Positions 1 to 64,000 of a stretch of DNA of 64,000 nucleotides are shown here, one piece after another; position 1 is the first letter of the stretch, and each line of letters starts with the position of its first letter. Below the pieces are notes generated by a model that saw nothing but the letters and a program-made list of their open reading frames with translations, was not told the DNA's origin and made no database searches. This DNA comes from Hyphomicrobiales bacterium (GTDB lineage Bacteria; Pseudomonadota; Alphaproteobacteria; Rhizobiales; Rhizobiaceae), in contig JAJFHU010000005.1 in the NCBI GenBank assembly GCA_021775455.1, forward strand, positions 1-64,000, in the 5' to 3' direction. The position numbers and the translations under genes were made by a program.

Positions 1-141
1 ATCGCTTTCAAACCGTGCAACAGTTTGCTGAAACAGGCTTTGATCTCCATTCAAATTCAGAAACTGTTTTGGAAAACCCTGGCGGGATATCGGCCACAAG
101 CGGGTTCCAGTTCCGCCACACAAAATTACCGGAATAATCAA
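1..141 (-). CDS. manC: Mannose-1-phosphate guanylyltransferase, N-terminal fragment (gene runs off the window)
   Basis: Forty-seven codons of the 5' end lie in the window. The protein opens with MIIPVILCGGTGTRLWPISR followed by PKQFLNL, the nucleotide-binding signature of ManC/CpsB-type GDP-mannose pyrophosphorylases (mannose-1-phosphate + GTP to GDP-mannose, cytoplasmic). The start is a TTG at 141-139, preceded by an AGGA Shine-Dalgarno sequence about ten bases upstream, and it gives the usual family N-terminus. The rest lies left of position 1, so a fused C-terminal phosphomannose isomerase domain cannot be judged. GDP-mannose feeds surface polysaccharide synthesis. Confidence 0.85.
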   Translation of the reverse strand, partial: MIIPVILCGGTGTRLWPISRQGFPKQFLNLNGDQSLFQQTVARFESD

Positions 142-485
142 GAACGAATGTCCTATGGTGTACTATTTCAAATTTGTATTCATGAATGATTTTAATATCA
201 AAATAAAACTGTTGTTAGAATATCATTCATGCCGAATTAAAAAGAGTCATGAATAATTTGGTGATTTAGGTTGACGTAAAAGATCGTGCAAGTTTTGACG
301 GTACTATAGTTCAAATGTGTGTTGTTCAAGTCAAAAAACAAATTGAATCCACTAATATTTTCATTCATTCGTATATGAATATGAGAATATTTATCTTCAA
401 TCATGCATTATGATGTCGTGCCGCGAGATCCAGCGCCATGAACATTATCTGGCAAAAAATGCAGTATGCCACAATTGTATGGAAA
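142..485. other. AT-rich intergenic region upstream of manC, no gene seen
   Basis: No reading frame with a plausible start and family resemblance was found in these 344 bases. The stretch is AT-rich and holds the CATGAATGAT inverted repeat described separately. It must contain the manC promoter (minus strand); I could not pick a convincing -35/-10 pair. Confidence 0.6.
181..231. repeat. 10-bp perfect inverted repeat, possible operator
   Basis: CATGAATGAT at 181-190 is repeated as its exact reverse complement at 222-231, with 31 bases between. A related half-copy, CATGAATAAT, starts at 248. The arrangement lies 40-90 bases upstream of the manC start, where a transcription factor could bind. 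Regulatory function is inferred from position and symmetry only. Confidence 0.4.
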
Positions 486-561
486 TGGTGCCGCTTACGT
501 GACTTGAACACGTGACCCCATCATTACGAATGATGTGCTCTACCGACTGAGCTAAAGCGGC
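486..561 (-). tRNA. tRNA-Thr (anticodon CGT)
   Basis: On the minus strand the sequence folds as a 76-nt cloverleaf. The acceptor arm GCCGCTT pairs with AAGCGGC, the D-arm begins AGCTCAGTCGG, and the anticodon stem CATCA/TGATG encloses TTCGTAA with anticodon CGT (reads ACG). The T-arm contains GTTCAAGTC, and a 3' CCA is encoded at 488-486. Confidence 0.95.
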
Positions 562-708
562 CCGGTTCTCTTTTTCTTCGAAACCGGTATTACGTCAAGC
601 CTTGCCGCAAGATTTATTCCAAATACTATGGGCCGCAATCTGGGAAATCTAAACATTCCCAACTGAATTGCCTTTCAGTCGGACCATTATAACGGAAGAA
701 TTTGCATC

Positions 709-2280
709 ATGAAATTTTGGCAACCAAATGTTCGTCACGATCGCAATACTTCTGCTTTCTCACACCCAGTTTTGTCGCCTGGCAAAGTTATATCGACATT
801 GTTTCCCTTTGTTGTGGAGCAGGAGGCATCATATCAGGCCTGGTTCAAGATCCTGTTTTGGTTGGGCATGGGATTGGCATTTATTTCACTGGCATTCATG
901 TCCGGCACACCTCTCATCGGTGACGAAACTGTGTATCGCCAAAATGCTGAAGTCATCGCAAAATTTTTACTGAACGATGGTGCAAGCGCACAAATGGCCC
1001 TTGAGAAGCTTGTCGGTAATGGTTGGTTCATGCCGGGAATGTCCATTGTTACCGCACCTTTGTTTGCCGCTGTCGAAAGACCGGACATATTCCTGATTCG
1101 CGGTTATATTGCTTTGTTCACATTCGTACTCTGGTTCTGGGCAATAAGGGAAACGGCAAGGTTTCTGGGGCCACCCTACGCCCTTGCCCTGATGATTATG
1201 CCTTCACTGAGCATCGTCTGCCAACTGTTTAGCAATACACTGTGGGCAGAATTTTCCGGTGGCCTGATCCTGATAATTGCCCTGTGCCGTGGTTATGCAC
1301 TTGCAGTTCAGGCGTCACTCCAAAAATCGTTACCGTGGCGTGAGATTGTACAGCTGGAAGCCATTTTGATCTTCCTGGTTTACATGCGCAGCCCAATGTT
1401 TTTGATTGTTATCGGGCTGCATCTATTCCTGATTTCATTGATGGTAATTTTCTGGAACCGTGAAGCCTGCATGATCAATCTTGTTAGGGTTGTGTTCGGC
1501 GGTACACTGTTCTGCGCGATGCTGGCGCCCTGGAGTATTGCAGCCAGTTACAAATTGGGCGGTCCGGTACTGACAACAAGTACCATTAATGTATCCATTG
1601 GGATGGTTTTTGGTGACTACTCAAAACTATGTTTTGGGCCTTGTCCGAAAGGCAATCACTGGTCGGCGGCGGCAAGGTTTTCCAGGCAACACGCAGCGAA
1701 CACCGGCAAGGATCAGTTAACAGTCCAGCGCGAGATGACAAGGTATTCACTCAAAGGTGTCACAGTAAGAGAGTATTTGCACAAAGTCAGAAGAAATTTT
1801 GGCCAGTTTTTTCTGATGCCTAATTTTTTCGCTACACGCTTTGTCGAAAAAAGCAGAGTTATCGCAGACGAATATAGGGGATTGGTTTTCAGTACTTTGA
1901 GTTTCTTGAACAATCCCATATATTTCCTGGCCCTTGCCGCAACGTTCATGGCCAACATGATGATATTTAGGCAACATCTTCCCAATCAGATTTTGGGTTT
2001 GATGATCAAGATGTTTTCAATTTGCATCTGTTTTCAACCATTCATTCATTTCGCTCATACACGTTATTGGCCAACATTCGCACCATTGATGGGCATTGCC
2101 GCCGGATTCCTGACAGTCACTGTCATAACAAAGCTGTCAGAAACGCGCTCTGTTAAAAAGAATTCTGAAAAGGAAAACTTGTCAACCATCAACAGACAAG
2201 GTGAAAAAATCTTGTTTGCAATTCAGATCTTGTCGTTGGTAATGATGTTAACAGTGGGTGCGATGGTTGTAATTGCGTGA
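709..2280 (+). CDS. Large polytopic membrane protein, GT-C glycosyltransferase-like
   Basis: A 523-residue protein with about ten hydrophobic segments from roughly residue 45 onward. An acidic GDE at residues 71-73 follows the first membrane segment, and an HTRYWPTF motif lies in a loop near the last ones. An acidic pair in the first periplasmic loop is the usual catalytic feature of GT-C (ArnT/PMT/GT39-like) enzymes that use polyprenyl-linked sugars, but I see no definitive family signature. The start has a GGAAGAA sequence about nine bases upstream. A manC-type gene lies nearby on the other strand, which fits a role in surface glycan assembly; this is inference. The C-terminal 60 residues include a polar linker and a final membrane helix. 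Confidence 0.5.
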   Translation: MKFWQPNVRHDRNTSAFSHPVLSPGKVISTLFPFVVEQEASYQAWFKILFWLGMGLAFISLAFMSGTPLIGDETVYRQNAEVIAKFLLNDGASAQMALEKLVGNGWFMPGMSIVTAPLFAAVERPDIFLIRGYIALFTFVLWFWAIRETARFLGPPYALALMIMPSLSIVCQLFSNTLWAEFSGGLILIIALCRGYALAVQASLQKSLPWREIVQLEAILIFLVYMRSPMFLIVIGLHLFLISLMVIFWNREACMINLVRVVFGGTLFCAMLAPWSIAASYKLGGPVLTTSTINVSIGMVFGDYSKLCFGPCPKGNHWSAAARFSRQHAANTGKDQLTVQREMTRYSLKGVTVREYLHKVRRNFGQFFLMPNFFATRFVEKSRVIADEYRGLVFSTLSFLNNPIYFLALAATFMANMMIFRQHLPNQILGLMIKMFSICICFQPFIHFAHTRYWPTFAPLMGIAAGFLTVTVITKLSETRSVKKNSEKENLSTINRQGEKILFAIQILSLVMMLTVGAMVVIA

Positions 2281-2365
2281 AGAAATGGACACCGGGTTGT
2301 CGAAATCCAGCAAAGGAACGAAAACCGACCGTAGCTTGGTATGAGTATATCGCGCAGCATGTCCA

Positions 2366-3307
2366 TCACGTCATGCCCTGCAATAACAGTAACCAACCCG
2401 AAACGCTGACCACCGCCAGAAGGTTGGCAACCACAATGACGGAAGCCGACAGGCCCACAGCACGGTTGTACAAATTGGCGAAGATATAGACATTCATGCC
2501 CGGCGGCATGGCTGCGAGGATCACCGCCGCCTTCAAATACAGTAGTGGCAGTTCGAACACCCAGTATGCGAGTATGAAGGCGATTGCCGGATGCACCAGC
2601 AAGGCAAGCACAGATATCAACAGGCTTTCTCCGAGAGATTCCTTTATCGCATAGCGATTGAGCACCATTCCAATGCCAATCAGCGAAACCGGAATTCCGG
2701 TTACTGCAAGCATGTCCATCACGGCTTCCGCCGGTTCAGGCAAAACGAAACCCGACAAATTTGCCAGCACTCCGGACACTATGCCCGCCATCAACGGATT
2801 GGCCGCGATTGACTTGGTAGCCGCCTTTGCCGTTTGTGAAAATTGCCTCCCGTCACTTCGCGCAATTTCCATGGTCGTCATACCTACTGCGTAACAAAGC
2901 GAGGCGTGAAACGCGATTATGCCAAACACCGGTGCGGCAATTTCCGGTCCGAATGCTCGCTGGGCAATTGGGATTCCCAAAAGCACGGTATTTGAGAAAA
3001 GCGCACAAAAGCCTGCCGCAACGGATTCGCCAGGCCTTCGTTTCCAGATGTGCAGTGCGAAGATCATACCTGTAAAGAAACAAAAGAATGCGCCTGTATA
3101 AAATGAAACCAGCATTTCCAGATGAAATGCCCTGGAAAAATCAAGCCGATACATCGCCATGAACAGCAGTGCCGGTACGGCAAGTTTCAATGCATAGAGG
3201 TTTAGCCCATCGGCGATGGTATCTGGGAGATATCCGATCCGAACGACTAGATACCCTGCTGCCAGAAGCAGAAAGACCGGCATGATGGTAGTAAGGACGG
3301 AAGCCAA
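2366..3307 (-). CDS. AEC family (auxin efflux carrier-like) transporter
   Basis: A 313-residue inner-membrane protein with about ten hydrophobic segments. It opens with VLTTIMPVFLLLAAGYL, the characteristic start of AEC/YfdV-type permeases, which export small organic acids in bacteria (the substrate here is unknown). A central hydrophilic loop separates two five-helix halves, and the second half contains NPLMAGIVSG and AAMPPGMNVYIFA, both typical of the family. The start is a TTG, since the N-terminus then matches the family; an ATG eight codons later would truncate the first helix. It is convergent with the upstream membrane protein and divergent from sdhC, with no operon partner. Confidence 0.85.
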   Translation of the reverse strand: MASVLTTIMPVFLLLAAGYLVVRIGYLPDTIADGLNLYALKLAVPALLFMAMYRLDFSRAFHLEMLVSFYTGAFFCFFTGMIFALHIWKRRPGESVAAGFCALFSNTVLLGIPIAQRAFGPEIAAPVFGIIAFHASLCYAVGMTTMEIARSDGRQFSQTAKAATKSIAANPLMAGIVSGVLANLSGFVLPEPAEAVMDMLAVTGIPVSLIGIGMVLNRYAIKESLGESLLISVLALLVHPAIAFILAYWVFELPLLYLKAAVILAAMPPGMNVYIFANLYNRAVGLSASVIVVANLLAVVSVSGWLLLLQGMT

Positions 3308-3502
3308 CGGCTAGTTCCAGAAAAATTGAACAAGTGGATTTGTATCACATTGAATTTGGTTGTCAGCAGCAATCAATATTAATGGCCGGAACATCAAGCG
3401 CGACGAAAAGAATCATTATGATCTTTTGACTTTCCGACCATTGGCACTAGAAGCAGGGAACGCAACCAGATAAGGTTGAGAAAAGCAATCGGGACTGTAA
3501 CC

Positions 3503-3907
3503 GTGTCTAGTGATATGAATTCCAGGCGACCCCTGTCGCCACATCTTTCGATCTACAAACCCATCCCGACAATGGTCATGTCCATCCTGCACCGCATAAC
3601 TGGTGCAGCACTTTATTTTGGAACATTGCTGTTTGTCTGGTGGCTGTTCGCTGCCGCGACAAATGTTCAATATTTTGATTGGGTAAACGGTTTCTTCTCA
3701 AGCTGGTTCGGCCGTCTGATCCTGTTTGGTTACACATGGGCTCTGGTGCATCATTCTTTGGGTGGATTGAAGCATCTGATGTGGGATACCGGACGCGGGC
3801 TTGATAAACATTTTGCAACAAAACTTGCCTGGGTAACCCTTGCCAGTTCTATAGCACTTACAGCTTTGATCTGGATTATTGGCTACTCTGCCCGGGGGGC
3901 ATTCTAA
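3503..3907 (+). CDS. sdhC: Succinate dehydrogenase cytochrome b556 subunit
   Basis: SdhC is a membrane anchor of complex II that helps bind heme b and ubiquinone. Both family signatures are present: SPHLSIYKP then SILHRITG near the N-terminus, and HSLGGLKHLMWD with the probable heme-ligand histidine. Three transmembrane helices are visible. A GTG at 3503 with GGGA eight bases upstream gives 134 residues, close to the family length; an ATG at 3515 is the alternative. It is the first gene of sdhCDAB; its stop overlaps the sdhD start by one base. Confidence 0.93.
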   Translation: MSSDMNSRRPLSPHLSIYKPIPTMVMSILHRITGAALYFGTLLFVWWLFAAATNVQYFDWVNGFFSSWFGRLILFGYTWALVHHSLGGLKHLMWDTGRGLDKHFATKLAWVTLASSIALTALIWIIGYSARGAF

Positions 3908-4287
3908 TGGATATGCGCACACCGCTTGGCCGGGTTCGCGGCCTTGGTTCCGCCAAAGAAGGTACTGATCATTTCTGGAAACAAAGACTGACGGCAATTG
4001 CAAATATTCCGCTAGTGATTTTCTTTGTATGGCTGATCGTCTCATTGAACGGCGCTTCACATGCTGAAGTAACAGCACGAATTTCTTCTCCGCTGGTTTC
4101 GCTTGCGCTGTTGGCACTGATCCTGTCCGTCTGCTTCCACATGAAACTCGGCATGCAGATCATTATTGAAGACTATGTGCATAGTGAGGGACCAAAGATC
4201 GCCTTGCTCATACTCAATACATTCTTTTGCCTGGCACTGGCGCTGGCAGGTGGCTTTGCAATCCTTAAACTTGGCTTTGGAGGATGA
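3907..4287 (+). CDS. sdhD: Succinate dehydrogenase hydrophobic membrane anchor subunit
   Basis: A 126-residue, three-helix membrane protein that pairs with SdhC to anchor the catalytic SdhAB dimer and complete the quinone and heme site. The motif [16 protein letters not shown] matches the SdhD helix that carries the heme-ligand histidine and the conserved D-Y pair. It begins one base inside the sdhC stop and ends overlapping the sdhA start by four bases (ATGA), so translation is probably coupled along the operon. Confidence 0.93.
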
Positions 4288-6125
4288 CAATGGCGAAGGC
4301 CAATAAGAAGACGGCGCGGAAAGCCTATGAATTCGTTGATCACCATCACGATGTGGTGGTGGTCGGTGCCGGAGGCTCGGGATTACGAGCAGCGCTGGGC
4401 ATGGCCGAACAAGGGCTTCGTACCGCCTGTGTAACGAAAGTCTTTCCAACCCGTTCGCACACGGTGGCTGCACAGGGTGGCATTGCCGCTTCGCTGGGCA
4501 ACATGGGTCCAGACAATTGGCAGTGGCATTTGTATGATACCATAAAAGGCTCTGACTGGCTCGGCGATACCGACGCTATGGAGTACCTCGCTCGTGAGGC
4601 ACCGGCTTCAGTTTATGAACTTGAACACTATGGTGTACCTTTCTCACGAACTGAAGAAGGCAAGATTTACCAGCGCCCTTTCGGCGGTCATACGACTGAA
4701 TACGGTGAGGGTCCGCCCGTTCAACGTACCTGCGCTGCAGCAGACCGAACCGGTCATGCAATATTGCACACACTTTATGGCCAGTCACTTCGCCATAACG
4801 CTGAATTCTACATTGAATATTTCGCCATCGATCTCATCATGTCGAAAGATGGAGTTTGTACTGGCATCATTGCCTGGAACCTCGATGACGGCACTATCCA
4901 CCGCTTTAATGCCAAGATGGTTGTGTTGGCAACCGGCGGCTATGGTCGGACCTATTTCTCGGCAACTTCTGCCCACACTTGTACCGGTGATGGCAATGGC
5001 ATGATTGCCCGCGCTGGTCTGCCGTTGCAGGACATGGAATTCGTGCAATTTCATCCAACCGGCATTTATGGTGCCGGGTGCCTGATTACTGAAGGCGCGC
5101 GTGGCGAAGGCGGTTACCTGACTAATTCAGAAGGGGAGCGCTTCATGGAGCGTTATGCTCCAACCTACAAAGACCTTGCCTCCCGCGACGTGGTTTCCCG
5201 TTGCATGACGCTGGAAATTCGTGAAGGGCGCGGTGTTGGACCGAAGGGCGATCACATTCATCTGCACCTCAATCATTTGCCACCGGAAGTTCTGGCCGAG
5301 CGTTTGCCCGGTATTTCTGAAAGTGCGCGAATATTCGCTGGCGTTGATTTAAATCGCGATCCAATTCCCGTCCTGCCAACCGTTCACTATAATATGGGCG
5401 GCATCCCAACGAATTATTGGGGTGAAGTGCTGAACCCGACTGCCAAGGATCCTGACCGCATTGCACCGGGCCTGATGGCCGTAGGTGAAGCCGCCTGCGC
5501 CTCCGTTCATGGTGCCAACCGTCTTGGTTCAAATTCATTGATTGATTTGGTCGTGTTTGGTCGTGCCGCAGCAATTCGCGCCGGTAAAACAATTGACCGG
5601 GATTCATCAATCCCGACGCCAAATGAAGTCTGCTGTGAAAAAATCATGGCTAATTTTGACATGCTGAGACACGCAGATGGCGGCACACCAACAGCTGAAC
5701 TGCGCCTCACCATGCAAACTACCATGCAGGAAGATGCAGCCGTATTCCGTACGGACAAAACCCTGAAACAGGGCTGCAAGCGCATGAATGCGGTTTACTC
5801 TGAATTTTCTGATGTGAAGGTTTCCGATCGCTCCATGATCTGGAATTCCGATCTGGTCGAAACCATCGAGCTCCACAACCTTCTCGTCTGCGCCCTGCCG
5901 ACGGTGTACGGAGCAGCGGCCCGAAAGGAAAGCCGCGGCGCTCATGCGCACGAAGATTATCCCGATCGCAACGACAAGACCTGGCGCAAGCACACGCTTT
6001 CAACCATTGACGCAAAAGGCAAGGTCAAGCTTTCCTACCGTCCGGTGAAAACCAAACCGCTGACGACCGAAAAAGAAGGCGGCATTGATTTGAAACGCAT
6101 CGCTCCAAAGGCACGGGTGTATTGA
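4284..6125 (+). CDS. sdhA: Succinate dehydrogenase flavoprotein subunit
   Basis: The catalytic subunit of complex II oxidises succinate to fumarate with covalently bound FAD in the TCA cycle. The 613-residue protein has the Rossmann motif [19 protein letters not shown] near residue 27, the FAD-attachment region SHTVAAQGG with its histidine, and [17 protein letters not shown] with the substrate-site residues. Length is as expected. The ATG chosen overlaps the sdhD stop; a second ATG two codons later is equally possible. It is followed after one base by sdhB. Confidence 0.97.
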
Positions 6126-6126
6126 T

Positions 6127-6906
6127 ATGGTAGAACTCACACTCCCAAAGAATTCAAGAATCTCCGATGGCAAGACCTGGCCGAAGCCGGAAGGTGCCAC
6201 CAATCTGCGCGAGTACAAGATTTACCGCTGGTCGCCGGATGATGGCGAAAACCCGCGTCTGGACACATATTATGTAGACATGGATGATTGCGGACCGATG
6301 GTGCTCGACGCGCTGTTGTGGATCAAGAACAACATCGACCCAACGCTTACACTTCGCCGGTCCTGCCGAGAGGGAATTTGCGGTTCCTGTGCAATGAACA
6401 TCGACGGTACCAACACGCTTGCTTGTACCAAGGGCATGGACGAAGTCATTGGCTCGGTGAATGTATATCCGTTGCCGCACATGAAGGTGGTGAAGGACCT
6501 CGTGCCGGACATGACAAATTTCTACGCTCAGCATCGTTCGATTGAACCGTGGCTCAAGACCACCAGCAACGAACCGCGCACTGAATGGTTACAATCAAAA
6601 GAAGATCGCGAAAAACTTGATGGTCTTTATGAATGTATCCTGTGCGCCTGCTGCTCAACCTCCTGTCCATCCTACTGGTGGAACTCGGACCGTTATCTCG
6701 GCCCGGCCGCCCTACTGCAATCCTATCGCTGGATCGCCGATTCCCGCGATGAGGCAACCGGGGAACGTCTCGATGATCTGGAAGACCCGTTCCGGCTTTA
6801 TCGCTGTCATACCATTATGAACTGTACGCAGGCTTGCCCGAAGGATCTCAATCCTGCTAAGGCGATTGCCGAAACCAAGAAGTTGATGGTCGAGCGCAAG
6901 CTTTAA
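6127..6906 (+). CDS. sdhB: Succinate dehydrogenase iron-sulfur subunit
   Basis: SdhB carries electrons from FAD to ubiquinone. The 259-residue protein has the plant-ferredoxin cysteine set CREGICGSC with a further Cys about a dozen residues on for the 2Fe-2S cluster, then [16 protein letters not shown] and [17 protein letters not shown] for the 4Fe-4S and 3Fe-4S clusters. All cluster ligands expected for a functional subunit are visible. It is the last gene of sdhCDAB; no sucABCD or mdh genes follow, unlike in many relatives. A convergent GST gene begins 51 bases later. Confidence 0.97.
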
Positions 6907-6957
6907 AGGTAAAGCCGATCACTCATGTTGCGCGCAGCCGTCGGCATTTTGATCCTC

Positions 6958-7641
6958 TCAGGCCTGTTCAGCAACGGCCTCGTTAGCCTGCATGAGGCGG
7001 GAAAGGTGGGAATTGCGTTCAATCAGGAATCTTTCCAGTCGATCATGATAGCCTGAAGGCGGTGCATTGATTACCGACTGCCGGACAGAGACCGTCTGAC
7101 GCCACAATTGAACTTTTTTCAAGCCATCCATGAAACCAAAGTCGCCGATTTGATCGAAAACATCCAGATACCGGAAAATGGTTCCCCACACACCGTCGAT
7201 CATGTGAAATGTTTCGCCGGCAAAGTATGATCCCTTGGTCTGCTCTTCGATCCGCTTGAATTTATCTCGCAATGCCTTTCGCTTCTGCTCAAGGATATCC
7301 GCATCCTTTGCACTGTAGAAGCCCGCGATATCGTTGAGAGCCTGCGATCCAAACTCAATCCAGGAACGGTGCCTGGCCTTTTCAAGTGGATCGGCCGGGT
7401 GAAGCGAACCGGGCGTGATTTCGTCTACATACTCTGCAATGACCTGGCTCTCAAACAGGGCTGTCCCCTGTGTTTCCAACACGGGAACTTTTCCGAGAGG
7501 GGAAATTTCAAGGAACCAGTCCGGCTTGTTTGCAAGATCAATGTAGGTTCGCTTGTGACTAATATCCTTTTCGTTCAGTACAATTACGGCCCGTTGAACA
7601 TAGGGACATAGATGATGGCTGATCAGGTGAAAATTCCGCAT
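6958..7641 (-). CDS. Glutathione S-transferase family protein (omega-like active site)
   Basis: A 227-residue cytoplasmic protein with an N-terminal thioredoxin-fold domain (about 1-80) and a helical C-terminal domain. The motif HHLCPYVQRA puts a cysteine at residue 12 where classical GSTs have Ser or Tyr, followed by proline, as in omega-class and related thiol-transferase GSTs. FESQVIAEYVDE carries the conserved glutathione-binding E-S pair. The start has GGAAAG upstream. It is transcribed divergently from a MarR regulator with shared operator-like repeats between them, so it is probably that regulator's target, in detoxification or thiol-redox defence. Confidence 0.88.
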   Translation of the reverse strand: MRNFHLISHHLCPYVQRAVIVLNEKDISHKRTYIDLANKPDWFLEISPLGKVPVLETQGTALFESQVIAEYVDEITPGSLHPADPLEKARHRSWIEFGSQALNDIAGFYSAKDADILEQKRKALRDKFKRIEEQTKGSYFAGETFHMIDGVWGTIFRYLDVFDQIGDFGFMDGLKKVQLWRQTVSVRQSVINAPPSGYHDRLERFLIERNSHLSRLMQANEAVAEQA

Positions 7642-7661
7642 GGCGCTTTCCTTTCATATAC

Positions 7662-7713
7662 ATGCATTTGCATGCATATGGTGATTATTGCTTGAATGTC
7701 AATGCAAATGCAT
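7662..7713. promoter_or_regulatory. Inverted pair of 12-bp sites between GST and marR, probable MarR operators
   Basis: ATGCATTTGCAT at 7662-7673 reappears as its exact reverse complement ATGCAAATGCAT at 7702-7713. The centres are 40 bp apart, close to four helical turns, so both sites face one side of the DNA. The left copy runs on into a further GCAT repeat. The sites lie in the gap between the divergent genes, as expected for an autoregulating MarR protein that also represses the GST gene. Binding is inferred. Confidence 0.6.
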
Positions 7714-7726
7714 ATAGTTTTTCAAA

Positions 7727-8161
7727 ATGAACACATCTGAAGATCACGGCATTGCAGTCTGGGTACAAATTGCGCGCGCCCATTCCAGAATTCTCAACCA
7801 GGTTGAACAAGCATTAAGGCAGGCTGGATTAAAACCGCTTGGCTGGTATGATGTCCTGCTGGAACTTGATCGGGCGGAAGAGGTTGGTTTGCGACCATAC
7901 GAACTGGAGGAAAAGTTGCTTCTTCGCCAATACGGTGTCTCACGACTGGTAGATCGAATTGAAAAAGCCGGCTACCTGAAACGTGTTGCCTGCGCAGATG
8001 ATGGACGCGGTCAAAAGTTGATAATTACCAAGCGGGGCAAATTGGCCAGACAAAAAATGTGGCCCGTTTACCGGGGGGTTATAGAGGAAACACTTGGCAG
8101 AAAATTATCCAATACTGAAACGGCCGACCTTGCAACATTGTTGGAAAAATTAACAATGTAA
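7727..8161 (+). CDS. MarR family transcriptional regulator
   Basis: A 144-residue winged-helix protein. The order is N-terminal dimerisation helices, a DNA-recognition helix around LRQYGVSRLVDRIEKAGYLKRV (about residues 65-86), a wing with DDGRGQKLIITKRGKL, then C-terminal helices that complete the dimer. MarR proteins usually repress a divergent detoxification gene and release DNA on binding a phenolic compound or on thiol oxidation. No cysteine-based switch is evident beyond one Cys in the wing region. The start lacks a strong Shine-Dalgarno sequence. Pairing with the GST gene and the 12-bp repeats supports a local repressor role. Confidence 0.88.
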   Translation: MNTSEDHGIAVWVQIARAHSRILNQVEQALRQAGLKPLGWYDVLLELDRAEEVGLRPYELEEKLLLRQYGVSRLVDRIEKAGYLKRVACADDGRGQKLIITKRGKLARQKMWPVYRGVIEETLGRKLSNTETADLATLLEKLTM

Positions 8162-8264
8162 ATTGCCGCTTCTGATCCGATTGGGCGAATGGCTCGAGAC
8201 ACCTTAATCTGTGATAGGGATTGGAGCGTGGGATACTGCATTGTCTGGAGGATTTTAAAAACCC

Positions 8265-8296
8265 TTGACCCCGTAGTATACTACGGAGCGTAGATT
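8265..8296 (+). promoter_or_regulatory. MerR-type promoter/operator of the mercury operon
   Basis: TTGACC (8265-8270) is a -35 element followed at once by the perfect 16-bp palindrome CCGTAGTATACTACGG (8271-8286). The -10 candidate is GTAGAT or TAGATT at 8290-8296. The 19-20 bp spacing is longer than the standard 17, which is the hallmark of promoters that MerR proteins activate by DNA distortion. It lies 33 bases upstream of merR, so the regulator appears to control its own operon from this site. Confidence 0.85.
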
Positions 8297-8319
8297 AATT
8301 GCATAACGGAGCAAATCGG

Positions 8320-8748
8320 ATGCGAATTGGTGAAGCTGCAAACCGTGCTGGTGTTGGTGTTGAAACAGTCCGGTTTTATGAACAAAAGGGGCTGATTGAT
8401 CAACCAGTCAAGCCTCAAAATGGTGGATATAGAGAATACACCCGGCAACAGGTTCGCCATATCAGGTTTATCAGACGCGCCCAGCGCCTTGGGTTTACTT
8501 TAAGTGAGATTGTCGAGTTGTTGACGCTTAAAACAGGTAAAAATGCTCAATGTGTCGATGTACAAAAACGGGCATCCACAAAACTCAAAGAGGTAAATTC
8601 CAGGCTTCAAAATTTGGAAAAAATCAAAACCACGCTGGAAACACTGATTGAATCTTGCCCAGGCAGGGGACCCGCGCATGATTGTTCTATCCTGGAAGCC
8701 ATCACCAATGGCGACTTGCAGCTGGATAATACATTCAAAGGAGACTGA
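8320..8748 (+). CDS. merR: MerR, Hg(II)-responsive transcriptional regulator
   Basis: A 142-residue regulator: N-terminal winged helix (RIGEAANRAGVGVETVRFYE), dimerisation helix, and C-terminal metal-binding loop. Cysteines at 78, 113 and 122 are spaced 35 and 9 apart, exactly the spacing of the Hg(II)-ligating Cys82/117/126 of Tn501 MerR. This argues for mercury over copper, zinc or redox sensing. The ATG at 8320 has GGAG upstream and gives the family N-terminus. It is the first gene of a four-gene unit and is probably autoregulated from the palindromic promoter just upstream. Confidence 0.9.
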   Translation: MRIGEAANRAGVGVETVRFYEQKGLIDQPVKPQNGGYREYTRQQVRHIRFIRRAQRLGFTLSEIVELLTLKTGKNAQCVDVQKRASTKLKEVNSRLQNLEKIKTTLETLIESCPGRGPAHDCSILEAITNGDLQLDNTFKGD

Positions 8749-8749
8749 C

Positions 8750-9022
8750 ATGGTAGCAAAGCAACGCAAGATCGAAATATTCAGTGCAGGCTGCGTGGTT
8801 TGTGAATCCGTGGTTGAGCAGATCAAGGCACAAGCTTGCCGCTCTTGCGACATACAAATACTCGATTTGAAAGTAAATGCTGTGGCACTACGGGCCAAAG
8901 AACTTGGTATCAATTCAGTTCCGGCGGTAGTCATCGACGGTAAAGTTGCAGACTGTTGCGCAAATCGCAGCGTCAGTCTTGATGTCCTGGCCGCTGCTGG
9001 TTTGGGACAGCCAATTACGTGA
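8750..9022 (+). CDS. Small thioredoxin-fold protein of the mer operon
   Basis: A 90-residue protein with a thioredoxin/glutaredoxin-type start: strand KIEIFSAG, then CVVC (Cys15, Cys18) and a cis-proline segment SVPAVVIDG around residue 58. Beyond the active-site pair it has a second CxxC (Cys30, Cys33) and a vicinal pair at 69-70, unusual for such a small redox protein and suited to binding a soft metal. It begins one base after merR and ends overlapping the next leader. It may reduce or relay thiol-bound mercury from MerF; that function is inferred. No signal peptide, so cytoplasmic. Confidence 0.75.
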   Translation: MVAKQRKIEIFSAGCVVCESVVEQIKAQACRSCDIQILDLKVNAVALRAKELGINSVPAVVIDGKVADCCANRSVSLDVLAAAGLGQPIT

Positions 9023-9033
9023 AGGAAACTACC

Positions 9034-9246
9034 ATGACAAACAACCGCCTTCTCGGCATCGGTTTGGGTGGCTTCGGCATTGCTGGAATATGCTGCTTTA
9101 CACCGTTGCTCGTAATCCTTGTTACGTCAGTCGGCCTGTCGGCGTTGGTCGGATGGTTTGACTACGTCCTGTTCCCCGCAATGGCTGTTTTTGCAACAAT
9201 CACCGGATATGCACTTTGGAACCGGTGGAAACAGCAACAAGCATGA
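9034..9246 (+). CDS. merF: MerF, mercuric ion uptake membrane protein
   Basis: A 70-residue inner-membrane protein with two hydrophobic helices. The first contains GIAGICCFTPLL with the vicinal pair Cys20-Cys21 that binds Hg(II) in MerF. A GAAGGA sequence seven bases upstream selects the ATG at 9034. The second vicinal pair near the C-terminus of plasmid MerF is absent: the protein ends NRWKQQQA. The Cys-rich protein encoded directly downstream, overlapping by four bases, might supply the missing cytoplasmic ligands. There is no merT, merP or merA in the window. Confidence 0.87.
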   Translation: MTNNRLLGIGLGGFGIAGICCFTPLLVILVTSVGLSALVGWFDYVLFPAMAVFATITGYALWNRWKQQQA

Positions 9247-9455
9247 TTAAACTACAGTCTACAATCACCTGTCCGCAATGCGGACATGCCGAAATAGAAA
9301 CCATGCCTACCGATGCCTGCCAATGGTTCTATGAATGCCAGGGCTGCAAAGCGCTATTAAGACCAAAAGCGGGCGATTGCTGCGTATATTGTTCTTACGG
9401 CACGGTGTCATGCCCGCCGATTCAGGCAGGCGATGATTGTTGTCATTTGGCATAA
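9243..9455 (+). CDS. GDCCVxC-domain small cysteine-rich protein
   Basis: A 70-residue soluble protein with eleven cysteines. The order is CPQC (10-13), Cys26, CQGC (32-35), GDCCVYC (44-50), Cys57 and a terminal pair at 66-67. The GDCCVxC block followed by SYGTVSCPP is the signature of a conserved small family, sometimes a selenoprotein, found near mercury transport genes; here all positions are ordinary Cys codons. Its start overlaps the merF stop (ATGA), so the two are translationally coupled. It probably binds or passes on Hg(II); the biochemical role is unproven. Confidence 0.78.
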   Translation: MIKLQSTITCPQCGHAEIETMPTDACQWFYECQGCKALLRPKAGDCCVYCSYGTVSCPPIQAGDDCCHLA

Positions 9456-9814
9456 GACATAGTCAGTTCTGTTGATTGAATCATTATCTAAACAATTCGC
9501 AAAAATTCTACTCGCGATTTCGCCTCGGGGAATTGCTGCAAACACCCTTTCCTCTTGCCTGATTATCGGGGGGCACCCGATGACGAGGGGAGAATGACGG
9601 CGGATTATAGAAGGCCGCCTTGCGTGGCAGGGCAAGCTGGCGATGCCAGTGCCAGCCCGCGAACGCGCGTTGGGTCGACAGGCCCAACAAGGCCAAACAA
9701 AGCGGAGGCTCCGGGGAAACGAGTGAACACTTCACCTTGCGTGGTTTTTGGTGATCTGATATCCCGACGCTTAATTCACCACAGTCAAGAAACATTATTT
9801 GGCGGAACCAGTTA
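9456..9814. other. Non-coding gap with a GC-rich, hairpin-dense element (about 9560-9745)
   Basis: The gap separates the mer operon from leuD. Its middle is markedly GC-richer than the flanks and contains consecutive hairpins: ATCGGG/CCCGAT (9565-9581), GGCGG/CCGCC (9599-9619), GCTGGC/GCCAGC (9636-9656) and TTGGG/CCCAA (9670-9687). Open frames exist on both strands, but none has a ribosome-binding site or a recognisable product, so I do not call a gene. It may be an interspersed palindromic repeat, a structured RNA or a leader of leuD. Confidence 0.5.
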
Positions 9815-10420
9815 ATGGAAAAATTCACAACCCTTACCGCAACGGCAGCACCTATGCCGGTAATCAATGTTGATACCGACATGATCATTCCCAAGGACTA
9901 TCTCAAAACGATCAAGCGTACCGGTCTCGGAGAAGGGCTGTTTGCTGAAATGCGGTATAATGAGGATGGCTCCGACAACCCGGATTTCGTGTTGAACAAA
10001 TCTGCCTACAAGAATGCACAAATCCTGGTTACCGGGGATAACTTCGGCTGTGGATCATCACGCGAACACGCGCCTTGGGCATTACTTGATTTCGGTATCC
10101 GCTGTGTGATCTCCACAAGCTTTGCCGATATTTTCTATAACAACTGCTTCAAGAACGGAATTCTGCCAATCATGGTTTCTCATGAGGAATTAATCGAACT
10201 GATGGACGATGCAGAGCGTGGTGCCAACGCCACGATTACCGTCAATCTTGAAAAGCAAACCATATCCGGTCCGGATGGCGGCATGATAAATTTTGATATT
10301 GATCCAGATCGCAAACACCGCCTGCTGGAAGGCATTGATGATATTGACGAGACGCTTGCCAAGAAGAGTACCATTGATGCATTCGAGCAAAAACATTCAG
10401 AGGCGCATCCCTGGGTTTAA
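9815..10420 (+). CDS. leuD: 3-isopropylmalate dehydratase small subunit
   Basis: LeuD forms the swivelling domain of isopropylmalate isomerase (with LeuC, not in this window) in leucine biosynthesis. The 201-residue protein has the family markers [15 protein letters not shown] near the N-terminus and [17 protein letters not shown], the conserved loop that closes the active site. A GGAACC sequence precedes the ATG. Length is normal. leuB follows after 60 bases, probably in one transcript. Confidence 0.96.
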
Positions 10421-10480
10421 GACCAGACTAATTTCACATCGCACTTTTTTCATCATCCAATTGCTTGAAAGGTAATTTTC

Positions 10481-11593
10481 ATGACAGCTCGCAAGCTCCT
10501 GCTCCTGCCTGGAGATGGCATTGGCCCGGAAGCCGTGGCAGAAGTAACTAAAATCATCAATTGGATGAATTCAAATCTCAATACCGGCTTTGAAACCGAG
10601 ACAGGGTTGGTTGGCGGATCAGCCTACGATGCACACGGCAAGTCCATCAGCGACGTAGACATGGATTTGGCATTGGCTGCTGACGCCGTATTGTTTGGAG
10701 CGGTTGGTGGTCCGAAATGGAATGACGTACCCTATGATGTGCGTCCTGAAGCGGGATTGTTACGGCTCCGAAAAGACATGGCATTGTTTGCAAACCTGCG
10801 CCCGGCAATCTGTTATCCGGCACTGGCAGACTCTTCTTCCTTGCGAAAGGAAGTTGTTGAGGGGTTGGATATTCTTATCGTTCGAGAGTTGACCGGCGGT
10901 GTTTATTTTGGAGAGCCTAAGGAAATCATTGATATCGGAAATGGACAGAAACGGGCCGTCGATACACAAGTCTATGATACCTACGAAATTGAACGCATAT
11001 CCGGGGTCGCCTTTGAAATGGCACGTACAAGGTCCAACAAGGTTTGCTCCATGGAAAAACGCAATGTCATGAAATCTGGCGTATTGTGGAACGAAGTCGT
11101 TACCGATGTTCATGAGAAGAAATACTCTGATGTGGAATTGTCTCACATGCTTGCAGATGCGGGCGGTATGCAACTGGTCCGCTGGCCGAAGCAGTTTGAC
11201 GTGATTGTTACCGACAACTTGTTTGGCGACATGCTGTCTGACGTGGCTGCGATGTTGACTGGTTCGCTCGGCATGTTGCCATCTGCTTCTCTCGGCGCGC
11301 CGGATGCCCGGACTGGTTCGCGCAAAGCGCTTTACGAGCCGGTTCATGGTTCCGCACCAGATATTGCCGGCCAAGGCATTGCCAACCCAATCGCGATGAT
11401 TGCTTCTTTTGCCATGTGCATGCGCTACTCATTTAACATGATCGAAGAAGCCGACCGCATGGAACAGGCTATTGCCAATGTTCTGGACAGCGGAAAACGG
11501 ACCGGAGACATTCATTCAGACGGCATGGAAAAAATTTCCACGTCCCAAATGGGTAATGCCATTCTGGAAGAATTTCAGGGACTTTCGTCCTAG
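10481..11593 (+). CDS. leuB: 3-isopropylmalate dehydrogenase
   Basis: LeuB oxidises and decarboxylates 3-isopropylmalate with NAD+ in leucine biosynthesis. The 370-residue protein starts [14 protein letters not shown] and carries [12 protein letters not shown] and the metal/substrate signature [16 protein letters not shown], followed by [12 protein letters not shown] and the NAD-binding [14 protein letters not shown]. These are all hallmarks of this dehydrogenase as opposed to isocitrate or tartrate dehydrogenases. An AAAGG sequence lies nine bases before the ATG. The 3' end overlaps the probable start of the downstream DUF6314 gene. Confidence 0.97.
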
Positions 11594-12062
11594 AAACAAG
11601 GGGTCGTTTCTCATTTTACCACCGACCGATGAACTGAAAGAATTCTTCGATTCCCTTGTGGACAGGTGGAAACTTGATCGTACCATCTCCGGAGATGCTT
11701 CCTTTACCGGTGAAACTATCTTCGAATGGCTGGAGCCTGATGTTCTGCGGATGCAGGAAAGCGGCAACATATCCATGGCGGATGGTCAGGAAATCGCTGC
11801 CTCGCGCAACTGGATATGGAAGCTGGAAGGCGAAAACCGCTTGCACATTTTCTATGATGAAATTCCACCGCGCTCCTATCACAATCTCGACCTGATCCTT
11901 GAAGACGATATCTGGATTGGCGAGGCAACCCATATTTGTAAACCTGATATTTATTTGGGGCGCTACCATTTGGACACGAACCTGCTGACGATCAATCAGA
12001 AGATCGACGGGCCAAACAAGAACTATGCACTGACCAGCATTTACTCCCGGATCATGAACTAG
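11556..12062 (+). CDS. DUF6314 family protein
   Basis: The conserved part (from about 11650) has the look of DUF6314 proteins: WKLDRTI, a beta-rich barrel with [43 protein letters not shown] and a closing [14 protein letters not shown]. The function of the family is unknown. The start is uncertain. The ATG at 11556 overlaps leuB by 38 bases and gives 168 residues. A strong AAGGGG at about 11600 has only a non-standard ATT codon at useful distance, and a GTG at 11658 would begin inside the conserved core. Co-transcription with leuDB is likely. Confidence 0.72.
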
Positions 12063-12074
12063 GCTTGGTGATAA

Positions 12075-12644
12075 TCAATTGGCAAGGCTTGATGGATCAC
12101 CGGATTTAGGGCCGTGCTCACCATAAAAAGGTGGTTGATCTTCACCACATTCAAAGTCTGAGGCAACCGTGTCCGCAACTTTTCGGGCAAGCTCATTGGC
12201 GTTGGGATTTGCCCGGGCATCAACATAACCGGCAATGCAGGAAACCGGATTTTAGTCCGTCGCTACAGTAGAGATGACCAGCACCTCGCCATACGTGCTG
12301 TCAGGATTACCATCATCGATGAACCAACGCAGAATTGTTGCAAATGGTTTTCCATCCCCGAGTCGCCATTCGATGGTATTATTCACATGATTGAATTGCG
12401 CGAAACTTTCCCACTGGTTGGTTTCAAGGTCAATCGGCCCAAATCGAACCATCTGACGCAAATCACCTTCAGAAAAGTAAACCGGATAATCCTTGTAACC
12501 CGGGCATTCAGCTGAACCGCCCATATCATCAGACTGGTAAAACTGACAGCCATTTTCCAGATCAAGCCTAGTATAGGTGCTTTCGACCGCAACTGCCAAT
12601 GAGGTCATCGCAAAGAAGAAGGCGAGCGCCACAAATTTACTCAT
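12075..12644 (-). pseudogene. Secreted protein gene interrupted by an in-frame TAA
   Basis: The reading frame encodes a signal peptide (MSKFVALAFFFAMTSLAVA) and 130 codons, meets TAA at 12254-12252, then stays open in the same frame for 57 more codons to a TGA at 12077-12075. The downstream part reads as real protein (NPVSCIAGYVDARANPNANE, then ELARKVADTVASDFECGEDQ) and contains two of the four cysteines. The unbroken product would be 189 residues plus the codon now TAA. This looks like a single nonsense change in a periplasmic protein of unknown function. Either the C-terminus was lost recently, or the stop is read through, or it is a sequencing error. It lies downstream of the YggT gene. 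Confidence 0.75.
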
Positions 12645-12652
12645 GCTCTACC

Positions 12653-12943
12653 CTACGTCAGAAGTGGAGCAATATCGTGGATCAGCAAATATTGAAGGAA
12701 CATGATCGCGAACAAAACAATAATCGGTGTAATGTCAATGCCACCGAGATTGGGTAAATATCGCCTGATTGGTCGATAAACAGGTTCGGTCATCTGATAT
12801 AGAAACTTACCAACCATGTTCACAAACTGATTTGAGTTGTTGATCACATTGAATGCATAGAGCCAGGAAAAGATCGCTGACAGGATGACGATCCACCAGT
12901 AAAAATTGAGTAATTGGTAAATTATGAAAATGATGGCATTCAT
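12653..12943 (-). CDS. YggT family membrane protein
   Basis: A 96-residue protein with two hydrophobic segments and, between them, the family core FLYQMTEPVYRPIRRYLPNL followed by GGIDITPIIVLFAI. YggT proteins are small integral membrane proteins found beside cell-division or osmotic-stress genes; their precise function is unsettled. An AGGATCA sequence precedes the ATG. It is followed eight bases later by the interrupted secreted-protein gene, perhaps as one unit. Confidence 0.9.
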   Translation of the reverse strand: MNAIIFIIYQLLNFYWWIVILSAIFSWLYAFNVINNSNQFVNMVGKFLYQMTEPVYRPIRRYLPNLGGIDITPIIVLFAIMFLQYLLIHDIAPLLT

Positions 12944-13013
12944 TGATTGATCCTGATTCTGATTCTGCAGAATTGTTGTTACCGATTACATTTGGCCCTG
13001 AAATGCTTTCAAA

Positions 13014-13745
13014 TCAAGTGCGGTGTTTTTCAACCGGACCAATCCACATATCGAGAAACTCGCGCAACCATTTGCTGACCGCCTGATCATGCTGCACTCG
13101 TCCATCAAAATGCGCTTCCCGTTTCTGGGCACCAGGAAGAGCAAAACGATGGGCGGCAAGGGTTGTCCAGCGGTTCATCATCCAGTGCGTGACTTCGGAA
13201 TGAAATTGAACACCCCAGGCATTCTCGCCGTAACGAAATGCCTGATTTGGGTAGGTTTCACCCGTCGCCAGTAATGTAGCATCCGGCGGCAGGGAAAAGC
13301 CTTCCATGTGCCAATGATAAACCTGATCTGGCCATTCCATCAACATTCGACCCTCGTTCGTGGGCCGGATAGGATAATAACCAATTTCAGCCAGTTCATT
13401 GTCGTGCGGTTTCACTGTGCCGCCCAAATGTTTAACAAGCATCTGGGCTCCAAGGCAGATTCCAAAAAACGGTTTATTTTCGCGAAGCGGAACTTCCATC
13501 CAGTCAATTTCACGCTTGATGAAATCATCACTGTCATTGGCGCTCATGGGTCCGCCAAAGACAACCGCACCGGCATAGTCTTCGAGTGTCTTGGGCAATT
13601 CATCACCAATTGCCGGTTTGCAAGCCACCCATTCGTAACCCATTTCTTCAAGAATCATTCCGCACCGGCCGGGCGTGGAGCCTTCCTGATGCATGATCAT
13701 CAGCACGCGTGGTTTTCCCGAATTGGGTATATGCCCCGAAATCAT
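13014..13745 (-). CDS. Type 1 glutamine amidotransferase
   Basis: A 243-residue class I amidotransferase domain standing alone. GICLGAQ holds the nucleophile Cys97, and VQFHSEVTHW supplies the catalytic His and Glu. The early part VLMIMHQEGSTPG and VVFGGPMSAND resemble the GMP-synthase-like/GATase1 proteins that act on small molecules or as gamma-glutamyl hydrolases. No synthase partner is adjacent, so the acceptor is unknown. It is cytoplasmic. It lies just downstream of a TerB gene on the same strand, 18 bases apart, suggesting a two-gene unit. Confidence 0.87.
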   Translation of the reverse strand: MISGHIPNSGKPRVLMIMHQEGSTPGRCGMILEEMGYEWVACKPAIGDELPKTLEDYAGAVVFGGPMSANDSDDFIKREIDWMEVPLRENKPFFGICLGAQMLVKHLGGTVKPHDNELAEIGYYPIRPTNEGRMLMEWPDQVYHWHMEGFSLPPDATLLATGETYPNQAFRYGENAWGVQFHSEVTHWMMNRWTTLAAHRFALPGAQKREAHFDGRVQHDQAVSKWLREFLDMWIGPVEKHRT

Positions 13746-13763
13746 GAATTATACGACCATCGC

Positions 13764-14219
13764 CTATGGCTGCCTGTCCCGGACCCGTTGCTTCAGGGTA
13801 ACGCGGTCTCGTGAACTTACTGCAAGAAGTTCGGCTATCCGCCAAACCACATTGTCTTCCAGTTCATGGACAACACCGTCGGCAAATACCATTTCCCACA
13901 GGTTCTCCACGATTGCGATACGTTGTTCTTCGTCAAGGGTACGTTTTAAAACACTTGTAAAAGCATAAAGGTCAATCGCTTCACCGTCCGCTTTTTGAGC
14001 ATCTGCAAGCAATTGTTCCGCTTCACCAGGATTAACTCCAAACTGGTCTGCAAGGAGCGAAGACATGCGTTCACGCTCTTCATCTGTGACAACACCATCG
14101 ACCGCGATGACGTGATACATCAATGCAGCCTGAGCGAGTTGAATTCGCGATGGGGTGAAATCCGGTAGTTCTTCATCAGAAGACAACTCCGAAACAAATT
14201 TGACGATGGCATCAATCAT
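13764..14219 (-). CDS. TerB family tellurite-resistance-like protein
   Basis: A 151-residue, all-helical acidic protein. It has the TerB domain features AALMYHVIAVDGVVTDEERE and LWEMVFADGVVHELEDNVVW, each with the acidic D-G-x-V(x)3-E pattern of metal-binding loops. Stand-alone chromosomal TerB proteins are widespread and are not proof of tellurite resistance, since no other ter genes are present. ATG at 14219 is preferred because AGG lies upstream; an upstream TTG would add 12 residues unlike the family. It probably heads a unit with the downstream amidotransferase. Confidence 0.85.
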   Translation of the reverse strand: MIDAIVKFVSELSSDEELPDFTPSRIQLAQAALMYHVIAVDGVVTDEERERMSSLLADQFGVNPGEAEQLLADAQKADGEAIDLYAFTSVLKRTLDEEQRIAIVENLWEMVFADGVVHELEDNVVWRIAELLAVSSRDRVTLKQRVRDRQP

Positions 14220-14331
14220 TGCAGGATAACCTAGTAGAAAGAAATCGGGATACAAGTAGCTGATTGTAGCAAGCTACAGAAAACTGTAAGGACGATAATT
14301 ATCCAATGATCCAAAACGCCGGGAATTTGAA

Positions 14332-15225
14332 ATGTCTACGCAATCATCCAACAACACTAAATGGGGCATCAACAATGACTACGCGCCACTCAGGCATGTA
14401 TTACTGGGAAAGCCTGAATATTATCGCTGGGTCGATGCCGGACCGCTGATTGGAAGAACCCTTGCAAACGCGCATATGACCGGCGCCAAGTTTGACCTTC
14501 AAACCGCCATGGCGCAACACGCAGAGATGGTTTCGGTTTACGAGGAAAACGGCGTTGCCTGCCACTATCTGGAGCCCGATCCTGTACTACACAGAAACTT
14601 CTTCGCGCGAGACTCTTCAGCCATGACACCCTGGGGTGCACTGATTTGTCATATGCAGCTTAAAGTCCGGCGGGCCGATTATGTCACTGCAATAAGTTTT
14701 TACCAGAATAACAACATTCCGATCTGGAACTATGCCACCGCCGGACATTTCGAGGGCGGTGACTTTGTCATACTGGAGCCGGGAAAGGTGTTGATCGGCT
14801 ACTGTGGCGAACGCTCCGAAAAAGAAGGATCTGAGCAGGCTGCAGAATTTGTGCGCAATGAAGGATGGGAAGCAGTAACGGTACCCATCAGCCGGGAATT
14901 CGTTCACATGGATGGGCTGGTGGTGCCACTTGCTGAAAAACTACTCGTCGCATGCGTTGATGCGCTTGAACCCTGGGTCGTCAAACAATTGAAGGATTGG
15001 GGCTTTGATTTTGTTGACGTACCCTATCGCGAAGCAAAGAACCTCGGCGTTAATCTGGTAACACTGGGAAACAACAAGGTGCTTTCCATGAAGGGTGCCA
15101 CGGAACTTAACGACAAAATGCGTTCACTCGGTTTCTTCGTGTACGATCCTGACATGTCGATGTTTACCCTGGGTGGCGGCGGTGTACATTGCCTTTCACA
15201 AGCACTTGATCGGGAGGACGTCTGA
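14332..15225 (+). CDS. Arginine deiminase / dimethylargininase family hydrolase
   Basis: A 297-residue protein of the pentein (guanidino-group-modifying) superfamily. Visible catalytic elements are FARDSSAM (about 91-98), HFEGGDF (141-144, acidic base), FVHMD with His192 and the C-terminal nucleophile Cys287 in GGGGVHCLSQA. Such enzymes hydrolyse arginine, methylated arginine or a related guanidine to citrulline or urea-type products. The short length and lack of an arcBC operon favour a DDAH-like or peptidyl/amine substrate over classical ArcA. A GGGAA sequence precedes the ATG. It is convergent with an enolase-superfamily gene. Confidence 0.83.
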   Translation: MSTQSSNNTKWGINNDYAPLRHVLLGKPEYYRWVDAGPLIGRTLANAHMTGAKFDLQTAMAQHAEMVSVYEENGVACHYLEPDPVLHRNFFARDSSAMTPWGALICHMQLKVRRADYVTAISFYQNNNIPIWNYATAGHFEGGDFVILEPGKVLIGYCGERSEKEGSEQAAEFVRNEGWEAVTVPISREFVHMDGLVVPLAEKLLVACVDALEPWVVKQLKDWGFDFVDVPYREAKNLGVNLVTLGNNKVLSMKGATELNDKMRSLGFFVYDPDMSMFTLGGGGVHCLSQALDREDV

Positions 15226-15234
15226 AGCGCCGCG

Positions 15235-16335
15235 TTACTCAAGTTCACTGGACTGGTAGATCGCTTTCTCCAGCCAGTCCTTGTTGATCTCAACGCCCCA
15301 TCCTGGTCCGTCCGGAATCTGCACTTTACCGTCACGGGCAACGGGGAATGGATCGAACAATCCATATTGCCAGGGATAGTAGTCCGATTCCTCAATTGAA
15401 AATTCCACATAGGGACCAGCAGCCGGAATGGCACCCATCATGTGCAGGGTGAAAATGGTTACAAGCGAAAGATTTGCGCAATGCGGCGTGCAGGGCATAC
15501 CGGCTTCCTCGGCATATTTGGCAACCCGCAAGGTTCTGCTCAAACCGCCAAGATACAATATGTCGGGTTGTAGAACATCTACAGCACGCATATTGATCAT
15601 GCGACGCCAGGTGGCCAGATCACAATCCTGTTCACCGCCGGTCACATCAATTTCAAGTGCGTCAGTAACTTCCTTGGTCCACTCAAGTTCCCAGTATGGG
15701 CACGGCTCTTCGAAGTGACCGTAACCATTGCCTTCCAGCATGCGGCCTACTTCGATGGCACGATCCGGTGTGTAACAGCTGTTGGCATCAACCAGCAAAT
15801 CACACTCTGCTCCGACCGCTTTCGCCACCGTTGGAATGATTTCCTCTGTTCGCCCAGGTGCCTCATCCTTGTTGTGTCCACATTCACTTCCGACCCTGAC
15901 CTTGAAAGCATCGTATCCGAATTCTCCACGGAGACGCTTAAGACGCTCCGCCTCATCTGCCGGTGAAATGTCGCGCTTCATGGATGACCCGTAGACCCGA
16001 ATTGGACGCGGTGCTCCTCCAAGCAATTCGCAAACACTCTTTCTTTCGATCTTTCCACGCAAGTCCCAGGCGGCGGTATCAAGACCGCCAATAGCTCGCC
16101 GCAAATAAGAGCCCGGAAATTTATGTTCGCGCTCCACAATCCAGTCAGAAAGCGCATCGACTTTCAGTGGATTGGTGCCCAATGCGTATGGGGCGACCTG
16201 CCGATGAAGAACCAATGCAGAAATGTCTGAATGGTATGTGGAAAGCTGCCCCCAGCCCTCGGAACCATCGTCGGCGGTTAGGCGGACAAAACCCACATCC
16301 TCAGTAGCAAACGTTTCGATCTGCTGGATTTTCAT
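15235..16335 (-). CDS. Mandelate racemase / muconate lactonizing enzyme family protein (enolase superfamily)
   Basis: A 366-residue enzyme with an N-terminal capping domain and a C-terminal barrel. Expected catalytic positions are visible: K145-x-R147 (AFKVRVG), metal ligands Asp183 (LLVDANSCY), Glu209 (HFEEPCP) and Glu235 (GGEQDCD), then Asp258 (LQPDILYLGG) and His285 (TPHCAN). An Asp-His dyad indicates the mandelate-racemase subgroup, typically acid-sugar dehydratases or racemases. The substrate cannot be read from sequence. ATG at 16335 with AAGGA upstream starts at the family N-terminus MKIQQIETF. No sugar-acid transporter is adjacent. Confidence 0.87.
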   Translation of the reverse strand: MKIQQIETFATEDVGFVRLTADDGSEGWGQLSTYHSDISALVLHRQVAPYALGTNPLKVDALSDWIVEREHKFPGSYLRRAIGGLDTAAWDLRGKIERKSVCELLGGAPRPIRVYGSSMKRDISPADEAERLKRLRGEFGYDAFKVRVGSECGHNKDEAPGRTEEIIPTVAKAVGAECDLLVDANSCYTPDRAIEVGRMLEGNGYGHFEEPCPYWELEWTKEVTDALEIDVTGGEQDCDLATWRRMINMRAVDVLQPDILYLGGLSRTLRVAKYAEEAGMPCTPHCANLSLVTIFTLHMMGAIPAAGPYVEFSIEESDYYPWQYGLFDPFPVARDGKVQIPDGPGWGVEINKDWLEKAIYQSSELE

Positions 16336-16437
16336 GGAGCCGTCCTTCATTAGAATACACAGAAGCGTAATTGATTTGCAGCGCAATAAACAACTGCAAT
16401 CATCGTTGGTAGAGATTTGCACTGCGATGTAATGAGA

Positions 16438-18489
16438 TTACGCGATTGCCTTCAAACCAGTATTTGGTAACCACTCGTTGATTTTCTCAATTAATTTTTG
16501 AGGAGATATGGGTTTGGAAAGATAGTCATCCATTCCAGCTTCCAGACATTTTTCCATGTCACCCTTCAAGGCATGAGCGGTCGCGCCGATTATCGGTACA
16601 TGATTATCAGTATTAAATTCTTTTTGCCTGATGGCCCGGGTCGCCTCCAAACCGTTCAACACCGGCATGGAAACATCCATGATGATTAGATCTGGTGAAT
16701 TTTTCTCATAGTACTCCAAGCCATCCTTGCCATTACTCTTGATGACAAAAGAAAAACCTACCGACTTAAGCACCTGTGTGAACAAAATCTGGTTTACTTC
16801 ATTGTCTTCGCATACGAGAACATTTATCTCGCGGCTAAAGGTATTATCAGGTTTTTCGATTCGTTTGGGTGTCCCACACGGCTCCGGTGCATATGTCTCT
16901 ACCTTGAGGGTTTTGGCCACATTGCGATTATCCTGAAGAATCTTGACTATAGCATCGGCCAAAAACGAAGACCGCACAGGCTTTACCAGATGCGCGTTTG
17001 CCCCCAGTTCAGAGAATGTTCTGCCATCTTCGGTTTCATCAACAGAGGTCAATACAATAACCGGTATTTCACACAGAACCGGATCATCCTTCATGTATTT
17101 CAATACATCTCCGCCATTCATTCCCTGCATTTGGTAATCAAGTACAAGGCAATCAATTGAAACATTTTGATTTACCGCTGCGTCCATGAACTCAAGAGCT
17201 TCAGACCCACTACCTACTGCTGCATGATCAAAGTTCCAGCCGCTCATTTGTTCGCAAAGAATCGCTCTGTTAACTTCATTGTCATCAACAATCAGGATTC
17301 TCGATCCCGACGTGTCGCAAGGTATCCGTTCAATCTTGTCGCCGTCATGAACTGGAAGTTCTATCTCAAACCAGAAGGAAGTACCGTCGCCCAACGTGCT
17401 TTCCACGCCAATTTGACCCTCCATCAACTTTACCAATGAAGACGCTATAGACAGGCCAAGACCGGTACCTTCATGTTTTCGGCCTGCCGAACTGTCCACC
17501 TGATTAAATTTCTTGAATACTTGATCCAGTTGTTCAGGTGGAATCCCGATACCGGTATCTTCGACGGTAAACTTCATCCGTCTGAGATTTTCTTCTTCAC
17601 CAACCATTTCAACATTTATGTACACATATCCATACTCGGTAAATTTGATCGCATTTCCAAGTAAATTTGTGATGATCTGCTTAATGCGTCCTACGTCTCC
17701 CTCGAACATATCCGGCAATTCCGGATCAACGCGGGTAATAAGTTCCAAATCCTTCTCGGTAACCTTGGAGGATAACATTGACGCTGCATCTTCAACTGCT
17801 TCCGTCAGGTCAAACGGAACCGGATCCAGATCCATTCGCCCTGCGTCAATTTTGGAAAAATCCAGTATGTCATTGATTATGGTTAAAAGCACAGTTCCCG
17901 ACTTGACGATCACATCCGTGAACATTTTTTGTCGGTCATCCAGCGCAGTATTGGCCAGCAATTCTGCCATACCCATTACGCCGTTCATGGGAGTCCGAAT
18001 TTCGTGAGACATGTTCGCCAAAAATTCCGATTTGGCTTTCTCGGCATTCTCGGCAGCTTCCTTTTCCTGAACAATTATGTGTTGATCAGTGACATCAAGA
18101 ATATACCCAATCAAATGTGTTGGTTTTTCCTCAGGGTCTCCAATACATTGAGTATATTCCGAAACGTGGCGAGTGTTCCCCGATTGATCAACAATTCGGT
18201 AGTTCATGTTTATACCATGGGAAGATCCGCTGTTTTTCCAGCTGTCTTCCTCAAACTCTATACGTGCAAGGTCATCAGGATGGATCAAGTCCGCGTAGTT
18301 CATCTCGCCATTGAGAAACTTGCTGGCTGACCAACCAGTTAGCTTTTCAATATTGTCAGTGACTTTGACGACCGGCCATTCACCGGTGATATTTTCCCAC
18401 AAAAATATGCAAACCGGCCCTTCGGAAAACACCTGATTCCAAAAATCTCCAGTGAATAATTGATCCACATTTCCCGAAATTTGTGCCAA
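16438..18489 (-). CDS. Hybrid sensor histidine kinase (PAS-HisKA-HATPase-REC-REC)
   Basis: A 683-residue soluble kinase without clear membrane helices. A PAS domain covers about 30-135 (with LIHPDDLARI), HisKA has phospho-acceptor His162 in SHEIRTPMNG, and the HATPase carries NLLGNAIKFT, DTGIGIP and GTGLGLSIASSL. Two receiver domains follow: the first starts ILIVDDNEVNRAI (phospho-Asp in LVLDYQMQG), the second has LIIMDVSMPVLNG. There is no HPt domain or output domain, so the phosphate must pass to a partner encoded elsewhere. The start is a TTG with a weak ribosome-binding site; a GTG seven codons later is possible. It lies downstream of cytochrome c' on the same strand. Confidence 0.9.
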   Translation of the reverse strand: MAQISGNVDQLFTGDFWNQVFSEGPVCIFLWENITGEWPVVKVTDNIEKLTGWSASKFLNGEMNYADLIHPDDLARIEFEEDSWKNSGSSHGINMNYRIVDQSGNTRHVSEYTQCIGDPEEKPTHLIGYILDVTDQHIIVQEKEAAENAEKAKSEFLANMSHEIRTPMNGVMGMAELLANTALDDRQKMFTDVIVKSGTVLLTIINDILDFSKIDAGRMDLDPVPFDLTEAVEDAASMLSSKVTEKDLELITRVDPELPDMFEGDVGRIKQIITNLLGNAIKFTEYGYVYINVEMVGEEENLRRMKFTVEDTGIGIPPEQLDQVFKKFNQVDSSAGRKHEGTGLGLSIASSLVKLMEGQIGVESTLGDGTSFWFEIELPVHDGDKIERIPCDTSGSRILIVDDNEVNRAILCEQMSGWNFDHAAVGSGSEALEFMDAAVNQNVSIDCLVLDYQMQGMNGGDVLKYMKDDPVLCEIPVIVLTSVDETEDGRTFSELGANAHLVKPVRSSFLADAIVKILQDNRNVAKTLKVETYAPEPCGTPKRIEKPDNTFSREINVLVCEDNEVNQILFTQVLKSVGFSFVIKSNGKDGLEYYEKNSPDLIIMDVSMPVLNGLEATRAIRQKEFNTDNHVPIIGATAHALKGDMEKCLEAGMDDYLSKPISPQKLIEKINEWLPNTGLKAIA

Positions 18490-18676
18490 CTTGGACAGAA
18501 CGAGTTCTCCCTCAACCGTTGTTTACAGCGATCTTCCCTTCTGCAAAATTCTACCTCAATACTCTATATTCTTTGTTAATAAGCTGTAACCAAAAAAGCC
18601 AAACTACTGTACGGCATAAATTCTGGATTACTGAAATTACTCAAATCAGTTAGATAAACCTGATTGGTTCTGAAGT

Positions 18677-19147
18677 TTATTGCTCTGCCCTGAAAGTTTC
18701 ATGGCATCCGCCGCAACCTTTTCCTGCTCCGCCAATGGCGCCCCGCAAACTTGCCAGATCGTTACCGGCAACTTCTGCAAGCGCATTGGCCGCATCTTTC
18801 AGGGCATTGCTCTTGTCGACAACTGCTGGATAAGTGGACCAGATTTCTGGCAATGCTCTTGTCTTTCCAGGCATTGACGCATTATCCGTCCCTTCAGGCC
18901 ACACGCTGTTTTGATCGAGATTTGCGACTGCCTTGAGGTTGTTTGCGGCAGCCGCAGCCCGGGCAGCATCATAGTCTGCTTCGCCTTTGGCCATAGCACC
19001 CAATATTCCAAGGTTATGCGCATAAAGCTGCATAACTGCTTTTCTAGCTTTGATAACACCTTCAAGGTGTCCATCTGCCAGCGCGGATGTACCAGCCATA
19101 CCCGCTGAAAGTACACACACCCCAATTAGTAGCTTCAATGATTTCAT
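18677..19147 (-). CDS. Cytochrome c' (class II cytochrome c), periplasmic
   Basis: A 156-residue protein with a signal peptide (cleavage likely after ALA at about residue 24) and a four-helix-bundle sequence. The heme-attachment motif CGGCH is at the C-terminus (Cys145, Cys148, His149), the hallmark of class II c-type cytochromes. These bind NO or act in electron transfer in the periplasm. The ATG at 19147 has GGAG twelve bases upstream; an upstream extension would have no signal peptide at its start. The histidine kinase gene follows 187 bases downstream on the same strand. Confidence 0.9.
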   Translation of the reverse strand: MKSLKLLIGVCVLSAGMAGTSALADGHLEGVIKARKAVMQLYAHNLGILGAMAKGEADYDAARAAAAANNLKAVANLDQNSVWPEGTDNASMPGKTRALPEIWSTYPAVVDKSNALKDAANALAEVAGNDLASLRGAIGGAGKGCGGCHETFRAEQ

Positions 19148-19266
19148 TATCCAATTCTCCTCCAGTGAATCATGTAGCCGGAATCGGCCAACAGGAAAGA
19201 AGATTCTATCAATGTGATAACAAAATGACCATTCACGATGTGTGAACTGAATGTGTGCCGGAAAAC

Positions 19267-19341
19267 TGGAGCGGGCGATGAGATTCGAACTCACGACCCT
19301 CACCTTGGCAAGGTGATGCTCTACCCCTGAGCTACGCCCGC
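19267..19341 (-). tRNA. tRNA-Gly (anticodon GCC)
   Basis: A 75-nt cloverleaf on the minus strand. The acceptor arm GCGGGCG pairs with CGCCCGC, the D-arm contains AGCTCAGGGG, anticodon stem ATCACCTTGCCAAGGTGAG presents GCC, and the T-arm has GTTCGAATC. CCA is encoded. Confidence 0.96.
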
Positions 19342-19530
19342 TCGATAGAAGCTATCTGCTTCGAGGGCGTTGTATGCCGCAAGCGCGAAACAATTGCAAC
19401 AGGATTCTGTTGGATTTGTCAGGCGCAAGCGGCATATTCTTAACAGCTTGGTTTTTTGTCAAAACTGGACAGTCGAATAGCGTTGGGGGTTGTTCAATTT
19501 CCTCATTACTGGCAACAGATGTATAGATAG

Positions 19531-19546
19531 CTGCTGTTAACAGCAG
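19531..19546. promoter_or_regulatory. Perfect 16-bp palindrome upstream of the ProXp-ala-type gene
   Basis: CTGCTGTTAACAGCAG is a perfect palindrome ending 31 bases before the ATG at 19578. Its position, downstream of any promoter and close to the start, fits a repressor operator. The regulator is unknown. Confidence 0.4.
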
Positions 19547-19577
19547 TGGACAGGAAATGCCTGCGATGAGGGAATGC

Positions 19578-20075
19578 ATGCCTGCAATACCAAATGAACT
19601 CTTCGACATGCTCAATTCACTCGGGATTGAAACCACAACCCATGAACACGAAGCTGTATTTACCGTTTCAGAATCCGAAAAAATAAAGCACGATATCCCC
19701 GGCGGGCACACCAAAAACCTGTTTTTGAAGGATAAAAAGGGCAATTTTTTCCTGATAACTGCCGAAAGCCACTCTGAAATTCCCTTGAACTCGGTCCATG
19801 GCCTGATTGGCGCAAAGGGGCGGGTTTCTTTCGGTAAACCTGATGCGCTGATGGAGCTATTGGGAGTATTGCCAGGTTCGGTAACCGCATTCGCACCGAT
19901 GAATGATCATGAGGGCAAGGTAAAGATGATCATCGACGAGCCATTGCTTGAAAATGAACTGATCAATTGTCATCCATTGACGAATGAAATGACAACCACC
20001 ATCTCAAGGGAAGATCTTTTGCGTTTTCTCGCTCATGTTGACCATGAGCCGCAGATTGTAAAACTATCACAGTAA
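19578..20075 (+). CDS. Prolyl-tRNA deacylase, ProXp-ala/YbaK type
   Basis: A 165-residue single-domain editing protein that hydrolyses mischarged Ala-tRNA(Pro) in trans. Family features are HEHEAVFTV, GGHTKNLFLKDKKGNFFLIT (the conserved K-N-L-F-L-K stretch), FGKPDALMELLGVLPGSVTA and FLAHVDHEP at the end. The start at 19578 has GAGGGA six bases upstream; an ATG 21 bases earlier is less well spaced. It begins a collinear run with ybbN, a LON-domain gene and Trm112. Confidence 0.88.
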   Translation: MPAIPNELFDMLNSLGIETTTHEHEAVFTVSESEKIKHDIPGGHTKNLFLKDKKGNFFLITAESHSEIPLNSVHGLIGAKGRVSFGKPDALMELLGVLPGSVTAFAPMNDHEGKVKMIIDEPLLENELINCHPLTNEMTTTISREDLLRFLAHVDHEPQIVKLSQ

Positions 20076-20085
20076 GGAAGGCTCA

Positions 20086-21066
20086 ATGGGCGACAGCGAC
20101 AATGAATATGGTAGCGGTTCTGCAACCCAATATGGGGGAGTGTCCCAGAACACCAGTATTTCCTTTGATTCTGGTGGGTCAGTTTCGCAAAGCCCATCTG
20201 GTGAAGTAAGGGATATCACCACCGCCAATTTTATGTCTGCGGTTATTGAAGATTCCAGCAACCAGCCAATACTGGTCGATTTTTGGGCGCCATGGTGCAA
20301 TCCCTGCAAGCAGCTAACCCCCATTCTTGAAAAGGCAGTTGCCAAAACCGCAGGCAAGGTAAAGCTCGTAAAGATGGATATTGAAGCCCATCCGGAAGTT
20401 GCCGGTCAAATGGGCATTCAGTCCATTCCGGCAGTTGTTGCATTTGTAAACGGCCGTCCGGCAGATGCATTTATGGGGGTACAAACAGAAACCGAAATTG
20501 CGGCCTTCATCGAAAAACTGGCGGGCCCGTCCGAACCTGATCAATCAAAACTTATGCTGGAGGAAGCTGCAAAACTTGCCGCCAGTGGTGCAACCGCTGA
20601 AGCAGCTAATCTATACGCGGCCATTTTGCAGGCTGAGCCGGATAACCTGGTCGCACTTGCGGGGCTGGGCCAGTTGTATCTTCGGGATAACAACGTGGAT
20701 GCAGTGCGGGGTCTGATCAGTGGCCTTAGCGAAGAGCAGTGCACAACGCTGGAAATAGCTTCTCTGGCAACTGCGCTGGAATTGGCCGAGCAGGCAGAAT
20801 CTGTTGGAGATTTTCAGGATTTGCAGAATGCTGTGGATGCAGACCCGGATAATTATCAAGTCCGGTTTGATCTTGCCATCGCATTGAACGGTGCCTGTAA
20901 AAGGGAGGAAGCAGCAGACCATCTACTTGAGATTATCAAGAAAAATTCTGGATGGAATGATGAGGCCGCCCGCAAACAATTACTGCAGTTTTTTGAAGCC
21001 TGGGGCATGACGGATGAACATACAGTAGCGGCAAGACGCAAACTGTCGGCCATACTTTTCTCATGA
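20086..21066 (+). CDS. ybbN: Thioredoxin-TPR co-chaperone YbbN/CnoX type
   Basis: A 326-residue protein: a Gly/Ser-rich N-terminal extension (about 1-40), a thioredoxin domain with WAPWCNPCK (Cys71, Cys74) and cis-proline SIPAV, then TPR-like helical repeats to the C-terminus. In E. coli CnoX this fold holds unfolding clients for DnaK and GroEL during oxidative stress. Here the active site keeps two cysteines, unlike the E. coli protein, so reductase activity is plausible. The ATG has AAGGAAGG upstream. It lies 10 bases after the ProXp-ala gene. Confidence 0.88.
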   Translation: MGDSDNEYGSGSATQYGGVSQNTSISFDSGGSVSQSPSGEVRDITTANFMSAVIEDSSNQPILVDFWAPWCNPCKQLTPILEKAVAKTAGKVKLVKMDIEAHPEVAGQMGIQSIPAVVAFVNGRPADAFMGVQTETEIAAFIEKLAGPSEPDQSKLMLEEAAKLAASGATAEAANLYAAILQAEPDNLVALAGLGQLYLRDNNVDAVRGLISGLSEEQCTTLEIASLATALELAEQAESVGDFQDLQNAVDADPDNYQVRFDLAIALNGACKREEAADHLLEIIKKNSGWNDEAARKQLLQFFEAWGMTDEHTVAARRKLSAILFS

Positions 21067-21141
21067 AAAATGGATATCACACCTTGAGATATTTGGCTTG
21101 AAGCCCAGATTATGTGATTATGCATCCAATCGGAGTTATTC

Positions 21142-21813
21142 ATGAAGGCAGGTAACGAGACCTATCTCGAAGCGACTGATATTTCGCAAATTATTCCTGT
21201 TTTTCCGCTGGCTGGCGCCCTGTTGCTGCCAGGCGGTCAGATGCCGCTTAACATTTTTGAACCACGCTATTTGGCAATGATCGATGATGCTATGCATGGC
21301 AATCGCCTGATCGGAATGATTCAACCAGCGTTAAAGCAATCTGAAAAACCGTCAAAGGAACCGCTACTTTGTGAAATTGGATGCGTCGGTCGCATAACCG
21401 CCTTTCAGGAATGTGGTGATGGTCGATACATGATCAATCTGACCGGTATTTGCCGTTACCGAATTTTGGAAGAGGTCAAAGGCAAAGGTGGTTATCGCCA
21501 GTGCAAAATTGGGGTGTTTGCCGAAGAATTACATGAAGAACACCATGAAGGCGATGTTGATCGCGATGCTTTACTGACAACGTTCAAGCGCTACCTTGAT
21601 GCAAACGATATGGAAGCAGATTGGGAGAGTATCGACAAGGCCGACAACAACACGTTAGTGACCGCACTTTGCATGATGAGTCCCTATGGACCGGCAGAGA
21701 AGCAGGCCTTGTTGGAAGCACCCGACCTCAAAAACCGGGCAGACACTCTGATTGCAATTACCGAAATTTATTTGGCCAGGGAATCGGATAACTCGACCAA
21801 CCGGCTCCAATAG
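21142..21813 (+). CDS. LON substrate-binding-domain protein
   Basis: A 223-residue protein corresponding to the N-terminal domain of Lon protease without its ATPase and peptidase. Markers are [20 protein letters not shown], the segment [20 protein letters not shown] and [19 protein letters not shown]. It may help recognise substrates in the cytoplasm; its partner is not established. A CGGAG sequence precedes the ATG. It is followed 19 bases later by the Trm112 gene, a pairing conserved in rhizobia. Confidence 0.88.
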
Positions 21814-21832
21814 AAATTCAGGTAATTTTGCG

Positions 21833-22021
21833 ATGAATGAAAAATCTTCAAAAACCGACCCGAAATTGCTGGAACTCCTGGTTTGCCCGATTACCAAGTC
21901 CCGTCTTGTCTATGACGCCGAGGCGCAGGAGCTGATTTCCGAATCAGCAAAACTTGCTTTTCCGATCAGAGAAGGAATCCCGGTAATGATCGCGTCGGAG
22001 GCACGAGAGCTTGAAGATTAA
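21833..22021 (+). CDS. Trm112 family protein
   Basis: A 62-residue protein with [18 protein letters not shown] and [19 protein letters not shown], the conserved pattern of bacterial Trm112/YcaR proteins. Only one of the zinc-site cysteines of E. coli YcaR is kept, as is usual in alphaproteobacterial members. In eukaryotes Trm112 activates methyltransferases; the bacterial role is unclear. The start at 21833 has GGTAA upstream. Confidence 0.9.
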
Positions 22022-22070
22022 TCTGAAGATGATTGCCGGTACCATCAACACTACATGATCCAACTCTGTG

Positions 22071-23336
22071 CTAAACAGCCTCGCCTTTTAACAGACGTGG
22101 CTGATTTGAACTGCGTGCTGCAGCCTGATTAATAAAAAAACGCTTCAGGCCGGGAAGACGGTCGACAACACCCAAACCAAAATCCCGTGCCGCACGCAAC
22201 ACATCATTGTCGTTGGAAAACATGCGATTGAGTACATCGGTTACAACGCCCATTTGAACAGCATCAAAACGCCGCCATTGTTGATAGCGCTCCAACACAT
22301 CTAGGGCACCAATATCCATCCCAAGCCGGTTCGCTTCCACAATGGTTTCGCACAGCGCTGCTGCATCTTTGAAACCGAGATTGAGTCCTTGTCCCGCGAT
22401 AGGATGAATTCCATGGGCCGCATCACCAACCAGGGCAAAACGTGGTCGCACATAGTCGCGGGCCAATGTGAGCCCCAAAGGAAATGCCTGCACTTTGCTT
22501 GCAACTTTCAGGCTACCAAGCTTGTGGCCAAAGCGCTGCTCAAGTTCGAGTTGAAACATGACCGGATCCATTTTAAGCAGCCGGTCTGCATTGTGATTGC
22601 TCTCGGTCCATACGAGTGAAGATCGCTCTCCATTGAGTGGCAACACGGCAAATGGTCCGGCTGGCAGAAAGTGTTCCTCTGCTCGGCCCTCATGTGGTCG
22701 CTCATGTTCTACCGTACAAACTATGCCTTTCTGGTTATAGGCCCAGTGAACCATCTTGATTCCTGCTGCATCACGAAGCCTGGAGCGAACACCATCAGCA
22801 GCCACCAACAACCGTGCCACAAATTGCTTTCCAGAATTAAGGGTAACTGTAGAATGACCCGTTTCGGTTTCAAACCCGGCAACGCCATCCTCATGAATTC
22901 GTTGCACACCGTTTTCGTCAGCCTTTTTCCGCAATGCCATGACCAGTTTACGGTTCTCAATCATGTGGGCAAAGGGCTTATCTTCGGGACCATCATCTGT
23001 AAACGTCAAGAAAACCGGGCGAACGATGTCTGATAGTTTGCTGTCGGTAACAATCATCTCGTTAATGGGTTGCGCATCCTTGACCAGGTCATCCCAAATG
23101 CCAAGTTGATCAAGCATCCGGCTCGCCGCTGCGGCAATGGCTGAAGAGCGCTCATCCGAGCGAAGGGCATTTTCTGGTGCCTGGTCGACAATTGCAATTG
23201 AAAGATGAGGCGCGCTGACTGCAAGGGAAACCGCAACGCTCATCCCGACGTATCCACCACCGGCGATCAGGACATCGACAACATCTGAAGTATTGCCAGA
23301 GTTCCTTGATCTTGATCCTCTAATAGTCTTGGCCAT
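22071..23336 (-). CDS. FAD-dependent monooxygenase, UbiH/UbiF/VisC type
   Basis: A 421-residue flavoprotein hydroxylase of the ubiquinone pathway. The N-terminal FAD motif is VLIAGGGYVGMSVAVSLA, the mid-protein motif is VAADGVRSRLRDAAG, and the second FAD motif is FALVGDAAHGIHPIAGQGLN. These place it among UbiH-family hydroxylases, but the ring position modified cannot be told. ATG at 23336 is used because AAGGGAACGG lies upstream. It is divergent from tesB and convergent with the Trm112 gene. Confidence 0.9.
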   Translation of the reverse strand: MAKTIRGSRSRNSGNTSDVVDVLIAGGGYVGMSVAVSLAVSAPHLSIAIVDQAPENALRSDERSSAIAAAASRMLDQLGIWDDLVKDAQPINEMIVTDSKLSDIVRPVFLTFTDDGPEDKPFAHMIENRKLVMALRKKADENGVQRIHEDGVAGFETETGHSTVTLNSGKQFVARLLVAADGVRSRLRDAAGIKMVHWAYNQKGIVCTVEHERPHEGRAEEHFLPAGPFAVLPLNGERSSLVWTESNHNADRLLKMDPVMFQLELEQRFGHKLGSLKVASKVQAFPLGLTLARDYVRPRFALVGDAAHGIHPIAGQGLNLGFKDAAALCETIVEANRLGMDIGALDVLERYQQWRRFDAVQMGVVTDVLNRMFSNDNDVLRAARDFGLGVVDRLPGLKRFFINQAAARSSNQPRLLKGEAV

Positions 23337-23481
23337 CAAACCGTTCCCTTAGAATTCTGACTGAACGTAACATGCTTACCATTTACGCTAAACATGGGAA
23401 GCATGGAGAAAACATCAATCGCCATATTGTCTCATGTACGAAAGCAGGTAGGTTGTCCTGATGGATTTGCCGGGAGAAACC

Positions 23482-24345
23482 ATGACAGGTGCAATTGAAA
23501 TTTTGCTGAAAACACTGGACCTGGAACAGATTGAGGAAAATTTGTTTCGTGGAGACAGCCCAGATGTCGGCTGGCAGCGTGTTTTTGGCGGGCAAGTGAT
23601 AGGTCAGGCACTTGTCGCAGCCCAAAAAACTGTCGATCCAAAGCGGATTGTTCATTCCCTGCATGGTTATTTCATGCGGCCCGGTGATCCTTCAATACCA
23701 ATTGTTTACGAAGTTGATCGAATTCGCGATGGAAGAAGCTTCACGACGCGCAGAATCGTTGCAATCCAGCATGGTCACGCAATTTTTTCAATGTCAGCAT
23801 CATTTCAACTGGAAGAGGCAGGGCTTGAACACTTCATTCCAATGCCACAATTGCCACTTCCCGATGACCTGCCAAGCGAGAAAGAGCTGGCAGCGCACTA
23901 CCATGATCACGCGCCTGCGCACGTCAAGAAATACTGGGAAAGAAAACGCCCGATTGAACTTCGGCCAACAAGCCTTGAGCACTATATTTCCAAGAAAAAG
24001 CTCGAACCAAAGCAGCACATCTGGTTTCGCGCAACTGGCAAATTGCCTGCTGATCCGGCAATCCAGCAAGCAGCCCTTGCTTATGCCTCAGACATGACAT
24101 TGTTGGATACCTCGTTGTTTGCGCACGGGAAATCAATTTTTGATCCGGGCCTTCAGGTGGCTAGTCTCGACCACTCCATGTGGTTTCACCGGCCGGTGCA
24201 AATGGAAAACTGGCATCTTTATACCCAGGACAGTCCAAACAGTTCCGGTTCAAGAGGACTTACCAGGGGTAGTATTTATACCACTGATGGAACCCTGATT
24301 GCATCAGTTGCCCAAGAAGGGTTGATCCGTCAACGCTCCAGATAG
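23482..24345 (+). CDS. tesB: Acyl-CoA thioesterase II
   Basis: A 287-residue double-hotdog thioesterase that hydrolyses medium- and long-chain acyl-CoA. The protein starts ILLKTLDLEQIEENLFRG, then QRVFGGQVIGQALVAA, HSLHGYFMRPGD, a conserved Asp in ALAYASDMTLLDTS, and SLDHSMWFHRP near the end. All are TesB landmarks. GGGAG upstream favours 23482; an ATG seven codons earlier is also possible. It is divergent from the ubiquinone hydroxylase and precedes ftsK, a common rhizobial order. Confidence 0.93.
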   Translation: MTGAIEILLKTLDLEQIEENLFRGDSPDVGWQRVFGGQVIGQALVAAQKTVDPKRIVHSLHGYFMRPGDPSIPIVYEVDRIRDGRSFTTRRIVAIQHGHAIFSMSASFQLEEAGLEHFIPMPQLPLPDDLPSEKELAAHYHDHAPAHVKKYWERKRPIELRPTSLEHYISKKKLEPKQHIWFRATGKLPADPAIQQAALAYASDMTLLDTSLFAHGKSIFDPGLQVASLDHSMWFHRPVQMENWHLYTQDSPNSSGSRGLTRGSIYTTDGTLIASVAQEGLIRQRSR

Positions 24346-24467
24346 CTTGATACTTATCGTGATCGCGGTGATTTATCGCAATATTTCAGTCATTTTCGCC
24401 GATGGTTAACAGCCAATTAACTTTCGCTGCTTAATCTCAATGGAGGCTTTTGGTTCTGGAGTATATT

Positions 24468-27047
24468 ATGCAGATTTCCAACATTGGGCAGTCCGAAATT
24501 GGACACGCCAACGATTCCGTTGGACGAGGCATAGGCAATCAATTTCGCGTTTTGGGCGGTTTGGCGATTCTGGCAGCCAGCATTATGGCTTTTATCAGTC
24601 TGTCGACGTGGTCAGTTCTTGATCCAAGCCTCTCCCATGCAAACGGCGCAGATGCCAGAAACTGGCTCGGATACCCGGGGGCTGTATTTGCAGACCTCGC
24701 GATGCAGTTTTTTGGTTTGGCTTCTGCAATTGCCATTATTCCTCCCGCCTTGTGGGGTTGGTGGAAACTCCTGAACCAGCACACAGATCGCCTGAAAACA
24801 CGGATAATCGTCTGGCCCATGGCAGTAATTATCACCTGTGTTTGTTTCGCCTGCCTGCCGGTACCGGGCAGTTGGCCTCTTCCAACCGGACTTGGTGGTG
24901 TCACCGGCGATGTGGTATTATCTGTTCCGCAAAAACTGGCAGGTCTGGAGCTGAATGCTCTTACTAAGACTGCAATCTGTCTGGGCGCGGGATTTGTTGC
25001 GCTTTACCTCACCCTTTTTACGTCCGGCCTGATCGCGCCTCGCTTACCAGACGATTATCTGGAAGTTTCAGAAGACTTCGATGAATTTGACGAGGTTGGC
25101 GAATCATCATGGGCGCTCGGTGCGCTTGCACATTGGTACTATTCCTTGCGGACCCGTTTTTCGCCTCTGCCAGAACCTGATGAGACATTTGAACCGGCAG
25201 ATCATGATCCGGGATTACTTGCCCGTGCACGGAATTTGTACGACCGCATGACAACACCGCCAGATGACGGGCTTGAGGATTTTTCAGCTGGTCAAAAACA
25301 CGAACCAGCATTCGGCGGCGACGACTTTCAACACCCAGCCTATGGTGAAAATGTTTACATGGATGAGGCGGGAAATTCCGCATGTGGCGAATGGGCACCG
25401 CAGTCTGCGCCCGACCGGGCTGAAATCACAAATTCTGTGCATGCCCAATCATCGGGTCGGGTTCAACCGATGGCTCCAAAACCAAAAGCTTCAAACCGTG
25501 TTACCCGTGAAGCTCAACCTTCCCTGATCAGTAATGCTGAGTTTGAACTGCCGTCACTTCATTTTCTCAGCAAAGTACCGGCATCAGCAGGTGATTCAAC
25601 GCTTTCATCTGAAGCGCTGGAACAAAATGCCCGGCTACTTGAAGGTGTTCTGGAGGATTTTGGCGTCAAGGGTGACATTATCAATGTTCGCCCAGGCCCC
25701 GTTGTAACGCTTTATGAACTGGAGCCTGCCCCTGGTATTAAATCCTCAAGGGTTATTGGATTGGCCGATGATATCGCCCGTTCCATGAGCGCTGTTGCAG
25801 CACGGGTTGCTGTAGTTCCCGGGCGAAATGCAATTGGCATTGAATTGCCCAACCAACGTCGTGAGACCGTATATCTGCGGGAAATTCTGGAAAGCCAGGC
25901 TTACGAAACCTCAAAAGCAAAATTGCCAATTATCCTCGGTAAAACGATCGGTGGTGAGGCCACCATCGCAGATCTTGCAAAAATGCCTCATCTACTGGTG
26001 GCAGGTACTACCGGATCTGGAAAATCAGTTGCGATCAACACCATGATCCTTTCTATTCTGTATCGCCTCTCTCCTGAGGCTGTGAAAATGATCATGATCG
26101 ATCCGAAAATGCTGGAGCTTTCCATTTACGATGGCATTCCCCATTTGCTTACTCCAGTTGTAACTGATCCGAAGAAGGCGGTCGTCGCGTTAAAGTGGAC
26201 AGTCCGCGAGATGGAAGAACGCTACAAGAAAATGTCCAAACTGGGCGTTCGCAACATTGACGGTTACAACAACAGGATTGAGCGCGCTTCAAAGAAGGGT
26301 GAAACACTCACCCGCACAATTCAGACCGGCTTTGACCGTGAAAGCGGTGAAGCAATCTACGAAACCGAGACACTCGAACTGGAAGCAATGCCTTATATCG
26401 TTGTGATTATCGACGAGATGGCTGATCTGATGATGGTCGCCGGTAAAGACATTGAAGGCACTGTTCAGCGATTGGCACAGATGGCCCGCGCAGCTGGAAT
26501 TCATGTCATTATGGCCACGCAACGCCCCTCTGTCGATGTTATCACTGGCACAATCAAGGCAAACTTTCCCACCCGGATTTCCTTTCAGGTCACATCAAAG
26601 ATTGATTCACGTACCATTCTTGGAGAACAAGGTGCTGAACAATTATTGGGAATGGGTGATATGCTTTATATGGCCGGTGGCGGTCGAATACAGCGTGTCC
26701 ATGGCCCATTCGTGGACGATCCTGAAGTGGAAAAAGTGGTCAACCACCTTAAAACCCAGGGCATTCCCGAGTATCTTGATTCGGTCACCGAAGAAAGTGA
26801 AGAAGAATCGGCTCCATTTGGCGGGATTGATGGCCTGTCTGAGTCCAATGACATTTATGATCAGGCAGTTGCCATTGTTTTGCGCGATCGAAAAGTCTCA
26901 ACCAGCTATATTCAACGCAGGCTTTCGGTGGGATACAATCGGGCCGCAACCTTGATTGAGCGCATGGAACAGGAAGGCTTGATCAGTGAAGCCAATCATG
27001 CCGGAAAGCGTGAAATTCTGGTGCCCGCTGAAGATGAGACGATCTAA
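24468..27047 (+). CDS. ftsK: DNA translocase FtsK
   Basis: An 859-residue division protein that pumps chromosome termini through the septum. Four membrane helices occupy about residues 25-190, a low-complexity acidic linker runs to about 350, and the motor follows with Walker [16 protein letters not shown] (about 512-520), Walker [14 protein letters not shown] and [15 protein letters not shown]-terminal gamma winged helix ([20 protein letters not shown]) reads KOPS sites. TGGAG lies upstream of the ATG. The linker is short compared with E. coli FtsK, as in other alphaproteobacteria. lolA and xth follow on the same strand. Confidence 0.96.
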
Positions 27048-27136
27048 ACCATGCATTGCCTTGTTGCAGCCATGAAGATTAGCGAAGGAAAGCTGGTTCA
27101 AGGATGTTAAAAGTTCGTCATACCGGAGCATGCGTC

Positions 27137-27763
27137 ATGAAAAAAGTCTGCGGCTATATCGCAATCATTGGATTGTCGGTTGTTTCCGTTTTTTCAATGG
27201 CAATTGCTGCAACTGAAGAAGAAATGATCAACGCGCTGAGCAATCATTTTTCATCGGTACCAACAATGAGCGGTGAATTTGTACAGTTTGGACCAAATGG
27301 CGAACAGACCAGTGGAACGTTCCATCTTGAAAGGCCCGGAAAACTGAGATTCGATTACGAAGACCCATCTCCGTTGCTGTTGATCTCGAACGGCAAGACG
27401 GTGGGCGTTCGTAATTCCAGGCTCGGCACTTGGAGTTACATCCCACTTTCGAAAACACCCTTGAAGCTGTTGTTGGATGATCGCCTGGACATTAATGACA
27501 ATTCCATTCGCAGCGTATCCATCGATACCGATATCACCACAATCGTACTTGGAGACGAGCGTATTTTTGGTGATGCGGAAATAACGCTGCTGTTTGACCC
27601 GGAAAGTCAGGATTTGCGCCAGTGGACCATCAAGGATGCCCAGGGCAAAGAAACATCGGTGATGATTTTCAATGTTGAGAAGAACGTTTCAATTCCCGGA
27701 AGTTTGTTCAAGCTAAACACAGCAACCGAAGGCCGCGCAAAAGCCGGTAGAACCGACAAGTAA
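27137..27763 (+). CDS. lolA: Outer-membrane lipoprotein carrier LolA
   Basis: LolA ferries lipoproteins across the periplasm from LolCDE to the outer membrane. The 208-residue precursor has a signal peptide ending near SMAIAA, then the family sequence FSSVPTMSGEFVQFGPNGE, GTFHLERPGKLRFDYEDPSP, LLISNGKTV and the C-terminal LRQWTIKDAQGKETSV. The start at 27137 has CGGAG upstream. The gene sits between ftsK and xth, as in many Hyphomicrobiales. Confidence 0.92.
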   Translation: MKKVCGYIAIIGLSVVSVFSMAIAATEEEMINALSNHFSSVPTMSGEFVQFGPNGEQTSGTFHLERPGKLRFDYEDPSPLLLISNGKTVGVRNSRLGTWSYIPLSKTPLKLLLDDRLDINDNSIRSVSIDTDITTIVLGDERIFGDAEITLLFDPESQDLRQWTIKDAQGKETSVMIFNVEKNVSIPGSLFKLNTATEGRAKAGRTDK

Positions 27764-27859
27764 TTAAACCAAATAATTGGTTCTGAATTGTTACCATTCT
27801 TTGCTTGAAGTTGGAGGCTGGTTGATTAGGGTCTACATTCCCAACCATCAGGAAATTGC

Positions 27860-28663
27860 ATGACCTTCAAAATTGCCACGTGGAACATCAATTCAATTCG
27901 TTTGAGAATTGGAATTGTCGAATCCTTCTTGAAATCCCACAATCCAGACATTTTGTGCTTGCAGGAAATCAAGTGTCAAAATGACCAGTTTCCGGCAAAA
28001 TCGTTCAGAAGGCTCGGCTATGAGCATATCGCTGTTCATGGTCAGAAGGCATATCATGGTGTCGCAACAGTTTCGAAATACCCAATTATTGAATCGGACA
28101 GTACTGACTATTGTAACATGGGCGATACCAGACATTTGGCAACGATGTTCAAAGCAGGTGGCAGGCGAATAAACCTTCACAATTTCTACGTGCCAGCCGG
28201 AGGTGATGAACCCGATCCCGACAAGAACCCTAAATTTGACCACAAACTCCGGTTTTTGAACGAAATGCTGGGCTTGCCATCTGACCACGCTGGTATTGAA
28301 AACATTATGGTGGGTGATTTGAACATTGCGCCACATGAAAATGATGTCTGGTCTCATAAACAGCTGTTGAAGGTCGTAAGCCATACCCCGGTTGAAACAG
28401 AACTCCTGGATCGAATTCGTGATCAAGGCGGGTGGGTGGATCTGGTTCGTGAAAAAATACCGGTTGAAGAGCAATTATACAGCTGGTGGAGTTATCGTGC
28501 GCACGATTGGAATATTTCAGATCGGGGTCGACGCCTTGACCATATCTGGTCATCACAATCTCTTGTGAATTCTCTTTCCAGCGTTGAGGTGTTACGGGAA
28601 GCCAGGGGTTGGGCAAAACCTTCGGATCATGTCCCTGTCATTTCTACATTTGAATTCAACTGA
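27860..28663 (+). CDS. xth: Exodeoxyribonuclease III
   Basis: A 267-residue Mg-dependent AP endonuclease and 3'-exonuclease of base-excision repair. Catalytic landmarks in order: TWNINSIRLR, LQEIKCQ (metal-binding Glu), NFYVPAGGDEPD, GDLNIAPHENDVW, DRGRRLDHIW and the terminal SDHVPV with the catalytic His. An AGGAAA sequence precedes the ATG. Its last eight bases overlap the convergent cyclic-nucleotide-domain gene. Confidence 0.95.
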   Translation: MTFKIATWNINSIRLRIGIVESFLKSHNPDILCLQEIKCQNDQFPAKSFRRLGYEHIAVHGQKAYHGVATVSKYPIIESDSTDYCNMGDTRHLATMFKAGGRRINLHNFYVPAGGDEPDPDKNPKFDHKLRFLNEMLGLPSDHAGIENIMVGDLNIAPHENDVWSHKQLLKVVSHTPVETELLDRIRDQGGWVDLVREKIPVEEQLYSWWSYRAHDWNISDRGRRLDHIWSSQSLVNSLSSVEVLREARGWAKPSDHVPVISTFEFN

Positions 28664-29144
28664 CCGGTGTATCGCCATCCGGTCTTTGCCCGACTCCCAA
28701 CTTGGGATGCAACTCTTCAAGTTCGCCAAGTGTTTCCAGCACGCTGCCTGTCAATCGTTTGTGAATATTGACGGCCAGTGCTGGATATTCTTCAAAGATA
28801 CGACGAATGACGGCTCTGGGGATTCGCAACACACTTGTGTCCTCAGCGACTATCGCCGTTCCTACCCGTTCATTTTCGGTAATGAGCGCAATTTCACCAA
28901 TAAGGCTGCCCACAGGAAACAACCCGAGTATTTCACGTTGGTTGTTTGTGTGGGTGGCCAGTTCAATGCAGCCGCTCAGTACAGCATACCCGCAATCAGT
29001 TTTGTCACCTTGCTGGAATAGCTCCGTACCAGCATGCAGGCTTCGTTTTTGCGAGCCAAACGCGACCAACCGCAACTGTTCCGGAGTGAAATCCTGGAAA
29101 AATTCTATTTTGGCCAAGAGGGATATATCGTTTTCGAGAGTCAT
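28656..29144 (-). CDS. Cyclic nucleotide-binding domain protein, no DNA-binding domain
   Basis: A 162-residue single-domain CAP-like sensor. The beta-roll contains ELFQQGDKTDCGYAVLSG and the phosphate-cassette region FPVGSLIGEIALITENERV, with the G-E-I-A-L pattern that contacts cyclic nucleotide and an Arg-less variant (NERVGTA) where CRP has R-S/T-A. No helix-turn-helix follows, so it is not a transcription factor itself. It lies immediately downstream of an OmpR-type regulator on the same strand and may form a unit with it. The ligand is unknown. Confidence 0.85.
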   Translation of the reverse strand: MTLENDISLLAKIEFFQDFTPEQLRLVAFGSQKRSLHAGTELFQQGDKTDCGYAVLSGCIELATHTNNQREILGLFPVGSLIGEIALITENERVGTAIVAEDTSVLRIPRAVIRRIFEEYPALAVNIHKRLTGSVLETLGELEELHPKLGVGQRPDGDTPVS

Positions 29145-29195
29145 CCCGATCAGCTATCACCGGGAATTGATGCTGGTCAAGTTATGACCGTCATT

Positions 29196-29879
29196 CTACG
29201 GAACGAGTTTGTAACCACCACCTTCTGTAACGAGTAATCGGGCATTGGAAGGATCGGTCTCGATTTTTTGGCGCAGCCGGTAAATGTGGGTTTCCAGCGT
29301 ATGGGTTGTTACACCTGAATTGTACCCCCAAACCTGTTCCAGTAACTCATCGCGTCCGATCACCTTGAGCTCGGCACGATAAAGATATTTCATGATGGCT
29401 GTCTCTTTTTCTGTAAGGCGAACTTTCGATCCATCCTCACGAAGCAGTAATTTCTGTGCTGGGCGGAATGTGTATTCACCCACGCTGAAAACAGCATCTT
29501 CACTTTGTTCATGGGTACGAAGCTGGGCTCGCATCCGCGCAAGCAACACCGCAAAGCGGAATGGTTTGGTAACATAGTCGTTGGCACCCGATTCCAATCC
29601 TAAAATGGTGTCAGAATCCGTGTCGTGGCCGGTTAACATGATGATAGGCGCTTTGAAACCACCCTTGCGAAGCACTTTTACAGCTTCTCTGCCATCCATG
29701 TCAGGAAGACCCACATCCATAATCAAGAGATCCACATGGCCGTTGCGGGCAGCCTGCACGCCTTTTGTAGCGTTGGCTTCTGTCATTACGCTAAATTCTT
29801 CATAGAGTGACATTTGCTCTGTCAATGCATCTCTTAAATCGTCGTCGTCATCAACAATCAAAATACTACGAGCAGCCAT
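29196..29879 (-). CDS. OmpR/PhoB family response regulator
   Basis: A 227-residue two-domain regulator. The receiver has the acidic DDDDD cluster at about 10-14, phospho-acceptor Asp55 in LLIMDVGLPD and the conserved lysine in YVTKPF. The winged-helix output domain contains RLTEKETAIMKYLYRA and THTLETHIYRLRQKIE. ATG at 29879 has AGGAAG upstream; codons before it would add an unrelated tail. No histidine kinase is adjacent, so it is an orphan regulator here. The cyclic-nucleotide-domain gene follows on the same strand 51 bases later. Confidence 0.92.
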   Translation of the reverse strand: MAARSILIVDDDDDLRDALTEQMSLYEEFSVMTEANATKGVQAARNGHVDLLIMDVGLPDMDGREAVKVLRKGGFKAPIIMLTGHDTDSDTILGLESGANDYVTKPFRFAVLLARMRAQLRTHEQSEDAVFSVGEYTFRPAQKLLLREDGSKVRLTEKETAIMKYLYRAELKVIGRDELLEQVWGYNSGVTTHTLETHIYRLRQKIETDPSNARLLVTEGGGYKLVP

Positions 29880-30066
29880 GTTCTTCCTCATAGTTGGCAG
29901 CAATTCATTATCAGTTTGCACCGTTATCATGATTCCATCCGTCTTGCTAACATTTCAATAATCGGCAAGAATTGTATTTATAAGGGCAACACACCGATTC
30001 ACACGCCCATGTGATCAGAAGGACAAAATCGTGAACGGTATCTCCTCTTTTTCAAAGAACTGACAC

Positions 30067-30600
30067 GTGAACTTCCAACATTATTCCTCCCTGCATGTTC
30101 GGAAGCGACCCAACGGGCTCTCCCATTTTGGGATTATCGATCTGGGCGTCAAATCAATTCCCTGCATTCTGGGCAAAAATGGCATCACAAGGTTCAAGCG
30201 GGAGAGTGATATTTCAACGCCCGCCGGAGAATGGAGATTACTCTTTGGTTATTACCGAACTGATCGGGTAAAGTTGCCTCCTACTGCTTTGCCAATGATG
30301 CCAATTGCATCCGATGATGGCTGGTGTGATGAACCAGGCAATCCAAATTATAATTGCCCGGTAAAGCTGCCATTTAATGGTCGACACGAAAAGCTTCACC
30401 GCGAAGACAGGCTCTATGATGTTTGCATTGTTCTGGATTACAACATCACACCACAAATTCAGGGTCGGGGCAGCGCCATATTCTTTCATTTAACCAGCGG
30501 AGATTGTCGCCCCACTGCAGGATGTATTGCAATTGATCCGTGTGACATGTTGAAAATCTTGCCTCAGATCAGCAATCGCACAGTTCTTTCCATTGAGTAA
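30067..30600 (+). CDS. L,D-transpeptidase (YkuD-fold) family protein
   Basis: A 177-residue catalytic domain without a visible signal peptide. The active-site stretch FFHLTSGDCRPTAGCIAI contains the His, the Gly-Cys pair and the hydrophobic tail seen in YkuD enzymes, with Thr where Ser is usual before A/x-G-C. The region ISTPAGEWRL matches the substrate-cleft segment. YkuD enzymes make 3-3 peptidoglycan crosslinks or attach lipoproteins; a cytoplasmic member may act on precursor or unrelated substrates. The start is a GTG with a weak ribosome-binding site. It is convergent with yggS. Confidence 0.83.
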   Translation: MNFQHYSSLHVRKRPNGLSHFGIIDLGVKSIPCILGKNGITRFKRESDISTPAGEWRLLFGYYRTDRVKLPPTALPMMPIASDDGWCDEPGNPNYNCPVKLPFNGRHEKLHREDRLYDVCIVLDYNITPQIQGRGSAIFFHLTSGDCRPTAGCIAIDPCDMLKILPQISNRTVLSIE

Positions 30601-30608
30601 GAACTGTC

Positions 30609-31286
30609 TTATCGACTTCCAAAGATTGCACTGCCGACGCGCACGTGGGTAGCGCCGAATTCTATCGCCTCAAGATAGTCGCCCGACATGCCCATGGAGA
30701 GTTTGGAAAGGCCGGCTTCGCCAGCCAGTTTGCGCAACAAGGCAAAATGTGGACCCGGATTTTCATTAAATGGGGGTATCGCCATCAAACCTTCAATTAT
30801 CAAGCCCACGTCAGATTGGCACCAGTTGACAAACTCCACCGCATCGTCAGGTAAAACACCGGCCTTTTGCGGCTCTGAACCCGTGTTAACCTGAACAAAA
30901 AACTTGAGTAACCGTCCCTGCCGCTCCATTTCTTTGGCGATGGCTCGCGCAATTTTTTCCCGGTCTATCGTTTGAACAACATCAAAGAGCTCGACCGCAT
31001 CCTCCGCCTTGTTGCTCTGAAGTGATCCAATAAGATGGAGTTCAATATCAGAATATTTTTGTTTCAGGTCCGGCCATTTGGACTGGGCCTCCTGTACCCG
31101 GTTTTCACCGAATGTTCGACATCCTGCCTCGATAACCGGTTCTATTACATCTGCAGAAAATGTCTTCGACACCACCACCAGTCTCACGGGTGAACCACTG
31201 CCAGTGCAACCTTTTGCCTTTTCGGCAACGGCTTTTTCCACGGCAAGATATCGTTTTGCTGCATCGTTCATAATGTATTTTTCCAT
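30609..31286 (-). CDS. yggS: YggS/PLPBP family pyridoxal-phosphate homeostasis protein
   Basis: A 225-residue single-barrel PLP-binding protein that buffers cofactor and amino-acid metabolism. The PLP lysine is in LVVVSKTF, followed by FGENRVQEAQSKWPDL, HLIGSLQSNKAEDAV (family H-x-I-G-x-L-Q-x-N-K), VQVNTGSEPQKAGV and LSMGMSGDYLEAIEFGATHVR. The first ATG is used; a second ATG five codons later, with GGAA upstream, is as plausible. It is divergent from leuS. Confidence 0.94.
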   Translation of the reverse strand: MEKYIMNDAAKRYLAVEKAVAEKAKGCTGSGSPVRLVVVSKTFSADVIEPVIEAGCRTFGENRVQEAQSKWPDLKQKYSDIELHLIGSLQSNKAEDAVELFDVVQTIDREKIARAIAKEMERQGRLLKFFVQVNTGSEPQKAGVLPDDAVEFVNWCQSDVGLIIEGLMAIPPFNENPGPHFALLRKLAGEAGLSKLSMGMSGDYLEAIEFGATHVRVGSAIFGSR

Positions 31287-31433
31287 GCTTCAAGCTTATC
31301 AGATTGATTAACAAACCGATGCATGGTTGACCACCCGTCCAATTTCTGGTGAAGGTCGCGCAAATCAGGTTTTACATGCGCGCTCAAAGCGTGAACATAC
31401 ACAAATTGCCAACACAAAACAGGTAAGTAAACG

Positions 31434-34073
31434 TTGTCGAATTCTTCAGCTAGATATAATCCCCAAGAAGCAGAACCGCGTTGGCAGAGAGCCTGGGACG
31501 AACAAAAACTGTTCGAAACCGATACCAGCAACGATGATTCCAATTCCAACTATTATGTGTTGGAAATGTTTCCCTATCCTTCGGGGCGCATTCACATCGG
31601 TCATACCCGGAATTACACAATGGGTGATGTTGTTGCGCGCTACAAGAGAGCCAGAGGTTACAATGTTTTGCATCCGATGGGTTGGGATGCTTTCGGTATG
31701 CCTGCCGAGAATGCTGCAATGCAAAACAATGTGCATCCGGGCGAGTGGACCTATCAGAATATAGACACTATGCGCGAGCAGCTAAAATTGATGGGCCTTT
31801 CCATCGACTGGACCCGGGAATTTGCGACTTGCGATCCGGAATATTATGCACAACAGCAGCACCTGTTTCTGGATTTTTTGGAAAATGATCTGGTTTACCG
31901 CAAAAGTTCAAAGGTCAACTGGGATCCTGTTGACATGACCGTGCTGGCAAACGAACAGGTCATTGATGGGCGCGGCTGGCGATCCGGTGCTGAAGTTGAA
32001 CAACGCGAACTCACCCAATGGTTCTTCCGCATTTCTGATTTTTCCGAGGATCTGCTCAGTTCGTTAGACGAATTGGAGGAGTGGCCGGAAAAGGTTCGAT
32101 TGATGCAGCGGAACTGGATTGGGCACTCAAGGGGTGCCCAATTCGATTTTGAAATTACCGGTGCGCCAGATGGGTTTGACCGTATAGATGTCTACACAAC
32201 CAGGCCAGACACAATATTGGGCGCTACATTTGTGGGGATATCGCCTGATCATCCACTTGCCAAGGCTCTTGAGGAGAAAGACCCAAGGGTAAAGGATTTT
32301 ATTGCTGCATGCAGAAAGATCGGGACGACCGAGGAGGCAATCGAAAAAGCCGATAAGCTGGGATTTGATACAGGAATAAAAGCGCAGTTGCCAGGCGGTT
32401 TTGTTGATAACCTGCCGGTTTACATCGCAAATTTTATCTTGATGGACTATGGAACGGGGGCAATTTTTGGCTGCCCGGGCCATGATCAACGCGACCATGA
32501 TTTTGCGGTCAAATATGATTTGCAGATAATTGATGTGTTCCGTCCTCTCGGGTCAGATCGCGATGACAGCTTCATCATGCCGGAGATATTGAAGGAACCA
32601 TATGTTCCAATCAAGGACGAGAAGGTGGAGTTTATCCGACCGGCCCGAGGCCCGAACCAGATGACCGGGCAGGAAGCCATCAATCACGCAATTGACTGGT
32701 TTGAGGAACGTGAACTAGGTGAGGGTGTTACAAACTACCGGCTTCGTGATTGGGGAATTTCAAGACAGAGATATTGGGGTTGTCCGATTCCTGTAGTCCA
32801 TTGTGAAAAATGCGGCGTTGTTCCGGCAATGAAAGAAGATCTGCCCATTCGCCTCCCAGAGGATATCGATTTCGAAAAGCCGGGCAACCCGCTTGACCGA
32901 CATCCCACTTGGCGCCAAACCACATGTCCTTCATGTGGAGGTGAGGCAGAACGGGAAACCGACACCATGGATACGTTCGTCGATTCTTCATGGTATTTCG
33001 CCCGGTTCGTCACACCCCGTGCAAACAATCCAACTGAACCTGCAACGATCGACCGTTGGTTGCCGGTTGATCAGTACATTGGCGGCATCGAACATGCGAT
33101 CCTGCATCTTTTGTATTCCCGGTTTTTCACCCGTGCGATGCAAATTTGCGGTCATCTGGATCTGAAGGAACCTTTCAAGGGACTGTTTACCCAGGGCATG
33201 GTGGTTCATGAAACCTACCAGGACAAGGCAGGAAACTGGCTGGATCCGAAGGAAGTTCGGCTCGAAGGTCACGACAGTTCCCGCAAGGCATACAAGATTG
33301 AAACCGGCGAGGAAGTATCTATCGGTTCAATTGAAAAGATGTCCAAATCAAAGAAAAACACAATTGGGCCCGAAGAAATTACCCGGAATTTTGGAGCCGA
33401 TACCGCCAGATGGTTCATGCTTTCCGATTCACCACCCGATCGGGATGTAGAGTGGACAGATTCTGGCGCTGAAGGCGCTCATCGTTTTGTGCAGCGTATT
33501 TGGCGCTTGGTGGACACCTGGAAAATTCGATTGATTGATGTTTCGGCTCCGAGTCAAGACATTAAATTGTCGGATGACGCGAATAAGATCCGACAAGCAT
33601 CACACAAAACACTGAAATCAATCGGGGAGGATATCGAAAAACTGGCATTTAACCGTTCCATTGCTCGCGTTCATGAGTTTGTTAATTCATTGAGTAATGT
33701 CAGCATGTCAGATAGGACGACAGATGATGTAGCCTCTGCAATGTGTGAGGGACTGGATTTTTTGGTTCAGTGTTTCGCCCCATTTATGCCGCATCTTGCT
33801 GAAGAATGCTGGAGTGTCTTGGGACACAAATCTCTGGTTGCAGCTGAACCTTGGCCAATCTTTAGTGAAAATCTGGCACAAGACACCGCAATCATTCTGC
33901 CAGTGCAGGTAAATGGAAAGAAGCGTGCCGAATTGTCCATTTCACCCGATGCAAGCAACGATGAAATAGAAGCTGCCACATTGGAACTGGATGTGGTAAA
34001 GAAAATTCTGGATGGGGCAGTCCCCCGAAAAATTATTGTGGTACCGAAGAGAATTGTAAATGTGGTTTGCTAA
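31434..34073 (+). CDS. leuS: Leucyl-tRNA synthetase
   Basis: An 879-residue class I synthetase. The HIGH motif is in [14 protein letters not shown], the KMSKS loop in [11 protein letters not shown], the CP1 editing domain includes [14 protein letters not shown], and the zinc-binding region is [16 protein letters not shown] with a later CPSC. Length is normal. The start is a TTG at 31434 with AGGTAAG seven bases upstream; no ATG gives the family N-terminus. It overlaps lptE by 14 bases and heads leuS-lptE-holA. Confidence 0.96.
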
Positions 34074-34605
34074 AAAACGATCGATCACATTGGAGTCTGT
34101 CACCAAGTTGGCTGCGGCACTGGCTTTGATGGCGGTTCTTTCCGCATGTCAGTTTCGACCCCTGCATCAAGATTCCTCAACTATCTCTGACGGTTCAGTC
34201 AACCTGTCATCTGTAACGGTCCAGGACAATGTCAATACGCGAGTGGGGCAACAGGTCAGAAACCGGTTGCTGTTCCTGCTAAATGGCGGGAATGCGCCTC
34301 AACCCACCCACGAAACCCGGTTGAGTGTTACCTGGTTCAACCGCCAGTTGGCAGCGATTCCGGCTCAAATTGCCGGTGGTGGTGACACTACTGCTGGAAC
34401 GGTGACAGTAGTTGCCAAGTATGAATTGTTTGATTTGAGTACAGGCAAGGCCATTGCAAGAGGCACCCGTCAGTCAGCCGCTTCCTATGACCGGACCGGG
34501 CAAGTATTTGCGAACAATCGGGCTGAACGGGATGCTGAAAACCGTGCCGCAAAAGAAGTCGCTGAATCCCTTCGCCTTGCAATCGCATCTGATCTAAACC
34601 GCTAA
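34060..34605 (+). CDS. lptE: LPS-assembly lipoprotein LptE
   Basis: LptE is the lipoprotein plug of the LptD translocon that inserts lipopolysaccharide in the outer membrane. The 181-residue precursor has a lipoprotein signal with lipobox LSAC (Cys30), followed by QFRPLHQDS, and ends with [17 protein letters not shown] 30-residue variable loop rich in Gly and Thr (AGGGDTTAG) is typical of alphaproteobacterial members. Identity rests on the lipobox and the conserved position between leuS and holA more than on motifs. Confidence 0.85.
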
Positions 34606-34622
34606 ACATTCTGATCGGTTCA

Positions 34623-35669
34623 ATGACCACACTTAAAGCATCTGAAGTTGATCGATTTCTCAAAAATCCAGACTCTGGCAGCATTCTGTTCCTGATTTAT
34701 GGGCCCGACTCCGGATTGGTTGCTGAGCGGGCAGATCAACTGGCCAGGCAGTCAGGTGTGGATCTTTCAGATCCATTTTCGCTTGTGCGGTTGGATGCCG
34801 AAGTTGCTGCTGACTCCGGACGTTTGGCCGAAGAAGCGCATACGGTCGCCATGTTTGGCGGACGCAGGCTCATTCGGGTTTCCGGATCCACCCGCCGTGA
34901 TCTGGCAAAAGCCGTCAAACCCGTTCTTTCAACACCTCTTGAAGATTGCCTGATTGTCATTGAGGCTGGTGATCTTAAAAAGACTTCTGCTTTACGCAGG
35001 GAAGTGGAAAAGCATCCAAAGGCAGTAGCCGTCCCCTGTTATCAGGACAATGATGCGGCCATCAATCAACTGATCGATGAAGAAATATTGCAAAAGGGAC
35101 TAAAACTCAACTCTGAGAACCGACAAGTTTTGAAAGGCTTGCTCGGGGCAGATCGAATGATTTCACGCAGCGAGTTGGCTAAGTTGGCGCTGTATTGCAA
35201 TGGGCAGAATGAAGTCCTTATTGAAAACATCCGCTCGGTTGTGGGTGATGCTTCAAAACTGATTTTGGATGATATCGTTGATACTGCAGCGACTGGTGAC
35301 ATAGGAAAGCTGGAAATCACTTTGCCTAAAACACTGGAAGTCGGCAATCCACCTGACGTGATTCTTGCGGCAGTTCTCAGACATTTTCAAATGTTGCAGT
35401 CGGCACGGTCACGCATTGATCGGGAACGAAAGACTCCGTCAGCGCTGGTTCAATCTTTACGTCCACCAGTACATTTCAGTCGCAAAAATGCAGTTGTGAC
35501 CGCATTATCCGCCTGGCCTGCCAATCGGATAACCAACGCATTGTCACGACTCAACAGGGCTATGCTGGAATGCCGGGTAAATTCTGCCGTTGCGCAATCG
35601 ATTGCCGGGACTACGCTGCTTGCAATTGCGCTTGAGGCACGAAACCTTCACAAACGTCGGCAATTGTAG
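34623..35669 (+). CDS. holA: DNA polymerase III delta subunit
   Basis: HolA opens the beta clamp within the clamp loader. The 348-residue protein starts with KASEVDRFLKNPDSG and LIYGPDSGLVAERADQLA, then FGGRRLIRVSG, and a C-terminal helical region with LRHFQMLQSARSRID. AAA+ domains here lack a functional P-loop, as usual for delta. It follows lptE by 17 bases and is convergent with parB, 14 bases away. Confidence 0.93.
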   Translation: MTTLKASEVDRFLKNPDSGSILFLIYGPDSGLVAERADQLARQSGVDLSDPFSLVRLDAEVAADSGRLAEEAHTVAMFGGRRLIRVSGSTRRDLAKAVKPVLSTPLEDCLIVIEAGDLKKTSALRREVEKHPKAVAVPCYQDNDAAINQLIDEEILQKGLKLNSENRQVLKGLLGADRMISRSELAKLALYCNGQNEVLIENIRSVVGDASKLILDDIVDTAATGDIGKLEITLPKTLEVGNPPDVILAAVLRHFQMLQSARSRIDRERKTPSALVQSLRPPVHFSRKNAVVTALSAWPANRITNALSRLNRAMLECRVNSAVAQSIAGTTLLAIALEARNLHKRRQL

Positions 35670-35683
35670 GTGGAAGTTTCTGG

Positions 35684-36598
35684 TTAGCGGCCAGCGCCAA
35701 GCAGTCGGCACAATTCATCCAGCTGATCCAGGCTTCGATACTTGATTCGGAGTTCACCATTTGACCTGGCTCCGTGGCGCAAATCAATTTTGAGACCAAG
35801 TGCATTTTCCAACTGTTTTTCGAGCGCCTGAATATCCGCGGACTTATCGGATTCACCCTTTGCCCTACTGGGTTTTCCAGTTTGAGCCTCTGCGGAAGAT
35901 TGGGCAATCATCTCAGCTTGGCGAACAGACAGGCCTTCTGACACAATGCGCTTCGCGAGCGCTTCCGGATTATCGGCCGTTACAAGTGTCCGTGCATGAC
36001 CTGCTGACAAGTCTCCATTACTAACCAGTCCCTGAACCTGGATTGGTAACTTCAACAGGCGCAGTGTATTCGCAACATGCGACCGGCTCTTTGAAATTAC
36101 ACGGGCAAGCTCGTTTTGTGTGTAGTCATGTTCATCAATCAACTGTTGATATCCAAATGCTTCTTCAATCGCGTTGAGATCCGCACGTTGAACATTTTCA
36201 ATGATTGCGAGTTCGAGTGCCTGCTTGTCTTCCACATCCCGACTGATGATCGGGATTTCATGCAGGGCAGCATTCTGCGCGGCGCGCCATCTGCGTTCAC
36301 CAGCAATGATCTCGTATCGAACACCATCAGATGTATCCTTTACCGGGCGAACGAGGATAGGTTGAACAAGACCGTGCTCCCGAATGGACCCGGAAAGATC
36401 GGCTAATTCTGATTCGGCAAAATGACGACGAGGATTATTGGGATTTGCCCGGATCCATTCAATCGGAACCATCTGGCTTCCCTTGGCAGGTTCCACAACG
36501 ACTGGCTTTTCCGGTGTTGACTTTACGGGCTGATCAAGATCACCGATTAGTGCTGCAAGTCCGCGGCCAAGTCGTTTTCTTGAACTGTCATTTACCAT
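35684..36598 (-). CDS. parB: Chromosome-partitioning protein ParB
   Basis: ParB is the CTPase clamp that loads on parS. The 304-residue protein has RLGRGLAALIGD at the N-terminus, the CTP/ParA-box motif AGERRWRAAQNA, a helix-turn-helix (YTQNELARVISKSRSHVANT) that reads parS, and a C-terminal dimerisation domain with LRHGARSNGELRIKYRSLDQ. It is followed in the same operon order parA-parB read on the minus strand. Three parS sites lie 1.4-3.5 kb upstream. Confidence 0.97.
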   Translation of the reverse strand: MVNDSSRKRLGRGLAALIGDLDQPVKSTPEKPVVVEPAKGSQMVPIEWIRANPNNPRRHFAESELADLSGSIREHGLVQPILVRPVKDTSDGVRYEIIAGERRWRAAQNAALHEIPIISRDVEDKQALELAIIENVQRADLNAIEEAFGYQQLIDEHDYTQNELARVISKSRSHVANTLRLLKLPIQVQGLVSNGDLSAGHARTLVTADNPEALAKRIVSEGLSVRQAEMIAQSSAEAQTGKPSRAKGESDKSADIQALEKQLENALGLKIDLRHGARSNGELRIKYRSLDQLDELCRLLGAGR

Positions 36599-36623
36599 CT
36601 AATCTTCCCCTTGAGCCGATTGA

Positions 36624-37427
36624 TCATGCGGCCATCAGTTTTCGTTCGCGGTTTATGACTTCCGATGCAAGCCGCAGATACGCCTGGCTGCCAGAACAGT
36701 CCAGATCATAGAGCAATGCCGGCTTCCCATAGGATGGCGCCTCGGAAAGTCGCACATTGCGGGGAATGATCGTTTCATAAACCTTGTCACCCAGATATTC
36801 CCGAACATCGCTGACAACCTGATTTGAAAGGTTGTTGCGTTTGTCAAACATGGTCAGCACAATACCCTGAATGATCAATTCCGGATTAATGCCTTGCTGA
36901 ACTTGCTCAACAGTCTGCAATAGTTGACTCAAACCCTCCAGCGCAAAAAACTCACACTGAAGTGGAACAAGCACAGAATGGGCAGCAGCCATCGCATTCA
37001 ACGTAAGCAAATTGAGGGATGGCGGACAATCGATCAAGATGTAAGCTTCTTTACCAATCATAGGATTATATTCCTTGACTGCTTGCTTCAACCTGCTCAC
37101 CCGATCTGGCTTGTCCGAAATCTCCATTTCCACACCCAAAAGATCCAGCGTCGAAGGGGCAAGCAAAAGGCCCGGCACATCCGTCTCGACAACCGCCTGC
37201 TCCAGCGTCGCCTTGCCCGTAATTACATCACAAGTTGAGATTTTCCGTTGATCCCGATCAACACCCAGTCCGGTGCTCGCGTTTCCCTGCGGATCGAGAT
37301 CAATAATAAGTGCGGTCTTCTCGATCGCCGCCAATGCGGTTGCCAGATTAATCGCAGTAGTGGTTTTACCCACACCACCTTTTTGATTGGCGATCGCAAT
37401 AATTCGGGGCAGATCAGGAAGCGACAT
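36624..37427 (-). CDS. parA: Chromosome-partitioning ATPase ParA
   Basis: ParA/Soj moves ParB-parS complexes during segregation. The 267-residue ATPase has the deviant Walker A KGGVGKTTTAINLA, then LIIDLDPQGNASTGLG, ILIDCPPSLNLLTLNAM and the C-terminal RNVRLSEAPSYGKPALLYDL. The ATG is preceded by AGGATATTTATCC, an inverted repeat that also contains the Shine-Dalgarno sequence. The 3' end is followed 25 bases later by parB. Confidence 0.97.
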   Translation of the reverse strand: MSLPDLPRIIAIANQKGGVGKTTTAINLATALAAIEKTALIIDLDPQGNASTGLGVDRDQRKISTCDVITGKATLEQAVVETDVPGLLLAPSTLDLLGVEMEISDKPDRVSRLKQAVKEYNPMIGKEAYILIDCPPSLNLLTLNAMAAAHSVLVPLQCEFFALEGLSQLLQTVEQVQQGINPELIIQGIVLTMFDKRNNLSNQVVSDVREYLGDKVYETIIPRNVRLSEAPSYGKPALLYDLDCSGSQAYLRLASEVINRERKLMAA

Positions 37428-37445
37428 TTGGATAAATATCCTGTG

Positions 37446-38099
37446 TTAAATTTTTTGCAAATTGCTGATTTCCAGAACGACGGAATCCTCAGCAATGCTG
37501 CTCTTGTGATCTATCAGATCGAAGGTCCATAGACCATTACATTCTTCAATTTCCGGCCGGTAATCCCTACCTTTGTGGAACAATGCAACTGTACGGCCTG
37601 TCATTATAGGTTCTACCAACTCCAACAACTTCTTGAGAGGAGCAAATGCCCGCGCAGTAACAATATCCACATTTGAAAATTGTTTCGCCGCCGACTCGAT
37701 CCTGTCCGCGTGGACAATTACCGGTACATCCATTTTTCGCGCGGCCTGCATGAGAAAAGCGGACTTTTTATGATTGCTTTCCACAAGATGTACTTTTGCA
37801 TTTTCATGCTCGGCCATAACGGCAGCGATTACCAACCCGGGAAATCCTCCACCGCTACCAACGTCCACCCAACAGCGGGCATCCGGCATCAGTTCCGCAC
37901 ATTGGATACTGTCAGCCACATGCCTGGCCCAAATGGAACCAATAGTTGAATGTGCAACCAGGTTTGTTTTCTTCTGCCAAGCCCGGACGGCATCCACCAA
38001 TATGTTCAGCCGGTTCATGGTTTCACGTGAAACAGGATAGATTTGATTGATCAACTCAAACTCTGGTCCGCAGAGCAAATTTTCATGCACTACCGTCAC
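37446..38099 (-). CDS. rsmG: 16S rRNA m7G527 methyltransferase RsmG
   Basis: A 217-residue S-adenosylmethionine-dependent methyltransferase that modifies G527 of 16S rRNA. Motif I is [15 protein letters not shown], with [13 protein letters not shown] and [16 protein letters not shown] further on. The start is a GTG whose GTGA overlaps the mnmG stop, so translation is coupled. A one-mismatch parS site lies inside the coding sequence at 38019-38034. Confidence 0.95.
38019..38034. promoter_or_regulatory. parS site inside rsmG (one mismatch)
   Basis: GGTTTCACGTGAAACA matches the consensus TGTTTCACGTGAAACA except for the first base. It lies in the 5' part of rsmG, so it also codes for protein (…SRETM…). 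Confidence 0.85.
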
Positions 38100-39982
38100 A
38101 ACACTGCTCTTTTGACTTGCCTGCCGTCACGCGACAACTTTTCAAGATGGGCAAGCAACAAGGTCAACGCCGCTGGAGTGATGCCACTAATCCGTGCCGC
38201 CTGGCCCAAACTAGCCGGCCTGACTGTTTCAAGTTTGCTACGCACCTCGTTGGAAAGTCCGGACAGCAGCCCATAATCAAAATCAGATGGTATAATACGG
38301 TTTTCATCTTTCCGCACTGCATTTGCATCTGCTTCCTGCCGCGCCATGTAAACCGAGTAACCCGCATCGATTTCCAACTGGTCTCCGACCCCTTGATCAA
38401 TGCTAGAGAGTTCCGGCCAAACCCTTTTAAGATCATCAAAGGAAATTTCCGTATAGGTTAGCAAGTCGTACAAGGATCTGCGGACACCATCCTGGTTGAT
38501 CCGAAAGCCTTTGGCTGACGCATCGTTGGGTGTCAGAGTAATTGACTTCAACAATTCCTTTCCCCTGTTGAGCCTTTCTTCGCGACATTTAAATACCCGG
38601 CAACGTTCCTCAGAAGCGATTCCCAGCTCCATCGCCGTTGCTGTCAATCGTTCATCTGCATTATCAGCACGAAGCGAAAGACGATACTCTGCTCGAGATG
38701 TAAACATCCGGTATGGTTCACTCACGCCGCGGGTAACAAGATCATCAACCATGACGCCGATATAGCTTTTGGTTCGGCTGAATACGAAACCTTCCTGCGA
38801 ACCAGCATACCGGGCCGCATTAAGTCCTGCGACCAGTCCTTGTGCCGCCGCCTCCTCATATCCGGTAGTGCCGTTTATCTGGCCTGCCAGGAAAAAACCA
38901 TTAACCCGCTGGCATTCCAGGGTAGGTTTTAGCTCCCTTGGATCCACATAGTCATATTCTATTGCATAGCCCGGTTGAATGATTTTAGCTTGTTCCAGCC
39001 CCGGAATGGTTTTGAGAAAATCACGTTGAACCTCTTCAGGCATCGAAGTGGAGATTCCATTTGGATAAACGGTTTTGTCATCCAGACCCTCAGGTTCAAG
39101 AAAAATCTGGTGACCATCGCGCTCTCCAAATTTGACAATCTTGTCCTCTATTGACGGACAATATCTCGGCCCGATCCCCTCGATCTGACCCGAATACATG
39201 GCAGATCGTGTGATATTGTTTTCTATGATCTTGTGAGTTTCGGGTGTAGTCCGGGTGATCCCACATGCGATCTGTGGATTCGTAATTTCACTGGTTAACC
39301 GGGAAAACGGGACCAGCACTTCATCTGCGTCCTGCATATCCAGGCCAGCCCAGTCAATCGTATCACCATCCAGGCGGGGAGGCGTTCCGGTTTTAAGCCG
39401 AGCCAGGTCAAACCCGATCGAAGCCAAGGTATCAGACAGTCCAAGGCAGGGCGCCTCTCCCATCCGCCCTGCAGGAATTTTCTTCTCACCGATATGAATC
39501 AATCCACGCAAAAATGTCCCGGCAGTCAAAACGACTGCTGATCCATTTATGCAATCGCCGTTCCCAAACTTGACCCCAGTCACGGTTCCGTCGACCACCA
39601 CCAAATCGCAAACCGCGCCTTCAACAATTTCCAAACCATTAATTTCGTTGATTGCCGCCTGCATAGCCAACCGATACAGTTTTCTGTCTGCCTGTGTTCT
39701 TGGCCCTCTGACCGCCGGACCCTTTCTCCGGTTGAGCATCCGAAACTGTATGCCCGCCTTATCGGCAACCCGGCCCATCAAACCATCCAGCGCGTCTATC
39801 TCACGAACCAGATGGCCTTTCCCCAGCCCGCCTATGGCAGGATTGCAGGACATAACACCAATCGAATCGCGCTTATGGGTAACCAGGATCGTTTTGGCGC
39901 CCGCACGCGCAGCAACAGCCGCCGCTTCTACGCCTGCGTGGCCTCCGCCGATAACGATTACATCTTTTCGATTGCCAGACAT
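38096..39982 (-). CDS. mnmG: tRNA uridine-5-carboxymethylaminomethyl modification enzyme MnmG (GidA)
   Basis: MnmG works with MnmE to form cmnm5U34 in tRNA. The 628-residue FAD protein starts [21 protein letters not shown], has [32 protein letters not shown], the family stretch [20 protein letters not shown] and [16 protein letters not shown], and a C-terminal helical domain with [20 protein letters not shown]. Length is normal. Its stop overlaps rsmG. Confidence 0.97.
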
Positions 39983-40063
39983 TTCAAACCTGCTGATTGT
40001 GAGCCCGCTAGATAGCGCCCAAATCTCGCTTCGTCAAAGTAAAACAGTAACAACAGTCAATGT

Positions 40064-40079
40064 TGTTTCACGTGAAACA
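40064..40079. promoter_or_regulatory. parS site, perfect consensus, mnmG-mnmE gap
   Basis: TGTTTCACGTGAAACA is identical to the 16-bp bacterial parS consensus. It lies in the gap upstream of mnmG and is the best-matching of three sites, probably the main ParB nucleation point. Confidence 0.95.
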
Positions 40080-40106
40080 CAGGCGGCTCTAATGTCCTCA
40101 ACGTAA

Positions 40107-40122
40107 TGTTTCACGTGAATCA
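40107..40122. promoter_or_regulatory. parS site overlapping the mnmE stop codon (one mismatch)
   Basis: TGTTTCACGTGAATCA differs from consensus at one base (third from the end). It ends on the mnmE TGA (40122-40120), 28 bases to the right of the perfect site, so the two form a close pair. Confidence 0.85.
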
Positions 40123-41427
40123 TTTTCCAATACAAAACTCTGAAAAAATAACATCCAGCAAATCTTCTACGTCAACTCTACCCGTAATACGGCCAAGATT
40201 ATCGCTTGCTGACCGAAGAGACTCCGCGATTATTTCTTCCCGGTCTTCAAAATTGCAAAGGCTCCTATTCATATCCATCAAACAAGCTTCAATCGATATC
40301 CGATGCCGTTCCCGACTAATCAAACCGCCATCCATTGAGCCGCCAAGCTCCTTCAGCCGACATTCTACCATTTCAATAAATGACCTGATTCCATGCCCTG
40401 ATTTCGAAGAAATCGATGACCTATTGTCAATTACCCCATTATCATCCTTCGAAAATATTGTAACTGCGCCGTCAGGCGCCTTTGAGCCAGATTTATCCAG
40501 GTCGTTCATATCCTGCAACCAAATAACAAGATCAGCTTCCTGGGCCGCTTTACGAGCCCTGACCACACCCTCTCGTTCAATCGGATCATTGGTATCCCGC
40601 ATTCCTGCAGTATCCGTAATCCGTACCGCATATCCGCCAATATCCAAATCTACATGAAGCGTATCACGGGTAGTGCCAGCAATATCAGTAACTATCGCCA
40701 CATCCCTCTTTGCAAGTGCATTCAACAGACTTGACTTGCCTGCATTGGGTTTGCCCAACAACACAACATTAAAACCATCGCGAATTATCTCACCAACACG
40801 GCTATCATCAAGATGCCCCCGAATGGTGGCTGCAAGTGAAGTGATTTTGACCTTACATGCATCCATCACATCGTTGGGAACATCATCCTGGTCTGAAAAA
40901 TCAAGGCCCGACTCGATGATCGCTCTTACATTTGTCAGTTCAGTCCGCCAGGATTCATAAACCTCCCGAAGCGCACCACCGGACTGGATCACCGCTTGCT
41001 TGCGCTGTATCTCAGTTTGTGCGGCCACCAAATCCGAAAGCCCTTCAAGTTCGGTTAGATCCAGTCGACCATTTTCAAACGCCCGTCGGGAAAATTCCCC
41101 GGCCTCTGCCAACCGACACTCGGTAATGTTCCCCAACGAACGCAATAATTTGGACACAACCGCCGGCCCGCCATGTACCTGAAACTCCAGACAATCTTCA
41201 CCCGTAAAGCTATTCGGTGACGGAAACCAAACTACAATACCCTTGTCTATTGGAACCTTCTCCGCCGGATCTGATATAGAAAGGTATTCAGCCCTTCTGG
41301 GCTCTGGCGCTCTATCCAGCATCAACGAAATTATATCCGTGCATCTGTCTCCAGAAATCCGAACCACAGCAACACCGCTTGGAAGATTACCGCTTGAAAG
41401 CGCAACAATCGTATCAACTTGTGTCAA
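40120..41427 (-). CDS. mnmE: tRNA modification GTPase MnmE (TrmE)
   Basis: A 435-residue GTPase that, with MnmG, modifies U34 of tRNA. The N-terminal formyl-THF-binding domain starts DTIVALSSGNLPSGVAVVRI. The G domain has GKPNAGKSSLLNAL, TDIAGTTRDT and DTAGMRDTND; the G4 position reads SKDD instead of the usual NKxD. The C-terminus ends with the diagnostic FCIGK. The start is a TTG with AGGAAG upstream. The stop codon lies within a parS-like sequence. Confidence 0.96.
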   Translation of the reverse strand: MTQVDTIVALSSGNLPSGVAVVRISGDRCTDIISLMLDRAPEPRRAEYLSISDPAEKVPIDKGIVVWFPSPNSFTGEDCLEFQVHGGPAVVSKLLRSLGNITECRLAEAGEFSRRAFENGRLDLTELEGLSDLVAAQTEIQRKQAVIQSGGALREVYESWRTELTNVRAIIESGLDFSDQDDVPNDVMDACKVKITSLAATIRGHLDDSRVGEIIRDGFNVVLLGKPNAGKSSLLNALAKRDVAIVTDIAGTTRDTLHVDLDIGGYAVRITDTAGMRDTNDPIEREGVVRARKAAQEADLVIWLQDMNDLDKSGSKAPDGAVTIFSKDDNGVIDNRSSISSKSGHGIRSFIEMVECRLKELGGSMDGGLISRERHRISIEACLMDMNRSLCNFEDREEIIAESLRSASDNLGRITGRVDVEDLLDVIFSEFCIGK

Positions 41428-41485
41428 TGGACAACTTCCTGGTTTCAGTGCAAAGCTTTAAGCCTGCATCAATTCTGGAATTTCT

Positions 41486-43510
41486 ATGACTCCAACTCAC
41501 ACCCAAAGCAACCAACTTGTAAATGCCTCCAGTCCCTACCTTCTTCAACATATGGGTAATCCAGTCCATTGGCGCGAATGGAATGAAGATTCCCTTGCCG
41601 AAGCAAGACGAACCGGCAAGCCGATTTTGTTGTCCGTCGGTTATGCCGCATGTCACTGGTGTCATGTGATGGCGCATGAAAGTTTCGAGGATGAAAATAT
41701 CGCAGCCATCATGAATAAGCTTTACATAAACATTAAAGTCGATCGTGAAGAACGGCCGGATATTGATCAAATCTACATGGAATCATTACATGCGATGGGC
41801 GAGCAGGGCGGCTGGCCTCTTACCATGTTTCTGACACCGGATGCAGAACCGTTCTGGGGAGGTACTTATTTTCCCCCGACACCGTCTTATGGCAGACCTG
41901 CATTCAAACAGGTATTGGAAGCAATCGAACGGACTTATCGCGAACAGGCAGAGACAATTGCCAAAAATACTGGAGCGCTTAAATCACACCTTCAAAACCT
42001 CTCCGCACCACCTGCAAACAACAATGGTCTTCCGCCGACAAATTATTTCACCCAATTCGTTGAGCGGAGTCTTTCCATCTTCGATCCGATAAATGGTGGA
42101 ACACAAGGAGCACCAAAATTTCCCAATGCACCCATGCTCGAAAGTTGGGCAAGAGCAGGTTCATCGGGCGCATCTCCTTCTGCCCAAGATGCATTTTTAA
42201 CGACTGTAACATCAATTTCAAATGGCGGCATTTATGATCACCTGCGTGGTGGAATCGCCAGATACAGCGTTGATGAAAATTGGCTCGCGCCTCACTTTGA
42301 AAAAATGCTCTATGATAACGCTCATTTTGTTCGGCATCTTACTCATGCCTGGAAACTAACTGGTCATGAATTATTTCGAATCCGAATCAATGAGACCCTG
42401 GATTGGTTAATTGAGGAAATGGTAACGGAAGAGGGTGCTTTTGCCTCAAGTCTCGATGCCGACAGTGAAGGCGAAGAAGGAAAATTCTATGTCTGGACCA
42501 AACAGGAAATCGAATCAGTTTTGGGCAGTAAAGCAGAAGAATTCTGCAATTTTTATGATGTGACACACGCAGGAAACTGGGAAGGAAAAACCATTCTCAA
42601 TCGCCTGAGGGAAAACCGGCCAGGCACCATCACCCCCACGTCAATTCAAAACAGTAAAATCATTCTTCTTGGTCATCGGAACAAGCGAATCAGCCCCGGC
42701 CGTGATGACAAAGTCCTGACTGACTGGAACGCTTACATGATCCGGTCGATCGCAGAAGCCGGTAGGGCATTCTCACAATCGAAATGGATAGACATTGCCA
42801 AAGACGTATTTCATTCCTTATCTAAAGCAAACATATATGACGGCGTCTTGGTTCATTCCAGCCGCCTTGGAGTTGCTGCAAAATCGGGCCTTGCATCTGA
42901 CTATTCAGCCATGATCAACGCAGCGCTATCGCTGTATGAAGCAACCAGCGATCCCGCGTACTTGAACTGGTCACGAAAATGGAAGGATAAACTTGACCAG
43001 GATTACAGTGATGGTGAAGGAGGATATTATCTGACCTCCAAAGACGCATCTGACCTGATTGTCAGACCCCGCTGTGACACGGACGAAGCCAACCCATCTG
43101 CAGCATCTTTGATTCTTGAGGGTCTAATCCGGCATTCTCATCTTGCAAATGATGCCGACGTTCTTAATGCAGTCGACAAGCTTGCAGCAAATCTTTATTC
43201 GATTTCAAAAAAACGCCCATACGGAATGGCCGGATTCGCTAATGCGGTACACTCCCTGCACAATCACAAACACGTCCTGATCAATTCAAAAAGTGATAAA
43301 GATGCTTCCGCGTTTGTCAAAGAAGTTAACTTGCATCCTTCGCTTTGCCTTACGGTCAGCTTAAAAGACCAGGATGATTCAAAAAATCACCTTGGTCTAA
43401 AGACGGTTCAATCCGGTTCCGAATCGAATGCGATAATATGCAATAACAAGACATGCAGCGCACCAATTTCAAATCCCGTCGAATTGAAAAAAGCACTAAA
43501 CAATGAATAA
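41486..43510 (+). CDS. Thioredoxin-domain protein of the DUF255 / YyaL (SSP411-like) family
   Basis: A 674-residue cytoplasmic protein. The N-terminal thioredoxin-like domain has CHWCHVM (Cys56, Cys59), preceded by YLLQHMGNPVHWREW and followed by VDREERPDIDQIYME and GGWPLTMFLTPD. A long alpha/alpha-barrel domain follows with GGIYDHLRGGIARYSVDENW, PHFEKMLYDNAHFVR, LDADSEGEEGKFYVWT and DDKVLTDWNAYMIRS, as in N-acylglucosamine epimerase/cellobiose-epimerase folds. The activity is not established. It is divergent from mnmE and convergent with rho. Confidence 0.92.
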   Translation: MTPTHTQSNQLVNASSPYLLQHMGNPVHWREWNEDSLAEARRTGKPILLSVGYAACHWCHVMAHESFEDENIAAIMNKLYINIKVDREERPDIDQIYMESLHAMGEQGGWPLTMFLTPDAEPFWGGTYFPPTPSYGRPAFKQVLEAIERTYREQAETIAKNTGALKSHLQNLSAPPANNNGLPPTNYFTQFVERSLSIFDPINGGTQGAPKFPNAPMLESWARAGSSGASPSAQDAFLTTVTSISNGGIYDHLRGGIARYSVDENWLAPHFEKMLYDNAHFVRHLTHAWKLTGHELFRIRINETLDWLIEEMVTEEGAFASSLDADSEGEEGKFYVWTKQEIESVLGSKAEEFCNFYDVTHAGNWEGKTILNRLRENRPGTITPTSIQNSKIILLGHRNKRISPGRDDKVLTDWNAYMIRSIAEAGRAFSQSKWIDIAKDVFHSLSKANIYDGVLVHSSRLGVAAKSGLASDYSAMINAALSLYEATSDPAYLNWSRKWKDKLDQDYSDGEGGYYLTSKDASDLIVRPRCDTDEANPSAASLILEGLIRHSHLANDADVLNAVDKLAANLYSISKKRPYGMAGFANAVHSLHNHKHVLINSKSDKDASAFVKEVNLHPSLCLTVSLKDQDDSKNHLGLKTVQSGSESNAIICNNKTCSAPISNPVELKKALNNE

Positions 43511-43512
43511 TT

Positions 43513-44778
43513 TTAAGTGTTCATCGTATCAAAGAAATCTGAATTATTCTTGGTTTGCTTGAGCTTGTCTATCAGGAATTCAATTGCATCAGTCGTACCC
43601 ATCGAAGAAAGAATTCGACGTAATACAAAGATTTTTTGCAGATCCTCTTTCGGAACCAGCAAGTCCTCTTTCCGCGTACCGCTTTTCAAAATGTCCATCG
43701 CCGGATAGACGCGCTTGTCTGCAACCTTGCGATCAAGCACTATCTCAGAGTTACCGGTGCCCTTGAATTCTTCGAAGATCACCTCATCCATCCGGGAACC
43801 GGTATCGATCAACGCCGTTGCAATGATTGTCAGTGACCCACCTTCCTCAATGTTTCTTGCCGCACCGAAAAACCTTTTTGGCCTCTGCAATGCATTGGCG
43901 TCTACACCACCAGTCAGCACCTTGCCTGAAGACGGGACAACAGTATTGTAAGCGCGTCCAAGGCGTGTGACTGAATCAAGCAGTATGACGACATCACGCC
44001 CATGCTCCACCAATCGTTTGGCTTTCTCAATCACCATCTCGGCAACCTGCACATGACGCGAAGCCGGTTCATCAAATGTAGATGATACTACTTCACCATC
44101 TACCGACCGTTGCATGTCAGTCACCTCCTCAGGGCGCTCATCGATTAACAAAACGATCAGATAGCTCTCAGGGTGATTCGCAGTAATTGAATGAGCTATG
44201 TTCTGAAGCAGAACAGTTTTACCGGTACGCGGTGGCGCTACTATCAGACCGCGTTGCCCTTTGCCAAGAGGTGCCACCAGGTCAATCACCCTGCCAGAAA
44301 GATCCTTCTTTGTCGGGTCGCCTATCTCCATTAAAAAGCGATCATCAGGATATAGCGGTGTAAGATTATCGAAGTGAATCTTGTGTTTGATCTTTTCAGG
44401 GTCATCAAAATTTATTGTATTCACTTTCAAAAGAGCAAAGTAGCGCTCGCCATCCTTTGGGCTCCTTATTGGACCTTCAACAGTATCCCCGGTTTTCAAT
44501 GAAAACCGTCGGATTTGAGATGGAGAAATATAAATATCGTCCGGCCCTGCCAAATAGTTCGCTGTTGCTGACCGCAAAAATCCGAATCCATCCTGGAGAA
44601 CCTCGACAACACCAGACCCAATAATTTCCACATCTTCTTCCGCCAGATTTTTCAGGATGGCAAACATTAGTTCTTGCTTGCGCATGGCGCTGGCATTTTC
44701 TACTTCCAGACCTTCAGCAAATGTTACAAGATCGGTTGGACTCTTTGAATTGAGTTCCTGAAGCTTCATCTCTTTCAT
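43513..44778 (-). CDS. rho: Transcription termination factor Rho
   Basis: Rho is the hexameric RNA helicase of factor-dependent termination. The 421-residue protein begins [20 protein letters not shown], has an RNA-binding cold-shock-like domain with DGFGFLRS, Walker [16 protein letters not shown], Walker [18 protein letters not shown] and the secondary RNA-binding Q and R loops ([20 protein letters not shown]). ATG at 44778 gives the family length. A 127-base untranslated stretch before it may be an autoregulatory leader. It reads away from hemJ, 127 bases downstream of it. Confidence 0.97.
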
Positions 44779-44905
44779 GAAGTCTGCTTTCCAAATTAAA
44801 AATGATTGTCGCGCATGATTTGGATGTACCAATTCTAAATGCGCGAATAGGTAGGAACCCTCTCCTACACCGAACAAAAGATTCTCTCAAGTAAAATTCT
44901 GCACC

Positions 44906-45328
44906 TTAAAACGGTTTTACAATAACCAGTATAATTATCAGAATCATCAATCCGGTTGGTATTTCATTCGCGATACGAAAAAATCTTTGCGTTCTGGGAC
45001 GTTCATCCCTAGCAAACTGACGTACCCAACGCGCTTCAAATCCATGAAAAGCACTTAACAGGATAACCAGAAAAAACTTCGCAACAAACCATCCCTCGAC
45101 ATGGCTATTTGTCAAAACAACCAACCATAACCCAAACAACCATGTTGCAATCATGGCTGGTGTCATTATCGCCTTTAAAAGCCGACGTTCCATCACCTTG
45201 AAAGTTTCTGATTGTACAGATCCGACCTCGCTGTCAAAATGATAAATCAACAATCTTGGAAGATATAACAAACCAGCCATCCAACTAATTACCGCAATGA
45301 TATGAGCCGCCTTAGCCAACAAGTACAT
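44906..45328 (-). CDS. hemJ: Protoporphyrinogen oxidase HemJ
   Basis: HemJ oxidises protoporphyrinogen IX in bacteria lacking HemG/HemY. The 140-residue membrane protein has the conserved AKAAHIIAVISWMAGLLYLP with the key histidine, RRLLKAIMTPAMIATWLFGL, WFVAKFFLVILLSAFHG and a terminal RIANEIPTGLMILIII. Four membrane helices are evident. ATG at 45328 lies one base after the hemE stop. Synteny with hemE and rho is typical of alphaproteobacteria. Confidence 0.93.
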   Translation of the reverse strand: MYLLAKAAHIIAVISWMAGLLYLPRLLIYHFDSEVGSVQSETFKVMERRLLKAIMTPAMIATWLFGLWLVVLTNSHVEGWFVAKFFLVILLSAFHGFEARWVRQFARDERPRTQRFFRIANEIPTGLMILIIILVIVKPF

Positions 45329-45329
45329 T

Positions 45330-46367
45330 TTAATCTCCTCGCACTCGACGCACAAGGCGCTCCACATTTTCTATCGGAGTCTGTGGCACGATCCCGTGAC
45401 CCAAATTAAATATCAACGGACCCTCTCCAAGATTCTCCAATATGTCATCGATCGCCCTATCCAGACTATTTCCACCAGCCACCAACCGCATAGGGTCCAA
45501 CAGGCCCTGCACTGCTCCTTGCCTCTGAAAACCACAAGCATCTTCAAACGAAACAGTCCAATCCAGACCCAAACCACTTACACCAGTTTTCGCCCGATAT
45601 TTTTTCAATCTGCTGCCAGCACCCTTCGGAAATCCGATTATCAATGCGTCAGGAACAACTCGCCTGATTTCATCAACTATTTTTTTCACCGGTTTTACAC
45701 ACCACTGTTCAAACTGGTCATCCCCCAAAACGCCAGCCCAGGAATCAAAAATTTGAACCACTCCAGCACCAGCTTGCAATTGCGCAATCAGATATGAAGC
45801 ACTTGCTTCTGCCAGAACTTCCAGCAGTTTTTGCATAGCTTCGGGATGTTTCATTCCAAACAGCCTGGCTGGCCCTTGATCGGGAGTACCCTTTCCGGCA
45901 ATCATGTAGGTCGCAACGGTCCACGGAGCTCCGCAAAATCCAATCAAAGACATCTCTTCCGGTAACTGCTGGCGCAGACCCCTTACAGTCTCGAGAACTG
46001 GTTCCAGTTTCTCCACCACCGATGAATTATCCAGTCTGTTTATTCCGTAAACATCTATCGGTTCAAGTAAAGGACCCTGGTTTTCCACAAACTCGACCTT
46101 CCGGCCCAAAGCGTCCGGAATTACTAAGATATCTGAAAACAGAATGGCAGCATCAAACTGAAATCTACGTATAGGTTGAAGTGTGACTTCTATTGCCAAT
46201 TCCGGCGTGTAGCATAACTCAAGAAAAGAGCCGGCAATTTTACGAACTTTACGATACTCGGGTAAATATCTGCCTGCTTGTCGCATCAGCCATATTGGAG
46301 GAGTTTCAAAACTTTTACCCTTCAATACAGCTTCAAGTTTTCTATTTAATCCTTTTTCCACAACCAT
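45330..46367 (-). CDS. hemE: Uroporphyrinogen decarboxylase
   Basis: HemE decarboxylates uroporphyrinogen III to coproporphyrinogen III. The 345-residue barrel has [17 protein letters not shown], then [14 protein letters not shown] (catalytic Asp), [13 protein letters not shown] and [13 protein letters not shown], ending [16 protein letters not shown]. Length is normal. It reads away from the chromosomal origin; a DnaA-box-like TTTTCCACA lies inside its 5' end. Confidence 0.97.
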
Positions 46368-46752
46368 TCCTAATTAAAAATTACACCGTAGGTGTTATTG
46401 ATTCTTATTAGAGTCTCTTAATTATGGGGATTAACAGTTTTCCACCATTACTCATTGTATTATTACAGAAAAATATTCAGTTGAAATCTGAAAAAAGATT
46501 TCCACATAATCTCAAAATCGTATTTCTATGTTTAATATCAATAAGTTATTATAAATGTTATCAACACAGTGTGTTAACAAATCGATGATTGGCTCCGCAA
46601 TTTACAATTTCATTGTACTATTCACAACTGTGTACCAATCTCACATAGAGTTGCAATATGTAGATAAAAAGCGGTGAAAGGTGCATAAAATTGCCAGCAT
46701 TCTTCAAAATGTCCTATTTATCAAACGCCATACACAAGCGACGGAATAAACC
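46368..46752. other. Probable chromosomal origin of replication (oriC)
   Basis: This 385-bp gap between hemE and the PPDK-regulator gene holds no gene and is the most AT-rich stretch of the window. In Caulobacter, and by report in Sinorhizobium, the origin lies next to hemE. DnaA-box-like nonamers with one mismatch to TTATnCACA occur at 46498-46506, 46558-46566, 46618-46626 and, on the other strand, 46659-46667 and 46680-46688; 46354-46362 (in hemE) and 46438-46446 (two mismatches) are weaker. GANTC methylation sites are at 46400-46404 and 46411-46415. A likely unwinding element is the A/T-rich run at 46480-46560. The parS cluster is 6-8 kb to the left. Confidence 0.85.
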
Positions 46753-47604
46753 TTGGAAAAATCCATCAATTATTTTCATTTGCACCTAATATCGGATTCG
46801 ACCGGTGAGACATTGATATCCGCAGCAAGGGCAGTCACCTCCCAATACAAAACCAATCAGGCAATTGAGCACATCTACCCATTGGTACGAAGTCAAAAAC
46901 AACTGGAAGCAGTTCTCGACGCAATTGATCAAGAACCCGGTATAGTACTCTTTACCCTGACAGATGCTGAAGTTTCCGGCACTCTAGAATCTCGATGTAA
47001 AAAAATGGGAACACCATGTGTATCAATCCTTGAGCCAATATTTCAGACTTTCCAGTCTTATCTGGGAAGCCCAAGTAAACGAATTGTAGGAGCACAGCAT
47101 GCCTTGGATAATGAGTACTTTAGCCGGATTGATGCGCTGAATTTTACATTACTGCACGATGATGGGGTTCTTCCGGATGATCTTGAGGAAGCGGATATAA
47201 TTCTGATCGGTATCAGCCGAACATCGAAAACACCGACGAGTATTTATTTGGCAAATCGTGGAATCAAGACTGCCAATATCCCATTGGTTCCCGGAATCGA
47301 TTTACCCAAATCCGTAATAGAAGCAAGGCATCCGCTGATTGTCGCCCTTATTGCCACTACTGATCGTATTCAACAAGTTCGACAAAACAGGTTGCTGGAG
47401 TTAAATGCCGCAGATGCGGGTTCTTCTTACGCAAACCGTGCCCAAATCGCAGAAGAACTCGCAGCCGCAAGAAAACTGTGCAAGCGACATAACTGGGAAA
47501 TGATAGACGTAACCAGAAAATCCATCGAAGAAACCGCGGCCGCCATTTTGGCCCTTTATTCCAAACACGTTTCAGAACGCAAATTGCCAGGAATTACCAA
47601 ATGA
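46753..47604 (+). CDS. PPDK/PEP synthase regulatory protein (DUF299 bifunctional kinase/phosphorylase)
   Basis: A 283-residue protein that reversibly phosphorylates pyruvate phosphate dikinase or PEP synthase, using ADP for inactivation. It opens [20 protein letters not shown], has [18 protein letters not shown] (P-loop-like, about residues 150-165) and closes [13 protein letters not shown]. Alphaproteobacteria usually hold PPDK, so PPDK is the likely target; it is not in the window. The start is a TTG with ACGGAA upstream. It is the first gene to the right of the origin and overlaps maf by four bases. Confidence 0.92.
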
Positions 47605-48197
47605 GCGGCATTATTCTGGCATCGAAAAGTGAACATCGTGCAACACTACTTCGGAATGCCGGCATACTGTTCATCCAACAGGGAGCTTCCATCGACGAAC
47701 GAACAGTTGAACAACCGGTCCTGGAAGCTGGTTTTGGTGGTGTTGATGTTGCAGAAGTTCTTGCCCGGGCCAAAGCGCTCGATGTGGCAGAGACAAACCA
47801 GGAAAGCTACGTCATTGGCTGCGATCAAACTTTAACCTTGAATGAAAAGATACTGCACAAACCAAAAAACATGGAAGAAGCGCGGCGGCGGTTGTTGTCT
47901 TTGTCAGGCAAGACGCATGAGCTGAATAGCGCGATCGTCATTGTCCGGAACCAGGAAGTTTTATGGTCACACACCGAAGTCTGCAGCATTACATTTGAAG
48001 ACTTGGACCCTGGATTTGTTGGTCGCCATCTGGCATCTGTTGGTAAAGTAGCGCTATCCAGTGTTGGGGCATACCAGATTGAAGGTCCGGGTGTTCAGCT
48101 AATGAAAAAAATAGAGGGAGATTTCTTTTCAATTATAGGTCTTCCCCTTTTACCTCTGCTTGGGCAACTCAGAAAACTCGACCTGTTGGATAAATGA
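47601..48197 (+). CDS. maf: Maf family nucleotide pyrophosphatase
   Basis: A 198-residue septum-inhibition-family NTP pyrophosphatase that removes non-canonical or modified nucleotides. It starts [18 protein letters not shown] (family A-S-x-S-x-x-R), and has the conserved [31 protein letters not shown] and [16 protein letters not shown]. It overlaps both neighbours by four bases (ATGA type), so translation along the regulator-maf-aroE-coaE run is coupled. Confidence 0.94.
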
Positions 48198-49060
48198 TGA
48201 TGGAAGGTGGCGACAGGTTCAAAAAGGCATTTGTTATTGGTTGGCCAATTTCCCACTCACTTTCACCAATTTTGCACGGCTATTGGCTCAGTAAAATGAA
48301 TCTGTCCGGGATCTATGAAGCCGTCCCTGTGGCTCCAGGCGAAATATCAAATTTCTTTAACTCCGCGATTGAAAAGGGGTATGTTGGCGGCAATGTAACT
48401 ATTCCCCACAAGGAAGGGGTCTTTGCAATCGTCGATGAAAAAGATGAAGTTTCCAAAGCAATTGGAGCTGTAAATACGGTGTGGTTTGAAGACAATCGAT
48501 TGATGGCTACAAACACCGACGCGACAGGATTTATATCAAATCTTGACGATTGTGCCCCAAAATGGCGGTCTGGAACTACAGCCTTGATACTGGGTGCCGG
48601 CGGTGCGTCAAGAGCTGTAATTTGTGGAATCCTCGCAGCAGGATATCAAACTGCTCACATTATCAATAGAACCGAAGAACGTGCCAAAGAGCTGGTAGAT
48701 CGCTTTGGAGAAAAATGTTTTGCCCATACATGGGATGCATTCGAACTACTGGCTCCCGATGCCGATCTTTTGGTCAATACCACTTCAATCGGTATGACCG
48801 GCAATGCTGAAACATCGTTGCCATCTCTTGATAAGTTACCCAAACACTGCATTGTTTCTGACATTGTCTATACACCGCTGAAAACAAAATTACTGACTGA
48901 AGCATGGAAAAGAGATCTGCAAACTGTCGACGGGATAGGGATGTTGCTTCACCAGGCAGCACCCGGATTTGAAAAGTGGTTTGGCGTGTTGCCAAAAGTC
49001 GACAAGGGTCTCCGCGAGCACGTATTGGCTGCCATGGAACAAAAAGGCAATTCTAAATGA
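48194..49060 (+). CDS. aroE: Shikimate dehydrogenase
   Basis: AroE reduces 3-dehydroshikimate with NADPH in aromatic amino-acid synthesis. The 288-residue protein has FVIGWPISHSLSPILHGYWL (substrate-binding Ser pair), GGNVTIPHKEGV with the catalytic lysine, NTDATGF with the catalytic Asp, and the NADP motif LILGAGGASRAVICGIL with NRTEERA. It lacks extra domains. Overlaps of four bases join it to maf and coaE. Confidence 0.95.
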   Translation: MMMEGGDRFKKAFVIGWPISHSLSPILHGYWLSKMNLSGIYEAVPVAPGEISNFFNSAIEKGYVGGNVTIPHKEGVFAIVDEKDEVSKAIGAVNTVWFEDNRLMATNTDATGFISNLDDCAPKWRSGTTALILGAGGASRAVICGILAAGYQTAHIINRTEERAKELVDRFGEKCFAHTWDAFELLAPDADLLVNTTSIGMTGNAETSLPSLDKLPKHCIVSDIVYTPLKTKLLTEAWKRDLQTVDGIGMLLHQAAPGFEKWFGVLPKVDKGLREHVLAAMEQKGNSK

Positions 49061-49653
49061 TTATTGCTGGACTAACCGGTTCCATAGGCATGGGAAAATC
49101 TACAACAGCAAATCTGTTTCGCGAGGAAGGAATTCCGGTTTTCGACGCCGACGCTGTTGTTCATGAACTATACAGCGGCAAAGCTTCGCCGTTGGTGGAG
49201 AGAGAGTTTCCAGGCGTTGTTGTTGACGGATCAGTAAACCGATCCAAATTATCGGAACGAGTTATCGGTAAACCGGAAGCCATGAAACGACTGGAGAATA
49301 TTGTCCATCCATTGGTTCGCAAAGCAGAGGAGAGTTTTATTCGCACATCTCAAAACAACGGTGAGCGACTCGTAGTCCTTGACCATCCCCTACTGTTCGA
49401 AATGAAGCGCGAAAACACGGTTGATGTCATAATTGTCGTTTCAACAACTGACGAAGAGCAACGAAGACGGGTATTATCGAGAACTGGAATGACCAAAGAG
49501 AAATTCACCGCGATTCTGGACCAGCAAGTCCCGGACGCAGAAAAACGCAAGCGTGCTGATTTTATTGTCGACAGTGGTAACGGTATTGAAAACGCCCGTC
49601 ATCAGGTAAGAAAAATCATTTCCGCCATTGAGGAACAAGGAAACCGGCTCTGA
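49057..49653 (+). CDS. coaE: Dephospho-CoA kinase
   Basis: CoaE performs the last step of CoA synthesis. The 198-residue kinase begins IIAGLTGSIGMGKSTTANLF (P-loop), with FDADAVVHELY and VLDHPLLFEMKREN (substrate site), and a lid region RRRVLSRTGMTKEKF. ATG overlaps the aroE stop. Another CoA-pathway gene, coaA, is at 60.9 kb. Confidence 0.95.
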   Translation: MIIAGLTGSIGMGKSTTANLFREEGIPVFDADAVVHELYSGKASPLVEREFPGVVVDGSVNRSKLSERVIGKPEAMKRLENIVHPLVRKAEESFIRTSQNNGERLVVLDHPLLFEMKRENTVDVIIVVSTTDEEQRRRVLSRTGMTKEKFTAILDQQVPDAEKRKRADFIVDSGNGIENARHQVRKIISAIEEQGNRL

Positions 49654-49726
49654 TCGACCCATCAATTTCCTGTGTATCGAAAACTGAACTCGTGACATTC
49701 AATCCTGGCAAAAATAGTATGACTTT

Positions 49727-50455
49727 ATGAGTACTGAAAATCTCCGCGAGATCATATTCGATACCGAAACAACAGGCCTCCGTCACGAAAACGGCGACCG
49801 GATCATTGAAATTGGCGCGATTGAATTGCTAAACAAGTATCCGACTGGAAAATATTTTCACATGTACATTAATCCGGATGGAAAAGATGTTCACCCGGAT
49901 GCAGAACGTGTACATGGCATCTCGAATGCATTTCTAGCAGACAAGCCAAAATTCAAGGATATTCTGGATGATTTTCTGGAATTCTTTTCTTGCGGTGTTC
50001 TGATTGCCCACAATGCTTCTTTTGACATGGGGTTCATCAATTCAGAATTGAAGCGTATTGGGGAAACTGTGATCTCGCATGATCGTGTATTCGATACATT
50101 GCAACTTGCACGTCGCAAACATCCAATGGTTCCAAATTCCCTTGACGCACTTTGCGGCAGATATGGAATTGATAATTCCCACCGTGAGAAACATGGGGCG
50201 CTGTTGGATGCAGAGTTACTGGCCGAAGTTTACATTGAACTGCTCGGCGGAAAACAAGCATCCCTTGTTCTGGAGCAAGATGATAATGATTCGAATGTAT
50301 ACTCAGATTCCGGCAGTGCCGATACTGGTGATATTTCAAACCTCAAACGCCCGAAGGCACTCCCATCCCGCTTGTCAGCGGAGGATTTAAAACGCCACAA
50401 TGAATTTATTGAAACCCTTGGAGAAAATGCTGTTTGGAAAAAAATATCAGTCTGA
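49727..50455 (+). CDS. dnaQ: DNA polymerase III epsilon subunit
   Basis: DnaQ is the proofreading 3'-5' exonuclease of the replicase. The 242-residue protein has Exo I IIFDTETTGLRHENGDRIIE, Exo II IAHNASFDMGFINSEL and Exo III EKHGALLDAELLAEVYIEL with the catalytic His and Asp. A short C-terminal extension, rich in Asp/Ser then KRPKALPSRLSAEDLKRHNE, should carry the alpha-subunit contact. The start has no strong Shine-Dalgarno sequence. It is convergent with secB. Confidence 0.96.
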   Translation: MSTENLREIIFDTETTGLRHENGDRIIEIGAIELLNKYPTGKYFHMYINPDGKDVHPDAERVHGISNAFLADKPKFKDILDDFLEFFSCGVLIAHNASFDMGFINSELKRIGETVISHDRVFDTLQLARRKHPMVPNSLDALCGRYGIDNSHREKHGALLDAELLAEVYIELLGGKQASLVLEQDDNDSNVYSDSGSADTGDISNLKRPKALPSRLSAEDLKRHNEFIETLGENAVWKKISV

Positions 50456-50495
50456 GTTTGTCAGGCTGATTTAGGTTTTCGTGTGTTCAAATTGG

Positions 50496-51053
50496 TCATG
50501 CAGTCACACCTGCAGCCTGTTGCTCCATCATCCGTTGTTTGAATAGTTGTGCAAAATCGACTGGATCTACCATCAATGGTGGGAAGCTACCGTTCCGGGT
50601 TGCATCGGCGAGGATCTGGCGGGCGAAAGGAAACAGAAGTCTTGGGCATTCTACCAATACCGCAGCTTGAAGTGCATCCTGCGGAAGATTCTGGATCCGG
50701 AAAACTCCGGCATAAACCAACTCTACATTAAACAATATTTCCTCGCCATCAGCTGCCTTTGCATCAAGCTTGAGTTCAACTTCGAAATCAGTCTCGGAAA
50801 GCGGATTTGGATTAACATTAATGTTGATGCTGATTTCAGGTGCGTTTTCTCGTGGTCGAAGGGAGTGTGGCGCGTTCGGATTTTCAAATGAAAAATCCTT
50901 GATGTATTGCGCCAACACATTCATTGTCGGAGCATTGTCGGCTGCAGCTTCTTTGGTGGAAGCGCCATTTTCCGTAGGAGCAGTATTTTTAGCAGTGGTC
51001 TTTTTTTCGGCCGGTTTCTTTGCAGTCGCTGCTGGTTTTGCCTTCTTTACCAT
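50496..51053 (-). CDS. secB: Protein-export chaperone SecB with a Lys/Ala-rich N-terminal extension
   Basis: SecB keeps precursors unfolded for SecA. The core (about residues 43-185) has [20 protein letters not shown], the beta-sheet with [11 protein letters not shown] and [14 protein letters not shown], then [19 protein letters not shown]-type end sequence. A 42-residue extension of lysine, alanine, proline and threonine precedes the core, absent from E. coli SecB. The ATG at 51053 is chosen over an upstream start because GGA lies before it, and the first residues [10 protein letters not shown] are still variable. It is convergent with dnaQ. Confidence 0.92.
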
Positions 51054-51181
51054 TTTGAATTCCAAATCCTGAATTGTTTTAAGCAATCTGTCTTGCGAAC
51101 TTGCGCTGGCTAGCATGTTCAAGAATGCTTGCCAAGCAAAACCAGATCATTGTGTCACTTGTTGATATCAATCAATCCATT

Positions 51182-51664
51182 TTATCTGCGCCCATCTTGA
51201 TCATTATCAGAAATCCAGGGGCTGTCTGGATTGGATTTTTCCGAAAATTCATCCTCATCCAGATCTACCACGTTACCTGGGTAGCTCCTGTTCGGCTGAT
51301 TGGTTCGAATGATTACTTTTGATGCAATGGTTGTCCATACAAGATCTCTCAGGGGAGGCAAAAACAGGAAAAATCCCAAACAGTCTGTAACAAAACCGGG
51401 AGTAAGAAGTAAAACGCCAGCAACGAGTATCATTGCTCCATTGGCGAGTTCCCTGCCTGGGACTTCTCCACGATTTGCCTGGGCTTGAATCCGGTTAATT
51501 ATCGAAAATCCTTGAATTCGTAACAGGATAGAGCCCAAAATTGCAGTAAAAAGGATCATGGCGAGCGTTGCGATCACGCCAATTTGCCCACCAATCACTA
51601 TAAATACAGCTATTTCCAGAACTGGAACGATAAGCAAAATGAATGGAATAATCCCAAAACGCAT
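51182..51664 (-). CDS. fxsA: FxsA family membrane protein
   Basis: A 160-residue cytoplasmic-membrane protein. The family core is FILLIVPVLEIAVFIVIGGQ with IGVIATLAMILFTAILGSIL, LRIQGFSIINRIQAQANRGE and NGAMILVAGVLLLTPGFVTD, followed by a polar tail. In E. coli FxsA affects phage exclusion; its normal function is unclear. ATG at 51664 has AAGAAAGA upstream. It is divergent from the Tim44-like gene, as in rhizobia. Confidence 0.93.
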   Translation of the reverse strand: MRFGIIPFILLIVPVLEIAVFIVIGGQIGVIATLAMILFTAILGSILLRIQGFSIINRIQAQANRGEVPGRELANGAMILVAGVLLLTPGFVTDCLGFFLFLPPLRDLVWTTIASKVIIRTNQPNRSYPGNVVDLDEDEFSEKSNPDSPWISDNDQDGRR

Positions 51665-51816
51665 CAAAAATCTTTCTTGCTGGCCTAGACAACTAATGAT
51701 CTAATTCAATCTAGAGATAGGAAATTCAAACCGAAATTCAAATGGTTGGTTTGCATCTGCCGCACAAGCGACTATATCACTTTAGCAACGTTTCTTGAAT
51801 TTGGTCGGTTGGTCCC

Positions 51817-52530
51817 ATGGAAGTATTTGACACTACCACATTGATTATCATCGCAGCAGCGATCTTTGTTTTGTTGAAACTGCGCTCAGTATTGGGCCAG
51901 CGTACCGGTTATCAGCGGCCCAGCGACCTTAAGGATCACATAAACAAGCGCATGAAAGATGCCGAGAATGGCTCAGCAGACAATGTTGTGAAGTTGCCAA
52001 ACCGGGGTACCCCCCAAATTGATGAAGAAAAGAATCCGGCAATTGAGGAAATCAATAATATTGCAAAACCTAGGACCAAGCTCAATCGTGGCTTGAACGA
52101 AGTGCTTTCAACCGATCCGACATTTAGTCCCAAGCAATTCCTTTCCGGAGCTGAAATGGCATACGAAATGATTGTCAATGCATTTGCGGATGGCGATCGA
52201 AAAACATTGCGAAATCTGCTTTCAACAGAAGTTTATGGTGGATTTGATTCAGTAATCTCAGACCGGGAAACGCGTGGTGAAACTGTTCGATCAACATTTG
52301 TTGGAATTGATGAATCATCAATTGTTGGTGCAGGTGTGAAGGATAGCAACAGCAATTTGACCGTTCGCTTTATTTCGCAAATTGTATCCTCAACCCATGA
52401 CAAGGATGGTAAAGTAATTGACGGTGATGAGAGTGACATTGCAACCGTCACTGACATTTGGACATTCTCTCGCGATGTGAGATCGAATGATCCTAACTGG
52501 AAATTGGTCGCCACTGAATCCGAAAGCTGA
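51817..52530 (+). CDS. Tim44/TimA-like domain protein
   Basis: A 237-residue protein with one N-terminal membrane helix (TTLIIIAAAIFVLLKLRSVLG) followed by a variable linker and a Tim44-like domain (LSGAEMAYEMIVNAFADGDRK-type region, LLSTEVYGGFDSVI, VRFISQIVS, IWTFSRDVRSNDPNWKLVA). Alphaproteobacterial TimB homologues are related to the mitochondrial import component Tim44; their bacterial job is not settled. It is followed by mltA, eight bases from its stop to the likely TTG start. Confidence 0.9.
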   Translation: MEVFDTTTLIIIAAAIFVLLKLRSVLGQRTGYQRPSDLKDHINKRMKDAENGSADNVVKLPNRGTPQIDEEKNPAIEEINNIAKPRTKLNRGLNEVLSTDPTFSPKQFLSGAEMAYEMIVNAFADGDRKTLRNLLSTEVYGGFDSVISDRETRGETVRSTFVGIDESSIVGAGVKDSNSNLTVRFISQIVSSTHDKDGKVIDGDESDIATVTDIWTFSRDVRSNDPNWKLVATESES

Positions 52531-52537
52531 TCGAATC

Positions 52538-53617
52538 TTGATTAATTGGCAGCCCGTAGAATTTGATACTCTGCCCGGCTGGCAACAGGATGATCACAAT
52601 GCAGCATTTTCCTGTTTCCAAATGTCTGCAAGGGCTTTGGCTGATATTTCGAAGCAGACGCGACCAGGGTTGAACCCACCTCAGGAATTATTGGAAGTTG
52701 GCGACAAAGCTCTGAAACTGAATTCGGATACTTTGGGAAGATCTGGAGCAAGGGAGTTTTTCGAGAAGTATTTCTTACCGCATTCGATATCCAGTTCGAA
52801 TGGCTTTGTGACTGGTTATTACGAGCCCGAACTTGAAGCGTCCCGCAATCAATCAGATGAATATTTTGTACCGGTGTATGGTCGACCCAAAGATCTGGTG
52901 GCGGTTACAACAGAGACGGAAAATACGGATTTACCGCATGAGTATGACTTTGGGCGGCTGGCTGATGGTCGAATCATTGAATATTTTGATCGGGAACAAA
53001 TTGAAAATGGTGCCCTTGATTGCAGACAATTAGCGCATTTTTGGTTAAAGTCATCCGTCGATGCATTTTTCATGCACATACAAGGCTCAGCAAGATTGGT
53101 CCTTTCTGATGGCAAAACTGCGCGAGTGTCCTACGCCGGAAAGTCTGGGCATCCATACACTTCCATTGGTAAGTTATTGGTTGATCGCGGTGAACTCACC
53201 CTTGCGGATGCCGACATGCAGGGAATAAGGGAATGGTTGGAAAACAATCCTGAACGTGGACGCTCGCTGATGAAAGAAAACCGGTCATTCATATTTTTTG
53301 AAGAGGTGTCGCATTTCGAACCAGAACTGGGACCAGTGGCTGCCGCCGGTGTCCCGCTTACAGCAGGCCGTTCTATCGCGGTCGATAAAGGAATTCATGC
53401 TTATGGGTTGCCGATCTGGATTTCGACGGAAATACCGCTTCCTCAATCCAGCAACAAGTTTGCCAGATTGATGATTGCTCAGGATACCGGTTCTGCCATT
53501 GTCGGTCCAAAAAGAGGCGACCTGTTCATTGGATCAGGCACTGAAGCGGGGTCAATAGCCGGAACTATTCGTCATAAAGCTGGATTCTTTGTTTTTAAGC
53601 CGCGAACGATTGGGTAG
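52538..53617 (+). CDS. mltA: Membrane-bound lytic murein transglycosylase A (MltA) family
   Basis: A 359-residue MltA-domain enzyme that cleaves peptidoglycan glycan strands. Markers are VTGYYEPELEASRNQSDEYF, HFWLKSSVDAFFMHIQGSAR, and the C-terminal 3D-type motif AQDTGSAIVGPKRGDLFIGS with the catalytic Asp. No signal peptide or lipobox is visible from the TTG at 52538 or an upstream ATG at 52487 that overlaps the Tim44-like gene, so export is unexplained. The start is uncertain. smr follows 10 bases later. Confidence 0.9.
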   Translation: MINWQPVEFDTLPGWQQDDHNAAFSCFQMSARALADISKQTRPGLNPPQELLEVGDKALKLNSDTLGRSGAREFFEKYFLPHSISSSNGFVTGYYEPELEASRNQSDEYFVPVYGRPKDLVAVTTETENTDLPHEYDFGRLADGRIIEYFDREQIENGALDCRQLAHFWLKSSVDAFFMHIQGSARLVLSDGKTARVSYAGKSGHPYTSIGKLLVDRGELTLADADMQGIREWLENNPERGRSLMKENRSFIFFEEVSHFEPELGPVAAAGVPLTAGRSIAVDKGIHAYGLPIWISTEIPLPQSSNKFARLMIAQDTGSAIVGPKRGDLFIGSGTEAGSIAGTIRHKAGFFVFKPRTIG

Positions 53618-53626
53618 AATGTTTGC

Positions 53627-54169
53627 ATGGCGCGCGAATCCAAAAAGTCTGAAAGACCGAATGATGCTGAACTCTGGAATCAGGTCAAGAGTACAGCAAC
53701 ACCATTGAGAAAGAAAACGGAAGCATCCAACAACTGGGCGTCATCAAGCGAACCGAAGATAAAAATACCGGAAAATCGATCGCAGTCTACCGTCATACCA
53801 TCCTTGAATCAGGCCGTTGCAAAGGTTCCAGATGCTCCCAATCCACTGGATAACAAGACAGTTAGAAAGATCGCCAAAGGAAAGCTTGATATCGATGCAA
53901 GGCTGGACTTGCATGGTCGTACACAGGCTGAAGCCCACAATCAATTGCTTGCATTTCTTCAGGCAGCGAGTGAGAGAAATCATCGCGTAGTATTGGTAAT
54001 TACCGGTAAAGGGCGATTAACAGGTGGCGTGTTGCGCAGTGCCGTTCCTCTCTGGTTCGAGGAAACTCGTTTTCGTAAACTCGTCAGCGGCTATCGTGAA
54101 TCACATACCAGTCATGGCGGATCCGGAGCCCTGTATGTCAAGCTTCGCCGTCAGCAAAATATACGGTGA
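53627..54169 (+). CDS. Smr/MutS2-type domain protein
   Basis: A 180-residue protein with a long polar N-terminal region (about 1-90) and a C-terminal Smr domain: LDLHGRTQAEAHNQLLAFL, then VLVITGKGRLTGGVLRSAVP with the catalytic T-G-K-G, and HGGSGALYVKLRR. Smr domains are nucleases acting on RNA or on DNA branches. The start ATG is within 10 bases of the mltA stop. gyrB, which follows in many rhizobia, is absent here. Confidence 0.92.
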   Translation: MARESKKSERPNDAELWNQVKSTATPLRKKTEASNNWASSSEPKIKIPENRSQSTVIPSLNQAVAKVPDAPNPLDNKTVRKIAKGKLDIDARLDLHGRTQAEAHNQLLAFLQAASERNHRVVLVITGKGRLTGGVLRSAVPLWFEETRFRKLVSGYRESHTSHGGSGALYVKLRRQQNIR

Positions 54170-54188
54170 ACGGTAAGTAGTCTGTAAA

Positions 54189-55136
54189 TCACTTCAGGAT
54201 TGCTTCAAGTTCAGCGCGCTTTTCATTAACGAGCCAGCCATAGTAATTTTCTCTCGGTAACATTCCGCCCCCAGAATTCTTTTGCTTGAGTTGAAGGGCC
54301 CGGTTTCTCACATCGCCAAGATTATAAAGCGTAGCTGTAACACCCGGATTATCACTGATATCGAACCCTGCAATATCCCTGTAGGCGTCGATGGAAACCC
54401 GCAATACTGCAGCCATGTATTTCAGCGTGGTATCCGGCTCCATGATTGTTTTGTAAACATGCGATGCACGATCTGCTGAGAGTTTGCGTAATCCACTGAC
54501 ACGGGTTACCAGATCGGTTACGCGCAATGCTGTTAGCGGATTTAGTTGACCAAGGCCAAATGTCTGACCGGCATAAAATGGCTGGAAGAAAACTCTTCCA
54601 AACCGGTCGTCAGGCCATAATTTACCACCTTTGTTTCGGCCACGAAATTGTGCTTCCCAGATCGATTCCCGACATGCCCAGCGATCATAGGAATCACGCG
54701 CGGTCTCGCATTTTGCAAACTCGGGACGCTTTACAAATTTCGATACTTTTTCACGCTCATGGGCAAATTGCACGTCAGATTTGAAATAGGATATGGCCTT
54801 TACGTAATAGGTTTGAAGGTGGTCAAGTGCATCAACATTGTAGGTGTGCTCACCCACTAGCGCGCCAACAATGTGAATTGGGTCAATTCCATATTCATTG
54901 GCTGCCTTCCTGATCTTGCCGATCAGTTTTTTGTCAGACGCAAGCAAATCCCGGATTTTCTCATATTTGTCCTGAAAACTGCCATTGGTAGCCCGTGTCC
55001 GCGAAACGGCCCCATAAGGAATTTCCGGTTGCTGGACACTTCTGTTCCCGGGCGGTACCATAATGAGTGCAAAAGCTGGAACAACCAAAACACCAACCGT
55101 CAGTAACAACAATATTGACCGGATGAAGTGCTTCAC
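54189..55136 (-). CDS. DUF1402 family protein (signal-anchored, lysozyme-like fold suspected)
   Basis: A 315-residue secreted or membrane-anchored protein. A GTG at 55136 with GGAAAG upstream starts a signal sequence (KHFIRSILLLLTVGVLVVPA). The body includes AANEYGIDPIHIVGALVGEH and TFGLGQLNPLTALRVTD, resembling a lysozyme-like glycan hydrolase loop, and TATLYNLGDVRNRALQL. Two cysteines near residue 150 may pair. The family is conserved in rhizobia, its activity unknown. It is convergent with smr. Confidence 0.82.
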   Translation of the reverse strand: MKHFIRSILLLLTVGVLVVPAFALIMVPPGNRSVQQPEIPYGAVSRTRATNGSFQDKYEKIRDLLASDKKLIGKIRKAANEYGIDPIHIVGALVGEHTYNVDALDHLQTYYVKAISYFKSDVQFAHEREKVSKFVKRPEFAKCETARDSYDRWACRESIWEAQFRGRNKGGKLWPDDRFGRVFFQPFYAGQTFGLGQLNPLTALRVTDLVTRVSGLRKLSADRASHVYKTIMEPDTTLKYMAAVLRVSIDAYRDIAGFDISDNPGVTATLYNLGDVRNRALQLKQKNSGGGMLPRENYYGWLVNEKRAELEAILK

Positions 55137-55234
55137 GCGCGTACTTTCCAAGGGATGGGTTGGAGTATTATAAATTGCCCGATTACCTTCCAGTTGTCGA
55201 GAGCTTCACGCGTTTGATAACTACGAAATCACGG

Positions 55235-56545
55235 TTAAAGTATGAAACGACTTAGATCCATGTTGCGGGCAAGTTCACCAATATGAGTTTCCACATACTC
55301 AGCGTCAATCTCGATTTTCTTGTCGCCAACATCGGGGGCGGTGAATGAGATCTCATCAAGCACTCGTTCCATCACGGTTTGAAGGCGCCGGGCACCAATA
55401 TTTTCAATATTTGCGTTGAGCTCTACTGAAATTCCGGCAATTGCATCAATCGCATCTTCCTTGAATTCCAGATCAACACCTTCCGTTTTCATAAGTGCCA
55501 CATATTGTTTGATAAGGCTTGCTTCAGTTTCAGTCAGAATACGAACGAAATCTTCTTTCTCCAAAGCACGAAGCTCTACACGAATTGGCAGGCGACCCTG
55601 CAATTCTGGCAAAAGATCCGACGGTTTGGACAAGTGGAAGGCGCCAGAGGCAACAAACAGAATATGATCTGTTTTAACTTGTCCATGTTTGGTAGAAACG
55701 ATAGTGCCTTCCACGAGCGGCAGGAGATCGCGCTGGACGCCTTCACGCGAGACACTTCCACCGCCTACCCGATCATTGTTGACAGCAATTTTGTCGATCT
55801 CGTCCAGGAAAACGATGCCGTTATTTTCTACCGATTCGATGGCCTCGCTAACGACTTGTTCTTCATCCAGCAATTTGTCGGATTCATCCGCGACCAATAC
55901 ATCATAAGATTCTGAAACCAGCATTTTTCGTTTTTTGGTGCGACCACCAAAGGCTTTGCCAAACATGTCGTTCAGATTCAACACGCCGACACTGGCGCCC
56001 GGCATTCCGGGTATATCCATACCACCCATCGGATTGGAAGTATCTGCAATCTCGATTTCAATTTCCTTGTCGTCGAGCTGCCCTTCGCGGAGTTTCTTCC
56101 GGAAAGAGTCACGCGTTGCGGGGCTTGCAGTATCTCCCACAAGTCCGTCCAGTACACGTTCCTCGGCAGCAATGTGAGCCTTGGCCTTAACAGCTTCGCG
56201 CTTCTTTTCACGCACCAGATTGATGCCAATCTCAACAAGATCACGGATAATCTGTTCCACATCTCGGCCGACATAGCCGACTTCGGTAAACTTTGTTGCC
56301 TCGACTTTCAGGAACGGAGCACCTGCAAGCTTTGCCAGACGGCGGGAAATTTCGGTCTTGCCGACGCCAGTCGGCCCGATCATCAATATGTTTTTTGGAA
56401 GAACCTCTTCCTTCATCGGTCCTTCAAGCTGTTGTCTTCGCCAGCGGTTTCGAAGCGCGATAGCAACTGCTCGCTTGGCATCCTTTTGGCCAATAATGTA
56501 ACGATCAAGTTCCGAGACAATTTCCCGGGGAGAAAAATTAGTCAT
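55235..56545 (-). CDS. hslU: ATP-dependent protease ATPase subunit HslU (ClpY)
   Basis: HslU unfolds substrates for the HslV peptidase. The 436-residue AAA+ protein starts [20 protein letters not shown], has Walker [21 protein letters not shown], the I domain (with [14 protein letters not shown]), Walker [13 protein letters not shown], and ends with the HslV-docking tail NMDLSRFIL. Length is normal. A CGGAG precedes the ATG. It follows hslV by 26 bases. Confidence 0.97.
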
Positions 56546-56571
56546 TAAATACTCCGGTTAAAACGGATGGA

Positions 56572-57132
56572 TTACTCAGCATCAAGGCTTTCCACCACCA
56601 CATTCGCGTTGGTGTAAACACAAATTTCAGCAGCGATCGCCATGGCTTTCGTAGCAATTTCTTCAGCGGAAAGTTTGGAATCAAGCAATGCCTTGGCGGC
56701 TGCAAGGGCGTAGTTTCCGCCCGACCCAATTGCCATTATACCTTCCTCTGGCTCAAGCACATCGCCATTTCCGGTTACGCAAAGCGTTATACTTTTGTCT
56801 GCGACCAACATCATTGCTTCAAGATTGCGAAGGTATTTGTCGGTTCGCCAATCTTTTGCGAGTTCAACGCAAGCACGCATCAATTGGCCCGGATACTGTT
56901 CAAGTTTCTTTTCAAGCCGTTCTAACAACGTGAATGCATCGGCTGTAGCGCCCGCAAAACCGGTAATCACGGAATTATCCTTGCCAATCCTGCGAACTTT
57001 GCGGGCATTTCCCTTGATTACGGTTTGCCCAAGGCTAACTTGTCCGTCACCCGCTATGACGATTTTTCCGCCTTTGCGCACGGTAACGATGGTCGTTGCA
57101 TGCATTGAAGGCAGTTTTGAATTTTCTGGCAT
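56572..57132 (-). CDS. hslV: ATP-dependent protease peptidase subunit HslV (ClpQ)
   Basis: HslV is the threonine peptidase of the HslUV complex. From the ATG at 57132 (CCGGAAAT upstream) a 12-residue propeptide [12 protein letters not shown] precedes [19 protein letters not shown], so Thr1 becomes the nucleophile after processing. Further family parts are [40 protein letters not shown] and [13 protein letters not shown]. The mature length (174) is normal. It is divergent from hisB. Confidence 0.96.
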
Positions 57133-57314
57133 GACATTTCCGGTTTTCAAGATCAGTGGATGATTATGTATGTTCTTTTTCGGATCATGCAAACTTTTTG
57201 CGCGGAAAGATAACCTTATGCCGAATTTGAATAGTTAACACCTGTGTTATGGCTTTTGTAACATTGTATTGGTATGGAAACGAAACAGTTCTGGAATCGT
57301 TTGTGAGTAAATCC

Positions 57315-57905
57315 ATGAAGCGCACGGCAAAAATTGATCGAAAAACCGCGGAGACCGAGATTTCTGCCGAGATCAATCTCGATGGAACTGGAGAATATGA
57401 CATCGATACCGGCATTGGTTTTCTGGATCATATGTTGGAACAGCTTTCGCGACATTCCCTTGTTGATATCAAATTGCAGGCAAAGGGTGATCTGCACATT
57501 GATGCTCATCACACCAGTGAAGACACGGGAATCGTACTGGGTCAGGCTATAAGCAAAGCCTTGGGGAACCGAGTCGGAATTACGCGATATGCATCTCTTG
57601 ACCTCGCAATGGATGAAACCCTGACGAGGGCTGCGGTGGATGTATCGGGAAGACCTTATCTGATCTGGCAGGTTGAATTTCCAACGCTGAAGGTTGGCAA
57701 TTTTGACACTGAACTTTTCCGGGAATTTTTCCAGGCATTTGCCCAAAATGCAGGCATCACGCTTCACATCAAAAACCACTATGGTGAAAACAGTCACCAT
57801 ATCGCAGAAACTTGTTTCAAGGCGGTTGCCCGGATACTGAGAATGGCTCTGGAAATTGATCCAAGGCAAAAAGACAGGATTCCGTCGACCAAGGGCTCGC
57901 TCTGA
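57315..57905 (+). CDS. hisB: Imidazoleglycerol-phosphate dehydratase
   Basis: HisB catalyses the sixth histidine step. The 196-residue protein has [20 protein letters not shown], the metal-binding [17 protein letters not shown] and, near the end, [17 protein letters not shown]. It lacks the fused phosphatase domain of enterobacteria. The ATG at 57315 is chosen because the N-terminus then matches the family. hisH lies downstream after a DUF2628 gene. Confidence 0.96.
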
Positions 57906-57963
57906 ACAGTGTTTAATTCAGTAAAATGTTGAGTCTTGTAGCATGCAGGTCTAAATAGCCCGC

Positions 57964-58425
57964 ATGACAGAGTATCTTGTGTTCACACCTCCGGCGAGTT
58001 CGCCCAAAAATAACGATTTCGGCTTTAAGTTCATACCGGATGGCAAGTCGATCGTTGCCTTGGTTTTCCCGGTAATATGGCTTGCCTGGTACCGGCTCTG
58101 GTTCTGGTTGACCTTGTATCTGGTGATCGTGCTTGCCTTTGGCATGCTGGCGGAATGGTCAGGTAATCCAGTTTTTGGATTGGTTTCTGTTTTGCCCGGG
58201 CTTTATTTCTTCCTTGAGGGTAATGCGTTGCGCAGTAGAGCACTTGAGCAAAAGGGATGGCAATTGGATGGGGTTGTATTTGCCGATAACGAGGAAGAGG
58301 CTGAGTTGCGATACTTGTTCAGAGGCCGAAAAGAAGTTACGCCTCCACATCATCAATCGGAAAGCAAATCTGTCACTCATACTGGTTTGAAATCTGTCAC
58401 GCCCACCGGTATTTTCCCCGAGTAA
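57964..58425 (+). CDS. DUF2628 family small membrane protein
   Basis: A 153-residue protein with two hydrophobic segments ([36 protein letters not shown]) and a polar C-terminal tail. The family occurs beside hisH in alphaproteobacteria but its function is unknown. The ATG has a weak ribosome-binding site. It separates hisB from hisH by 529 bases. Confidence 0.88.
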
Positions 58426-58433
58426 GGACCTCC

Positions 58434-59084
58434 ATGCTTGTAAGCATCATTGACTATGGCTCGGGTAATTTGCGTTCCGCCCAAAAGGCGTTTGAACGAG
58501 CGGCGAGTGATAATGAAATAACTACTGAAATTGTATTGCAGCGCGACCCAGAAGAGGTTTTGAAATCTGATCGCATTGTGTTGCCAGGTGTCGGAGCCTT
58601 CGCAGATTGCCGCGCTGGCCTCGACGCAATTCCCGGCATGATTGACGCATTGGAAGAAGCCGTCATCAAACAGGCAAAACCGTATCTCGGTATTTGCGTT
58701 GGTATGCAGCTCATGGCTGATCGCGGTCTGGAAAAAACCGTAACTGATGGATTTGGCTGGATTGCCGGGGATGTGAATAAAATCAAACTCTCTGATCCGA
58801 CTATCAAGATTCCCCAGATTGGCTGGAACACACTTGATATTATCGGGAATCATCCCCTTTTGGCTGATATTGAAACCGGTGAAAACGGTTTACATGCCTA
58901 TTTTGTTCATTCCTACCATCTGGAATGCAAGAACGCTGAAGAATGTATCGCCACCACTGATTACGGAGGGCCGATTACGGCCATGGTCGCTAAAGATAAT
59001 ATGGCAGGAACCCAGTTTCACCCGGAAAAAAGCCAGAAACTTGGTCTTTCGCTGATTGCAAATTTCCTGAAATGGAAGCCTTAA
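58434..59084 (+). CDS. hisH: Imidazole glycerol phosphate synthase glutaminase subunit HisH
   Basis: HisH feeds ammonia from glutamine to HisF. The 216-residue type I amidotransferase has [24 protein letters not shown], the nucleophile Cys88 in [10 protein letters not shown] and catalytic His/Glu in [10 protein letters not shown]. It starts eight bases after the DUF2628 gene and is followed five bases on by hisA. Confidence 0.96.
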
Positions 59085-59088
59085 CGCG

Positions 59089-59823
59089 ATGATTCTATTT
59101 CCCGCAATAGACCTCAAAGACGGCGAATGCGTACGCCTCAAGCTTGGCGACATGAATGAGGCGACCGTCTACAATTCCGATCCGGCTGCACAAGCCAAGG
59201 CATTTGAACAGCAAGGCTTTAAGTGGTTGCATGTGGTTGACCTTAATGGCGCTTTTGAAGGTGAAAGCGTTAACGGATCAGCGGTTGAAGCAATCCTGTC
59301 GGCTATTAAAAATCCGGTGCAATTGGGAGGCGGAATCCGTACATTGGATCACATTGAAAATTGGTTATCCAAAGGATTGGCGCGTGTAATCCTGGGAACT
59401 GTGGCGGTTCGCAATCCGGAACTGGTCATCGAGGCGTGCAAAAAATTTCCCGGACATATTGCTGTTGGCATTGATGCAAAGGGTGGCAAGGTTGCGGTCG
59501 AGGGATGGGCCGAAGCTTCCGAACTGGGAGTGATCGAACTGGCCAGGAAGTTCGAAGGTGCTGGCGTTGCAGCAATTATTTATACCGATATTGATCGTGA
59601 TGGAATCCTGACTGGCATCAACTGGACTTCAACCATTAAACTGGCAAATTCCGTATCAACACCGGTCATCGCTTCCGGCGGCCTCGCATCCATTGAAGAT
59701 GTCAGGCGTATGATGCATCCCGATTGCGCGAAGCTTGAAGGCGCAATAACCGGTCGGGCATTATACGATGGACGGCTTGATCCAAAGGAAGCGCTTCAAA
59801 CCCTGCGTGGTGAAATTGCATGA
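59089..59823 (+). CDS. hisA: Phosphoribosylformimino-5-aminoimidazole carboxamide ribotide isomerase HisA
   Basis: A 244-residue (beta-alpha)8 isomerase of histidine synthesis. Catalytic Asp8 is in [17 protein letters not shown], the half-barrel motif in [14 protein letters not shown], the second catalytic Asp in [13 protein letters not shown], and phosphate-binding [13 protein letters not shown] near the end. Its last bases overlap hisF (ATGA). Confidence 0.97.
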
Positions 59824-60599
59824 CCCTCAAGGTACGTATTATCCCCTGCCTGGACGTTGCCGATGGCCGGGTTGTTAAAGGCGTGAACTTCGTTGATTTG
59901 GTTGACGCAGGTGATCCGGTTGAGGCAGCAATTGCCTATGATGCCGCCGGTGCAGATGAATTGACTTTTCTGGATATCACAGCATCGCATGAGGAGCGGG
60001 CCTCTACATTCGACATGATCGCTCGAACCGCGGAGCATTGCTTCATGCCGCTGACCGTTGGCGGCGGTGTTCGGGAAATTTCCGATATTAGAAAGTTGCT
60101 GCTTGCAGGCGCCGACAAGGTTTCAGTTAATACGACCGCAGTATTCAATCCTGATTTCGTTGCCGAAGCTTCAGACAAATTTGGTGCCCAATGCATAGTA
60201 GTAGCCATAGACGCCAAGAAAGTTTCTGGCGAAGGTGAGGAAGCCCGTTGGGAAATATTTACCCATGGCGGTCGCAAGGAAACCGGAATTGATGCAGTTG
60301 AGTTCGCAGAAAAAGTCACGTCGCTTGGCGCGGGTGAAATCCTGTTGACATCAATGGACCGTGATGGAACCAAAGCCGGTTATAATATTCCACTGACCAG
60401 AGCAATATCTGATGCAGTCAAGGTTCCGGTAATTGCTTCAGGCGGCGTTGGAACATTGGATCATTTGGTTGAAGGTATATTGGAGGGTCATGCAAGCGCT
60501 GTATTGGCAGCTTCAATATTTCATTTTGGCACTTATACGGTTGGTGAGGCAAAAGCCCATATGCAAGCAGCCGGAATTCCAGTTAGAATGGTGACTTGA
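59820..60599 (+). CDS. hisF: Imidazole glycerol phosphate synthase cyclase subunit HisF
   Basis: HisF combines PRFAR and ammonia from HisH into IGP and AICAR. The 259-residue barrel starts [19 protein letters not shown], has [18 protein letters not shown] and [13 protein letters not shown], the catalytic Asp in [15 protein letters not shown] and ends with [18 protein letters not shown]. hisE follows 20 bases later. Confidence 0.97.
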
Positions 60600-60619
60600 T
60601 CTAAACTCCAGGCAGAATC

Positions 60620-60943
60620 ATGAGCAAATTTTTACTCTCAGATCTTGAAAAAATTATCGCTGAACGGGCGAACAGCGAAGAAGCGGAGTCATACACCGCC
60701 ACCCTGCTATCCTGTGGAATTGAAAAATGTGCTCAAAAACTTGGTGAGGAAGCAGTTGAATCCGCAATTGCTGCCGTTTCCCGAGATTATGATGGTTTGA
60801 CAAAGGAAGCAGCGGATCTCCTTTACCATCTATTGGTGGTGTTGAAGGCAGCAGATATACCCCTGGCATCGGTCATGGAAGAATTACAAACGCGAACAAC
60901 ACAAAGTGGCCTCGAGGAAAAGGCTGGGCGGACCAAGTCGTGA
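60620..60943 (+). CDS. hisE: Phosphoribosyl-ATP pyrophosphatase HisE
   Basis: A 107-residue PRA-PH that performs the second histidine step. Helical domain with [20 protein letters not shown] and [20 protein letters not shown] carries the acidic E-E/E-x-x-D metal cluster. An AGGCAG precedes the ATG. It overlaps coaA by four bases. Confidence 0.95.
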
Positions 60944-61950
60944 AACAGGATGCAAGCACACACCGCGAAGTAACTGATTCCTTCTGGGCGCTTGCAAATC
61001 GGCAGGAAGAAGAGGGCATAGTCTCTCCTTATCGGTATTTTTCGGCAAACGATTGGGAAAAATTTCGTGCCGATACACCACTTACGCTGACCGGGAAGGA
61101 AGTCGAGACACTTCGCTCAATGAACGATCCGATATCGCTGGAAGAGGTCGAGCGAATTTATCTATCCATGTCGCGTTTGCTTTCCACTCATGTGGAATCA
61201 AGCCAGCAACTGTTCAGCCAGCGCGCCAGCTTTCTTCAATTTGAAACATTGAAGACGCCGTTCATCATTGGAATTGCGGGATCGGTTGCTGTTGGGAAAT
61301 CGACAACTGCGAGAATACTCAAGGAATTGCTCGCCCGTTGGCCATCAAGCCCGAAAGTTGATCTTATAACTACCGACGGTTTTTTGTGGCCCAATGCAGT
61401 CCTTGAAGAACAGGGGCTGATGGAACGCAAGGGCTTTCCGGAAAGCTACGATGTAGCCGGGGTACTTCGGTTTTTATCAGCGATAAAAGCCGGTGAAAGT
61501 CGTGTAGAGGCGCCTTTGTATTCCCATTTCAATTATGACGTACTTCCAGACCAGGCAATTGTTATTGATCGCCCGGATATTCTGATATTTGAAGGTATCA
61601 ATGTTCTCCAGTCCCGTGATATGCCGCAAGCAGGTGATTCAATTCCGCTGGTATCGGATTTTTTTGATTTTTCCATATTCATTGATGCCGATTCAAAGGA
61701 TATCGAAGACTGGTACGTTACCCGTTTCATGCGTTTGCGGGATACTGCGTTCCGGGATCCAGGATCCTACTTCCATCGTTACTCTGAACTGACAGATGCA
61801 TCCGCCCTCAATGAAGCGAAGCGATTGTGGGAAAAAATCAATTTCGTCAATCTTCGAGAAAATATTCTTCCCACCCGTCCAAGAGCTGATTTGATATTGA
61901 GAAAAAACAGACAACATTTGATAAAGCAGGTTGCACTTAGAAAGCTCTAA
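60940..61950 (+). CDS. coaA: Pantothenate kinase, type I
   Basis: CoaA phosphorylates pantothenate, the first step of CoA synthesis. The 336-residue enzyme has P-loop [20 protein letters not shown], substrate-site TTDGFLWPN, and [12 protein letters not shown] with [10 protein letters not shown]. The C-terminus ends [16 protein letters not shown]. The start lies inside the hisE stop; it is the last gene of the his run. hisE-coaA order is typical of alphaproteobacteria. Confidence 0.96.
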
Positions 61951-62583
61951 TCATCGCGAGACTGGTTCTGCAAATTTTGTAACACGTCGAAGGGTAAGAT
62001 TTATCCGCCCGGGCTGCTTGAGCAGGTTTGAGGTTCCCGGATATATGCGGTCCACTCCATGATAGCACAGCCGGGCTTCATCAGAGAGGACAACCCCGTC
62101 ACCACTCTTTAGCCGGAAAGAACTGGTGGGGTCATTTCGCCTGGGTCCACCGACGCGAAACAGGCATTCGTCTCCAAGAGAGATTGAAACAACTGGTGCG
62201 CTGAATTCTTTCTCATCCCTGTCCTGATGCAATCCCATCTTTGCAACAGGATCGTAGTAGTTGATGAGACAGGCTTCTGGTGAAAAAATGCAGCCGGAAA
62301 TTTCGGACCAAATGTCCAGCAACATTTCTGGAATTGCAGGCCATGGTTTATGCGATATGGGATGTAACTTCTGATATCTGTAGCCCTGCTCCTTGTCTGT
62401 AACCCAGCCCAGAGGGCCACAATTGGTCATCCGCACGCTCATGGGTTTGCCAGTGCCGGGCATACACGGCACAAACAAGGGTGCCAGTTTAACTATTTGC
62501 CTGATTTCTCCGAGCAAATTTCGCTGTTTGTCCTCATCGAGATAACCGGGCAGATGAACTATTCCAGGCAATTGAGGCGCCAT
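61951..62583 (-). CDS. alkB: Alpha-ketoglutarate-dependent DNA dioxygenase AlkB
   Basis: AlkB demethylates 1-methyladenine and 3-methylcytosine in DNA with Fe(II) and 2-oxoglutarate. The 210-residue protein has PECxLINYY-type substrate region (SPEACLINYYDPVAKMGLHQ), iron ligands His119, Asp121 (HQDRDE) and His175 (CYHGVDRI), and 2-oxoglutarate-binding Arg193/Arg199 (GRINLTLRR). The start is weak. It is convergent with coaA (adjacent stops) and divergent from the next gene. Confidence 0.93.
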   Translation of the reverse strand: MAPQLPGIVHLPGYLDEDKQRNLLGEIRQIVKLAPLFVPCMPGTGKPMSVRMTNCGPLGWVTDKEQGYRYQKLHPISHKPWPAIPEMLLDIWSEISGCIFSPEACLINYYDPVAKMGLHQDRDEKEFSAPVVSISLGDECLFRVGGPRRNDPTSSFRLKSGDGVVLSDEARLCYHGVDRIYPGTSNLLKQPGRINLTLRRVTKFAEPVSR

Positions 62584-62649
62584 GCTAAAACAATACCATT
62601 CTGATTCGTAATTGCAGCAAACAATCGCCAGCCCAGGATTTGGATTGAT

Positions 62650-63912
62650 ATGAGCCTGAGAGGCAAATCGAATGTAGTCCAACAATGGAATATGTTCAGC
62701 ATTGTTTTCCACATTGCATTGTGGATTGCCCTTGTTGCGGCACTCAAAATGTTTTTCTTCAATCTTGGTTGGCAATCGCTGAACACAATTGCATCTGGAC
62801 TGAACTCTGAAACAATCACATCCGAGTTCGCCAATAGGGATTTTGTAAATTACTGGATGGCAGGTCGATTGGCTCTTTCTGGAGATTTGAGCCCGCTGTT
62901 TCTGCAGGAAGTTTATCAGCAAAAACTGGAGTCAACATTTGGTTTTGAATTGGAAACCAGAAACTGGTCATACCCGCCGCATAGCCTGTTATTGCTGTGG
63001 CCGCTTGGACTAATCTCCTTCAAACAAGCCTTCTTCTTGTTTCAGGTTTCGACGTTGGCATTGTTTATTTGGAGTGTTTGGCGATTTGCGGTTAGCGAGC
63101 CATACAAAGTCAAATCCCGATCACTTCTCATAATCGCATTGTTGTTGATTCCCTTTGTAATTTCCCAAATTGCATACAGTCAGAATGGTTTCCTATACGC
63201 CTCTCTTTTCATTTTGTTTCTTCACTATCGTACACGCAGCGATCTTCTTTCAGGTTTCATTTTGGCGTTGATGACAACAAAGCCGCAATTGGGGCTGCTC
63301 ATACCGCTTTTGTTGTTGGTTGAGCGGAGATTTATCCTGATTCTTTATGCGTCCGCTTTCACTATTGCCCTGATCGGAATTTCGGTTTTAGTTTTTGGAA
63401 CCAAGCCCTGGCTCGATTTCTGGACAGCAACAATTCCCTATCAGCATTATGTCACCACCAATTGGCAGGGAATTTTTTGGGGTATGATGCCGACAGTGTT
63501 TGGCAGCATGAGGCACTATGGCTTCAATTATGATACCGCGATCCTTGTTCATCTTGTATTTGCCTTTGTGGCGTTGGTGTTACTGTTGGTTTCCCATTTA
63601 AGGGAAAACGACTCCGAAATCAGCGCTGTTGTTGTTCTCGCAGCAACGTTTTGCATACTCCCTTATGCATTTTTCTACGATATGGGCGCTCTGTTCGCGG
63701 TAGCAGCGGTTTTATTGGCTCTAAAGCTGGAGTTTCGAGATACTATTTCGCTTCAGGAAAGCACTTTGTATCACCTGCTTTTCATGATGCCGTTGCTGAT
63801 GCCATTTACTTATTCAGAAGGGGCCGGCTTGAAACTGCTCTACTTTATTTTTCCAGCAGTCGCGTTTTCGTACTTCCTGACCGTTATCCATTTGAAATTA
63901 AGCCCTAAATAG
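62650..63912 (+). CDS. GT87/DUF2029-like polytopic membrane glycosyltransferase
   Basis: A 420-residue membrane protein with about ten hydrophobic segments. An acidic D in NRDFVNYWMAGRLALSGD follows the first helix, as in GT-C enzymes, and RNWSYPPHSLLLLWPLG plus LMTTKPQLGLLIPLLLLVER match the DUF2029 pattern (family G-Y-P-P; K-P-Q). These enzymes transfer mannose or arabinose from polyprenyl carriers in the periplasm; the local substrate is unknown. It is divergent from alkB. It closes near the end of the window. Confidence 0.82.
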   Translation: MSLRGKSNVVQQWNMFSIVFHIALWIALVAALKMFFFNLGWQSLNTIASGLNSETITSEFANRDFVNYWMAGRLALSGDLSPLFLQEVYQQKLESTFGFELETRNWSYPPHSLLLLWPLGLISFKQAFFLFQVSTLALFIWSVWRFAVSEPYKVKSRSLLIIALLLIPFVISQIAYSQNGFLYASLFILFLHYRTRSDLLSGFILALMTTKPQLGLLIPLLLLVERRFILILYASAFTIALIGISVLVFGTKPWLDFWTATIPYQHYVTTNWQGIFWGMMPTVFGSMRHYGFNYDTAILVHLVFAFVALVLLLVSHLRENDSEISAVVVLAATFCILPYAFFYDMGALFAVAAVLLALKLEFRDTISLQESTLYHLLFMMPLLMPFTYSEGAGLKLLYFIFPAVAFSYFLTVIHLKLSPK

Positions 63913-64000
63913 CGGTGCATTGGCTCGATTCACCTCTGGAATTGGTGGCTTGAAAGATTCTTTCAGCTGGGTTTGAATTTTTGAGCTTCGAATCCTTGCA
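63913..64000. other. Window end, no assignable gene
   Basis: Eighty-eight bases remain after the GT87-like stop. Two minus-strand frames stay open to the window edge, but none is long enough to assign. A small hairpin GAAAGATTCTTTC lies at about 63953-63965, without a T-run. Confidence 0.4.

Follow-up and report, generated by a model that had tools for sequence, protein, structure and literature searches.

In this work we describe a four-gene operon that occupies positions 8265-9455 on the + strand of the window (the whole 64,000-nt stretch of DNA that was analysed), with merR followed by a gene for a six-cysteine thioredoxin-fold protein, merF and a gene of the GDCCVxC family, in a genome where no protein reaches the family cut-off of the mercuric reductase MerA. 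We propose, tentatively and at somewhat less than even chances, that the operon is a module without merA that is induced by Hg(II) and serves to take up and buffer the ion.

Genes and promoter of the operon

The sequence-only reading had described a tightly coupled four-gene unit under a MerR-type promoter, and this description holds. The genes lie as listed in Table 1, neighbouring genes overlap or are 1-11 nt apart, with the ATG of the GDCCVxC gene overlapping the merF stop codon, and all four frames as well as the operator are intact. No further reading frames (merT, merP) were found between the four genes. The operon neighbours include a marR-like gene and genes that we take to be sdhA/sdhB-, GST- and leuD/leuB-like. 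The 359 nt from the operon to leuD (9456-9814) carry no assigned gene and have a GC content of 52.4%, versus 48.1% in the operon.

Table 1. Features of the operon, with positions in the window
Feature	Position	Strand	Basis
MerR-type promoter/operator	8265..8296	+	sequence; like arrangement 5' of MerR in relatives
merR-like regulator, 142 aa, Cys78/113/122	8320..8748	+	Pfam, NCBIfam, structure matches by sequence
Thioredoxin-fold protein, 90 aa, Cys 15, 18, 30, 33, 69, 70	8750..9022	+	PF13192, AlphaFold model
merF, 70 aa, Cys 20, 21	9034..9246	+	NF033565, matches to MerF structures by sequence
GDCCVxC protein, 70 aa, 11 Cys	9243..9455	+	NF041374, Cys alignment

The promoter is composed of TTGACC (8265-8270), the perfect 16-nt palindrome CCGTAGTATACTACGG (8271-8286) and the putative -10 box TAGATT (8291-8296), and thus has the dyad between -35 and -10 that characterises the canonical mer operon. 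The spacer would be 20 nt long, judging from the homologous site upstream of MerR in locus L115, where a spacer of 20 yields TATAAT and the same promoter arrangement occurs with one mismatched palindrome pair. Note that the perfect palindrome alone is weak evidence, because the window contains four perfect 16-nt palindromes where about one is expected. A perfect palindrome behind a TTGAC box was present 5' of MerR in three of the 14 upstream stretches listed (L070, L071, L107), in a survey where the start chosen for at least one locus (L110) removed its operator stretch. When one mismatch was allowed, the operator was found at four places in the genome, namely the window, two sites that were rejected as regulon targets because they are inside reading frames, and one site on contig C13. 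The near-identical operator on C13 was likewise rejected as a second regulon target, since it belongs to a merR relic, i.e., a decayed 5' part of merR plus operator (L162 3893-4082, - strand) that shares 88% identity with the window across 197 columns; the genes adjoining this relic are presumably copper-type. Searching the whole genome with the longer promoter pattern and up to two mismatches gave no site besides the window, and no other intact gene with the same operator was found in the genome operator searches.

The regulator matches MerR_1 (E 1.7e-18) and the MerR-DNA-bind domain in Pfam, and the spacings of 35 and 9 between its three cysteines are those that had been read from the sequence. 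Its start is most likely the ATG at 8320, with GGAG at 8308-8311; the alternative start, TTG at 8299, sits directly after the inferred -10 box. The best NCBIfam model is TIGR02051, that of the Hg(II) MerR, with 128.8 bits, below its cut-off of 150.85, and the next ones are PRK09514 (Zn, 118.4), CueR (118.1), ZntR (112.5) and CadR-PbrR (98.0). The solved structures closest by sequence are 4ua1 and then 5crl, which is named mercuric regulator. The ten related MerRs that were scanned all fall below the equivalog cut-off, including one that stands beside merA, with nine scoring best with the MerR model and one with CueR. It is noted that the 35/9 spacing is no proof of Hg(II), because PbrR-type Pb sensors share it.

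The second gene was expected to encode a thioredoxin-fold protein with extra cysteines, which agrees with its match to PF13192 (Thioredoxin_3, E 9.1e-7) and with its six cysteines, all invariant in 50 aligned sequences (the window protein and 49 of the 80 kept loci described below). Its AlphaFold model (pLDDT 83.6) has no match in the PDB at E 0.001 or better, the best being 1.3e-3, and the 50 PDB matches listed for it are mostly thioredoxins and glutaredoxins.

The identities given beforehand to the last two genes are also upheld, both proteins being over the cut-offs of their families. MerF, which provides the Mer-family membrane transporter known from the canonical mer operon, scores 78.7 bits with NF033565 (cut-off 50) and also matches Pfam Transport_MerF. 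It has one cysteine pair and no second pair in its tail. We considered a tail without the second CC as a mark of merA-less operons and rejected it, since it separates little: the second pair is absent in all 23 GDCCVxC-linked MerFs, one of which has just 17 residues after the first pair, and also in six of eight MerA-linked plasmid MerFs chosen for comparison. On contig C49 (L202 4800-5072) there is a lone shortened merF-like frame of 49.0 bits, below the cut-off, which is probably a relic.

The GDCCVxC protein scores 108.1 bits with NF041374, over the curated cut-off of 40, and nine of its cysteines are invariant in eight aligned sequences; summed with those of the thioredoxin-fold protein, the cysteines number 17. 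Its model (pLDDT 80.1) has no PDB match at E 0.001 or better, while by sequence its first half has a weak likeness to a zinc ribbon (E 0.0057). In three GDCCVxC genes of the class (L204, L205, L206), one conserved cysteine is replaced by an in-frame TGA, the only one in the gene, the column being that of Cys26 of the window protein in two and of Cys47 in one. Judging solely from the position of the TGA, it is likely that selenocysteine is encoded there, and if so, these cysteine positions would be marked as reactive. PMC13188914 lists this family under the name hypothetical selenoprotein GOS_B; the term GDCCVxC was not found in the literature searched.

MerA and the recurrence of the two cysteine-rich proteins

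The source genome has 3,512,965 bases in 62 contigs and is 99.99% complete. Searching all of it with the MerA model gave eight matches, of which none is over the cut-off of 454.45 bits (best 354), so that merA, noted earlier as absent from the window, is at the family cut-off absent from the whole genome too. The presence of merA elsewhere was rejected after inspection of the five full-length and three partial flavoprotein matches, and a CC pair at the end is found in none of the five full-length ones. Judging by their motifs, we take these matches to be of lipoamide-dehydrogenase, glutathione-reductase, transhydrogenase, ferredoxin-reductase, thioredoxin-reductase and glutamate-synthase types. 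Neither the operator searches nor the MerA-model search revealed a merA elsewhere in the genome that is under the same regulator, a finding that had been named beforehand as one that would refute the idea. The best match, on contig C38, has the redox motif GGDCLNTGCVPSK and is preceded by a gene that encodes a separate membrane protein, and of the 31 GDCCVxC-matching genomes described next, 22 have matches that score 360-393 bits. The MerB search of the genome gave no match, with the control equally silent.

Among 151 relatives, the GDCCVxC model matches in 31, in 29 over and in two below the cut-off. MerA is present in four of the 31, and by hand count a MerF match is present in 16 of the 31 versus 14 of the 120 others. 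In a sample of the class, GDCCVxC is present in 59 and MerA in 34 of 385 genomes. In 49 of the 59 no MerA was found, by a search at E 1e-130 with four candidates scored per genome, which split MerA genes (as in G101) can escape. MerA is somewhat commoner with GDCCVxC (10/59, the overlap being a hand count) than without it (24/326), with a Fisher odds ratio of 2.57 and p 0.024. The surroundings of 57 GDCCVxC genes, a set from which the operon's own locus and L038 (a weak match) are excluded, were searched to a distance of 1.5 kb, and a Mer-type membrane gene is found for 32, a MerR gene for 16, either for 34 and a MerA-like gene for one (L185, whose genome has no MerA over the cut-off). The thioredoxin-fold gene is found for none of the 57, so the two cysteine-rich proteins are not an obligate pair and occur together only sometimes. 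GDCCVxC genes occur in 348 plasmid records. They can also sit among copper-type genes, as at L069.

The thioredoxin-fold gene is rare in the class, being present in six of 385 genomes with the source genome included. In named genomes 395 relatives were found, and the best 80 were kept, in a range comprising Hyphomicrobiales, Nitrospirota, Deltaproteobacteria, Acidobacteria and Planctomycetota. Of the loci of these best 80 of 395, 70 have a MerR at a distance of at most 2.5 kb, 44 have a MerF-, MerT- or MerC-type gene and 19 have MerP. MerA is present in eight of these loci, so that the MerR-thioredoxin pair stands beside true merA in some; seven of the eight MerA frames end in a CC pair and the eighth is cut by the locus end. 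GDCCVxC is present in nine; each of these nine loci also has MerR and a transporter, and MerA is in none of them. The genomes of four of these nine have MerA elsewhere (L071, L072, L107, L110), and in those of the other five (L070, L079, L080, L081, L129; completeness not given) the genome search found none at the cut-off. Note that the counts around the 80 and the 57 genes come from single-sequence queries, with some loci cut by contig ends. When 20 genomes with the thioredoxin-fold gene were picked by hand, MerA was over the cut-off in nine, two of which carry it in the retrieved locus itself (L083, L093), and none was over it in 11.

The order merR, thioredoxin-fold gene, merF and GDCCVxC gene recurs in L070 (Hyphomicrobiales NORP267) and in L107 and L110 (Kiloniellaceae), with one cysteine of the GDCC motif replaced in the GDCCVxC protein of L107. 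The survey of relatives for this order without merA, which had been suggested together with the first reading, thus gives both cases, L070, where no MerA was found, and L107 and L110, where merA is elsewhere in the genome. Between the window thioredoxin-fold protein and that of L070, dN/dS is about 0.1, but dS (2.3) is near saturation; saturation affects dN/dS in five of the six pairs compared. Elsewhere, MerR and the thioredoxin-fold gene flank a membrane gene that is MerC-like (Pfam MerC over the cut-off in seven of eight scanned), and in L104, L115, L124, L133 and L149 the MerC-like protein has a DF-family-like N-terminal part, below the cut-off of that family. Among the nearest same-strand MerRs linked to the thioredoxin-fold gene in the best 80 of 395 loci, the 35/9 spacing is present in 54 of 67 and absent in 13. 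The first metal-binding cysteine is missing in such MerRs of L090, L117 and L148, and in L117 the order is MerR, thioredoxin-fold gene and then a copper-type P-type ATPase.

In a same-genus genome (G008), a GDCCVxC frame is disrupted (L036 1500-1750, - strand), and in the 1.5 kb before leuD the operon is absent from all 11 other same-genus genomes. Together with the merR and merF relics in the source genome, which suggest easy loss, this indicates that such modules come and go.

A model of uptake and buffering, and its alternatives

In our model, MerR on the palindrome would bind a soft ion, most likely Hg(II), and switch on its own gene and the three genes behind it. MerF would then carry the ion across the inner membrane via its one cysteine pair. 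In the cytoplasm the ion would be passed to the thiols of the GDCCVxC and six-cysteine thioredoxin-like proteins, which would hold it and shield other thiols, with a CxxC site keeping the two cysteine-rich proteins reduced. The ion would end up bound to protein or small thiols, not reduced to Hg(0) by MerA, and in genomes with merA elsewhere the same module could act as a feeder. The metal, the transport direction, the hand-off, the fate of the ion and any benefit are what we infer, sensing and transport from the protein families, and hand-off and buffering from the cysteine content, the linkage and the TGA variants. It had been suggested that the two proteins sequester or export the metal by an undescribed route; sequestration is plausible, and we found no support for export by the cysteine-rich proteins.

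The model is favoured by the intact unit with a mer-type promoter in a nearly complete genome with no MerA over the cut-off, by the linkage of the thioredoxin-fold gene to MerR and transporters, with the 35/9 spacing prevalent in the linked MerRs, by the closeness of GDCCVxC to Mer-type membrane genes and the large share of its class genomes where no MerA was found, and, if the TGA is read as selenocysteine, by the three GDCCVxC variants. Moreover, it was reported that MerF alone can move Hg(II) and that its first CC pair, which the window MerF retains, is the important one (PMC5500634), and the merA-less cluster merP1T1R5 is Hg-induced (PMC10433974). By contrast, the model is disfavoured by the score of MerR below the equivalog cut-off, by the Tn5563a result described below (PMC4447125), by MerA being, if anything, commoner with GDCCVxC, by the lack of an obligate pairing of the two cysteine-rich proteins, and by the relics.

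The score of MerR bears also on a different proposal, that the cargo is another soft ion (Pb(II), Cu(I), Au, or selenium or tellurium species) and that the mer look of MerF and MerR is misleading. We consider this unlikely, though by no means far-fetched. With another ion it would be natural that the CueR and ZntR models follow closely behind the best one, that 13 of the 67 linked MerRs lack the first cysteine or have other spacings, that a copper-type P-type ATPase follows MerR and the thioredoxin-fold gene in L117, and that GDCCVxC lies among copper-type genes in L069. However, MerF is over its own cut-off, the Hg(II) MerR model is the best one for the window protein and for nine of the ten related MerRs scanned, and the same MerR-thioredoxin pair is found beside true merA.

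The intactness of the four frames and the operator, the recurrence of the gene order in three other genomes, the six invariant cysteines in 50 sequences and the dN/dS of about 0.1, its dS near saturation, argue against the operon being a defective one that has lost merA, where uptake without reduction would sensitise the cell and the operon would be on its way out. This proposal, which we regard as improbable but worth weighing, is consistent with the tolerance result on Tn5563a (PMC4447125) and with the label of a defective mer locus given to this element (PMC4785139), as well as with the merR and merF relics, the disrupted GDCCVxC frame in the same genus and the fact that none of the 11 other genomes of the genus has the operon in the 1.5 kb before leuD.

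Finally, reduction of Hg(II) could be the work of an atypical enzyme of the host, for instance the MerA-like C38 flavoprotein, to which the two cysteine-rich proteins would deliver the ion. This is quite improbable, because the C38 enzyme, despite its 354 bits and redox motif and the precedent of an unlinked MerA under MerR control in Synechocystis (PMC6741143), is 100 bits below the cut-off, has no terminal CC pair and no matching operator, and looks like a core enzyme given the 360-393-bit matches in 22 of 31 genomes.

Returning to uptake and buffering, a wider version of the model, which we regard as doubtful, would be that reductase-independent handling of Hg(II) is widespread, with MerR inducing a MerF, MerT or MerC importer together with small cysteine- or selenocysteine-containing proteins (the six-cysteine thioredoxin-fold protein and/or GDCCVxC) that either fix the ion, as a stable thiolate or selenolate, or deliver it to a sink. 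In that case, the "defective" merA-less mer loci in print would be working systems whose partner gene was unlisted. Cells that take up Hg(II) and have no MerA are generally expected to be harmed by it; nevertheless, no MerA was found over the cut-off in 49 of the 59 class genomes with GDCCVxC and in 11 of the 20 hand-picked genomes with the thioredoxin-fold gene. Either such cells bind Hg(II) with these proteins or the ion handled by the genes is a different one, which matters for the genomes that are called Hg-reducing or Hg-sensitive by merA alone.

Comparison with known systems

With the canonical mer operon the window operon shares a MerR-like regulator, MerF and the mer-type promoter, and it differs in being without merA, merT and merP and in the addition of the six-cysteine thioredoxin-fold and GDCCVxC genes. 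The MerR-MerC-thioredoxin clusters of other phyla (such as L104, L115, L124) resemble it in the co-directional MerR and six-cysteine thioredoxin-fold genes and in having a Mer-family membrane protein. By contrast, this protein is MerC-like there, with the DF-family-like N-terminal part in five of eight scanned, and GDCCVxC was not detected in these loci. In the literature searched, we did not find a description of the six-cysteine thioredoxin-fold protein as a recurrent partner of MerR and Mer transporters over many phyla, nor of GDCCVxC as a partner mostly without MerA.

For the merA-less state itself, the earlier word "undescribed" is too strong. Tn5563a, with merR, merT and merP and without merA, made two strains more tolerant to Hg, whereas in six strains the tolerance dropped at least two-fold, for which its authors proposed uptake without reduction, plus a chromosomal merA in the two tolerant strains (PMC4447125). 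In Pseudomonas pseudoalcaligenes, merP1T1R5 has no merA in the cluster and is highly Hg-induced, merA being elsewhere in the strain (PMC10433974). The MerA that serves in Synechocystis is unlinked and controlled by MerR (PMC6741143), and it is also common for MerB to occur where MerA is absent, other fates having been proposed for the Hg(II) (PMC8261052).

A Tn5563-type locus has, as the window operon does, merR and a Mer-family transporter without merA, but the transporter genes are MerT and MerP, where the window operon has MerF only. In the Tn5563-type locus of pA1706-KPC, which is transposon-borne, merR is divergent from the rest and no thioredoxin-fold gene is annotated, while a GDCCVxC gene lies between merP and the Tn3-family transposase gene (L064 4992-5204), as a point of likeness to the window operon. 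Its gene order matches that of Tn5563 as printed, where, in the accessible part of the source, the locus is named a defective mer locus and the GDCCVxC frame is unlisted (PMC4785139). The nearest experiment, that on Tn5563a, opposes a simple benefit, yet no thioredoxin-fold gene is annotated in the Tn5563-like stretch and GDCCVxC appears to be unnamed by the authors, as far as the accessible text goes. The cluster of Burkholderia contaminans pB1701 (trx-merR-merT-merP-GDCCVxC) differs from the window operon in gene order and in having MerT and MerP where the window has MerF, and is like it in combining the thioredoxin-fold protein, MerR, a Mer transporter and GDCCVxC in a stretch with no merA annotated. 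The merA-less mer loci are already in print, and the paradox of the window is real but not unique.
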